DNA from: Planctomycetota bacterium
GTDB taxonomy: Bacteria; Planctomycetota; Planctomycetia; Pirellulales; PLA5
Direction: 5' to 3'
Length of the DNA stretch: 40,419 nt
Assembly (NCBI GenBank): GCA_003576845.1
Contig: QEVJ01000055.1
Span: forward strand, 1 to 40,419
In this document: in pieces, positions 1-40,419 of the stretch
Layout of the letters: the number at the start of each line of letters is the position of its first letter
How positions within the stretch are numbered: position 1 is the first letter of the stretch
Made by a program: the position numbers and the translations under genes
Notes under the pieces: model-generated
Databases searched by the model: none
What the model was told of the DNA's origin: nothing
The model's input: the letters and a program-made list of their open reading frames with translations, nothing else

Positions 1-843
1 GAAGACTTTACCAAGCCCGACCGCGTGGTGGTCGGCGTCCGACGGGCGGAAGTCGGCGAGTTGCTCCGGGAGCTTTACACGCCGTTCTTGCGGACCGAGC
101 ATCCGTTCCTGGTCATGTCGCCCGAAAGCGCCGAGATGACGAAATACGTGGCCAATGCTTTGCTCTCGACTAAGATCAGCTTCATCAACGAAGTCGCGAA
201 CATCTGCGAACGGCTCGACGCGGACATCAACGACGTTCGCCGCGGCATCGGGCACGATTCGCGGATCGGCTTTGCTTTTTTGTTTCCCGGCGTCGGCTAC
301 GGCGGTAGCTGTTTTCCCAAGGACGTGCGGGCATTGGCCCACCTGGCGAAGCAAAACGGGGTCGAGCCGCGAATCCTCAAGTGCGTCGATGAAGTCAACA
401 CGCGGCAGAAGGACGTGCTGCTCGGGAAGATCGTTCGCCATTTTGGAGACGATCTCGCCGGCCGCACGATTGCCGTTTGGGGTCTCGCGTTCAAGCCGCG
501 CACCGACGACATCCGCGAAGCGCCGGCGCTGGTGCTCATCGACGGGCTGCTGGCACGCGGAGCGAAACTCGTGGTCCACGATCCGGAAGCGATGGAGAAC
601 GTGCGTGCGAAGTACGGCGACCGGCTCGTCTATTCGGACACGCCCCCTGCCGCGCTTGCGGACGCCGACGCGTTGGCGATCGTCACCGAGTGGAGCGAGT
701 TCCGCAACCCAGACTTCGACGCCATGCGCGCTGCGATGAAAACGCCGATCATCTTCGACGGCCGCAATCTCTACGCCCTGCACCAGATGCAGCAGGCACG
801 GTTCACGTACTACTCGATCGGTCGAGCGGTCGTTGGAGGTTAG
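1..843 (+). CDS. ugd: UDP-glucose 6-dehydrogenase, C-terminal part (5' end outside window)
   Basis: The reading frame is open from base 1, so the gene starts before the window. The enzyme oxidises UDP-glucose to UDP-glucuronate with two NAD+, feeding exopolysaccharide synthesis in the cytoplasm. Visible are the helical central domain ([25 protein letters not shown]), the catalytic cysteine motif [10 protein letters not shown] (Cys codon 310-312) and the C-terminal NAD/UDP domain with [17 protein letters not shown]. About 280 of the usual 430-450 residues are present. The last codons (VGG) and the TAG stop lie inside a 7-bp repeat array starting at 832, so the extreme C-terminus is repeat-encoded. 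A paralogous GDP-mannose dehydrogenase is less likely because the [12 protein letters not shown] motif fits UGD well. Confidence 0.95.
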
Positions 844-921
844 AGGTTGGAGGTTGGAGGTTAGGATATACGTGACAAACGCCGCCCTAACCTCTAATCT
901 CCAACCTCCAACCTCTAATCT
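832..921. repeat. Inverted pair of 7-bp repeat arrays (GTTGGAG class)
   Basis: Five 7-bp units run from 832 to 866 (GTTGGAG, GTTAGAG, GTTGGAG, GTTGGAG, GTTAGGA). Five complementary units run from 887 to 921 (CTAACCT, CTAATCT, CCAACCT, CCAACCT, CTAATCT). The arms are separated by about 20 bases and could fold into a long RNA hairpin between ugd and the Rieske gene. The first array contains the ugd stop codon in its second unit. The GG-rich strand (GG TT GG A GG TT GG) also has the spacing of a two-tier G-quadruplex. Whether it terminates transcription is unknown; no U-run follows. Confidence 0.85.
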
Positions 922-930
922 CCTTCCGCC

Positions 931-1236
931 ATGTGGCACCGCGTCGCTTCGACAACTGATTGTCCTCCCGGCGGTTGCTTGGAAGCGGTGGCCGGCGACC
1001 GAATCGTCGCGCTGTTTAACGTCGGCGGCGAGTTCTTCGCGCTCGACGGCGTCTGCCCGCATCAGGGCGGCCCGCTGGGCAAAGGGCGGCTCGAAGGCTG
1101 CATCGTCACATGCCCCTGGCACGGCTGGCAGTTCGACGTCCGCGACGGCCGGCATCAACTCAGCGCCACGATTCGGCAAGAGCGGTTCGAGACGCGTGTC
1201 GAAGGAAGCGACATCTTCGTGCGTCTTCCGCAATGA
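931..1236 (+). CDS. Small Rieske-type [2Fe-2S] protein
   Basis: A 101-residue protein consisting almost entirely of one Rieske domain. The two cluster-binding motifs are CPHQGGPLG (Cys42, His44) and CPWHGWQFD (Cys61, His64), giving the two-Cys/two-His ligand set. Size and single-domain form match the NirD/BphF-like ferredoxin components that pass electrons to an oxygenase or reductase. No signal peptide or membrane segment is seen, so it is probably cytoplasmic. No partner oxygenase lies nearby, so the electron acceptor is unknown. The gene starts nine bases after the repeat-derived hairpin that follows ugd and has no clear Shine-Dalgarno sequence; it may depend on transcription from ugd. Confidence 0.88.
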   Translation: MWHRVASTTDCPPGGCLEAVAGDRIVALFNVGGEFFALDGVCPHQGGPLGKGRLEGCIVTCPWHGWQFDVRDGRHQLSATIRQERFETRVEGSDIFVRLPQ

Positions 1237-1250
1237 CGCTCGCTGCGGAA

Positions 1251-1760
1251 TCATTCTGCCGGCGCTTCAGCCACCGACAATTCGAGCCGAATCGTAATCT
1301 TCGCATCCCGGTGGTCCTTGCCCATCGTGAACTTCGCGACCTCTCCTGGCGCAACCTCGATGGTTTCCTTCCGGGAAGTCGTCGATGTTCGTGGAGTCTC
1401 CCCAGGCTCACCGATCAGTTTGATGTCGAACAGGGTTACTTCCAATTGAATCCTGCCCGAATCGGTGAACTTGGCCCTTGTTTCGAACTTCTTTCCGAAC
1501 TCGACGAACCGCACGCCTCTACCGTCTGCTACCGGCACTTCTCCGCCGAGCATGTACCAAGCGGATCGTCCTTCCAACGTGGTAATTGACGGCTCCGAAA
1601 CGACTTTGATCATTTCGCCGCCGCGAGGATCGTGGATGCATTCGAGAATTCGCCCCCGGATCGCCAATTGCTTGCTTTTGACCTCGCCTTCGCGAGCACA
1701 AAGCGTTGCCGCCAGCAAGCAAATCGGTGCGGCAAACAACAGGGAGCGAACGTAGATCAT
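1251..1760 (-). CDS. Exported protein with secretin-like core segment, function unknown
   Basis: 169 residues beginning with a signal peptide (MIYVRSLLFAAPICLLAATL). ATG is preceded by AGGA seven bases upstream. The segment SEPSITTLEGRSAWYMLGG, then EVPV, a later FGKKFETRAKF and GRIQLEVTLFD resembles part of the secretin domain of type II/IV pilus outer-membrane rings, where similar strands read 'kPti.t..g..a.f..GgevP' and 'G..l.v.p.v...g.i.l.v'. The N0/N1 domains and the rest of the barrel are absent, so it cannot be a full secretin; it may be a free-standing derivative. It ends tail to tail with the Rieske gene (14 bases apart) and is followed upstream, on the same strand, by the lipoprotein gene. 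Confidence 0.7.
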   Translation of the reverse strand: MIYVRSLLFAAPICLLAATLCAREGEVKSKQLAIRGRILECIHDPRGGEMIKVVSEPSITTLEGRSAWYMLGGEVPVADGRGVRFVEFGKKFETRAKFTDSGRIQLEVTLFDIKLIGEPGETPRTSTTSRKETIEVAPGEVAKFTMGKDHRDAKITIRLELSVAEAPAE

Positions 1761-1787
1761 TGGAATTCCTCATACCAAACGGCAAGA

Positions 1788-2822
1788 CTATTCCACCGGT
1801 CTCCAACCCGAGTCGCCCTGCGGCGCTGTCGTCGGCCGCTCGCCGTATCGCGTTCGTCCCAGCGCCATCGGTGCAACTCCGCCGGCCCCCGCGGTCGATG
1901 CCATTCGCATTCCGCCTTGCGTTCCTGCATTGCCCGCGATCGGCGCCGCTTGCGGCAAGTTCCGCGGGTCACTCACGTCGACGTTCGGAAAGCCTCGCTG
2001 TTCCGGCTTGACGAACGCATCGGCCGGAGGCGGAACGTTGACGTCCCAGCGTTCGACCCTCAGCGTCATCGACAGGTTGCCCGAAGGAATCGTCAACTCG
2101 ACCACGTGCGGCAACCACGCCCGGCTCATGGCATCGAGCCGGTGATCGCTGGATTTCACGATCGCCAGCATCTGCCCGGCAGCGTCGTGCAACTGTTGTT
2201 CGACGACGAGCGCGGTTCGAGCGTCGACAACGGTCGTCTTGGTCAACATGCCGTCCGGGCCGGCCAGCGTCGAACGGATCGCCAGCCGCCCTTCGCCCTG
2301 CGGGAATGGTCCTTGGTGAGAACCCTGGGTATCAAACGTCGGAATGCCGAATGACTCGACGAGTTGTTGCGGCGAAAGGGGCATTAACCGGCGCAAGCCG
2401 CTCGTGGCCGCCTGTGAATGCCGCGCGTAGTACAGGGCCGGCGGCTCGCTGCGCTTGACCCACAGCCAGAACATTTCGTCGTTGCTGCCCAAGTCGAGTT
2501 CCGGCCCGGAGAGCGCGTGCGTGCCGCGGACGCGAAATCGCCCGGGCTTTTCGATAAACAGCGCCGCCCGCAACCCCGGAGCGCCTTGCGCCGCCAGCGT
2601 GCCGTAGTTCGTCGACATCGACTGCACGAGTGCCGAGTTGCCATTCACAGCGCGGACGATTTCATCGAGCGACGGGTTGGCGGACAAGACGGCGGGCGGA
2701 GGCGACGTGGTCGTGGCCCAGGGCCAGCGCATTTTCTGCAAGCATCCCGCCCCGCTCGCGACGAGCAATACCAGCGGCAGCAAACAGGCCACGCGGCAAC
2801 GATAAGCGAAGCGACGATTCAA
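1788..2822 (-). CDS. Lipoprotein with LolA-like outer-membrane carrier fold (putative)
   Basis: 344 residues from a TTG start chosen because GGAGG (2830-2834) stands seven bases upstream and the peptide then begins with a clean lipoprotein signal (MNRRFAYRCRVACLLPLVLL, lipobox ASGAGC). A longer frame to 2882 exists, but its first residues would be translated from a 7-bp repeat array, so it is rejected. The mature part has pattern features of LolA/DUF4292-like proteins: DEIVRAVNGNSALVQSMSTN, KPGRFRVRG, the DLGSNDEMFWLWVK strand and ALYYARH. Such proteins bind acyl chains or lipoproteins in the periplasm. The C-terminal 60 residues are Gly/Ala/Pro-rich. It is separated by 27 bases from the secretin-like gene and may share its transcript. 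Confidence 0.78.
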   Translation of the reverse strand: MNRRFAYRCRVACLLPLVLLVASGAGCLQKMRWPWATTTSPPPAVLSANPSLDEIVRAVNGNSALVQSMSTNYGTLAAQGAPGLRAALFIEKPGRFRVRGTHALSGPELDLGSNDEMFWLWVKRSEPPALYYARHSQAATSGLRRLMPLSPQQLVESFGIPTFDTQGSHQGPFPQGEGRLAIRSTLAGPDGMLTKTTVVDARTALVVEQQLHDAAGQMLAIVKSSDHRLDAMSRAWLPHVVELTIPSGNLSMTLRVERWDVNVPPPADAFVKPEQRGFPNVDVSDPRNLPQAAPIAGNAGTQGGMRMASTAGAGGVAPMALGRTRYGERPTTAPQGDSGWRPVE

Positions 2823-2829
2823 AGCCGTC

Positions 2830-2834
2830 CCTCC
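2830..2834 (-). promoter_or_regulatory. Ribosome binding site deciding a TTG start
   Basis: GGAGG on the minus strand, seven bases before TTG at 2822-2820. It fixes the lipoprotein start downstream of the repeat array and makes the longer ATG start at 2882 unlikely. Confidence 0.75.
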
Positions 2835-2847
2835 ATGAACGAACGCA

Positions 2848-2877
2848 GAATCCAAATTCCGAATCCCGAACCCCGCC
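2848..2877. repeat. 7-bp repeat array (CCGAATC class), four units
   Basis: Units GAATCCA, AATTCCG, AATCCCG, AACCCCG follow each other in 7-bp phase. The array ends one base from the stop codon (2879-2881) of the leftward gene at 2879-3361 and fills the gap to the lipoprotein start. Confidence 0.75.
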
Positions 2878-2878
2878 T

Positions 2879-3361
2879 TCACTCCCCCGCATACAACAAC
2901 CGCGCCAACTCATCCTGGATCTCCGCCGCCCGCGCGTCGCTCGGCATCGACACGAGCGTCTTGAGCGTCGCATCGCGCCGGGGGCAGTACATGACCATCC
3001 ACTCGCGGCCTTCGTCGTCGATCTCGCCATCTTCCTGCCGCGCCACGCGCCGCCGCACCAGCAACAGCGCGAGCACGTACCGCATGTCCGCCTTGTCGGG
3101 TTGCTCGGCCAATTGGTCGAATAGTTGCAGAATCACGTCGTTCGGAGCAAGCTGCGCCTTCTTCGGCGTCGCATCCGGCATCCGCGACCTCCACCAACCA
3201 ACGACGCCTTCCGGCGGGCCGGTCCACGCTTCGCATGCATAGTCGTGCCGCACGAGCGCGCCGGCTTCGTCGACGAGCGTCGTAAAGAACGCTTCGCCGG
3301 GTTGAAGCTCGCGGCCGGTCTTCGCACAGTGCCGCGTGCAGCGTTGGACTTCGTACTCCAT
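2879..3361 (-). CDS. Conserved hypothetical protein with N-terminal Cys/His cluster
   Basis: 160 residues. The N-terminus (RCTRHCAKTGRELQPGE) has Cys-x3-Cys followed by TGREL.PGE and later YACEAW, resembling the small metal-binding treble-clef or ribbon segments found in several planctomycete hypothetical proteins. The middle is helical (NDVILQLFDQLAEQPDKADM, then RYVLALLLVRRR) and is followed by a strand pair EWMVMYCPRRDATL and a final helix. There is no signal peptide, so the protein is probably cytoplasmic. No function can be assigned. Its stop codon abuts a 7-bp repeat array, and the lipoprotein gene follows 56 bases downstream on the same strand. Confidence 0.75.
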   Translation of the reverse strand: MEYEVQRCTRHCAKTGRELQPGEAFFTTLVDEAGALVRHDYACEAWTGPPEGVVGWWRSRMPDATPKKAQLAPNDVILQLFDQLAEQPDKADMRYVLALLLVRRRVARQEDGEIDDEGREWMVMYCPRRDATLKTLVSMPSDARAAEIQDELARLLYAGE

Positions 3362-3629
3362 GACTGGCCAACCTTACGACGAGGCGCCGCCCAAAGTTCG
3401 CTCGCGAATCGCGCGCCGCCGCATTGAGTGCGATGGGGCGGGATACTACGCAAATCGGGCAAACGGCTCAAGACACACCGCGCCCAGCTCAGCGAAATGC
3501 GGGCTCGCAAACCGCAAAGGCGCACAGACGCGGAGAAGGGAATGGGAATCGGGGGGAGGCGTCACACGGCGACCGTCGCGATAGCGTTGCCAGCATTGGG
3601 TGAAAGAGTTCGGCACACTCGCCGACGAA

Positions 3630-3911
3630 TCAGTACGCCGAAAAGAACCGGGCGTCGGTACCGCCGGGGCCGATTTCGAGTCGGACCGGCCGGGCGCAGC
3701 GAGGGCAGCGGCCTTCGTAGGCCGTGCCGTCGCGGTTGATATAAACCCGCGTGTAGATCACGCAGCACTCGAACCGCACGCCGACGAACTTCCGCAAACC
3801 CCCGGCGCCGCTGGGAGCCGCCTCCTCGCGCGCCGCATCGCCCGAACTGGCCGCGCCGCTCGGCGCCGCCCGCGGAACGTCGCTCGTCAAATCCAGATGT
3901 TCGCCGGCCAT
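3630..3911 (-). CDS. Small zinc-ribbon protein, planctomycete type
   Basis: 93 residues from ATG 3911; a TTG 11 codons earlier (3944) is possible. The N-terminal half is Ala/Ser/Pro-rich and probably disordered. The C-terminal half is compact: KFVGVRFECCVIYTRVYINR, then GRCPRCARPVRLEIGPGGTD and ARFFSAY. CC and CPRC provide four cysteines of a likely zinc ribbon. The look of the conserved block (VRFECC...YINRDG...CPRC) is typical of a short protein I recall from planctomycete genomes; the role is unknown. The 268 bases downstream, up to the start of the next leftward gene at 3361, hold nothing I can support. Confidence 0.8.
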   Translation of the reverse strand: MAGEHLDLTSDVPRAAPSGAASSGDAAREEAAPSGAGGLRKFVGVRFECCVIYTRVYINRDGTAYEGRCPRCARPVRLEIGPGGTDARFFSAY

Positions 3912-4189
3912 TTTCGGCTCTCGCGCAGGCGGCTTCTTCGGCAATTGCCCGACTCAAATCATCGGTTGTCAAATGCGGTCGACTTTGCCGCCGACCGAAT
4001 CAACTTGCGGATTCTGCCGGTCAATCGCAAATCCGCTATCTCCCAAGCTAATTCCGCATCCTCTAAGCTGTAACGGCGGCGCGACCCGTCCGACGCCCAG
4101 AAACGCGACTCGACGCGATCCTGAATTCGCCCAGCTATCGTCTGGCGGAGGACGATACCGATTTTCTTCGCCGGCCGGAACTGCGGCCC

Positions 4190-4969
4190 GTGCGCTTGCA
4201 GCTTGAACTGCTCAAGCCGGAAATGGCCCTCGCGGAGCAGCGGGTCCGGTCGACGATCGTCGTTTTCGGCGGCACGCGGATCGTCGAGCGTCCCGAGGCC
4301 GAGGCGCTCGTCCGCGCGGCCGAAGCTGCCGCCGCCGCCGAGCCGGACAATCCGGTTCTCGCTCGCAAGCTGCAACGCGCGGAGCGGGTTCTCGCCAAGA
4401 CGCATTACTACGACGAAGCACGCGAGTTCGCCCGCATCGTGTCGAGCACGTGTCAGGTGAACGGACAATGCGACTATGTCGTGGTCACGGGCGGCGGCCC
4501 CGGGATCATGGAAGCCGGAAATCGCGGCGCGACGGATGTGGGCGCGAAGTCGATCGGCTTGAACATCACCCTACCGCACGAGCAGATTCCCAACCCGTAC
4601 ATCACACCGGAGCTTTGCTTCCAGTTCCACTATTTCGCGCTCCGCAAGATGCACTTTTTGTTGCGTGCCAAGGCGCTGGTCGTGTTCCCCGGCGGTTTCG
4701 GCACGCTGGACGAGTTGTTCGACGCGCTGACGCTCCGCCAGACCCGGCGGATGCAAGAGATTCCGATCTTGGTTTATGGCCGCGCCTACTGGGACCGGGT
4801 GATCAACTTCCGCACGCTGGCCGACGAAGGCGTGATCGCCGACAGCGATCTGGAGCTGATTCGCTACGTTGAAACGCCGGCAGAGGCCTGGGACGCAATC
4901 CTGTCATTCCATGCCGAACCACGGCCGGCGGCGGAGAACGCTGCCTCGCCGCCGGCGAAGTCGCAATAA
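4190..4969 (+). CDS. LOG-family (TIGR00730-like) Rossmann protein, possible nucleoside 5'-monophosphate phosphoribohydrolase
   Basis: 259 residues from GTG 4190. The motifs GGGPGIMEAGNRGA and PGGFGTLDE are the signature pair of the LOG/'lysine decarboxylase-like' family, whose characterised members remove the base from nucleoside monophosphates, including cytokinin precursors. The N-terminal helix LELLKPEMALAEQRVRSTIV and VFGGTRI precede the core. Family-like coding (LNSPSYRLAEDDTDFLRR, then PELRPVRLQ) continues in frame upstream to about 4080, but no ATG, GTG or TTG occurs between the in-frame stop at 4064-4066 and 4190. The true start may therefore be non-canonical or lie behind a frameshift. 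The gene converges on tRNA-Ala. Confidence 0.88.
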   Translation: MRLQLELLKPEMALAEQRVRSTIVVFGGTRIVERPEAEALVRAAEAAAAAEPDNPVLARKLQRAERVLAKTHYYDEAREFARIVSSTCQVNGQCDYVVVTGGGPGIMEAGNRGATDVGAKSIGLNITLPHEQIPNPYITPELCFQFHYFALRKMHFLLRAKALVVFPGGFGTLDELFDALTLRQTRRMQEIPILVYGRAYWDRVINFRTLADEGVIADSDLELIRYVETPAEAWDAILSFHAEPRPAAENAASPPAKSQ

Positions 4970-5012
4970 GAAACGGCCGCTACCCGTGGGGCAATCGACC
5001 GTCGATATCAAG

Positions 5013-5085
5013 TGGAGGATAGGGGGCTCGAACCCCTGACCTTTTGGATGCCATCCAAACGCTCTCCCAACTGAGCTAATCCCCC
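5013..5085 (-). tRNA. tRNA-Ala(GGC)
   Basis: A complete cloverleaf can be folded: acceptor GGGGGAT/ATCCTCC, D arm GCTC/GAGC, anticodon stem TTTGG/CCAAA with loop ATGGCAT, T arm AGGGG/CCCCT with loop TTCGAGC. The anticodon is GGC. The G3:U70 wobble pair, the main alanine identity element, is present. CCA is not encoded (CTT follows the discriminator A). Confidence 0.96.
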
Positions 5086-5245
5086 GTTGCGTCGCGCGCT
5101 GCCGACAGGTCGACAAATGCCCGCCACACGCGCCGCAGGCGAACTTCCAATGCTACCAGGGCACTTTCCGCTGTCAAGGACGCGCAAGCCTCACCCTGTC
5201 GCACGGTAATTCGGTCACGCCCGCATCGCCCAGCGAAATTTTTTT

Positions 5246-5281
5246 TTGCCCGCTGCCCACTTTCCTTTGCCCGCTCGCCAC
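5246..5281. repeat. Weak 7-bp repeat array (TGCCCAC class)
   Basis: TGCCCGC, TGCCCAC, TTTCCTT, TGCCCGC, TCGCCAC keep a 7-bp phase after a run of nine T (5238-5246). It lies about 70 bases beyond the stop of the TlpA-like gene and is weaker than the other arrays. Confidence 0.45.
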
Positions 5282-5350
5282 CAGCTTTCCCTGTCCCCGA
5301 GGTTTCCGCGTGGTCTGTGCTTTGTGTTTAAGGGATCGCCGCAGATTACT

Positions 5351-7303
5351 TTACCGCTTTGTGGCCCCCGGCTTTGCCGCCGACTCCGACTTGAGCAGCT
5401 TCTTGATCTCCGCTTCCAGCTCGCTCGCGTGAATGTTGCGATTGACCACTGTCCCGTTCTTGTCGACGAGAATCATCACGGGCAGCGTGACGATGCCCAT
5501 CTCGTTTGCCAGCCGGTTTCCTTCCAACCCGCCCGGCTCGTAGACCTGCGGCCAGGCCAGCGGTTGCCGCTTGAGCTGCGATGCGAGCGTTTCCGGGTTG
5601 TGGTCCAGGCACACGCCCACGGGCACGAACCCGTCGCGGCCGTACTTCGCGTAAAGTTGGGCCAGCGGCTTGAGATCGTCCAGGCACGGCTCCGAGTAGC
5701 TCGCCCAATAGTGGACCACGACGATTCGCCCAGCGAGCGCCGACAAGTCGAGCGTCTTGCCGTCGACCGTGCGGCCGCGAAGCGTCATTTTCTTGCCGAC
5801 CAGTTCGAGCCGTGTCTTCGCGCCCGCCGCTTTGGTTGCGGCCGGGCTCGACGGATGGTCTTTCACGAGCGTGCCGTACCACGTCGCGGCTTCCTTTTCG
5901 TTTCCCGACGACTCGAGCGCAATCGCCAGTTGCAGAATTGCGTCCGGCGTGTCGGGCGACTGCGGATACTCCTTGGCGAAGGCGGTGAGCGATTCGACCC
6001 ACGCCGCTTGCACCTTTGCGATGTCGGCGTCCGGCGTTTGGAGATCGAGACCGTACTGCGCCGTCAGCAACCGGAACTTCACATACGCGGCCAGTTCCTT
6101 GTCGCCCTGTTTCTCGACCGACGCCAACAGCGTTTCGAGTTCCTTGAGCCCGTCCGCGTACATGCCGGACTGAACGGCGAGGCTCACGGTGTCGGCAAGT
6201 TGCCTCGTCCATTGTGCCCGCTCGGCGTCGTCCATCGAGCGGTCGATCAACTGGGTCAACAGCGCGGTCCGCCGCGCGTTGAGCTTCTCCTGCTGCGCCG
6301 GCGCGGCTTCGGCCAATTGCTTGTCGATCGCTTGCAGTTCCACGACGATCTCGCGCACTTTCTCGTCGATCGTCGTATTCGGCGGAATCGGTTCGCCCGT
6401 CTGCCGCACCTCGGGCCGGAAGAAAATACCCGTCGACGCCACGTCGCCCGACCGGCCGGTGAGCAACTGCGGCGCATCGACCAATCGCCACGCCGGGCCA
6501 ACCTGGATCAGCGTTCCGACCAGCAAATGCTCGAATTTGCCGCCGGTTTCGACGACGGCCGAAACGTTTTCGTACACGACCAGGTCCTTCGTCGAGCCTT
6601 CCGTGCCGCTGGGCACGACGCCCGGCTGCGTGGCGCCAAAGTTCGACCATTTCGACGCGGCGGTGATGGACTTCTGCGATTTTGCCAGGGCTGCGAACGC
6701 CTCGCGCGCTTTTGCCAGGTGCGCGGCGACTTCGGCCCGCCGCGTTTCGCCCAAGCCGAGCGTACCCAACTCGTCTTCGGTCAGCAGCAGCGCCGCAAAC
6801 CGCTGGGCGTCGCTGGCCGCCAGCGCCGCGACGATCTCGCGCGAGACTTCTTCGGCCGAGATGGCTTTCCACGAATCGATCGTGCGATCCTCTTTATCGT
6901 CGAGACCCCATCGTGTGCCCGCCGTGTTGAACCAGCGATACTGATCGGCCTTGAGGTTGAAATCCGAGTCGATGTCGCGATAGACCTCGAGCCCGTCGTT
7001 GTAATAGCACCACAGGTCGATCTGCCCGTCGCCGTTGGTATCGAGGAATCTTCGCAGCGGCTCTCCGGCAGGTCCGAACACGGCCCAACCCGTTGTCTTG
7101 TCTTCTTTGACGGGCTTGATCGAGCACTTTGCCGCGTCCTTGGCGTCGGGAATGTCGTAGCTCACGCCCTTCTGAATCGGCGCGAGCTTGAGCGCCTGTT
7201 CGACCGTCGGGTCCGCAGCGACCGCCGCGCCGCCCATGCCCGCCATCGCGACGGTCAACGCTCCTGCCCCCATCGACAACCGGGTCCACAACGAACGCTT
7301 CAT
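5351..7303 (-). CDS. Large exported protein with C-terminal TlpA/thioredoxin-like domain
   Basis: 650 residues from ATG 7303, chosen over an ATG seven codons earlier because GAGGGAG precedes it. A signal peptide (TRLSMGAGALTVAMAGMGGA, cleavage near AVAA) sends it to the periplasm. The N-terminal 250 residues include an EF-hand-like loop (DTNGDGQIDLW) and DIDSDFNLKADQYRW. The middle is helical with tetratricopeptide-like periodicity (EYPQSPDTPDAILQLAIALE, then EKEAATWYGTLVKDHP). The C-terminal 140 residues form a TlpA-like fold: GRIVVVHYWASYSEPC, GVCLDHNPE and the cis-proline strand TLPVMILVDKNG. The first active-site cysteine is replaced by serine (SEPC for CxxC), so classic disulfide exchange is unlikely. 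Confidence 0.88.
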   Translation of the reverse strand: MKRSLWTRLSMGAGALTVAMAGMGGAAVAADPTVEQALKLAPIQKGVSYDIPDAKDAAKCSIKPVKEDKTTGWAVFGPAGEPLRRFLDTNGDGQIDLWCYYNDGLEVYRDIDSDFNLKADQYRWFNTAGTRWGLDDKEDRTIDSWKAISAEEVSREIVAALAASDAQRFAALLLTEDELGTLGLGETRRAEVAAHLAKAREAFAALAKSQKSITAASKWSNFGATQPGVVPSGTEGSTKDLVVYENVSAVVETGGKFEHLLVGTLIQVGPAWRLVDAPQLLTGRSGDVASTGIFFRPEVRQTGEPIPPNTTIDEKVREIVVELQAIDKQLAEAAPAQQEKLNARRTALLTQLIDRSMDDAERAQWTRQLADTVSLAVQSGMYADGLKELETLLASVEKQGDKELAAYVKFRLLTAQYGLDLQTPDADIAKVQAAWVESLTAFAKEYPQSPDTPDAILQLAIALESSGNEKEAATWYGTLVKDHPSSPAATKAAGAKTRLELVGKKMTLRGRTVDGKTLDLSALAGRIVVVHYWASYSEPCLDDLKPLAQLYAKYGRDGFVPVGVCLDHNPETLASQLKRQPLAWPQVYEPGGLEGNRLANEMGIVTLPVMILVDKNGTVVNRNIHASELEAEIKKLLKSESAAKPGATKR

Positions 7304-7704
7304 CGTTTCGCTCCCTCGCGGCAAGTAACCGATTCTCGAACGCCCAGGTGCGGGCAGCGGTCCCGATTGGGAACCTATTTTTCGCTGCCTACTATTCGGA
7401 TTCGCGGCGGCGGAGAGTTTACCGATTACAGCCGCTCAGAGAGAGACCAACCGCGACGAGCCGGAGGGGCGCGTTTGATAGTGCGTCAATGTGGCAAATT
7501 GGCGGGACCACGTAGACTGGCGCGGTTTAGGCCGATTAGATCCCGTAAGGTCCCGTAGTGGCCGTCACCCCCCTCCCCAGCGTCACGCGGCATTCGACCG
7601 CACGCTTCGATTTTGCTTGAAATCCAGCCAGCGATCGTGCATAGTATCACTCGTCAAGTTAGGAATCCGGGCAACCAATCGACGTCCTTTCCCCGGGTGC
7701 GCTC
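7304..7704. other. Intergenic region between two divergent genes, no gene seen
   Basis: Separates the leftward TlpA-like gene from the rightward PEP-CTERM gene and should hold both promoters. I see no convincing -35/-10 pair, tRNA, repeat array or coding frame. The part near 7405-7560 is ordinary mixed sequence. Confidence 0.5.
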
Positions 7705-9177
7705 GTGAACCGACCCATCTGCTCGCTCGCCACTCAAGGCCTACTTGCCTTCTGCGTCTCGTTGGTCCTTGCCGCGCCCTCGCGGGCCGACCTGTACGGT
7801 TATTGGCCGCTCGACGCTGCTCCGGGCGGGATCTCGCCGAACACCGTCGGCGGCGGAGCAGCCGCAACGCTCAACGGCGCCGCAGCGATCGCGAACGACG
7901 GCACGCGCGGTCCGGTGCTCAGCCTCAACGGTTCCGGCGGAACCTACGCCGCGGCCGGCTCGCTTCCCAGCATCACGCCAGGAACCGATTTCACGTGGTC
8001 GTTCTGGGCGCTGCAAACGCAGCCCGATCCGCCGAGCGAGCCGAACGACGTGATCCTCGGCAATCGCCTTCCCGACGCCGGCTGGATCAAGTTCACGCCG
8101 ACGAATTTCGAGTACCGCGACATTGCACCAACGTTTAACAGCGGCATCGACATCCCCGATTTCACGCAAGCTCAAGGCTGGACCCACAACGCCGTCGTCA
8201 AGACCGGCAACCAGATGATCTTCTATCGCAACGGCATCGCTACCGGCTTTGCCATTGCGACGGGCACGGTGGCCAGCCCGCCGTTCTATATGGGCGGCGA
8301 TGCGGCCGCCGGCGAGAACTGGGGCGGTTTGCTCGACGACGTTGCCGTGTGGACCGACGCCCTTCCCCGATCGTCGATCTCCGGCATCGCCCGCGGCCTC
8401 TACACGCCAACCACTGCGCCGACGACTGGACCCGGCGGCGGCACGCCCGTCTTTAGCGAACTGTATCTGGATCAATTCGACGATCCGGTTCTTTCCGCCT
8501 GGATTCCGACGACCCGCGGACTCGAAAACAACGCGCCCGCTGGCTACAACCCGCCCGACGTCACGACGAACCCCGGCCGGCTGACGCTCGGCGGCACGAC
8601 CAACAATCAGTATTGGTACGGCAACACGGTCCAACTCGCCGCCGATCTGCCCAACCTTCTCGAAACCGAAGTTAGGGTCGACCGCGTATCGCTTTCCGGT
8701 TCGGGCACGGCCTATCGGTCGAGCCTCTGGATCTTCGGCGACGACGGCCATTACCTGCACTTTTCGCAGAACGTCGGCGAAAACGGCTGGTCGTACAACG
8801 CCAACGACGCCGGCGGTATCGGCACGAACCAACCAACCGGCAGCGGCGTGAACATCGCCTCGCTCGACGGGCTCGACGGCTCGCTCGGCGAGCACGAAAT
8901 GAAGATCGTCATCTCGCCCACCGGCGAACCGGGCGACGTCAGCATGTTCATGTACCTCGACTCGCAGCTCGTCGCTATCCAGGGTTTCAGCAACTTCCCG
9001 GACACGTACACGATCCTGCTCACCGGTCAGGCCCGCGCCGCCGGCGACGGCGTTTCGGCCGTGTTCGACGACTTCCGCATCGCCCAAGTGCCCGAGCCGT
9101 CCACGTTGGCGCTTCTCGCGTGCGCTCTTCCGGTCGTGGTTGGAGGGATCCTTCGTTGCCGCAAGGGTCGCCGGTAG
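7705..9177 (+). CDS. LamG/concanavalin-like exported protein with PEP-CTERM sorting tail
   Basis: 490 residues from GTG 7705. A signal peptide (LLAFCVSLVLAAPSRA) is followed by DLYGYWPLD, the typical opening of a LamG-like jelly-roll domain, with TDFTWSFWALQTQ, HNAVVKTGNQMIFYRNG and GGLLDDVAVWTDALP as later strands. A second beta-rich region (about residues 250-455) starts with FSELYLDQFDDPVLSAW and contains SSLWIFGDDGHYLHFS. The C-terminus is a standard PEP-CTERM signal: VPEPSTLAL, a hydrophobic helix, then RCRKGRR. Such proteins are cleaved by an exosortase and placed in the envelope or extracellular matrix. The domains suggest carbohydrate binding, but no catalytic site is visible. No exosortase is encoded in the window. 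Confidence 0.9.
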   Translation: MNRPICSLATQGLLAFCVSLVLAAPSRADLYGYWPLDAAPGGISPNTVGGGAAATLNGAAAIANDGTRGPVLSLNGSGGTYAAAGSLPSITPGTDFTWSFWALQTQPDPPSEPNDVILGNRLPDAGWIKFTPTNFEYRDIAPTFNSGIDIPDFTQAQGWTHNAVVKTGNQMIFYRNGIATGFAIATGTVASPPFYMGGDAAAGENWGGLLDDVAVWTDALPRSSISGIARGLYTPTTAPTTGPGGGTPVFSELYLDQFDDPVLSAWIPTTRGLENNAPAGYNPPDVTTNPGRLTLGGTTNNQYWYGNTVQLAADLPNLLETEVRVDRVSLSGSGTAYRSSLWIFGDDGHYLHFSQNVGENGWSYNANDAGGIGTNQPTGSGVNIASLDGLDGSLGEHEMKIVISPTGEPGDVSMFMYLDSQLVAIQGFSNFPDTYTILLTGQARAAGDGVSAVFDDFRIAQVPEPSTLALLACALPVVVGGILRCRKGRR

Positions 9178-9763
9178 CCAAGCGACGCGGCATGCGACGG
9201 TGTTTGGCCCGGTGGCGTCCAACGCCGTCCCGCCTTAACACCCCCGCGGCGTCGTACACGTTTGCGGACGTCGCCGAAACGATGGGCGTTTCGCCGGCGC
9301 CGTTCCACGTGCACCGCTGGGCACGCGTCAAGAGGCGCCCGCGCAAGCAGTCTCGCGCGACGGAAGCGCGAATCGGCTAGGTACAACACGCGTTGCAAGC
9401 CTTCTTGCGATACCGCGGGGAAAGCGCCGAACCCTACGCCGCGCGCCGCGCAACCCGCAACGAGTAGCGATCACTTCGGGGTGTGGGTTTCGCCGGACCG
9501 TCGTCCGTGATTGCCTGCCGCATAGGACGTCGGCATCCCATTGAATCACCAAAACGCCGGCCTTGAGCGCACCGGACGCGAGTGGGTCGCGGGAGAGCGC
9601 GCCGCAGGAGGTTGGGACTTGGTCATTCGCATTCAGGATGCCCCGGCCTGGGCTGCCAGGCGGAAAGCAGTCCCAGGCCCGCGGGCATCCTTCTGGTCGA
9701 ACATGATGCCGCCGCTGCTCGGGCGGCGGCCCACGCCATCACGAATTGCGTCTGGGTTCGCGG
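9178..9763. other. Intergenic region with hairpins, no gene seen
   Basis: 586 bases between convergent genes. It holds a hairpin near 9272-9300 (CGCCGAAACG ... CGTTTCGCCGGCG) and the larger stem at 9636-9690 listed separately. The small open frames here look like chance products of high GC. Confidence 0.55.
9636..9690. terminator. Long GC-rich hairpin between convergent genes
   Basis: GGATGCCCCGGCCTGGGCTGC pairs with GCAGTCCCAGGCCCGCGGGCATCC around a short loop (CAGGCGGAAA), with two or three mismatches. It lies between the convergent PEP-CTERM and amt genes, so it could act on both transcripts. No strong U-run follows on either strand, so function as a terminator is inferred from position and stem strength. 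Confidence 0.55.
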
Positions 9764-11446
9764 CTAGTTGCCGGTGAATTCCGGATAGCCGTGCGCACCC
9801 ATCTCCGGTCGATCCAAGCCTTCGACCTCGTCGGCTTCGCTAACACGAATTGGAAAGATCATGTCGCTGAGCTTGAACCAAACGTAAGCCATCACGAAAC
9901 CGAACACGACGACGACGACGCAGGAGAGCGCCTGGGCTTTGATTTGGCCCCAGTCGCCGGCGACGATCCCCGCGACGGGTCCGTCGACCTTGTTCCAGCC
10001 GCCGCCGTACTTGCCGTTGGCAAAGATCCCCAGCGACAGCACGCCCCAGAGACCGTTCACGCCGTGAACCGAAATGGCGCCGACCGGATCGTCGATTTTG
10101 AGTTTCTCCCAGAAGAAGACGCTGAGCACGACGAGCACGCCGGCGACGGCCCCAATCACGACGGCCGCCCAAGCGTCGACGAACGCACAAGGCGCGGTGA
10201 TGGCGACAAGGCCCGCCAACATGCCGTTGCACATCATCGTCGGGTCCGGCTTGAGTCCCTTGGCATAGAGCGTGAGCATCGACGCGATCGCGCCCATGAT
10301 GCCCGCCAGCATCGTGTTGACGACGACAAAACTGATTCGCAAGTCGGTTCCCGATAGGGTCGAGCCGGGATTGAAGCCGAACCAGCCGAAGGCGAGGATG
10401 AACGTGCCGACGATTACCATTGGGACGTGGTGCGCAGGAATGGGATGGGGTTTTCCGTCCCTGAACTTACCGCGGCGCGGTCCGATGCAGAGAGCGCCGG
10501 CCAGGCCGATGACGCCGCCCATCGCGTGGACGACGCCGGAACCGGCGAAGTCGACGGCGCCGTGGCCAAAGCCCCAATTGAGACCCGCCTGTGCGAGCCA
10601 GCCGCCTCCCCAGACCCAATTGGCGTAAAAGCAGTACGGCAAAGCCACCCACAGCGCATAGATGCAGAAGTTCTTCCAACTCCAGCGTTCGGCCATCGCG
10701 CCCGTCGGAATGGTCGCGGTGGTGTCCATGAATACCATCATAAAGAAGAACAGGGCCATGACGCTGACGTCGTCGAGGCCATTGAGGAAGAAGCCTTTTG
10801 TGCCCATCAGGCCGTATTTGTACGTGCCATCGGGCTTGCCTTCCGGGGTCATGCCTGGTTCGAGGCCGATTCCTTCATTGAGGACGGCGGTGCCGGGGCC
10901 GAGCGTTGAAACCCAGCCGGGCGCGACGGGCGCGTTCCACCAATTGCCCCAGCCGATGGCGAATCCGTAGGCGAAGAACGCGAGGCAGCCAAGTGGATAA
11001 ACCATGAAGTTCATACTTGCCGTGTGAGCGGCGTTCTTCGCGCGGCACAGGCCGACTTCGACCATGCAAAAGCCCGCCTGCATGAACATGACGAGGAAGC
11101 CCGTGATGAGCGTCCAGACCATGTTGATCGAGAAGAAGTTGTGGGCGATACGGTTGTAGAGATCGGTTTTCGAGAGCGTTTCCGGATCGGGATCGCCACC
11201 GGTTGCGGGTACGATGCCGGCGCCCGCTCCACCGCCAGTTGGATCGGGTGTCGGATTGCCGGAGAAATACGCCGTTGGCGACGGCGTCGCAGGATCGGCG
11301 GCAGGCGCGGGGGAAGACGCCGACTCTGCGGCGGCAGGCGCGTCTTGCGCGAGCGCCGGGATTACATCCAAGAATACCGTCGTGCCCGTCAACACGGCGA
11401 GCGCGACCCATAACGAAAGCCATCGACTACGCAAGATCGCAAACAT
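9764..11446 (-). CDS. amt: Ammonium transporter, Amt family
   Basis: 560 residues with a signal-like N-terminal helix, an Ala/Pro/Gly-rich linker of about 60 residues, and then the eleven-helix Amt core. Diagnostic parts are NMVWTLITGFLVMFMQAGFC, EVGLCRAKNAAHT, DFAGSGVVHAMGG and ISVHGVNGLWG; the last two carry the conserved pore histidines. It conducts ammonium (as NH3 plus H+ or NH4+) across the inner membrane. The C-terminus (EADEVEGLDRPEMGAHGYPE) is the cytoplasmic regulatory tail seen in Amt proteins controlled by PII, but no glnK gene lies next to it. The start has AGGTGA eight bases upstream. The long linker makes it longer than the usual 400-450 residue Amt. Confidence 0.96.
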   Translation of the reverse strand: MFAILRSRWLSLWVALAVLTGTTVFLDVIPALAQDAPAAAESASSPAPAADPATPSPTAYFSGNPTPDPTGGGAGAGIVPATGGDPDPETLSKTDLYNRIAHNFFSINMVWTLITGFLVMFMQAGFCMVEVGLCRAKNAAHTASMNFMVYPLGCLAFFAYGFAIGWGNWWNAPVAPGWVSTLGPGTAVLNEGIGLEPGMTPEGKPDGTYKYGLMGTKGFFLNGLDDVSVMALFFFMMVFMDTTATIPTGAMAERWSWKNFCIYALWVALPYCFYANWVWGGGWLAQAGLNWGFGHGAVDFAGSGVVHAMGGVIGLAGALCIGPRRGKFRDGKPHPIPAHHVPMVIVGTFILAFGWFGFNPGSTLSGTDLRISFVVVNTMLAGIMGAIASMLTLYAKGLKPDPTMMCNGMLAGLVAITAPCAFVDAWAAVVIGAVAGVLVVLSVFFWEKLKIDDPVGAISVHGVNGLWGVLSLGIFANGKYGGGWNKVDGPVAGIVAGDWGQIKAQALSCVVVVVFGFVMAYVWFKLSDMIFPIRVSEADEVEGLDRPEMGAHGYPEFTGN

Positions 11447-12137
11447 ACATCAAGTCACCTAACGTCCTTTCCTGAAGAAATCGTCGCTCGGCCGACCGCA
11501 CTCGGGAGCGATTGCGGAACCAATCCCGCGGCACACAGGCGCCGCAACGGATCGGCCGGGAGAGGCGACGAAGCGAGAGCAAACGAGACGCGACAATTAA
11601 GCCGCTCGACGAAAGAACGCCGAACACCGTGGCCGGCGGCACTCGATAGCGATCGGCACGCGGCCGTTGCCCGCCGGGCCGAATCCGCCGCCGCGCGAGG
11701 CGGCGGCGGATACGGACCCACGCGGTTCCCACCTATCACTACGCGTTGCCCGGCGCACGTCGTCAGCGAGCGCCGAGCGTCTGTACGACGCCGAGGGAGT
11801 CGGAACATTGCGGCCGCCTAAGGTTTCGGATAGGGCGGCAGATAGCAAGCGTCGTGCCACGAATTGGCGTTCCGTTCGTTAAGCGGCGCGACGCGCGGTT
11901 TTATTCGGCACTTTGCGGCATTTGGGGCGAAATGGTATTCCGTCGCATGATTCGACCGCGATGTCGTGCCGCGTATGCGGGCAAGCGGTGTTGCGCCGCC
12001 GCGCAATGCTCGCTGCGATTCGGATGCGTTTCGGAGCAACGCAAAGGACCGAAGCCAGGTCCGAGTCCCTTCGCACTCTTCGCCATTGACCGATGGCCCG
12101 CGAACGGCCCCATCCGACAAGAATTGGTGCGAAGTAA
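11447..12137. other. Intergenic region upstream of amt, no gene seen
   Basis: About 690 bases between divergent amt and the membrane protein/XRE pair. It contains a perfect 12-bp GC-rich hairpin at 11683-11711 (ATCCGCCGCCGC, loop GCGAG, GCGGCGGCGGAT). No sigma-54 type GG...GC promoter could be recognised before amt. Short open frames show no family resemblance. Confidence 0.55.
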
Positions 12138-12173
12138 AATAAACTTGACACCGCTGAATGTCAAGTTTATTAT
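12138..12173 (+). promoter_or_regulatory. Sigma-70-type promoter inside a 13-bp palindromic operator
   Basis: AATAAACTTGACA (12138-12150) and TGTCAAGTTTATT (12159-12171) form a perfect 13-bp inverted repeat with an 8-base spacer. The left arm ends in a consensus -35 box TTGACA (12145-12150). At exactly 17 bases follows TATTAT (12168-12173), a near-consensus -10. The operator therefore overlaps both promoter boxes, the arrangement expected for tight repression. The likely repressor is the XRE protein encoded as the second gene of the transcript (12624-12845), giving autoregulation (inference). Confidence 0.8.
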
Positions 12174-12226
12174 ACATAACGACGTGGCTCTCGCGGCAAT
12201 TCACCACTCGACACGGAGAATCCCAG

Positions 12227-12634
12227 ATGAACGCTATGGAAAAGGTCGCCTGGACCGAACTACTCGTCTCGCTTACCGCAGTCGTGGCGGTTGCGCTGCT
12301 GTTTCCCTGGCTGGGCGACGCGGCGATCGGCGCGTTTGGATTGTTGGGCCTGATGGGCTTCGCGATCTTGTTCATACGCCGCCGCGGCAGTCGCGTCGTC
12401 GTTGACGAACGCGACTACCAAATCCAACTCAAGGCGACGGCCGTCGGAATCTACACATCGTGGATGGCTATGATCCTGACGCTCATCGGCGCCGTCGTGT
12501 GCTCCGGCTATGCCGACGCGGAGACGGTTCCAACGCGGCTCTTGAATTGGCTCCTGTGGCTGCAATTCGCCTTCTGCTTCGGCTTGCGCGGATTGGTGTC
12601 CATCGCGTTGTATCGGAGACAACATGCCGCGTAA
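12227..12634 (+). CDS. Four-helix inner-membrane protein paired with an XRE regulator
   Basis: 135 residues from ATG 12227 (GGAGA eight bases upstream); an earlier ATG at 12158 lies inside the operator and is rejected. Four hydrophobic segments are visible: around residues 9-25 (LLVSLTAVVAVALLFP), 31-48 (AIGAFGLLGLMGFAILF), 75-95 (SWMAMILTLIGAVVCSG) and 105-125 (LLNWLLWLQFAFCFGLRG). Between helices 2 and 3 is the motif VVVDERDYQIQLKA, recalling the DERD loop of DUF2178-like membrane proteins that are commonly coupled to small XRE regulators. It overlaps the regulator gene by 11 bases, implying translational coupling. Function unknown; such modules are thought to sense membrane or stress signals. 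Confidence 0.82.
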   Translation: MNAMEKVAWTELLVSLTAVVAVALLFPWLGDAAIGAFGLLGLMGFAILFIRRRGSRVVVDERDYQIQLKATAVGIYTSWMAMILTLIGAVVCSGYADAETVPTRLLNWLLWLQFAFCFGLRGLVSIALYRRQHAA

Positions 12635-12845
12635 GAAGGAACCGACGCTGCGGAACTGCGTGCGCGAGCTGCGCACGGCGACCGACGGCATGACGCAGCA
12701 AGACCTGGCCGACCGCGTCGGCGTCACGCGGCAAACGATCGTGGCCCTCGAACGCGGCGAGTACACGCCATCGCTCGCGCTCGCGTTGCGCATCGCGCGC
12801 GTATTCGATAGAGCGACGGACGCAGTGTTCGAGCTTGATGAATAG
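12624..12845 (+). CDS. Small XRE-family HTH transcriptional regulator
   Basis: 73 residues that are almost wholly one Cro/C1-type helix-turn-helix: MTQQDLADRVGVTRQTIVAL then ERGEYTPSLALALRIARVF. This matches the YgzD/YozG-like subgroup ('R..tQe.LA..vgvsRqTI..iE.g.y.PSl.lA..ia..f') in which the regulator is encoded with a small membrane protein. GGAGA lies six bases before its ATG, inside the upstream gene. It probably binds the palindrome at 12138-12171 and represses its own operon. Confidence 0.92.
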   Translation: MPRKKEPTLRNCVRELRTATDGMTQQDLADRVGVTRQTIVALERGEYTPSLALALRIARVFDRATDAVFELDE

Positions 12846-12857
12846 AGAACGATCGCG

Positions 12858-13571
12858 TTACTTCGACTCGTCGCCCGGCTCTATTTCGCGGACGCCGAAC
12901 GTTCGGTCCTTCGTTCCTTCGCCCTGGTGGCACGCCATGCAACTTTCGACGCGACCGGCCGATGTGACGGTTTTCCCGTCGGCAGAGATCGTCGCGTAGA
13001 CCCAACCCTCGTCGGTGTTCGGCGTTGCGGGGTTGAGTTTCATCATGACGAACAGACCGAACTTTTCGCCGGCGCGATAGTGCTGCTTGTCGTCGGGATC
13101 AAAAGCGACCATCGCGCTGCGGTCGTCCTTCGTCAATTCGGGCTTCCACGCCTCTTTGAGGATGACTTGTCCTTCGTGCTGCCGCTTGCCTATGTCAGTG
13201 TACGCATACGCTTGCCCGTCTTTGACGTACAGATAATAGAGTTTCTTACCGTGCGAATCGGCATCGCGGCTCTTGCTCACCCGCAGTCGACTCGGCTCTG
13301 GTTTTGGCTCCTCGTAGGGAGGAAATCCTGGCGGTGGCGCGGAGCATGGTGGCGGGCCGAATCGCAATGTCTCGTCAAACCGACCATATTTCTGATACGC
13401 AGCGGCGATTTCCAACAGCGTCGCGTGGAATTCCACGCCCTCGACGGTGCTTCTTTTGGATTCAGCGGTCTTTGACTCCTCCGCTTGCGCATCGCTGCCC
13501 TGACGATTGCAGCCCGCGGCGGCGAACGCGATGACCCCGCAAAGGATCGGCAAACGAAAGCGGCGCAACAT
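12858..13571 (-). CDS. Cytochrome P460-like lipoprotein
   Basis: 237 residues from ATG 13571. The signal peptide LRRFRLPILCGVIAFAAAGC ends in a lipobox, so the protein is lipid-anchored. The body has the beta-rich P460 pattern (GKKLYYLYVKDGQAYAY, EGQVILKEAWKPEL, KFGLFVMMKLNP, EGWVYATISADGKTV) and a single c-type haem motif CMACH near residue 216. In the P460 family a lysine crosslinks the haem and the enzymes oxidise hydroxylamine or detoxify NO; which lysine would do so here cannot be told by eye. A Pro-rich stretch (PPPCSAPPPGFPPYEEPKPE) splits the N-terminal part. It lies tail to tail with the XRE gene (12 bases). Confidence 0.78.
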   Translation of the reverse strand: MLRRFRLPILCGVIAFAAAGCNRQGSDAQAEESKTAESKRSTVEGVEFHATLLEIAAAYQKYGRFDETLRFGPPPCSAPPPGFPPYEEPKPEPSRLRVSKSRDADSHGKKLYYLYVKDGQAYAYTDIGKRQHEGQVILKEAWKPELTKDDRSAMVAFDPDDKQHYRAGEKFGLFVMMKLNPATPNTDEGWVYATISADGKTVTSAGRVESCMACHQGEGTKDRTFGVREIEPGDESK

Positions 13572-13671
13572 GTCCCGGCCTCGGTGAGCGGAATAAATGG
13601 AACCCAAGCCGCCGTTGATACGCTCGCCGCACGTGGATGGTTCGCTAAATTCGCGCGTCGAGCCGGTCCGC

Positions 13672-14745
13672 CTATTTGATCCCCGCCCCCGGCCGGACCG
13701 CGTCGCGAAGCGGCGCTCCGGGATGCCGGGCCATTTTGTTCATCAACACTCTTGCATCGTCGAGGATCGGCCGAAGCTGCTCGGTCGCCTCTTCGACGTT
13801 GCGGGCCGCGCGGTTCAGGCTTTGGTAGAGATCGGGGTTGTTGAGCAACTCGCCGACGGTGCCTTTGCTGCTGTTGATGGTTTTCGAGAACGCGACGAGC
13901 TGGGCCAGAAGCTGGTCGATCTTCTCGACGCTGCCGGCCATGCGAACGACGATCTGATCGCCGCGTTCGCCGAGCGGGCCGGTGAACTTCGTGAGGTTCG
14001 CCAGGTTCTTGTCGGCCAGTTCGATCGTCTGTTGGACGCGTTGGAAGGTGGCCCGCGATTCGTCGAGCATCTTGGGCAGATCGGCAAGCGATTTCTTGAG
14101 GCCGGCTTGAATTTCTTCGTCGCCCGCGATCTTCTGGACGTTGTCCATCGCCCGGTTGAAGCTGACGAGCGCCTTTTCGGTCTGGCCCATCACGCGCTCG
14201 ATCTGGTTGTCGTTCTGATCGAGGATGCGGTTGAGGTTGTTGGCGAGCGTGCCGATGTCTCGGCCGGCCTGGTTGAAGGTTTGGATTGCGGAGGAGAACT
14301 CGCCCTTGAGGTCCGCGAAGACTTCGAAGGGATCGGAGACGACGATGCCGTCTTCGATGACGTCGCCGTCGGCGTAAAAGCCCGGCTCGGCCTTCTTGGG
14401 TCCCATAACGAACTCGATCACGGCGTCGCCCAAGAGTCCGCCTTTGATTTGGGCCCGTTCGGAGAGGCGGAGCTTGACGTCGTCGTGAATGCCCATCGTG
14501 ACGATGACGCTGCCGTCGTCGGCGAAGCGGACATCGGTCACGCGGCCGATGAGGATGCCGCTCTTGCGGACGGGCGTGTCCTTGGTGACGCCGGGTGCCC
14601 GCTCGAACTTGGCTTCGAGCTCGTACGTCGGCCGCCCAAAGCCGAGTTTGGGCACCTCGCCCATCACGACGAGCAAAATAGCGCCGATGATGATGGTGGC
14701 CAGCACCATCACACCGACGCGGAATTGCATGAGGCGGTCGTCCAT
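13672..14745 (-). CDS. mlaD: MlaD-family (MCE domain) lipid-transport substrate-binding protein
   Basis: 357 residues: an N-terminal membrane anchor (QFRVGVMVLATIIIGAILLV), a single MCE domain (about residues 38-115; TYELEAKFERAPGVTKDTPV, then RKSGILIGRVTDV), and a long helical C-terminal region with repeated Asn/Leu heptads (SAIQTFNQAGRDIGTLANNL). MlaD-type proteins form a hexameric ring that moves phospholipids between the inner-membrane ABC transporter and the outer membrane. It is the last gene of the leftward operon mlaE-mlaF-(four-helix bundle)-mlaD, but is separated from mlaF by the four-helix bundle gene and a repeat array. The helical tail may form the periplasmic needle or coiled coil (inference). 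Confidence 0.93.
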   Translation of the reverse strand: MDDRLMQFRVGVMVLATIIIGAILLVVMGEVPKLGFGRPTYELEAKFERAPGVTKDTPVRKSGILIGRVTDVRFADDGSVIVTMGIHDDVKLRLSERAQIKGGLLGDAVIEFVMGPKKAEPGFYADGDVIEDGIVVSDPFEVFADLKGEFSSAIQTFNQAGRDIGTLANNLNRILDQNDNQIERVMGQTEKALVSFNRAMDNVQKIAGDEEIQAGLKKSLADLPKMLDESRATFQRVQQTIELADKNLANLTKFTGPLGERGDQIVVRMAGSVEKIDQLLAQLVAFSKTINSSKGTVGELLNNPDLYQSLNRAARNVEEATEQLRPILDDARVLMNKMARHPGAPLRDAVRPGAGIK

Positions 14746-14750
14746 GGCCG

Positions 14751-14785
14751 GGGGTCGGAAGTCAGGGGTCAGGTGTCAGGGAGTA
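14751..14785. repeat. 7-bp repeat array (GGGGTCA class), left of four-helix gene
   Basis: Units GGGGTCG, GAAGTCA, GGGGTCA, GGTGTCA, GGGAGTA in exact 7-bp phase. The stop codon of the four-helix bundle gene (TGA, 14776-14778 on minus) is inside the array. It is the reverse complement of the class found at 15181-15229. Confidence 0.85.
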
Positions 14786-15150
14786 GAGTTTCGACGTCCC
14801 AACGAGTTCATTAGGCCGTTGAGCATCCGGCCGACTTCGTCAGTTTGGATTTGTAGGCGGTCATGCACGACCTTGTCCAGGAATCGGAGCCGATGAGCAA
14901 GTTCGAGGTGGGTTTGGAGTTCGCAGAGTGAACCATAAGCGATCGCGAGAAAGTTGATGAACTCGCGCGTTCCCTTGCGGCCACGGCCTTCGGCAATGTT
15001 CGAAGGTATATTGACTGCACAACGTCGCGTTTGGCTCGTAAGTCCATACAACTCAGACGACGGGAATGAGCCGGTCGCCGCGTAGACGGCTTCCACAAGC
15101 CGCATCGCTTGTTGCCAAACGTCCAAGTCGCGATAGCTCTGAATTGCCAT
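14776..15150 (-). CDS. Four-helix bundle protein (23S rRNA intervening-sequence family)
   Basis: 124 residues, start ATG 15150 with AGGA seven bases upstream. Motifs are diagnostic for the IVP/TIGR02436-like family: YRDLDVWQQAMRLVEAVY, FPSSELYGLTSQTRRCAVNI, PSNIAEGRGRKGTREFINFL, AIAYGSLCELQTHLELA. Family members form pentameric four-helix bundles; some are encoded in insertions of 23S rRNA genes and a branch (Avd) serves diversity-generating retroelements, but the general function is unknown. Here the gene sits inside an otherwise standard mla operon, between mlaF and mlaD, bracketed by oppositely oriented 7-bp arrays. This looks like an insertion and not like an ancestral operon member. No reverse transcriptase or variable repeat is seen. 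Confidence 0.93.
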   Translation of the reverse strand: MAIQSYRDLDVWQQAMRLVEAVYAATGSFPSSELYGLTSQTRRCAVNIPSNIAEGRGRKGTREFINFLAIAYGSLCELQTHLELAHRLRFLDKVVHDRLQIQTDEVGRMLNGLMNSLGRRNSTP

Positions 15151-15165
15151 GGAGTTCCTATAAGG

Positions 15166-16014
15166 TTAGTTAGTGCCGTTCGAGCCCCGACCCCTGACCC
15201 CCGACCCCTGATCCCCGACCCCTGCCTCGCCGCGCACGAACTGCCCGACGCGCTCGTCGCGTGCCGACTCGATTCTTCCCGGCTCGCCGTCGTAGAGGAT
15301 TTGGGGTTCATCGCCTGCGAGCCTCGCTACGGGATAGAGCATCACAATTCGGTCCGCGACCTTTTGGGCGACGCGCATGTCGTGCGTGACGACCACGCTC
15401 GTGATCGGGTGTTTCTTCCGAGTTTCGAGGATCAGTTCGCCGATCACGTCGCTCATGATCGGGTCGAGACCGGTCGTCGGTTCGTCGTAAAGCAGGATGT
15501 CCGGGTTCATCGCAAGCGCCCGGGCAAGGCCGACGCGCTTCCGCATACCGCCCGAAAGCTCGGCGGGCTTCTTCGGCATTACGTCGGGCGCAAGGCCCAC
15601 CTCGCTCAGCCGCGCCAGCACGACCTCGCGAATCTCGTCATCGGTCATCTCCGTATGTTGCCGCAGCGGAAACGCCACGTTCTGCTCGATCGACAAGCTG
15701 TCGAACAGGGCAGCGTTCTGAAACACAAAGCCGAAACGAATCCGCTGCCGCGTAAGTTCCTTTTCCGAAAGTTGCTGAAGATTCTTCCCATCGAACAACA
15801 TTTCGCCGCTCGTCGGTGCGACGAGACCGATCATCGTCTTGAGGAACACCGTCTTTCCGCACCCGCTTTCGCCGATGATGGCCAGCGTCTGCCCCCGCGG
15901 CACGACGAGGTCGATGTCGCGCAACACAGTCTGCGCGCCAAACGACACTCCCAATCCGCGAGCCTCGACCAGCGGCTTATCCTGAATGTCCTCGTTGCCC
16001 GACTCCCGCGCCAT
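15166..16014 (-). CDS. mlaF: MlaF-family ABC transporter ATP-binding protein
   Basis: 282 residues from ATG 16014. Complete ATPase: Walker A GESGCGKT (residues 48-55), Q-loop VFQNAALFDSLSIEQNVAF, signature LSGGMRKR (153-160), Walker B LLYDEPTTGLDP and switch VVVTHDM. The motifs FVFQNAALFDSL and MRKRVGLARALAM are typical of MlaF, the energising subunit of the MlaFEDB phospholipid transporter. Its last 20 residues are odd: residues about 263-278 (EAGVGDQGSGVRGRGS) are translated from the 7-bp array at 15181-15229, so the conserved protein has gained a low-complexity Gly/Arg tail. It lies 56 bases downstream of mlaE and 15 bases upstream of the four-helix bundle gene. Confidence 0.95.
   Translation of the reverse strand: MARESGNEDIQDKPLVEARGLGVSFGAQTVLRDIDLVVPRGQTLAIIGESGCGKTVFLKTMIGLVAPTSGEMLFDGKNLQQLSEKELTRQRIRFGFVFQNAALFDSLSIEQNVAFPLRQHTEMTDDEIREVVLARLSEVGLAPDVMPKKPAELSGGMRKRVGLARALAMNPDILLYDEPTTGLDPIMSDVIGELILETRKKHPITSVVVTHDMRVAQKVADRIVMLYPVARLAGDEPQILYDGEPGRIESARDERVGQFVRGEAGVGDQGSGVRGRGSNGTN
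15181..15229. repeat. 7-bp repeat array (CGACCCC/TGACCCC), seven units, inside 3' end of mlaF
   Basis: CGAGCCC, CGACCCC, TGACCCC, CGACCCC, TGATCCC, CGACCCC, TGCCTCG. It is in frame with mlaF on the minus strand and encodes that protein's tail. Orientation is opposite to the array at 14751-14785, so the two bracket the four-helix bundle gene as inverted repeats. Confidence 0.9.
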
Positions 16015-16027
16015 AGCCCAATGCTTC

Positions 16028-16069
16028 CCCGAATCCCGAATCCTCCCCGACCCCTGACCTCCGACCCCC
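16028..16069. repeat. Mixed 7-bp repeat array between mlaE and mlaF
   Basis: CCCGAAT, CCCGAAT, CCTCCCC, GACCCCT, GACCTCC, GACCCCC. Two unit classes (CCCGAAT and GACCCCT) meet in one array without loss of the 7-bp phase. It begins one base from the mlaE stop (16071-16073) and ends 13 bases before the mlaF start. Confidence 0.85.
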
Positions 16070-16070
16070 G

Positions 16071-16961
16071 CTACATCATTTTCATCCCCTCCGGCCAGAT
16101 CGAATTGTAGACCGCGTCCAAAAACACGCCCAAACCGAGATCGAGGACGAGGATGATGACGAACGAGTAGACGAACGCGGTCGTGGCCGCACGGCCGACG
16201 CCTTCGGCGCCCGCGTCGCAGTGGAAACCGCGATGGCAGCTTACCAGCGCGATCGCGATGCCGAAAAACAGGCTCTTGAACACGCCGCTGAAGATGTCGA
16301 AGCTTCCCACGTACTCTTCGCTGTTGACGAAGTAGTAGTGCATGTCGATGCCGAGCACGTGGACGCTGTAAAAATATCCGCCGGCCACGCCCATGAAGTC
16401 GGCCATGATCGTGAGCGACGGAATCATGAAGACGCAGGCCAAGAGCCGCGGCACCGCGAGGTAGTGAATCGGATTCGCGCCCATGCTGGCGAGGGCGTCG
16501 ATTTGCTCGGTGACGCGCATCGTGCCGAGTTCGGCGGCCATCGCGCTCCCGACGCGGCCGGCGAGCATCGTCGCCGCGAGCACGGGTCCGAGTTCGCGGA
16601 CGAGCGTCATGTTGATGACTGCGCCGAGCCGCGTTTCCAGATGCATCACGCGAAACTGCACGTAACTCTGCACGGCCAGCACCATGCCGATGAACGTGCC
16701 GGTGAGCGCGACGACGGGCAGGCTCAGCACGCCGACCTGATAGAAATTCGGCAGCAGCGTTTCCCGCCGCGGCCGGCGCGTGAGCATCCACCCGACGACG
16801 CGAAAGGAGAAGATCGTCATCCCGCCGACGGCCACGGCCCAATCGATCATCAGCTTGCCGAAGTCGGCGACGGCATCGGCACCCGCGCCCAACAGGCGCA
16901 GCAACAGCCCGGGACGACGAGGCTCCGCGTTGGCAGTGGCGGCGTTCATCGATGAGGACAT
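16071..16961 (-). CDS. mlaE: MlaE-family ABC transporter permease
   Basis: 296 residues from ATG 16961 (a second ATG four codons later is equally possible; a longer frame to 17048 would read into a palindromic repeat and is rejected). The permease core is typical of MlaE/YrbE: FYQVGVLSLPVVALTGTFIG, MVLAVQSYVQFRV, the coupling segment ELGPVLAATMLAGRVGSAMA, AELGTMRVTEQIDALASMG and AVPRLLACVFMIPSLTIMAD, then closing helices (TAFVYSFVIILVLDLGLGVF). It forms the inner-membrane dimer that works with MlaF and the MlaD ring in phospholipid trafficking. It is the first gene of the leftward operon, and its promoter region carries the composite palindrome at 16982-17154. Confidence 0.95.
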   Translation of the reverse strand: MSSSMNAATANAEPRRPGLLLRLLGAGADAVADFGKLMIDWAVAVGGMTIFSFRVVGWMLTRRPRRETLLPNFYQVGVLSLPVVALTGTFIGMVLAVQSYVQFRVMHLETRLGAVINMTLVRELGPVLAATMLAGRVGSAMAAELGTMRVTEQIDALASMGANPIHYLAVPRLLACVFMIPSLTIMADFMGVAGGYFYSVHVLGIDMHYYFVNSEEYVGSFDIFSGVFKSLFFGIAIALVSCHRGFHCDAGAEGVGRAATTAFVYSFVIILVLDLGLGVFLDAVYNSIWPEGMKMM

Positions 16962-16981
16962 AAAGTGGGCAGTGGGCAGGC

Positions 16982-17154
16982 GTAGGTCAGGCCAAGCGGC
17001 GTAGGACGTTGCCATCTTCGCAACCGTTCGTCCGCGCCGGCCTGACACAGCGGCGCAACGGCAGATCGAAAGCCCTTTGACGCCTCTACGTCAGGCCGGC
17101 GCGGAAACAGTCGTTCGAGAACGGTCGCATCGATCGCCGCTTGGCCTGACCTAC
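16982..17154. repeat. Composite palindromic element A (two inverted 65-bp arms)
   Basis: The outer ends GTAGGTCAGGCCAAGCGGCG (16982-17001) and its exact complement (17135-17154) form a perfect 20-bp inverted repeat. The inner ends TCCGCGCCGGCCTGAC (17031-17046) and complement (17090-17105) form a perfect 16-bp inverted repeat. Each arm is 65 bp with a 29-bp variable middle, and each arm is itself an imperfect hairpin because GTCAGGCC and GGCCTGAC occur at its two ends. The arms are separated by 43 bp. A second copy of this design occurs at 24596-24748. It resembles paired REP (BIME-like) elements and abuts a short AGTGGGC repeat (16964-16980) before mlaE. Confidence 0.9.
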
Positions 17155-17478
17155 CCGTTACGACCTCCTCCGAGGACGAATTCCAGTTCACCGCGACGCC
17201 GAACGGCGCGCACCGGCGCATTGGGACCGCGAAGGGTCGCAGAATGATGGCGCGCCCGCAAGAGCGACCGTTAACGAGGGTCACGGGCAGGAGTCAAGTG
17301 GCGCGGACCTGGCGGGCGGCGCAAGCGAGCGAGAAGCGTTAGGCATTCTTCCGCACATTCCAGGCTTTATCCAGCTTGCCGCGCCGGCTAAAATCGACGG
17401 ACTTACCGCCGCGATCCCGTCGCCGCCGATCGTCGTTCGTCGTCATTGCCCAATCCGCCCAATTCCCGGGAGTCCAGG
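17155..17478. other. Intergenic region upstream of POT transporter, nothing recognised
   Basis: 324 bases between the palindromic element and the transporter start. Apart from the Shine-Dalgarno (GGGAG before ATG 17479) I see no promoter, repeat or coding signal. Confidence 0.5.
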
Positions 17479-18894
17479 ATGTCGCAGCCCTCCGGCAATC
17501 CGTATCAAGCGCCCCAGGTCGTGGAAACCCAAGCCGGGGTCCCGGACACGCATCCCACGGGCTTCTGGTTCATTTTCTGGGGCGAGTTTGCGGAGCGATG
17601 CTCGTACTACGGGATGCGGGCGATTCTGAGCAATTACATGAAGATCGCGCTCGTGATGGGCGAAGCGAAGGCCGCTGCATACATGGCCTACTTCACGGCC
17701 GGCTGCTACTTCCTTCCGCTGCTCGGCGGCTATCTCGCGGACAAGTACTTCGGCAAGTATTGGACGATCGTCGGCTTTTCCGTTCCCTATATTTTTGGGC
17801 ACGTCGTGCTGGGAATCGAAAACGAAGGCGCGCTGGTCGGCGCCCTCGTGCTGTTGGCGTTGGGCAGCGGCATGACCAAGCCGAATATCTCAACGCTCAT
17901 GGGCATGACCTACGACCAGCAACGGCCCGGCAAAGAGCAATTGCGCAGCAACGCCTTTGCGATATTCTACCTATCGATCAACATCGGCGCGGCGATTTCC
18001 TCGTTTGCGATGCCCGACATTCGCGACCACTACGGTTACGCGATCGCGTTCTTGTTCCCCGCGGTCCTGATGGCGATCGCCTTCTTCATTTTTGCGGCGG
18101 GCAAGAAGCGTTATGCCGTCGAAGTGATCGACAAGACACCGGTGCCACCGGAAGAGCGCGCCGCGCAGTGGAAAGTATTGCGACGCCTGTTCGGTCTGTT
18201 TTTGCTCGTTGCGTGTTTTTGGGCGATCTTCGACCAGTCTCCGAGCACTTGGATTTTCTTTGGCGACGTTTATATGGACAAAGATATTCTCGGTTTCGAA
18301 GTATCCGCCGAGAAAATGCAAAGCCTCAATCCGGTGCTCATTATCCTGCTGCTGCCGATCGTCACGTGGCTTTGGAATTATCTTGCCAAGAAGGGCATCA
18401 AAATCCGCGCGACCGACAAGATGTTCGTCGGGTTCGTTCTTACGGCCGTTACGATGGGCATCATGAGCTACGCCGGGCATCTGGCCGGTCCGGCCGAGAC
18501 GCGGCAAGTCGTCAAGAACGGCGAGGAAGTCACCGAACGAGTTCCTCTACCCGACGATCGTAAAGTCGGTCTCGAATGGCAGGCGGTTGCCTACATCATG
18601 TTGACGATCGCGGAGATTCTGATTTCCGTCACGGGTCTGGAACTCGCGTTTGTTTCGGCGCCGAAATCAATGAAGGGCTTGATTACCGCGGTCTGGCTGT
18701 TTTTCGTCGGCGTCGGGAACTTGTTCATCAACGTGCCCATCACGCAACTCTACCCGCAAATGGAGCCGGACAAGTATTACGGCATGTTGGCGATCGCGAT
18801 GCTGGTCGTTGCCGCGGTTTTCGTCTTCGTCGCCAAGCGGTTCAACGCCGCGATGGACGCGGAGAAGGAGATCGAAGCGGCGCACGCCGGATGA
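17479..18894 (+). CDS. POT/PTR2-family proton-coupled oligopeptide transporter
   Basis: 471 residues from ATG 17479 (GGGAG about eight bases upstream; an earlier ATG at 17446 lacks one). A short N-terminal region is followed by helix 1 with GEFAERCSYYGMR, the ExxERxxYY proton-coupling motif of POT transporters. Other family marks are LPLLGGYLADKYFGKYWTI, the GSGMTKPNISTLMG segment, FYLSINIGAAISSF and the ELAFVSAPKSMKGLITAVWL stretch near the end. About 12-13 membrane helices can be counted. It imports di- and tripeptides with protons across the inner membrane. Between helices 8 and 9 is a charged loop of about 45 residues (GPAETRQVVKNGEE and following). No peptidase gene lies adjacent. Confidence 0.94.
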   Translation: MSQPSGNPYQAPQVVETQAGVPDTHPTGFWFIFWGEFAERCSYYGMRAILSNYMKIALVMGEAKAAAYMAYFTAGCYFLPLLGGYLADKYFGKYWTIVGFSVPYIFGHVVLGIENEGALVGALVLLALGSGMTKPNISTLMGMTYDQQRPGKEQLRSNAFAIFYLSINIGAAISSFAMPDIRDHYGYAIAFLFPAVLMAIAFFIFAAGKKRYAVEVIDKTPVPPEERAAQWKVLRRLFGLFLLVACFWAIFDQSPSTWIFFGDVYMDKDILGFEVSAEKMQSLNPVLIILLLPIVTWLWNYLAKKGIKIRATDKMFVGFVLTAVTMGIMSYAGHLAGPAETRQVVKNGEEVTERVPLPDDRKVGLEWQAVAYIMLTIAEILISVTGLELAFVSAPKSMKGLITAVWLFFVGVGNLFINVPITQLYPQMEPDKYYGMLAIAMLVVAAVFVFVAKRFNAAMDAEKEIEAAHAG

Positions 18895-18915
18895 CGGACG
18901 GACTGCAAATCCGTC

Positions 18916-20280
18916 TTACCTCCGCCATCGCGATGGCGCGACGATTGCGACCGCGGCTAGTGTGGCGAGCACTAGCGCCGGCGGCTCCGGCACGCTGGCT
19001 GCTTGCGGTGAATCGGCCGCGGCGTGAGTGAGGTTCGTTTGCAGCAGCGCCAGATCGACGAGCGTCGCGTTGCCGTCGCCGTCGAAGTCGCCCGTTTCCC
19101 AGGTCGCTCCGGTCGTGCCGAAGTGGCCGGCGAACAGGGCCAGGTCGAGCCGATCGACGCTGCCGCTGCGGTCGATGTCGCCCGGTATCGGGTCCGGCGA
19201 GAGCGACAGCACGGGAATCATGCTCGAACCGCTCACCGGCGGCAGGCCCAACAGCGCGAGCGCGAGGTTGCCCGTGTCGCCGTTGCGGAGCGGTTGTTGC
19301 GGCGCGTTGTAGTCGGGCCGCGCGTCGCCGGGATCGGTGCGATTGGCGAGAAGCGAGTAGAAGTCCACGCCGGCGGGAATGTCCGGTCCCCACAGAAACG
19401 CCGGAATCGTGTAGCTGCCGCCGACGAGCGGATCGGTGTGATTCTCGCCCGCGCCGCCGTGGTCGGTCGTGAGGAGGACAGCGGTTTTGCCGGCGAAATC
19501 GGCGTCGCTGCCCACGTAATCGAGAATCCGCATCACACGCTCGTCGGTGGCGAGGACGGCGTCGCGATATTCGTCGCTTTCCCAATCGCTGGCGTGGCCG
19601 GCATAGTCGGGATCGACGATATGCACGAGGCTATACGTCCGCGGCGCGGCGTCCATCGCGGCGAGAAAGTTGGTCACGGCTGCGTCGCTATCGCCGTCGA
19701 GATTGAAATAATCGTCGATCTTGTCGCGGCCGTCGTCCGCGCCGAGCGTGTCGGGCGCGCCGTACTGGGCGTTGTAGCTCCGTTCGACGAACGCCGCGAG
19801 CCGCGTCTTGCTGGCGAAAAACGCCGTGCCCAGGCCGCGGTCGTGAACCGCGTCGAACACGCTGGGGATGTAGCCGAGGGCGAGGTTGCCGATGCTGTGA
19901 ATCGTCGCCGATTGTGCTGGGCCGTTCGTCGTGATCCCGTGATGAACGGTGTCCGGCTGGCCCTCCGGCTGAACGACGGGCCGGCCCGTGATCATCGACA
20001 CGTGATTCGGCACGGTCGTCGTGTAGTTGTAGTCCGTGCGAGCGTTGAACGTGTATGCGCCTTCGTCGATGAGCCGCGAAAAACCGGGCACGAGTTCCGG
20101 CGAATCGTCGAGCAAGCCGCGGAGCATCGCGACGTTGAGTCCGTCGACGGAAATGTGAACCACGCGCTCGACGGTTTGGGCGTTTGCCGCGACGGAAGAA
20201 ATCAGGAATATCCCGGCGGCAAGCAATCCGGCCAAGCGGTATGCGCCGACGCGCGGTCTGCGTGCAGAATTGCGTTCCAT
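18916..20280 (-). CDS. Exported type I phosphodiesterase/alkaline phosphatase-like protein with dockerin-like repeats and PEP-CTERM tail
   Basis: 454 residues, start ATG 20280 with GGAG upstream. Signal peptide ends near VAANAQ. The catalytic domain belongs to the alkaline phosphatase superfamily: metal-binding VVHISVDGLN (Asp46), the TTTVPNHVSMITGR nucleophile segment (Thr near residue 88) and metal site LLTTDHGGAGENHTD. These enzymes cleave phosphodiesters or nucleotides with two zinc ions. Next come two calcium-loop motifs of dockerin type, DIDRSGSVDRLDLALFAGHF and DFDGDGNATLVDLALLQTNL. The end is a PEP-CTERM tail (VPEPPALVLATL, helix, SRWRR). It is therefore a sorted, surface-attached hydrolase. 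It is convergent with the POT transporter, 21 bases apart. Confidence 0.88.
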   Translation of the reverse strand: MERNSARRPRVGAYRLAGLLAAGIFLISSVAANAQTVERVVHISVDGLNVAMLRGLLDDSPELVPGFSRLIDEGAYTFNARTDYNYTTTVPNHVSMITGRPVVQPEGQPDTVHHGITTNGPAQSATIHSIGNLALGYIPSVFDAVHDRGLGTAFFASKTRLAAFVERSYNAQYGAPDTLGADDGRDKIDDYFNLDGDSDAAVTNFLAAMDAAPRTYSLVHIVDPDYAGHASDWESDEYRDAVLATDERVMRILDYVGSDADFAGKTAVLLTTDHGGAGENHTDPLVGGSYTIPAFLWGPDIPAGVDFYSLLANRTDPGDARPDYNAPQQPLRNGDTGNLALALLGLPPVSGSSMIPVLSLSPDPIPGDIDRSGSVDRLDLALFAGHFGTTGATWETGDFDGDGNATLVDLALLQTNLTHAAADSPQAASVPEPPALVLATLAAVAIVAPSRWRR

Positions 20281-20416
20281 TGTCCCGCTCCACCAAAGCT
20301 CACGGCACGGTCCATTAACGCGGCATTAGCATACCATGAGCGCGACGATCGTCCCAAGCAAAATCGCCCGCGGACGCGGCGCTCCGCAAACGGCGTCGAC
20401 CGAACGACGCCGCCAT

Positions 20417-20686
20417 TCACAAATAAGCCAAGACTAGCGCGACCAGGATAGCTGCCACGATCGCCGCGGTTAACCAACGCGATTGCCAGCGCGAAGATCG
20501 GGCTTGAGAGGACGTCGACGGCGAGAACTGCCAGGCGTCGCCCGCAAAATGCAGGCCGCAATGCTCGCACCGCACCTCGTGCATGAAAATGAACTTGTTG
20601 CAGCGCGGGCAACGCACGCGCTCGTCGGTCTCGGCGAACCGGCGGCGGTCCTAGAAGTTGATGGCCTCACGATCGTCATCGCTCAT
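20417..20686 (-). pseudogene. Small zinc-ribbon membrane protein interrupted by an in-frame TAG
   Basis: From ATG 20686 the frame reads MSDDDREAINF, then TAG (20653-20651), then DRRRFAETDERVRCPRCNKF continuing to the stop at 20417, without any change of frame. After the TAG it has two knuckles, CPRC and CEHC, of a zinc ribbon, a short linker, and one C-terminal helix (LTAAIVAAILVALVLAYL). The acidic start and charged region before CPRC look like a natural N-terminus of this protein, which suggests a nonsense mutation in a previously intact 89-codon gene. Alternatively a 66-residue form starts at GTG 20617. Readthrough or sequencing error are other explanations. Confidence 0.6.
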
Positions 20687-20732
20687 TGCTGCACGCCGAC
20701 TTCTTGTAGTTCGAGATCGAGGAACTCGCCCC

Positions 20733-20767
20733 GAATCTCCAACCTCCAACCTCTAATCTCCAACCTC
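20733..20767. repeat. 7-bp repeat array (CAACCTC class) at the 3' end of the SDR gene
   Basis: GAATCTC, CAACCTC, CAACCTC, TAATCTC, CAACCTC in 7-bp phase, continuing as TACCCCG into the SDR stop codon (TAG, 20769-20767). Same unit class as the arrays at 832-921 and 23002-23092. Confidence 0.85.
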
Positions 20768-21531
20768 TACCCCGCAATCATCATCCCGCTGTCGCAGACC
20801 AGCACTTGCCCGGTGATCGTTTCGGGTCCGGCGATAAAGCTCATGATCGCCGCGGCAACGTCTTCCGGCTGATTGACGCGCCCGAGCGGCAGCTTGGCTT
20901 CGGTTTGCTCCAGAATCCGCTCGTACGCGCGCCCAAGTCCTTGTTCAAGCCACCGCCCGCTGATGAACCCTGGAGCCACGGCGTTCACGCGAATCAGCGG
21001 GGCCAACGCACAAGCCAGCGAAACGGTCAGCGTGTTAAGGGCCGCTTTCGAGGCGCAATACGGAATCGAACTGCCCTTGCCCCGATAGGCGGCGATGCTG
21101 GTGACGTTGACGATCTGGCCGCCGCCGGTTTTTCGCATCGCGTCCGCGGCGGCGCGGGCACATTGGAACGCTCCCTTCACGTTGACGTCGAAGATTCGCC
21201 GCCAATCGTCGTCGGTCACTTCGTCGAGATTGGCCAGCGGAATAAACCGCGTCGTGCCGGCGTTGTTGACGAGGATGTCGAGGCGGCCTAATTCTTTTAC
21301 GGCGCGATCGACCATCGCACGACACGCGGCGTCGTCGGACACGTCGGCCCGATGGGCCAGCGCCGCGACGCCAAGCGTGGCGGCATCGCGCGCAGTCGAC
21401 TCCGCTTCGTCGGCCGAACGCGAGTAGTTGACGAGCACATTGCAGCCCGCCTTCGCGAGTGCGAGTGCCGTCGCGCGGCCGACGCCCGTGCCGCCACCCG
21501 TGACAATTGCCGCTTTGCCGGAGAGAGCCAT
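20767..21531 (-). CDS. Short-chain dehydrogenase/reductase (SDR family)
   Basis: 254 residues from ATG 21531; an earlier start at 21630 would translate a repeat array and is rejected. Classic SDR: cofactor motif TGGGTGVGRA near the N-terminus, NNAG (in ILVNNAGTTRF), catalytic Ser in NVTSIAAYRGKG, and YCASK as the YxxxK pair, with the C-terminal AVAPGFISG. It is most like 3-oxoacyl-ACP reductase (FabG) or glucose dehydrogenase type members, but the substrate cannot be read from sequence. The residues VNYSRSADEAE after the second strand favour NADP(H). Its TAG stop is part of a 7-bp repeat array. The aminotransferase gene lies upstream on the same strand, 120 bases away, with an inverted array pair between them. 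Confidence 0.92.
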   Translation of the reverse strand: MALSGKAAIVTGGGTGVGRATALALAKAGCNVLVNYSRSADEAESTARDAATLGVAALAHRADVSDDAACRAMVDRAVKELGRLDILVNNAGTTRFIPLANLDEVTDDDWRRIFDVNVKGAFQCARAAADAMRKTGGGQIVNVTSIAAYRGKGSSIPYCASKAALNTLTVSLACALAPLIRVNAVAPGFISGRWLEQGLGRAYERILEQTEAKLPLGRVNQPEDVAAAIMSFIAGPETITGQVLVCDSGMMIAG

Positions 21532-21551
21532 CTGCTGGAAAATCCGAAGAA

Positions 21552-21667
21552 GAATTGTGAATGGAAAATGGTGAGTTGTGAATTGTGTATGTGGAAAGCT
21601 GCCGGTCAAGCGCAACGGCAATTCCAACATTCACCATTTGCAATTCACAACTTACGATTCGCCATTC
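21552..21667. repeat. Inverted pair of 7-bp repeat arrays (GAATTGT class)
   Basis: Left array 21552-21593: GAATTGT, GAATGGA, AAATGGT, GAGTTGT, GAATTGT, GTATGTG. Right array 21619-21667: CAATTCC, AACATTC, ACCATTT, GCAATTC, ACAACTT, ACGATTC, GCCATTC, i.e. the complementary class. A 25-base spacer separates them. The right array contains the aminotransferase stop codon (TAA, 21654-21652). These arrays are much more AT-rich than the surrounding DNA. Confidence 0.85.
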
Positions 21668-22854
21668 TTTCCTCGCGAATACGCCGCGTTCGCCGCTGCG
21701 ATGCTGGCGCCGTGCTCGAACTTGTAGCCTTGCTCGGCCAGGAGTTGTTCGAGCGCGGAGAGGAACAGCAGCACGTTCGCCGGGCGTGAGCCGTAGCCCA
21801 TCAGGCCGATGCGCCAGACCTTGCCCTTGAACGCGCCCAAGCCTCCGCCGATTTCGATGCCGAACCGCGACAGCAACTCGCCGCGGACCTTCGCGTCGTC
21901 GACGCCCTCCGGCACGCGGACGGCGTTGAGCATCGGCAGTTGATGGCCTTCCTGCGCGGTGTAGCCGATCCCGAGCGCGGCCAAGCCCGCCTTGAGCGCG
22001 AGATGATTCCGCCGGTGCCGCACGAAGCAGTTTTCGAGACCCTCTTCGAGCACAAGCCGCAGCGCTTCGTACAGGCCGTATGTCATGTTGATCGGCGCGG
22101 TGTGGTGATAGACGCGGTCGCTGCCCCAGTATTGAGCGAGCATGGTCACGTCGAGATACCAGCTTTGCACCTTCGACTTGCGGGCAAGAATCATTTCGAG
22201 CGCGCGATCCGAAAACGAAATCGGCGCGAGGCCCGGCGGACAGCTCAAGCACTTTTGCGAGCCGCTGTAGATCACGTCGACGCCCCAGCGATCCATTTCG
22301 ACCGGCAGGCCGCCGAGCGCCGTCACGGCGTCGACCACGAGCATCGCCCCGGCGTCGCGAACGAGCGCGGCGATTTCCTCGATCGGCTGCCACGCGCCGG
22401 TTGACGTTTCGGCGAGCACGATGCCGACGACCTTGGGTTTGGCTTTGGCCAGGGCATCCTTGACGTCGGCCGGCGCGAACACTTCGCCCCAGGCGAGCTC
22501 GATCTTCGTCACGTTCGCACCGGCGCGGGCGGCCACGTCGGCCATGCGTCCGCCGAATACGCCATTCACGCAGACGACCATTGGATCGCCCGGCTCGATG
22601 ACGTTGACGACCGCGGCCTCCATTCCCGCCGAGCCAGTCGCGCTCACGGCGAACGTCATGCGGTTCTGCGTCTGAAACACGGCCCGCAACATCTGCTGCA
22701 TGCCGTCCATGAGTTGCAGATAGTAGGGATCGAGGTGGCCGACGGTCGGCTTGGCCATCGCGGCGAGGACGCGCGGATGCGTGTCGCTCGGGCCGGGGCC
22801 AAGGAGCGTGCGAACGGGCGGATTCAACGCCGGCGGAAGGGGTGTGTAGGACAT
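21652..22854 (-). CDS. Class V aminotransferase, serine/alanine--glyoxylate type
   Basis: 400 residues from ATG 22854 (an upstream start at 22893 lacks family similarity). Opening [20 protein letters not shown] and the phosphate-binding region [20 protein letters not shown] match alanine-glyoxylate and serine-glyoxylate aminotransferases. The PLP aspartate lies in [15 protein letters not shown] and the Schiff-base lysine in [15 protein letters not shown]. Further family marks are [20 protein letters not shown] and the C-terminal [20 protein letters not shown]. The enzyme converts glyoxylate to glycine using alanine or serine as amino donor, in photorespiration-like or serine-cycle metabolism. 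The last residues (GKNGES) and stop codon lie at the edge of a 7-bp repeat array. Confidence 0.93.
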
Positions 22855-22923
22855 GGCGCGAGCAAAGCAAGAGAGGCGGTAGGTCCAACGCACGCCATTC
22901 TACCGCCCGCGTGCCGCGTCATG

Positions 22924-22979
22924 TAGGGATGAGGATTGAGGACCGAGGATCGAGGATTGAGGATCGAGGATCGAGGGTC
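22924..22979. repeat. 7-bp repeat array (GAGGATC class), eight units
   Basis: TAGGGAT, GAGGATT, GAGGACC, GAGGATC, GAGGATT, GAGGATC, GAGGATC, GAGGGTC in strict phase. It lies 70 bases upstream of the aminotransferase start and faces the array at 23002-23092, which has an unrelated unit. Confidence 0.9.
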
Positions 22980-23001
22980 TGGAGCATTCGGGTCGCTTTG
23001 C

Positions 23002-23092
23002 CTCTAACCTCCAACCCCCAACCTCCAACCTCCAACCTCAAACCTCCAACCTCAAACCTCCAACCTCAAACCTCCAACCCCCAACCTCTAAC
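23002..23092. repeat. 7-bp repeat array, thirteen units (CTCCAAC class), the longest in the window
   Basis: Thirteen consecutive units without a phase break: seven CTCCAAC, three CTCAAAC, two CTCTAAC variants at the ends and CCCCAAC copies. The leftward PqaA-like gene ends directly against it: its TGA stop (23096-23094) falls in the next unit, CTCACTT. Alternation of CTCCAAC and CTCAAAC between 23030 and 23078 suggests a 14-bp duplication step. Confidence 0.95.
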
Positions 23093-23093
23093 C

Positions 23094-24482
23094 TCACTTC
23101 CCGCCGCCGCCCGTCGCGGTCTTGCCGTTGCCGATGATGCGGACGTTGGTGGAGAGAAAGAACGGCGCGCTGGGTCCCTGGTACTCGGCCTCGCCGAACA
23201 TGGCCGCGTAGCCCTCGCTCGGCATGTCGAGTTCGTGTGCGTACTTGTCGCCGTCGCGACGGACGATCCGCGAGGTCCATTGCGAATCGCGGAAATCCTT
23301 GGTCTTGCTCTTCGCCATCCACACGCGCACGTTCTTCGGCGCGACGTTGCTCTCGACCGCCAGCGCCAATCCGTCGTCCGACGAATCGAGCTTCCAATTC
23401 AGTTTCGGCAGCGTCGCATTCTCGACGACGCGACGGTGAATCGCGGCCAGCCCACCGGACACCCGAGCGACGTCGATCGGTCCGCCCTTGGGATTCAACC
23501 CGTGTCCGGCGTTCGGCACGTACACGATGTACTTCTCGCCTTCGAGCGCGTCCCAATACAGGTTGAGCGCATCGAGCGGCCAGTAACGGTCATTGGTCCC
23601 GAGCAACAGGAGCTTCGGTTGCGTGAGTTGCTTGCGATAGCTATACGGGTCGGTAATCAGATTGAGCAGCTTGCCCCGTTCGCTGTCGAGCATCTTGAGT
23701 AGACCGCGCTCGGAATAGTCGCGAATCTGCTCGGAAGGCCCGCCGAACGACTCGATCTGATGCCGCATCTGGGCGTTCGTGTTGAGCATGTCGATGACCA
23801 TCGGGGCAATGGCGACGGCCCGCGGATCGACCGCGCCAGTGAGCCACGTCGTCCAGCCGCGTTTCGACGCGCCGGTGATCGTGAACTCCTTGAGGTTCAG
23901 CTTCCACTGTTTGGCGGCGAATTCCTGCGTCGCGTCCATGCCGCGGACCGCGCTCTTGACCATCGGCAACAAGAGCGGCCATTCCGTATCGCCCGTCTTC
24001 ATGAAGTTCACGAACGTCTCGGCGATCGCGTCGTCTTCGTAGCGGCCGCCGAGGATCGGCTGATGCGGCACTTGCAGCAAGATCGCGACCGGCGTCTTGA
24101 GTTGTTCGGCCAGCGCGACGAAGATCGGCGCTTCCTTGGGCAGCTTGTCGCGGTCGCCCGCGGGACCGGCGAGTTCCGGCTTCCACGCTCCGCCCGTGAT
24201 GAACAGCATCGCGTGCTTGGCGTCGTCGGGGACGCTCGCCGGGCGGAGGACGAACAATTGATGTTGCCACACCACGTCGCGCCAGGTTTGCGACGTGAGC
24301 GTCAGCTCGACATACTTCGCCCCCAGGATTTCGCCTTCGCGGCGCTTGGTCCACTTGTAGCTGGCGTCGGCCTTCTTGACGTATTTCAAGAGCGGCCCCT
24401 CCGCCGCGGCCTCCGCGGCAACACCGACCCGACCGACGAGCAATAAGACCATCGCCGCCAAAATCATCGCGCGCCCGATCAC
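23094..24482 (-). CDS. PhoPQ-activated pathogenicity-related (PqaA-like) exported alpha/beta hydrolase
   Basis: 462 residues from GTG 24482, with AAGGAG seven bases upstream. The signal peptide MILAAMVLLLVGRVGVAAEA directs export. The PqaA family pattern is clear: WRDVVWQHQLFVLRP, MLFITGGAWKPEL, PVAILLQVPHQPILGGRYED, ITGASKRGWTTWLTGAVDPR, PKLLLLGTNDRYWPLDALNL and YVPNAGHGLNP. The GASKRG element resembles a nucleophile elbow, with Asp in GTNDRYW and His in NAGHGL as the likely rest of a catalytic triad. Members are secreted hydrolases of unknown substrate, widespread in planctomycetes and known from Salmonella as PhoPQ-regulated; nothing here suggests virulence. Its stop codon is the edge of the thirteen-unit array. 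Confidence 0.88.
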   Translation of the reverse strand: MIGRAMILAAMVLLLVGRVGVAAEAAAEGPLLKYVKKADASYKWTKRREGEILGAKYVELTLTSQTWRDVVWQHQLFVLRPASVPDDAKHAMLFITGGAWKPELAGPAGDRDKLPKEAPIFVALAEQLKTPVAILLQVPHQPILGGRYEDDAIAETFVNFMKTGDTEWPLLLPMVKSAVRGMDATQEFAAKQWKLNLKEFTITGASKRGWTTWLTGAVDPRAVAIAPMVIDMLNTNAQMRHQIESFGGPSEQIRDYSERGLLKMLDSERGKLLNLITDPYSYRKQLTQPKLLLLGTNDRYWPLDALNLYWDALEGEKYIVYVPNAGHGLNPKGGPIDVARVSGGLAAIHRRVVENATLPKLNWKLDSSDDGLALAVESNVAPKNVRVWMAKSKTKDFRDSQWTSRIVRRDGDKYAHELDMPSEGYAAMFGEAEYQGPSAPFFLSTNVRIIGNGKTATGGGGK

Positions 24483-24595
24483 GACGTTCTCCTTGAAAAA
24501 GTGCCGAAGGGGGAGATTCGCCTACAAGTATATCACCGAACCGGCACGCGGTGAGGGAGCGGTTTTGCCGGCCGGATTTGTCATTGTGTCGTTGT

Positions 24596-24748
24596 GTAGG
24601 TCAGGCCAAGCGGGAACGGGCCGACTATTGCCGTTGGACCGGACCCGCGCCGGCCTGACGGATTCGAAGACCGATTGCGACTCCGTCAGGCCGGCGCGGG
24701 CAGAGCTAGGCAACGATGTCGCGTCCAACGCCGCTTGGCCTGACCTAC
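24596..24748. repeat. Composite palindromic element B (two inverted 64-bp arms)
   Basis: Outer inverted repeat: GTAGGTCAGGCCAAGCGG (24596-24613) and complement (24731-24748). Inner inverted repeat of 17 bp: CCCGCGCCGGCCTGACG (24644-24660) and complement (24684-24700). The arms are 64 bp each, with a 23-bp centre. Arm ends are shared with element A at 16982-17154, while the middles differ. It fills the gap between ilvD (stop 24765) and the pqaA-like start (24482). Confidence 0.9.
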
Positions 24749-24764
24749 ACATTCCAAGGTGCAT

Positions 24765-26444
24765 TCACTCGTCCGTAACACACCCTTCCGACGCGCTCTG
24801 GACGTTCTTGATGTACTTATAGAGCGTGCCGCGGGTGGCTTTGTAGGGCGGCTGCTTCCATGCCGCGCGGCGTTTGGCTAGCTCCGCGTCGCCGACGCCG
24901 ACGTTGAGTTCCCGCTTTTCGGCGTCGATCGTCACCTGATCGCCGTTTTGCACGAGTGCGAGCGGGCCGCCTTCTTGAGCTTCCGGCGTAATGTGCCCGA
25001 CGATGAACCCGTGCGACCCGCCGGAGAAACGCCCGTCGGTAAGCAGGGCCACGTCTGCGCCGAGACCCGCGCCCATGATCGCGGAGGTCGGCGTGAGCAT
25101 TTCCGGCATGCCCGGCCCGCCCTTGGGGCCTTCGTAGCGAATGATGACGACATCGCCCTTCTGAATCTCCTCCCGCTCCAGCGCGGCGAGCATGTCTTCC
25201 TCGCCGTCGTACACGCGGGCCGGGCCGGAAAACCGCAACCCCTCTTTGCCCGTGATCTTCGCCACGGATCCTTCCGGCGAAAGATTGCCGCGGAGAATCT
25301 GAATGTGCCCCGTCGCTTTGATCGGGTTCGAGAGCGGATGCACGACCTCCTGCCCCGGCTTCAAGCCCGGCAACTCCTTGAGATTCTCGGCGAGGGTCCG
25401 TCCGGTGACGGTGAGGCAATCGCCGTTCATCAAGCCCTCGGCCAGCAGCATCTTCATCACACCCGGCGTGCCGCCCGCGTCGTGCAGGTCCTCCTGCACG
25501 AACTTGCCGCTCGGTTTCAAGTCGGCCAGAAACGGCACGCGATCGCTCACCCGCTGAAAATCGTCGATCGTGAGCTTCACGTCGACCGCCTTGGCCATCG
25601 CGATCAAGTGCAGCACGGCGTTCGTTGACCCGCCCAGCGCCATCACCACCGCCATCGCGTTCTCGAACGCCTCGCGGGTCATGATGTCGCGCGGCTTGAT
25701 GTCGCGCTCCAACAGGTTCTTGATCGCGCCGCCGACCGCGAAGCACTCTTGCAGTTTGTTCTCGTCCTCGGCCGGAATCGACGCGCTATACGGCAGCGAC
25801 ATGCCGAGCGCTTCGATCGCCGAGGCCATCGTGTTCGCCGTATACATCCCGCCGCAGGCTCCTGCGCCGGGGATGCTGCAGCGGACGATCTTCTGGCGAT
25901 CCTCGTCGCTGATCCGCCCGGCGATGAACTCGCCGTAGCACTGGAACGCGGAGACGATATCGAGCACCTTGCCGTCGCAATGTCCCGGCTTGATCGTGCC
26001 GCCGTAGACCATGATCGCGGGGCGATTGAGCCGGCCCATCGCGATCAAGCAGCCCGGCATGTTCTTGTCGCAGCCGGGAAGGGAGATCAGTGCGTCGTAC
26101 CACTGGGCGCCCATTACGGTTTCGATTGAGTCGGCGATCAGGTCGCGCGATTGGAGCGAATAGCTCATGCCCCGCGTACCCATCGAGATGCCGTCGCTCA
26201 CGCCGATCGTGTTGAACCGCATTCCGACCAGCCCCGCGGCCACGACGCCCGCCTTGACCGCTTCAGCGAGCTGGTTGAGGTGCATGTTGCACGTATTTCC
26301 TTCGTACCACATGCTGGCGATACCGACCTGGGCTTTGTGCATGTCGGCTTCGGTGAGGCCGGTGCCATAGAGCATGGCCTGGCTGGCGCCCTGGCTCTTG
26401 CGTTCGGTTATGTGGCGGCTGTACTTGTTGAGCGGTGCGGACAT
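24765..26444 (-). CDS. ilvD: Dihydroxy-acid dehydratase
   Basis: 559 residues, the usual length. It dehydrates 2,3-dihydroxy-3-methyl acids to 2-keto acids in valine and isoleucine synthesis, using an Fe-S cluster. Family motifs are [77 protein letters not shown] and the C-terminal [15 protein letters not shown]. The cysteines in NTCN, PGCDK and GACGG are the expected cluster ligands. No other ilv gene is nearby. The start has no Shine-Dalgarno; its leader is a CT-rich 7-bp repeat array (complement of 26457-26484). Confidence 0.97.
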
Positions 26445-26456
26445 GGGGAGAGGAGC

Positions 26457-26484
26457 GAGGATTGAGGAATGAGGATTGAGGGCG
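26457..26484. repeat. 7-bp repeat array (GAGGATT class) in the ilvD leader
   Basis: GAGGATT, GAGGAAT, GAGGATT, GAGGGCG, starting 13 bases before the ilvD ATG. On the mRNA this gives a pyrimidine-rich leader (CCTCAAT units). The rest of the 312-base gap to eno (to 26756) shows no gene. Confidence 0.8.
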
Positions 26485-26756
26485 GCGTTCAGAGACTTTA
26501 GTATCGCACGCCGACTGCGGGGCGGCTAGGACGACGGGCGGTTCGTGCGCGGTCCGGCGCGCCCGCGCGAGAGCAAAGGTGCATCTGAACGCCTGAAAGG
26601 CTCCGTTTGCGCACGCCGAGACGCGCAAACGCGGAGTTAGAGCGATGTGCCGCGGGCGGAGGACGTGATTCCCGACAGGGAGTTGTCGGTAACGAGCCCG
26701 CTCGCTACGTGGCGTGCCGAGCATCGCATGACGCCCGATCCGAACGCGCGTTGTGC

Positions 26757-28943
<2,187 letters not shown>

Positions 28944-29096
28944 GGAAGATATCCTGGCTTGCAATAGTTCCGCCGGTCGGGGCCGAAGCGCTGCTAAGCG
29001 CTGCAATGAGCGATATCGGGCGCACTCCGGTGGCCGGAAATCGCTAGCCTTTGGCAAGTCCGCGGTGGTAAACTACTTAAGTGCCTATCTTTGGTT

Positions 29097-29164
29097 GTAG
29101 GAGGCGAATCCCTTCGTTGTGGATTCGCTGACCAATGCCGACGGCGAAAGGATTTGCCTCCTAC
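29097..29164. repeat. Hairpin repeat element with 20-bp arms
   Basis: GTAGGAGGCGAATCCCTTCG (29097-29116) pairs with CGAAAGGATTTGCCTCCTAC (29145-29164) with two mismatches. It lies in the 302-base gap between the methyltransferase and the zinc-ribbon gene and ends about 80 bases before the latter. The form resembles a REP-type element; no second copy is seen in the window. The rest of the gap (28944-29245) shows no gene. Confidence 0.7.
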
Positions 29165-29245
29165 AGCAGTTTGTAATTGCGGGATAGGTTCTGGGTCGAC
29201 CCCGTGGCGGTTTACCGGCAAGATCGTTTCGATCGGAGAAGTCGT

Positions 29246-31108
29246 ATGAGCGTCGTCGCGTGTCCGCATTGCGAAGGTCAGGTTACGCTGCCACCGGGGG
29301 CCCGGCCTGCTTCGCGCGTGAAATGCCCATTGTGCGAGGCGGAATACGCGCTGTCGGAGGTTTACGACAAGCTGCCGCCGATGCTCGTGCTACTCGACGC
29401 GCCGGTCGAGGCTGCCGTGGAAGCCCACGCGGCGGCCGGCGGCGTTTCGCACGGAGCGACCGCCTTCGACAGCCTGTTCATGCCCTCGGGCGAGGCGAAC
29501 GGCGAAGGGGAACTTCATTTGGCCGGGGACGAGGAACCCACGTTCGATTTCGCCGGGCCGAGCGAAGGGGGCGCCGCGGTAGCGACGGCGACGTCGGCCA
29601 GAACGTTACCTGCCCGCGCCAAGCGTCCGCCCAAGAGCGCGGCGAAGGAAGGCATCAAGATCGTCCTCGGCGGCGTCGTGGGTTTGACGATCGGGTATTT
29701 CATTTTGCTGTGGGCGGCAGGGCGCGATCTGGTCGACGACGTCGCCAAGAAGCCGATCGGCACAATCATGCCGTCGTGGATGCAGTGGTCGCTTCCCGCG
29801 GCGCATCGGCAACCCAAACCCGCGGCGACGAACGGCAATGCACCCGCGGAGGATACGAACGCGGCGACGGGCGAGAACGCGGGGGACGAGAGTGCAACCG
29901 ACGAGAATACAAGGGGCAGCGGTGCAACGCCGAGCGATGCGCCCGCCGAGAACGGTGCCGGCGATCCGAATGACGCGAATGCGAGCACCGACGCGCCGTC
30001 GGATTCCGCAAAGCAGGACGACATGCCGCCGAGCGACGCGACGCCGGACAACCCGCCGATGGACAACCCGCCCGCGGACACGCCCAGTGACGAAGGCCCG
30101 AAGCCGAGCGATGCCACGCCCGAAGATGCGTCGCCGAAAACTCCCGCCAAGACGCCGCCCATCGACGATCCGGGCCTCAACGTAACGCCGAAGCCGCAAC
30201 TCGAAGTCGAGGAACCCAAGCTCGACCCGCTGCCGGGCGACCCGCCAAGCGACGCGCCCAAGGCCGATGAGCCGAAAGTCGAAGAACCGAAGCCGGACGC
30301 TCCGTCTGTGGACATGCCGCCCGCCGATACGCCGGCGACGGATACGCCCCCGGCCGACGCGCCGGAAGAAAACCCATTCGACATCAAACCGGGCGACACG
30401 CCGAAGCCCGACGCACCTAAAACCGAACCGCCGGTCGTCGATCCGGCCGATATGCCGGAAGTCGTTCCCGGCGACAAACCGGAAGACAAGCCGACGGACG
30501 AACCGAAAGAACCGGAACCTGCCAAGCCCGCCGCTGGACTGAAGGTCGAGACGCCCGTCGACGCGGCGGCCGTCGACGCGGCGCGCTCCGCGGCCAGCGG
30601 CGCGCTCGACACGCTGATGCCCAGCGATGCCGCGGCCAAGGCCGGCTTCACGCGCGAGAAGTACGCGTCGTATACGAAGCTTTGCGAATATGCCCATAGC
30701 GTGTCGCATTGCGCGGCGGATGTCGCCGCGGCGAACGCCGAAGCGGCCAAGATGATGGTGCTGATGGTCGCCGCCGACGACACGGACAACCGCATCCTCG
30801 GCCAGTTGGCGAACGCTTGGCTGTCGAAGACGCGGGCGAACGACGGCATCGCGCTCTCCGGCAAAGTCACCGCGGTCGACACGGCCGGTGGGCTGACCAC
30901 GATCGCCGTGGAACTGCCCGCGCTCGGCGAGAAACTCGCCACTCGCACGACGACGATCGTGACTCGCGAAACGGCCGACGTGGCGGTGGGCGATGAAGTC
31001 GCGGCGGTTGGCAGCGTCGTCGACAAGCCGACGGAGAAGATCGAAGGCTACGCCGGCGCCGATTCGCAGGTGATCTGGGGCGCGTGGGTCGGGAAGCGCG
31101 GAGGCTGA
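29246..31108 (+). CDS. Zinc-ribbon membrane protein with long Pro/Asp/Glu-rich region
   Basis: 620 residues from ATG 29246 (GGAGAA upstream). The N-terminus is a zinc ribbon: VVACPHCEGQVTLPPG followed by VKCPLCEAEY. One transmembrane helix follows near residues 138-157 (IVLGGVVGLTIGYFILLWAA). Residues about 190-430 are a low-complexity stretch of Pro, Asp, Glu, Lys, Ala and Thr (for example PADTPATDTPPADAPEENPF), probably an extended periplasmic spacer. The last 180 residues form a compact domain with helices (EKYASYTKLCEYAHSVSHCA) and strands (GIALSGKVTAVDTAGGLTTI). Planctomycete proteins with this architecture are common but uncharacterised. The high-GC spacer creates large antisense open frames that should be ignored. 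Confidence 0.82.
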   Translation: MSVVACPHCEGQVTLPPGARPASRVKCPLCEAEYALSEVYDKLPPMLVLLDAPVEAAVEAHAAAGGVSHGATAFDSLFMPSGEANGEGELHLAGDEEPTFDFAGPSEGGAAVATATSARTLPARAKRPPKSAAKEGIKIVLGGVVGLTIGYFILLWAAGRDLVDDVAKKPIGTIMPSWMQWSLPAAHRQPKPAATNGNAPAEDTNAATGENAGDESATDENTRGSGATPSDAPAENGAGDPNDANASTDAPSDSAKQDDMPPSDATPDNPPMDNPPADTPSDEGPKPSDATPEDASPKTPAKTPPIDDPGLNVTPKPQLEVEEPKLDPLPGDPPSDAPKADEPKVEEPKPDAPSVDMPPADTPATDTPPADAPEENPFDIKPGDTPKPDAPKTEPPVVDPADMPEVVPGDKPEDKPTDEPKEPEPAKPAAGLKVETPVDAAAVDAARSAASGALDTLMPSDAAAKAGFTREKYASYTKLCEYAHSVSHCAADVAAANAEAAKMMVLMVAADDTDNRILGQLANAWLSKTRANDGIALSGKVTAVDTAGGLTTIAVELPALGEKLATRTTTIVTRETADVAVGDEVAAVGSVVDKPTEKIEGYAGADSQVIWGAWVGKRGG

Positions 31109-31111
31109 GCC

Positions 31112-31139
31112 GGGGTTGGGGGCTGGGGACTGGGGATTC
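31112..31139. repeat. 7-bp repeat array (GGGGCTG class)
   Basis: GGGGTTG, GGGGCTG, GGGACTG, GGGATTC in phase, beginning three bases after the TGA of the zinc-ribbon gene and ending 17 bases before the next ATG. Confidence 0.85.
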
Positions 31140-31155
31140 GCGAAGGGACTCCGCG

Positions 31156-32190
31156 ATGACGGACGATCCTCAAGACCGGGTGGAAGCACCGCGCGAAGGC
31201 ACTTCGCCGGCCACGAGCGCGCCTAACGGTAGCGTCTTTCTCTACGGTCTTTCGCTGCCGGAGCGCGCCCTGCGCGCCGGTCTCGGTTTGGTCGGCGGGG
31301 CGGTTGGCGAGGCGGCGGCGTTGCTCGTGCCGCAGGCGTTTCAAGACTCGAAGTCGTACTCGATCCTCGTCCGTCAGACGCTCCGTTTCGTCACCGAGGA
31401 CATCGCCGGCGTGAAGAAGGCCGCCGCCGAGGGCGAAACCGCGTGTCCTCCGCCCGTCGACAACTTCGTCGCCCGCAAGGCGGTCGGCAATTTCGTCGAG
31501 ATGGCGGGCCTGGCGACGATGCACCTTTCGCCGATGCTGATTCTCGCCGTCGTGAGCGACGTGGCTTACGGTTCGACGAAATATCTCGCCGAGCTGGGCG
31601 AAGAACTCAAACGCGAAGGCGTCATCGCCGAGAATTCGACCATCCACCACGCCGGCGACCTGCTCAAGGCGGTGAGCGAAGCCTCGGGCACGGCCGCCTC
31701 GGCGTTCGACACGCCGCCGCTCTCGGTCGACGGACTCCGCGAAGCGATCGAACAAACGTCCGGCGCTGTCGGTAAGATCGACCCGACGAAAATCTTGCCG
31801 CAAGCGGAGATCGAGCGGCTCTGGGGCGAGATGCGGTCAATCGCGGCGAAGGAGAACGTCGGGTTGACGCAGGTGTCCGGTGCGATGTCGCTGTACGTGC
31901 TCGACAAAGCCGGCGTCGTCGCCCGCGGCGCGCTCTCGTCGGTCAAGGTGGCCAGCCTGCTCGTGGATCGCCACATCCTCGACCACTATCGCCAGGCCGC
32001 CGCCCAGATCAAGGAGCGCGGCCTCTACGCCACGCTCGCCGAATCCAGCGGGCCGTACATCGAGGCGGTGTGGCTCAACTTTTCGAGCGAACGGTCGACG
32101 CTCACCGAAGATTTGCTCTCCGGCAAGCTGATCGGCAAAGCGCTCGGCGGCGTGCGCGGATGGTTCGGCGGGGCGAGGGAAGCAAAGTAG
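31156..32190 (+). CDS. Hypothetical helical protein
   Basis: 344 residues from ATG 31156; a longer frame from 31084 would read the 7-bp array and is rejected. The protein is rich in Ala, Leu and Glu and is predicted mostly helical by eye, with a hydrophobic but glycine-rich stretch ALRAGLGLVGGAVGEAAALL near the N-terminus and MAGLATMHLSPMLILAVVSD near residue 125, which could be membrane-interacting. Later parts (EAIEQTSGAVGKIDPTKILP and SSVKVASLLVDRHILDHYRQ) are amphipathic. I do not recognise the family. It follows the zinc-ribbon gene by 47 bases on the same strand, so the two probably share a transcript. Confidence 0.75.
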   Translation: MTDDPQDRVEAPREGTSPATSAPNGSVFLYGLSLPERALRAGLGLVGGAVGEAAALLVPQAFQDSKSYSILVRQTLRFVTEDIAGVKKAAAEGETACPPPVDNFVARKAVGNFVEMAGLATMHLSPMLILAVVSDVAYGSTKYLAELGEELKREGVIAENSTIHHAGDLLKAVSEASGTAASAFDTPPLSVDGLREAIEQTSGAVGKIDPTKILPQAEIERLWGEMRSIAAKENVGLTQVSGAMSLYVLDKAGVVARGALSSVKVASLLVDRHILDHYRQAAAQIKERGLYATLAESSGPYIEAVWLNFSSERSTLTEDLLSGKLIGKALGGVRGWFGGAREAK

Positions 32191-32236
32191 TCACCGTGCC
32201 CCTCGACGCGGCAAACCGGCGCTGTTTTCCAACCAG

Positions 32237-32500
32237 TTAATGTGGCGGCGGTACAGGCGGTAGAACGGGCGCCGGCGGCTCATTGGCGGGTAGAATCGCT
32301 GGCGGCGCAGCATCAAATATCGGTTCGAGTTTGGCCAGATACCATCGTCCGTCGATAGCTTCGAATTTCGCGGTATTCCACATCGTTATCGGAACGCTGC
32401 GTACAACGGTTGGCGGCAGCCCCTCCGAAATGCGCACGATGGCATGCTGTTGTGTCCGGATCGTTGCGGTTGCCTTTCCTTCATCCACCTTAAACTTAAG
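32237..32500 (-). pseudogene. C-terminal fragment of an exported hypothetical protein
   Basis: The frame reads LKFKVDEGKATATIRTQQHA, IVRISEGLPPTVVRSVPITM, WNTAKFEAIDGRWYLAKLEP, ending in a Pro-rich tail. It looks like the end of a planctomycete protein with a 'DGKWYL' type SnoaL/lumazine-like C-terminal domain. Upstream of about 32500 the same frame encodes antisense of an integrase, not the missing N-terminus. The gene is therefore truncated at the junction with the integrase remnant; no start codon or signal peptide remains. Confidence 0.6.
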
Positions 32501-33159
32501 CGGGCTGCGCTGCCCGTCAAAACATTTGGGTTTGACGTGGGGCGACATTGATTGGGAACGCGGGCGGATGCCCCAAGACGGAACATCATCCGGGCGGCGA
32601 ATCGCGCGTGGTTCCGCTGTTCCCCGAGTTGCGGCCGTATTTGGAAGCGGCATGGGATGAGGCCCCGCCGAGAACTACGTTCGTTATCACGCGCTATCGC
32701 GACCGCAGCGCCAACCTTCGGACGCAACTCTTGCGGATCATCGAACGGGCGGGGCTGAAACCGTGGCCCCGGCTGTTCCACAACATGCGGGCGAGCCGGC
32801 AAACCGAACTCACGGCCCGGTTTCCGTTGCACGTGGTTTGCGAGTGGATCGGCAACAGCGCACCCATCGCCGACAAGCACTATCTCCAAGTTACCGATGC
32901 CCATTACGCCGACGCCGCGAGCGCGTTCACGACCGATCAAGGCGGCGCAAAAAGCGGCGCACTCGCGGCGCAAAATCAGGCGCAGCAGCAAACCGCCGAG
33001 ACTCGCGGCGACTCGCAATCGAGGGCCAAAAGCGGGCAGAAAGCCCAAGAAATCGCGGCAAAAATGCCACTTAATGCGATATTCGGCGAATCGTCGCCGT
33101 TAGGTGTATTTTGTACACTAATACCCCCTACGGGAGTCGAACCCGTGTTACCGGACTGA
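32499..33159 (+). pseudogene. Tyrosine recombinase (phage-type integrase) remnant, N-terminally truncated and frameshifted
   Basis: From 32499 one frame reads [20 protein letters not shown] then RGRM, the typical 'G.R..E.l.LtW.DId' catalytic-arginine region. At 32571 the reading moves by +1 and continues [30 protein letters not shown]; a few residues between RM and PKT are missing, indicating a small deletion. The second catalytic box [11 protein letters not shown] and the nucleophile region [11 protein letters not shown] are present. The SAM-like N-terminal domain is absent. The 3' end runs into tRNA-Glu, and its last residues (GVEPVLPD) are antisense tRNA sequence. It is probably the relic of an element that integrated at this tRNA. 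Confidence 0.82.
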
Positions 33160-33194
33160 GAACCCGGTGTCCTTGGCCACTAGACGAAGGGGGC
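33122..33194 (-). tRNA. tRNA-Glu(CTC)
   Basis: Acceptor GCCCCCT/AGGGGGT (G1:U72), D region GTCTAGTGGCCAAGGAC, anticodon stem CCGGG/TCCGG with loop TTCTCAG (anticodon CTC), T arm ending CGGGTTCGACTCCCG. Discriminator A; CCA is not encoded. The 3' end overlaps the coding frame of the integrase remnant. Confidence 0.95.
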
Positions 33195-33413
33195 GCCGTG
33201 CGCGAGGTCGCGTTTCTCGCGGAGACTTCTTGGTACTTGACCGTCTGCGGGCTGTCAACACCCTCGTCGACTTGACACGGCCGCGGTTGGAAATGGTTCG
33301 CGGGCGTCGCGGCAATGTTATCCACACGACGCGAACGCCCGCCGGCCGCCAAGTCTCCATTCGACCGGCAAACACGATCCGGACTTCCACTGTGGCTGGT
33401 ACAATGCATCGGC

Positions 33414-34376
33414 ATGACGCTGCTTTACACCGATCCTCGTTTTCTGGACCACGACACGGGGGCGCATCCGGAGTGTGCGGCGCGGTTGGAGGCGATCGCG
33501 CGGCGGCTCGACGAGCGGAACCTTGCCCAGCGATGCGGGCGGCCCGATTGGGATGCCGTTTCGCTCGCCCGGCTGGCACGGGTGCATTCGCTCGATCACG
33601 TGCAAGCGGTCGAGGCATTCGCCAGGCAGGGCGGCGGGCGGATCGAGGTCGACACCGTCGTGAGTCCGCGATCTTACGACGTCGCCTTGCGAGCAGCCGG
33701 AGCTGCTTGCAACGCCGTCGAACGCGTTCTACGCGGCGAAGATAAGACGGTGCTCTGTCTGGTGCGGCCGCCCGGCCATCACGCCCTCGCCGGCGGACCC
33801 ATGGGATTTTGCCTGTTCAATAACGTGGCCATCGCCGCTCGCGTGGCGGTGGACGAGTTGGGCCTCGCCCGGGTGCTGATCGTCGATTGGGACGTGCATC
33901 ACGGAAACGGCACGCAAGACACGTTCTGGAGCGACGGCCAGGTGGCGTTCTTTTCCGTCCACCGCTGGCCGTTCTATCCCGGAACCGGGGCGGCGGACGA
34001 AACGGGCGGCGGGCCGGGCCTGAGCTTTACGATGAACCTGCCGCTGCGGTTCGGGATCGAGCGCGACGATTATCTGGGGCGCGTGACGAAGTCGCTGACG
34101 GAGTTCGCCGACAAAGTGCGGCCGGAACTGGTGCTCGTCAGCGCCGGCTTCGACGCCCATCGGCTCGATCCGGTGGGTTCGCTCGGTCTGGAAACGGAGG
34201 ATTACCGCGAATTGTCGCGGCTCGTGATCGAGATCGCGAATGCGCACGCCGCCGGGCGCGTGGTGAGCGTGCTCGAAGGCGGCTACAACGTCGAAAAGCT
34301 CGCCGATTCGGTCGCGGTGCATTTGGAATCCCTGCTCAGAGCCGATTTTAACTCCGGCGCGCCGACCGCCCTCTAG
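33414..34376 (+). CDS. Histone deacetylase-like / acetoin utilisation family hydrolase
   Basis: 320 residues from ATG 33414 (the frame opens earlier but family similarity begins at MTLLYTDPRFLDHDTGAHPE). The arginase-deacetylase fold is marked by ARLARVHSLDHV, the active-site pair RPPGHHALAGGPMGFCLFNN, zinc ligands in LIVDWDVHHGNGTQD and SAGFDAHRLDPVGSLGLE, and EGGYNVEKLA near the end. All zinc-binding Asp/His residues and the catalytic His pair are intact. Bacterial members remove acetyl groups from lysines, polyamines or small amides; the substrate here is unknown. No signal peptide, so cytoplasmic. It is not in an operon with recognisable acetyl-CoA genes. Confidence 0.94.
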   Translation: MTLLYTDPRFLDHDTGAHPECAARLEAIARRLDERNLAQRCGRPDWDAVSLARLARVHSLDHVQAVEAFARQGGGRIEVDTVVSPRSYDVALRAAGAACNAVERVLRGEDKTVLCLVRPPGHHALAGGPMGFCLFNNVAIAARVAVDELGLARVLIVDWDVHHGNGTQDTFWSDGQVAFFSVHRWPFYPGTGAADETGGGPGLSFTMNLPLRFGIERDDYLGRVTKSLTEFADKVRPELVLVSAGFDAHRLDPVGSLGLETEDYRELSRLVIEIANAHAAGRVVSVLEGGYNVEKLADSVAVHLESLLRADFNSGAPTAL

Positions 34377-34532
34377 TTTTGTGGCAACCTGCCCTCAGAC
34401 GGGCCTGCGCATAGAGAAATGAGGCCGATTTGTTTGCAAAACCGGTCCATATTACCATTTCGACCTGATTATTCGCCGCAATTTGTCGATCGACGCTTGT
34501 TCCGCCCGGATTGCGAGCGGTAAACTTGCGGA

Positions 34533-34596
34533 TAGGTCAGGCTAAGCCGGCCGACTGCCCTGGCATCCGCATGGGCGACCCTCGCGGTCGGCCGGC
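34533..34596. repeat. Single diverged REP-like arm
   Basis: It begins TAGGTCAGGCTAAGC, close to the arm ends of the composite elements at 16982-17154 and 24596-24748, and contains a perfect 10-bp inverted repeat GCCGGCCGAC (34546-34555) / GTCGGCCGGC (34587-34596). Length 64 bp equals one arm. It overlaps the possible start region of the following gene. Confidence 0.55.
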
Positions 34597-36028
34597 ACAT
34601 TTGCAGACTCTCTGGAACTACGCTTTGGCCACCTCTCTCGACGCCAAATCGACGCAAACGCCCCTTGGCGGCCAAGAAGACCGCGAAGCGCTTTCGCGAT
34701 TCGCAGCTTGGGCATTTCGCGCGTTGGGCGGAACGGCGCATCGGGCGAATAGCGGGGTCGAAGCGATGCTTCCGGCGCCGCGGTTGGACGTGCGTCGGTC
34801 CGGCGAAGTCGACGATCGGCCGACGTGGCTGCGATTGGATGCCCCCGTGCGCCTGGGAATCGGCCTGGATACCGACGGCGAATTTGCCGAACCATCCCAA
34901 GGCCACGGCGATTCCATCCCGGCCGACCAAACGATTACGCCACGTTCGCCGCAAGTCGAATGGCTGATCGACCGGCTGCACCTCCTCGGCGCGGCGGTCC
35001 ACAGCGCGCCCACGCGACAACCGGCCAGTGCCGGCGAGATCGCCGAGCGGCTCCTGCCGACCTACCGCGTCGACGGCGGGCGGATTCGGCTTTCGGGCTG
35101 TTCGCTCGAGGATCGAGCGTTCTTTCGCATTTTTGCCCGTTCGCCGGCCGGAACGCGGCCGCAGCGATTCGTCGAATGGACGATCGACGCCGATGGCCGC
35201 CGGGTGGACGATCAGGTCGCGGCTCCGCTGGGTCTCGACGAAATCGGGCCGGTGCAAGGCCGGCCGTCGGAAGTGGCTGCCTCGGCTTTGGCCGATCTGT
35301 CGCACCTCGCCGAACAGGGCGCGACCGCGGCGTGCGGACCGCTCGAGACGATCGCCGCGACGCTCGTCTGGTGCAAGTGGGCGTCGGGCCGATTGCGAAT
35401 CGAGTTTCCGCAGGCCTGCGCCGAGATTCGCTTTTCCGATTGGGCGGCGACGCTCGAAGCGCCCGCGTTCGTCTGTCCCGAGACGGGCCGCAAGACGCAC
35501 CACATCGGCGTCACCGACGACGGGCGAATCGCCGCTGGCGAGGAGATTGCGACCTGCCAGGAAACGAGCCGCCGCACGCTGCGCCGCGAGTTGTCCCAAT
35601 GCTCGGCGAGCGGGTTGCTCGCATTGGCCGAGCTGCTCGCGACGTGTCCGATCACCGAACGGCCGGTGCTCAAGCGGCTCTTGGCCACGTGCGGCGTGTG
35701 CGGCGAACAAGTCAGTCCCGCGGCGATTCGCGACGGACAGTGCCTCGCGTGCCGTTCGCTGGCGGTCGCGCTTCCGAGCGATCCGCGAATCGCCCGCGTG
35801 CTCGGCGAATTTCCCGCCCTCGACGGCTGGCGAAAATGGCGGATATCGGAAACGGCGAACCGCTACGTGCTCGTCGGATCGAGTCTGCTCAAGCGGTTGC
35901 TCGTCGTGCTCGATCGGATGACGCTGGAACCGCGGCGGGTCGCGACGGGCGGTCGGCTCAATCGCGCGTGGACCACCATCCCGCCCGAGCAATGGGCGCT
36001 CGAACTCGGCCGCCAAGAATCCGCCTGA
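34571..36028 (+). CDS. Conserved hypothetical protein with Cys-pair motifs
   Basis: 485 residues from ATG 34571; the start is uncertain because the frame opens at TTG 34511 and the first residues overlap a REP-like hairpin, so a downstream TTG (34601) may be the real one. The N-terminal part includes EDREALSRFAAWAFRALGG and a hydrophilic middle region. The C-terminal half has several cysteine pairs: FVCPETGRKTHHIGV, ATCPITERPVLKRLLATCGV followed by CGEQ, and GQCLACRSL, suggesting one or two zinc-binding knuckles. The last part (WRKWRISETANRYVLVGSSL) resembles a small beta domain. I do not recognise the family or function. It ends 13 bases before the rmlB-rmlC gene and may be co-transcribed with it. 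Confidence 0.75.
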   Translation: MGDPRGRPAHLQTLWNYALATSLDAKSTQTPLGGQEDREALSRFAAWAFRALGGTAHRANSGVEAMLPAPRLDVRRSGEVDDRPTWLRLDAPVRLGIGLDTDGEFAEPSQGHGDSIPADQTITPRSPQVEWLIDRLHLLGAAVHSAPTRQPASAGEIAERLLPTYRVDGGRIRLSGCSLEDRAFFRIFARSPAGTRPQRFVEWTIDADGRRVDDQVAAPLGLDEIGPVQGRPSEVAASALADLSHLAEQGATAACGPLETIAATLVWCKWASGRLRIEFPQACAEIRFSDWAATLEAPAFVCPETGRKTHHIGVTDDGRIAAGEEIATCQETSRRTLRRELSQCSASGLLALAELLATCPITERPVLKRLLATCGVCGEQVSPAAIRDGQCLACRSLAVALPSDPRIARVLGEFPALDGWRKWRISETANRYVLVGSSLLKRLLVVLDRMTLEPRRVATGGRLNRAWTTIPPEQWALELGRQESA

Positions 36029-36041
36029 TTCGCCCACTGCG

Positions 36042-37625
36042 ATGCCGACGATTCTGGTCACCGGCGGGGCGGGCTTCATCGGCGGAACGTTCGTCCGGCG
36101 ATTGATCGCCGATTCCGACGCGCGGATCGTCAACCTCGACAAGCTGACTTACGCCGGCAATCTCGAATCGCTCGCGGACGTGCTCGATTCGCCGCGCCAC
36201 ACGTTCGTCCACGGCGACGTGGCCGACGGCCCGCTGGTCGCGCGGCTCTTGGCCGAGCAGCGCGTCGATTCCATCGTCCATTTCGCCGCCGAGTCGCACG
36301 TCGATCGCTCGATTACTTCGCCCGACAGCTTCGTGCAGACGAACGTCGTGGGCACATGCGTGCTGCTGGCCGCGGCGCTCGAATACTGGGAATCGCTCCC
36401 GGAACCACGTCGTTCGGCGTTTCGATTCCTGCACGTGTCGACCGACGAAGTTTACGGCTCGCTCGGCGCCGACGGATTCTTTACCGAAACATCGCCGCAC
36501 GCCCCGAACTCGCCCTATGCCGCGTCGAAAGCCGCCGCTGATCACTTCGTCCGCGCGTATCATCGCACATATGGCTTGCCGGTCGTCACGACCAACTGCT
36601 CGAACAACTACGGGCCGTATCAGTTTCCCGAAAAGCTGATCCCGCTGATTGTCCTGAACGCGGTCGAAGGCATGCGGCTGCCCGTGTACGGTCGGGGCGA
36701 AAACGTCCGCGATTGGCTGCACGTCGAAGACCACGTCGCGGCGCTGCGGCTCGTGTTAAATCGCGGCCGCGTCGGCGAGGTCTACAACATCGGCGGGCGC
36801 GCCGAGATGCGAAACCTCGACGTCGCGCGAACGATCTGCACGGCGATCGACGAATTGCGGCCCGACCTGGCCCATCGGCCGTGCGAACAGCTCATCGAAT
36901 TCGTCGCCGACCGCCCGAGCCACGATTTCCGCTACGCCATCGACTGCACGAAGATCGAGCGCGAGCTCGGCTGGCGACCGACGCGCGACTTCGCCACCGG
37001 CATCCGCGAGACGGTTGCCTGGTACCTCGCCCACAACGACTGGGTAACCGGCGTTTGCGCCTGCCGCTATCAGCGCGAGCGACTAGGGTTGCGCAAGCAA
37101 CGGCCTTCCCCGAATCCCGAATCCCGAATCCCGAATCCCATTCCCCCAGCCCCTATTCAAGGCGTCGAATTCCGTCCTCTCGCGCGCCACGCCGACGCCC
37201 GCGGCTGGCTCATGGAACTATTTCGCCACGACGAACTCGATCCGGCCTTGCATCCGGCAATGGCTTACGTCAGCGAGTCTCTGCCGGGCGTGGTTCGCGG
37301 CCCGCACGAACACCGCGAGCAAACCGACCTGTTCGCGTTTTTCGGACCGGGCGACTTCCGCGTAACGCTCTGGGACGCCCGGCCGGATTCGCCGACGAAC
37401 GGCGTGAGAATCGAGCGGATCGTCGGCGCGTCGCAACCGATGGCGGTCGTCATTCCGCCCGGCGTCGTGCATGCCTACGAGAACATCAGCGACCAGCCGG
37501 GCCGGGTATTCAACGCCCCAAACAGACTCTACGCGGGCTGGGGCAAGCAAGAGCCGGTCGACGAAATCCGCCACGAGAACGACGCGGCATCGTCGTATCG
37601 TTTGACGCCGATGGAAAGCGGCTAA
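36042..37625 (+). CDS. rmlB-rmlC: Fused dTDP-glucose 4,6-dehydratase / RmlC-like cupin epimerase
   Basis: 527 residues. Residues 1-348 are a complete RmlB: cofactor loop TGGAGFIGG, FVQTNVVGT, catalytic STDEVYG and YAASK, NNYGPYQFPEKLIPLIVLNA, and the usual ending WYLAHNDW ... RERLGL. Residues about 369-527 are an RmlC/WxcM-like cupin (FRPLARHADARGWLMELFRH, VRGPHEHREQTDLFAFFGPG, VIPPGVVHAYENIS, FNAPNRLYAGWGK). RmlB makes dTDP-4-keto-6-deoxyglucose and RmlC-type enzymes epimerise or isomerise it, so consecutive steps of deoxysugar synthesis are joined. The linker (RPSPNPESRIPNPIPPAP) is encoded by the 7-bp array at 37110-37137, exactly where RmlB normally stops. No Shine-Dalgarno precedes the ATG. 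Confidence 0.9.
   Translation: MPTILVTGGAGFIGGTFVRRLIADSDARIVNLDKLTYAGNLESLADVLDSPRHTFVHGDVADGPLVARLLAEQRVDSIVHFAAESHVDRSITSPDSFVQTNVVGTCVLLAAALEYWESLPEPRRSAFRFLHVSTDEVYGSLGADGFFTETSPHAPNSPYAASKAAADHFVRAYHRTYGLPVVTTNCSNNYGPYQFPEKLIPLIVLNAVEGMRLPVYGRGENVRDWLHVEDHVAALRLVLNRGRVGEVYNIGGRAEMRNLDVARTICTAIDELRPDLAHRPCEQLIEFVADRPSHDFRYAIDCTKIERELGWRPTRDFATGIRETVAWYLAHNDWVTGVCACRYQRERLGLRKQRPSPNPESRIPNPIPPAPIQGVEFRPLARHADARGWLMELFRHDELDPALHPAMAYVSESLPGVVRGPHEHREQTDLFAFFGPGDFRVTLWDARPDSPTNGVRIERIVGASQPMAVVIPPGVVHAYENISDQPGRVFNAPNRLYAGWGKQEPVDEIRHENDAASSYRLTPMESG
37110..37137. repeat. 7-bp repeat array (CCGAATC), four perfect units, coding for an interdomain linker
   Basis: Four identical CCGAATC units followed by CCATTCC and CCCAGCC. 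Translated in the gene's frame it gives the Pro/Asn/Ser-rich linker between the RmlB and RmlC-like domains. Confidence 0.93.
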
Positions 37626-37758
37626 CCGCCGGCCGCGTAATCACCCGCGGCAACGGATCGCTGCGTGAAACCGCGCTAAGAAACGGCGAGTATTCTCGGT
37701 GGTTGGCCGAATCGCGGATCTTGGCGGCCGCGGCGCGGTTCCGGTTGGGAGCGGTGCG

Positions 37759-39057
37759 ATGTTGCGACCCCGCGGAGCGTTGTCGTTTGCGGCACTGGCA
37801 ATTGCCTTCGCGATGTCCGCGCTCGCACGGACGCCGGCGACACGCGACGGCGCGCACGAGCGCCTTGCCGACCCCGTCGCGACAATCGCGGCTACTCCCA
37901 ACGGAAGCGAGGCGTTCTTCGCGTGGCGCACTCTCGCGGCAAGCGGCACCCTGACGGCGGACGAAGTCCGCGTCGTTGTTCCTGCCGCGGCCCACTGGGA
38001 CGTTGTCGGCGGACAAACCATCGTGCGCGCGCTCGGACGCTGCGACGCAGCGGGCGCGAAAGAATTGCTTGGCGAGCTAGCCCTTGGAATTCACTCTGCC
38101 GAAGAAACCGAATTGCGTCGAACCGCAGCGATGCTCTGCGCCGCGACACGATCGGGCGAAGAACGCGACGAATTGGTCAGGCTCGCCGCAAAGTGGGCCG
38201 CCGATCCGGACGTGCCGCAAACGAATCGCGTGCGGTGTCGCGCCGTGCTTTGGTGTGTCGGAGAGCGCTCGGATGCGCTCCGCGGCGAGATTCTGGCCGA
38301 CCTGAAGTCACGGGGCGAACTGACGGTTCCGGGCATCGGCGACGCTCCGGCATTTCAGTCGCTTTACACGATGCTGCTCGCCGACGGCGCATCGGAACTC
38401 GACGAGGAAATGGTGGACGAGATCGGCGGCGTGCTCGCGCGGGAACTCGCCGGCGGCGAACGCGAATTCAACGACGAACAGGAATGCCTGTTGCTCGCGG
38501 CGCTGTCTGGGTGCGGCGATCGCGCAAGGAAGTGGGTCCAGACGATCGAAGTCCGCGCTGCCGAGTCGCATTTCGTCGCCACACGTCTGCTGTACTACAC
38601 GGTGCTGACACGCATGTGTGGCGACGCGCCCTCGCGCGTATCGGCTTGCCGCCGGATGGACCGCGAGGCGAGGCGGATGACCGAGGGCTTGCAGTTATTC
38701 GAAATGATGATCCTGTGCGAGTTCTGGCCGCTTGTCGCGGATGCCGAGGTTCAATGCGAACTTCTGCGGTCGATGGAGTCTGCTGGCGACGACGACAAAC
38801 TTTTTACCGAAAGCTTAATGCTCCTGCAAATGGCCAAATACAACGACCACGTCGTCGGCAGGTTAATAGCTGTGGCGCCGAGTTTGCCCGAGCGACGTCG
38901 CGTCGAAGTCGCTCAGGCCCTATCGCGGATTGCGACTCATGACCATCTTGCCCCAATGCGAAACTCGCTCGCGACCGAACCGTCGATCGATGTCGCGAAG
39001 GACTTGCGCAGGGCAATCGAGGAAGTGCGGACGCTGGGAGCGGCCGCCGAGCAATGA
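37759..39057 (+). CDS. Exported hypothetical protein, helical repeat type
   Basis: 432 residues from ATG 37759, chosen because GGGAG lies upstream and the peptide then begins with a signal sequence (GALSFAALAIAFAMSALA). The mature protein consists of amphipathic helices with Ala/Leu/Arg/Glu periodicity, for example EETELRRTAAMLCAATRSGE, NDEQECLLLAALSGCGDRA and ERRRVEVAQALSRIATHDHL, reminiscent of HEAT-like repeats, but no repeat consensus could be fixed by eye. It is rich in cysteine for an exported protein. I do not recognise the family. Codon use seems similar to neighbours. Confidence 0.78.
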   Translation: MLRPRGALSFAALAIAFAMSALARTPATRDGAHERLADPVATIAATPNGSEAFFAWRTLAASGTLTADEVRVVVPAAAHWDVVGGQTIVRALGRCDAAGAKELLGELALGIHSAEETELRRTAAMLCAATRSGEERDELVRLAAKWAADPDVPQTNRVRCRAVLWCVGERSDALRGEILADLKSRGELTVPGIGDAPAFQSLYTMLLADGASELDEEMVDEIGGVLARELAGGEREFNDEQECLLLAALSGCGDRARKWVQTIEVRAAESHFVATRLLYYTVLTRMCGDAPSRVSACRRMDREARRMTEGLQLFEMMILCEFWPLVADAEVQCELLRSMESAGDDDKLFTESLMLLQMAKYNDHVVGRLIAVAPSLPERRRVEVAQALSRIATHDHLAPMRNSLATEPSIDVAKDLRRAIEEVRTLGAAAEQ

Positions 39058-39229
39058 AAGCTCGGCGCAACGCTGGCACCTTGTTTGCCGTTTCGGAAAA
39101 ACCTGCGAAATCGTTACAGATTAACGCCGCCGCTCGCCGATGGTGAAAGGCGCGTGGAGATCGCGCGGCTGCGCGGCGACTTTGCGCGGGTCGTGAAAGC
39201 CTCGGGGCAACTTCAAGGCAGAGCCGCCG

Positions 39230-39976
39230 ATGTGGTGCAAGCGTTGCCAGCAGGACGCACCGGGCATCGCCAATGGCGAGGGCGGCATGGCTTGCGCGCG
39301 GTGCGGCTCGACGGTGCGAACGTCGCCAACTGCCGCGGGCGAGAAGCGATCCGCCGACGAAATGGCGGCGCTCGCCAGCGCGGCGCTCGCCGACGATGCG
39401 CCGACCACAGACACCTGGCAACTCGACGCGGAATTGACCGAGGCCGAGCGGCTGCTGGCGGCGTTCTCGCCACTCGCCGTGCCCGCTGATGCCTCGCTCG
39501 TAATCGCCTCGCAAGCCGCCCGCACGCATCGTTTCGATCCCGAAGTCAAGCGTCGCGACGAGCTGGAAAAGCCGCCGGCAATCGGCGGATTTGTCGCCTG
39601 GATCCTGTTGCTCGCGGGCACGATGGCCCTCGTCTGCGGCGGCGTCCTCATCGGCTGGTCGCTCTATGCCGGCCGGGCCGCGCTGTGGAATCTTGGACTG
39701 CCGATCCTGCTCGCCGGCCAGGCGGGCTTGCTCCTGGGCGTCGTCCTGCAACTCGTCCGCATCTGGCAGAACCACCGCGCCGCCGCCGAACGCCTCGCCG
39801 CCGTCGATCGCCAACTCGGCGACCTCGAACAAACCACCACGCTTCTCGGCAACACCTACGGCGCCGGCTCCAGCACGTTCTTCGCCCACCTCGCCGAAGG
39901 CGCAAGTCCCCATCTCCTGCTCGCCGATCTCAAGGGCCAAATGGACCTACTGGCGATGAAAATGAGCGGCAAGTAA
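39230..39976 (+). CDS. Zinc-ribbon inner-membrane protein
   Basis: 248 residues from ATG 39230. The N-terminus MWCKRCQQD ... MACARCGSTVR carries two CxxC knuckles of a zinc ribbon. A linker of about 80 residues follows, then two transmembrane helices (FVAWILLLAGTMALVCGGVL and LPILLAGQAGLLLGVVLQLV) and a C-terminal coiled region (RAAAERLAAVDRQLGDLEQT) with a final helix. This ribbon/double-helix/coil form is a common uncharacterised planctomycete membrane protein. No operon partner is obvious; the preceding gene ends 172 bases upstream. Confidence 0.82.
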   Translation: MWCKRCQQDAPGIANGEGGMACARCGSTVRTSPTAAGEKRSADEMAALASAALADDAPTTDTWQLDAELTEAERLLAAFSPLAVPADASLVIASQAARTHRFDPEVKRRDELEKPPAIGGFVAWILLLAGTMALVCGGVLIGWSLYAGRAALWNLGLPILLAGQAGLLLGVVLQLVRIWQNHRAAAERLAAVDRQLGDLEQTTTLLGNTYGAGSSTFFAHLAEGASPHLLLADLKGQMDLLAMKMSGK

Positions 39977-40086
39977 CGGCCCTCCTCTGCCGTTGGCGTG
40001 CGATAGCACTTACCAACCGCCGTTGCGTCAACGGGCGAACGAAGGCGCCAGTGCCATTCTCGTGTTGCACTGAGCCAAGCCAATAA

Positions 40087-40419
40087 CCCGGATTATTCAT
40101 CGCACGGTGAATAAAACGGCCTCCGATTGCGTTTAAGAAGTTGTGCAACAACGACTTTTGACGACGCACGGAGGCCGAACATGAATGTACAGCGCGCGTT
40201 GGCTTTTGAGTATGACTTGCTGCCGCGGACGGCGGTCAAAATCTTGCCGGTCGACGAGCAGATCACCAGCGACGCGGGGCTGTTGCCGGTCCGCGAACTC
40301 GACGAGCGGCTGGGCTGGATGGCTTCCTTCGCGGCGCAGTTGCGCGATGCACGAACGAATCCGCTGCACACCGTCGTCGAGATGCTGCGGCAGCGGGTGT
40401 TCGGCATTCTGGCCGACTA
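40087..40419 (+). mobile_element. IS1380-type insertion sequence, left part (continues beyond window)
   Basis: The terminal sequence probably begins at CCCGGATTATTCATCGC (40087), a form I associate with ends of IS1380-family elements, and the transposase gene starts 94 bases later. The right end lies outside the window, so the terminal repeat and target duplication cannot be tested. Confidence 0.75.
40181..40419 (+). CDS. IS1380-family transposase, N-terminal part (cut by window edge)
   Basis: ATG 40181 has GGAGG seven bases upstream. The 79 visible residues (VKILPVDEQITSDAGLLPVR, then LDERLGWMASFAAQLRDART and NPLHTVVEMLRQRVFGILAD) match the N-terminus of IS1380-family DDE transposases. The DDE catalytic domain lies beyond the window. 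No frameshift is seen in the part present, so the copy may be intact. Confidence 0.9.
   Translation, partial: MNVQRALAFEYDLLPRTAVKILPVDEQITSDAGLLPVRELDERLGWMASFAAQLRDARTNPLHTVVEMLRQRVFGILAD

Follow-up and report, generated by a model that had tools for sequence, protein, structure and literature searches.

An IVP-Family Gene Inside a Tandem-Heptamer Hairpin in a Planctomycete mla Operon, and the Recurrence of Such Hairpins at IVP Genes

Introduction

An excess of tandem 7-bp repeats has been reported in bacterial genomes for decades, with no agreed cause and with polymerase slippage as the standing guess. Three papers describe intergenic heptamers of this kind, including GGGGA(C/T)T of Nostoc and GGGAATC of Xanthomonas (PMC4692102), TAACTGA of the Beggiatoaceae (PMC4679880), and GGGACCG of Geobacter metallireducens (PMC2700814). 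A second puzzle is the IVP/S23p protein family, which has no known function. Both are met in a 40,419-nt stretch of planctomycete DNA (contig QEVJ01000055.1, here called the window), where an IVP gene lies between two genes of an mla operon and is bracketed by heptamer arrays. What kind of unit is this, and does the protein have anything to do with the repeats beside it? The comparisons described below join the two puzzles, in that IVP genes of many phyla are enclosed by heptamer hairpins, whereas the sampled IVP-free relatives have almost no arrays. In the open-licence literature no paper was found that links IVP genes generally to heptamer hairpins or arrays, beyond the heptamers of the Coxiella intervening sequence (IVS).

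An IVP Gene between mlaF and mlaD

The IVP gene sits between mlaF and mlaD, with mlaE further upstream and all four genes on the minus strand. The components of the locus are as follows.

13672-14745, minus strand: mlaD (MCE domain, Pfam PF02470), downstream of the insert
14745-14786, minus strand: downstream arm, reading CCTGACACCTGACCCCTGACTTCCGACCCCCGG in coding orientation, its end adjoining the mlaD start codon (TRF, pairing with the upstream arm)
14776-15150, minus strand: IVP gene, a PF05635 / TIGR02436 four-helix bundle protein of 124 aa (profile matches)
15181-15229, minus strand: upstream arm, heptamers GGGGTCR/GGGGATC on the coding strand, encoding the MlaF C-terminal tail GDQGSGVRGRGSNGTN (TRF, fold, translation)
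15166-16014, minus strand: mlaF-type ATPase, its last codons after ...QFVRGEAG replaced by array (profile matches, translation)
16071-17048, minus strand: mlaE permease (PF02405 / TIGR00056)

The 124-aa product matches PF05635 (23S_rRNA_IVP) with an E-value of 1.6e-37 and 128.4 bits (cut-off 33.8) and TIGR02436 with an E-value of 1.6e-36 and 124.8 bits (cut-off 24), so that both scores exceed the curated cut-offs for family membership. Its stop codon, as judged by translation, falls within the downstream arm. A solved homologue is XCC0516 of Xanthomonas campestris (PDB 2gsc, E 2.5e-27), and the Xanthomonas IVP homologue is a homopentamer (PMC4990558). A PADLOC search for anti-phage defence components returned no match; an RNA-family scan of the window found only two tRNAs and no rRNA match; and tblastn of 50,697 phage records, a check for phage cargo, gave no match.

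The protein is also a remote homologue of Avd (bAvd, 35.2 bits; phrog_3206, E 2e-9), which raises the idea that it is the accessory protein of a diversity-generating retroelement acting with a reverse transcriptase. Its scores fall under the Avd family cut-offs, however (35.2 against 40 for bAvd and 29.6 against 80 for DivGenRetAVD), and the presence of a reverse transcriptase does not track that of IVP. Since RVT_1 has no match in the window's own genome (G000, 99% complete), membership of such a retroelement is scarcely credible.

The Arrays Pair as the Arms of a Hairpin

The left array, at 14751-14781, is scored by TRF at 41 with period 14 and at 35 with period 7. The right array scores 56 with period 7 (15181-15222) and 73 with period 14 (15185-15224), and the two are reverse complements of one class. 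The left array is the weaker and lies under the strict array threshold used below; the left-to-right arm match nevertheless scores 37, exceeding the value of 28 that marks the 99th percentile for cross-locus pairs. Duplex energy of the arms is -72.5 kcal/mol. When 496 nt are folded as RNA, the arms form the closing stem, of about 40 bp, in both the minimum free energy and the centroid structures, and the loop contains the entire gene. The fold energy of -201.7 kcal/mol (z -4.5) was equaled by no shuffled sequence. The sequence-only reading of an IVP-type four-helix bundle gene between mlaF and mlaD, with inverted heptamer arrays on both sides, is therefore borne out by profiles, TRF and fold.

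Heptamer periodicity extends beyond this gene. At a score of at least 12 the window contains 10 lag-7 arrays, while none of 30 Markov simulations yielded more than one. At a score of at least 14, lag 7 has six arrays and lags 4-6 and 8-13 have none. Three further features of this kind are not associated with an IVP gene.

16028-16070: heptamer array, CCCGAAT and CCCCGAC, in the mlaE-mlaF spacer (TRF)
832-922: heptamer hairpin, GTTGGAG arm at 832-862 and complementary arm at 887-922 (array scan)
22927-23095: heptamer hairpin, GAGGATY arm at 22930-22976 and CCTCCAA arm at 23001-23095 (TRF, array scan)

The closest known counterpart is the IVS of rRNA genes. In Coxiella burnetii, the 23S IVS forms a stem that RNase III cuts internally, its loop carries an S23p ORF, and tandem heptamers (GACAGAT) lie upstream of the ORF in strain-variable copy number (PMC4990558). 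Like an rRNA IVS, the window element has an IVP/S23p ORF in the loop, terminal inverted repeats that form a stem around it, and a total length of about 430-490 nt. Unlike one, it is hosted by a protein operon, and it differs from the Coxiella IVS in that both arms are heptamer arrays and in that sister species have different heptamers. The shared anatomy suggests that the element works like an IVS, yet the defining location inside an rRNA gene is missing. The element is best read as a relative of the rRNA "intervening sequence" that resides in an operon, and it is fairly likely that the unit is an IVS-like hairpin element in a protein operon, with the IVP gene in the loop of a tandem-heptamer stem. 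If the element is transcribed as part of the operon, pairing of the arms would give a long stem of double-stranded RNA. This stem may then be cut by RNase III or a similar nuclease, as in 23S rRNA IVSs, and such cleavage would allow the insertion to be tolerated.

Heptamer Arms Recur at IVP Genes in Many Phyla

TIGR02436 genes are present in 26 of 39 genomes of the order. Their flanks were compared by matching the upstream flank with the reverse complement of the downstream flank, a best match score of at least 26 being counted as complementary arms. By this measure 42 of 43 IVP genes of the order have complementary arms, the corresponding rates being 2.3% for cross-locus pairs, 0.5% for random positions and 2/136 for control genes. 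For IVP genes drawn from many phyla the figure is 58/78, about a quarter falling under the threshold (cross-locus pairs, 2.6%; random positions, 1.6%; control genes, 4/190). In Cyanobacteria it is 13/15 and in Acidobacteria 9/10. Lag-7 arrays at both ends, under the strict threshold, occur at 10/43 IVP genes of the order and 16/78 from many phyla, against 0/408 and 2/570 control genes and about 0.1% of random positions, and the enrichment of such arrays that had been anticipated for this family is thereby confirmed. Period 7 is specific at the order's IVP genes, with lags 4-6 and 8-12 giving zero. A chance origin of the arrays is ruled out by the other lags, the Markov simulations, the random positions and the control genes. 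From these sequence comparisons the hairpin anatomy is seen to recur at most IVP family members in many phyla, and the occurrence of IVP genes in heptamer hairpins is more general than had been supposed.

Individual loci illustrate the range. On Nostoc edaphicum pNe_5 an IVP gene with GTAGGGA/TCCCTAC arrays lies between ribonucleotide reductase genes, and a type I-D CRISPR operon on plasmid pANA02 of Anabaena sp. 90 has one between its cas6 and cas4 genes (L276:1501-1869). The arms of a Luteimonas IVP gene (L146), CGGGAAT/ATTCCCG, are of the same class as the Xanthomonas repeat. Most upstream arms are G-rich when read on the coding strand. A few IVP genes among loci L075-L154 are flanked by 8-bp instead of 7-bp arrays (6 upstream, 8 downstream). 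At one Acidobacteria IVP gene (L250) long arrays of the same orientation lie on both sides (GAGCGCA/AAAGCGC), and there are no complementary arms.

Placement relative to neighboring genes is also biased. Based on simple ORF-based gene calls, with slightly different probe points for the baseline, IVP genes are co-directional with both neighbors in 22/41 cases in the order (baseline 31%, p 0.002) and in 51/69 cases across phyla (baseline 47%, p 7e-6). Such placement between operon genes, the stability of the folded stem, and the excision of 23S IVSs by RNase III (PMC4990558) would all be expected if the insertion were neutral or useful and selection kept the arms paired so that RNase III or a folding barrier separated the IVP message, the protein itself having an unrelated job. 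This account leaves unexplained both the 7-bp tandem units of the stems in unrelated phyla and the fact that IVP-less hairpins are found mainly in IVP-bearing genomes, and it is considered unlikely.

Arrays without IVP Genes and the Genome-Level Association

The majority of arrays in a genome have no IVP gene. When 128 arrays at a distance from the listed IVP genes were examined, a complementary array was found no more than 700 bp away for 54 of them, compared with 4 in random regions, and in 52 of the 54 the gap is below 200 bp. Only at L137 was the gap of IVP size (430-444 bp), and that pair proved to enclose an IVP gene that the list did not include.

These IVP-less arrays follow the presence of IVP genes elsewhere in the genome. 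In regions picked without regard to IVP, no array was found in 629 kb from 13 IVP-free genomes, as against 13 arrays in 372 kb from 8 IVP-bearing genomes, so that arrays occur in 0/13 and 4/8 genomes, respectively (p 0.012, genomes being unweighted for relatedness in this and the other genome-level statistics). More than 1.5 kb from IVP genes, the IVP-bearing genomes of the order hold 35 arrays in 595 kb. In Acidobacteria, IVP-bearing loci have 9 arrays in 117 kb, a density taken from the flanks of the IVP loci, and IVP-free genomes have 1 in 292 kb, which is a GC-rich run. The whole-genome pattern of one heptamer class is found in 16/26 IVP-bearing and 1/13 IVP-free genomes (p 0.0018). The reversed pattern is itself a heptamer class and was therefore left out as a neutral control; when both patterns are counted the figures are 20/26 and 1/13, both being absent from six IVP-bearing genomes. 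IVP count and pattern counts are correlated across genomes (Spearman 0.72). In Cyanobacteria a single repeat pattern gave 13/36 versus 1/14 (p 0.076), which is in the same direction and not significant. There is one exception: in genome G002 no IVP gene was detected, yet it contains some five arrays of the GGGGTCA type, of which the perfect ones (C1:406069, C2:78771, C6:173029, C10:38305) all lie on one strand.

Arrays and IVP genes thus co-occur across the genomes compared, and a long-unexplained class of bacterial 7-base repeats is tied to one protein family. The suggested link between this family and the production of 7-bp arrays gains genome-level support from these data; the case for IVP as the maker or spreader of the arrays is correlational, with G002 as its exception. 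The main rival is reverse causation, in which arrays could attract or shelter IVP genes. Heptamer hairpins would arise without IVP, by 7-nt polymerase slippage and arm-to-arm conversion, and IVP genes would survive best there, in harmless intergenic sites. The preponderance of arrays without IVP genes, the arrays of G002, and the slippage proposed for heptamers by earlier authors (as cited in PMC4679880 and PMC4692102) are in its favor. Slippage predicts arrays in IVP-free genomes, however, where the counts are those given above for the 13 genomes and for Acidobacteria. Matching, locus-specific arms at nearly all IVP genes of the order, with few IVP genes outside hairpins, also count against this rival. 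Reverse causation is rated as somewhat unlikely.

The preferred reading is that the IVP protein probably acts on heptamer hairpins. The pentameric protein may recognize them, as RNA stem or DNA cruciform, through their periodicity and not their sequence, and it may promote hairpin expansion, arm re-matching and spread. If so, IVP-less hairpins would be non-autonomous dependants. Stated in full, and put forward tentatively, the proposal is that IVP proteins create, expand and re-match 7-bp repeat hairpins as an element defined by unit length rather than by sequence. The IVP gene would be its autonomous form, and its dependants would be the heptamer hairpins scattered through the genomes of cyanobacteria, xanthomonads, planctomycetes and other bacteria. 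Both the origin of the arrays and the function of IVP become directly testable. REP/RAYT systems likewise combine a single transposase gene between inverted repeats with numerous repeat hairpins elsewhere in the genome that lack the gene. The likeness to the IVP elements is one of outline: no relation of IVP to HUH nucleases was detected, and the heptamer repeats vary, keeping only the 7-bp period. The published intergenic heptamers are similar in being 7-bp tandem units, some in inverted pairs, and differ in that the available portions of PMC4692102, PMC4679880 and PMC2700814 mention no IVP gene, whereas the window arrays bracket one.

Insertion into mla and Replacement of the Arms

In 20 of 20 fetched relatives from other families mlaE, mlaF and mlaD are contiguous and IVP-free, as expected of empty sites, and in both genomes (both species) of the window's genus an IVP gene is present at the mlaF-mlaD point. 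After ...QFVRGEAG the MlaF of relatives continues into a conserved tail, for example ERLMEMRE, whose place is taken by an array in the window. The mla IVPs of the two species are 71% identical and mutually closest in the set, with MlaE at 92% and MlaD at 88%. The arms are of different classes. Those of the sister species (G001) have CGGGATT/CCCGAAT on the inner side with GGGGTC remnants outside, and the window arms are of the GGGGTCR type. The G001 arms are complementary (duplex -85.9 kcal/mol), which indicates that both arms of the mla element changed heptamer together between the two species. At a second site, L015, the window's species has an IVP element and the same intergene of the sister species (G001:C595) has no IVP gene, holding a heptamer hairpin of another class.

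Heptamer sequence is locus-specific in general, differing between loci and between orthologues. Both arms are common to only 0.4-1.1% of IVP pairs at 40-59% identity and to 8.8% at 60-69% identity. Two IVP genes 2.5 kb apart on one locus (L023:8921-9244 and 11432-11752) are 73% identical and have different arm heptamers.

The ends of a transposon are normally conserved within a family. Inverted ends, empty mla sites and IVP-less short forms are all features that a conventional DNA transposon or MITE would show if its terminal inverted repeats were made of heptamers, but here the end sequence varies by locus and is rarely common to related IVPs. Moreover, IVP had no transposase-family match in the searched libraries, and no target duplication was seen at the elements, although array turnover would hide one. 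Fixed transposon ends are ruled out by the low sharing of arms among related IVPs, and a conventional transposon is a very improbable explanation. Of the earlier suggestion of a mobile cassette with inverted heptad ends, the inverted arms and the empty sites hold, and the ends are not fixed, the heptamer varying by locus and orthologue and most arrays standing apart from any IVP gene. The insertion patterns suggest that the IVP element is mobile, and no actual transposition was observed among the compared loci. Two Calothrix plasmids share segmental copies, which were rejected as a case of transposition because their shared annotation includes neighboring integrase genes and they look like a larger duplication.

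Two other features were noted in the genus. The 80-bp palindromic repeat TAGGGTGGGTCGAAC...GTTCGACCCACCCTA, at L012:10990-11071, is present dozens of times in the sister genome G001 and has the look of a separate, MITE-like element. Orthologous IVP genes with TAGG-type arms are present in both species (L013:10177-10482 and L018:9767-10072), and in both they appear, by visual inspection of the tRNAs, to lie amid tRNA genes.
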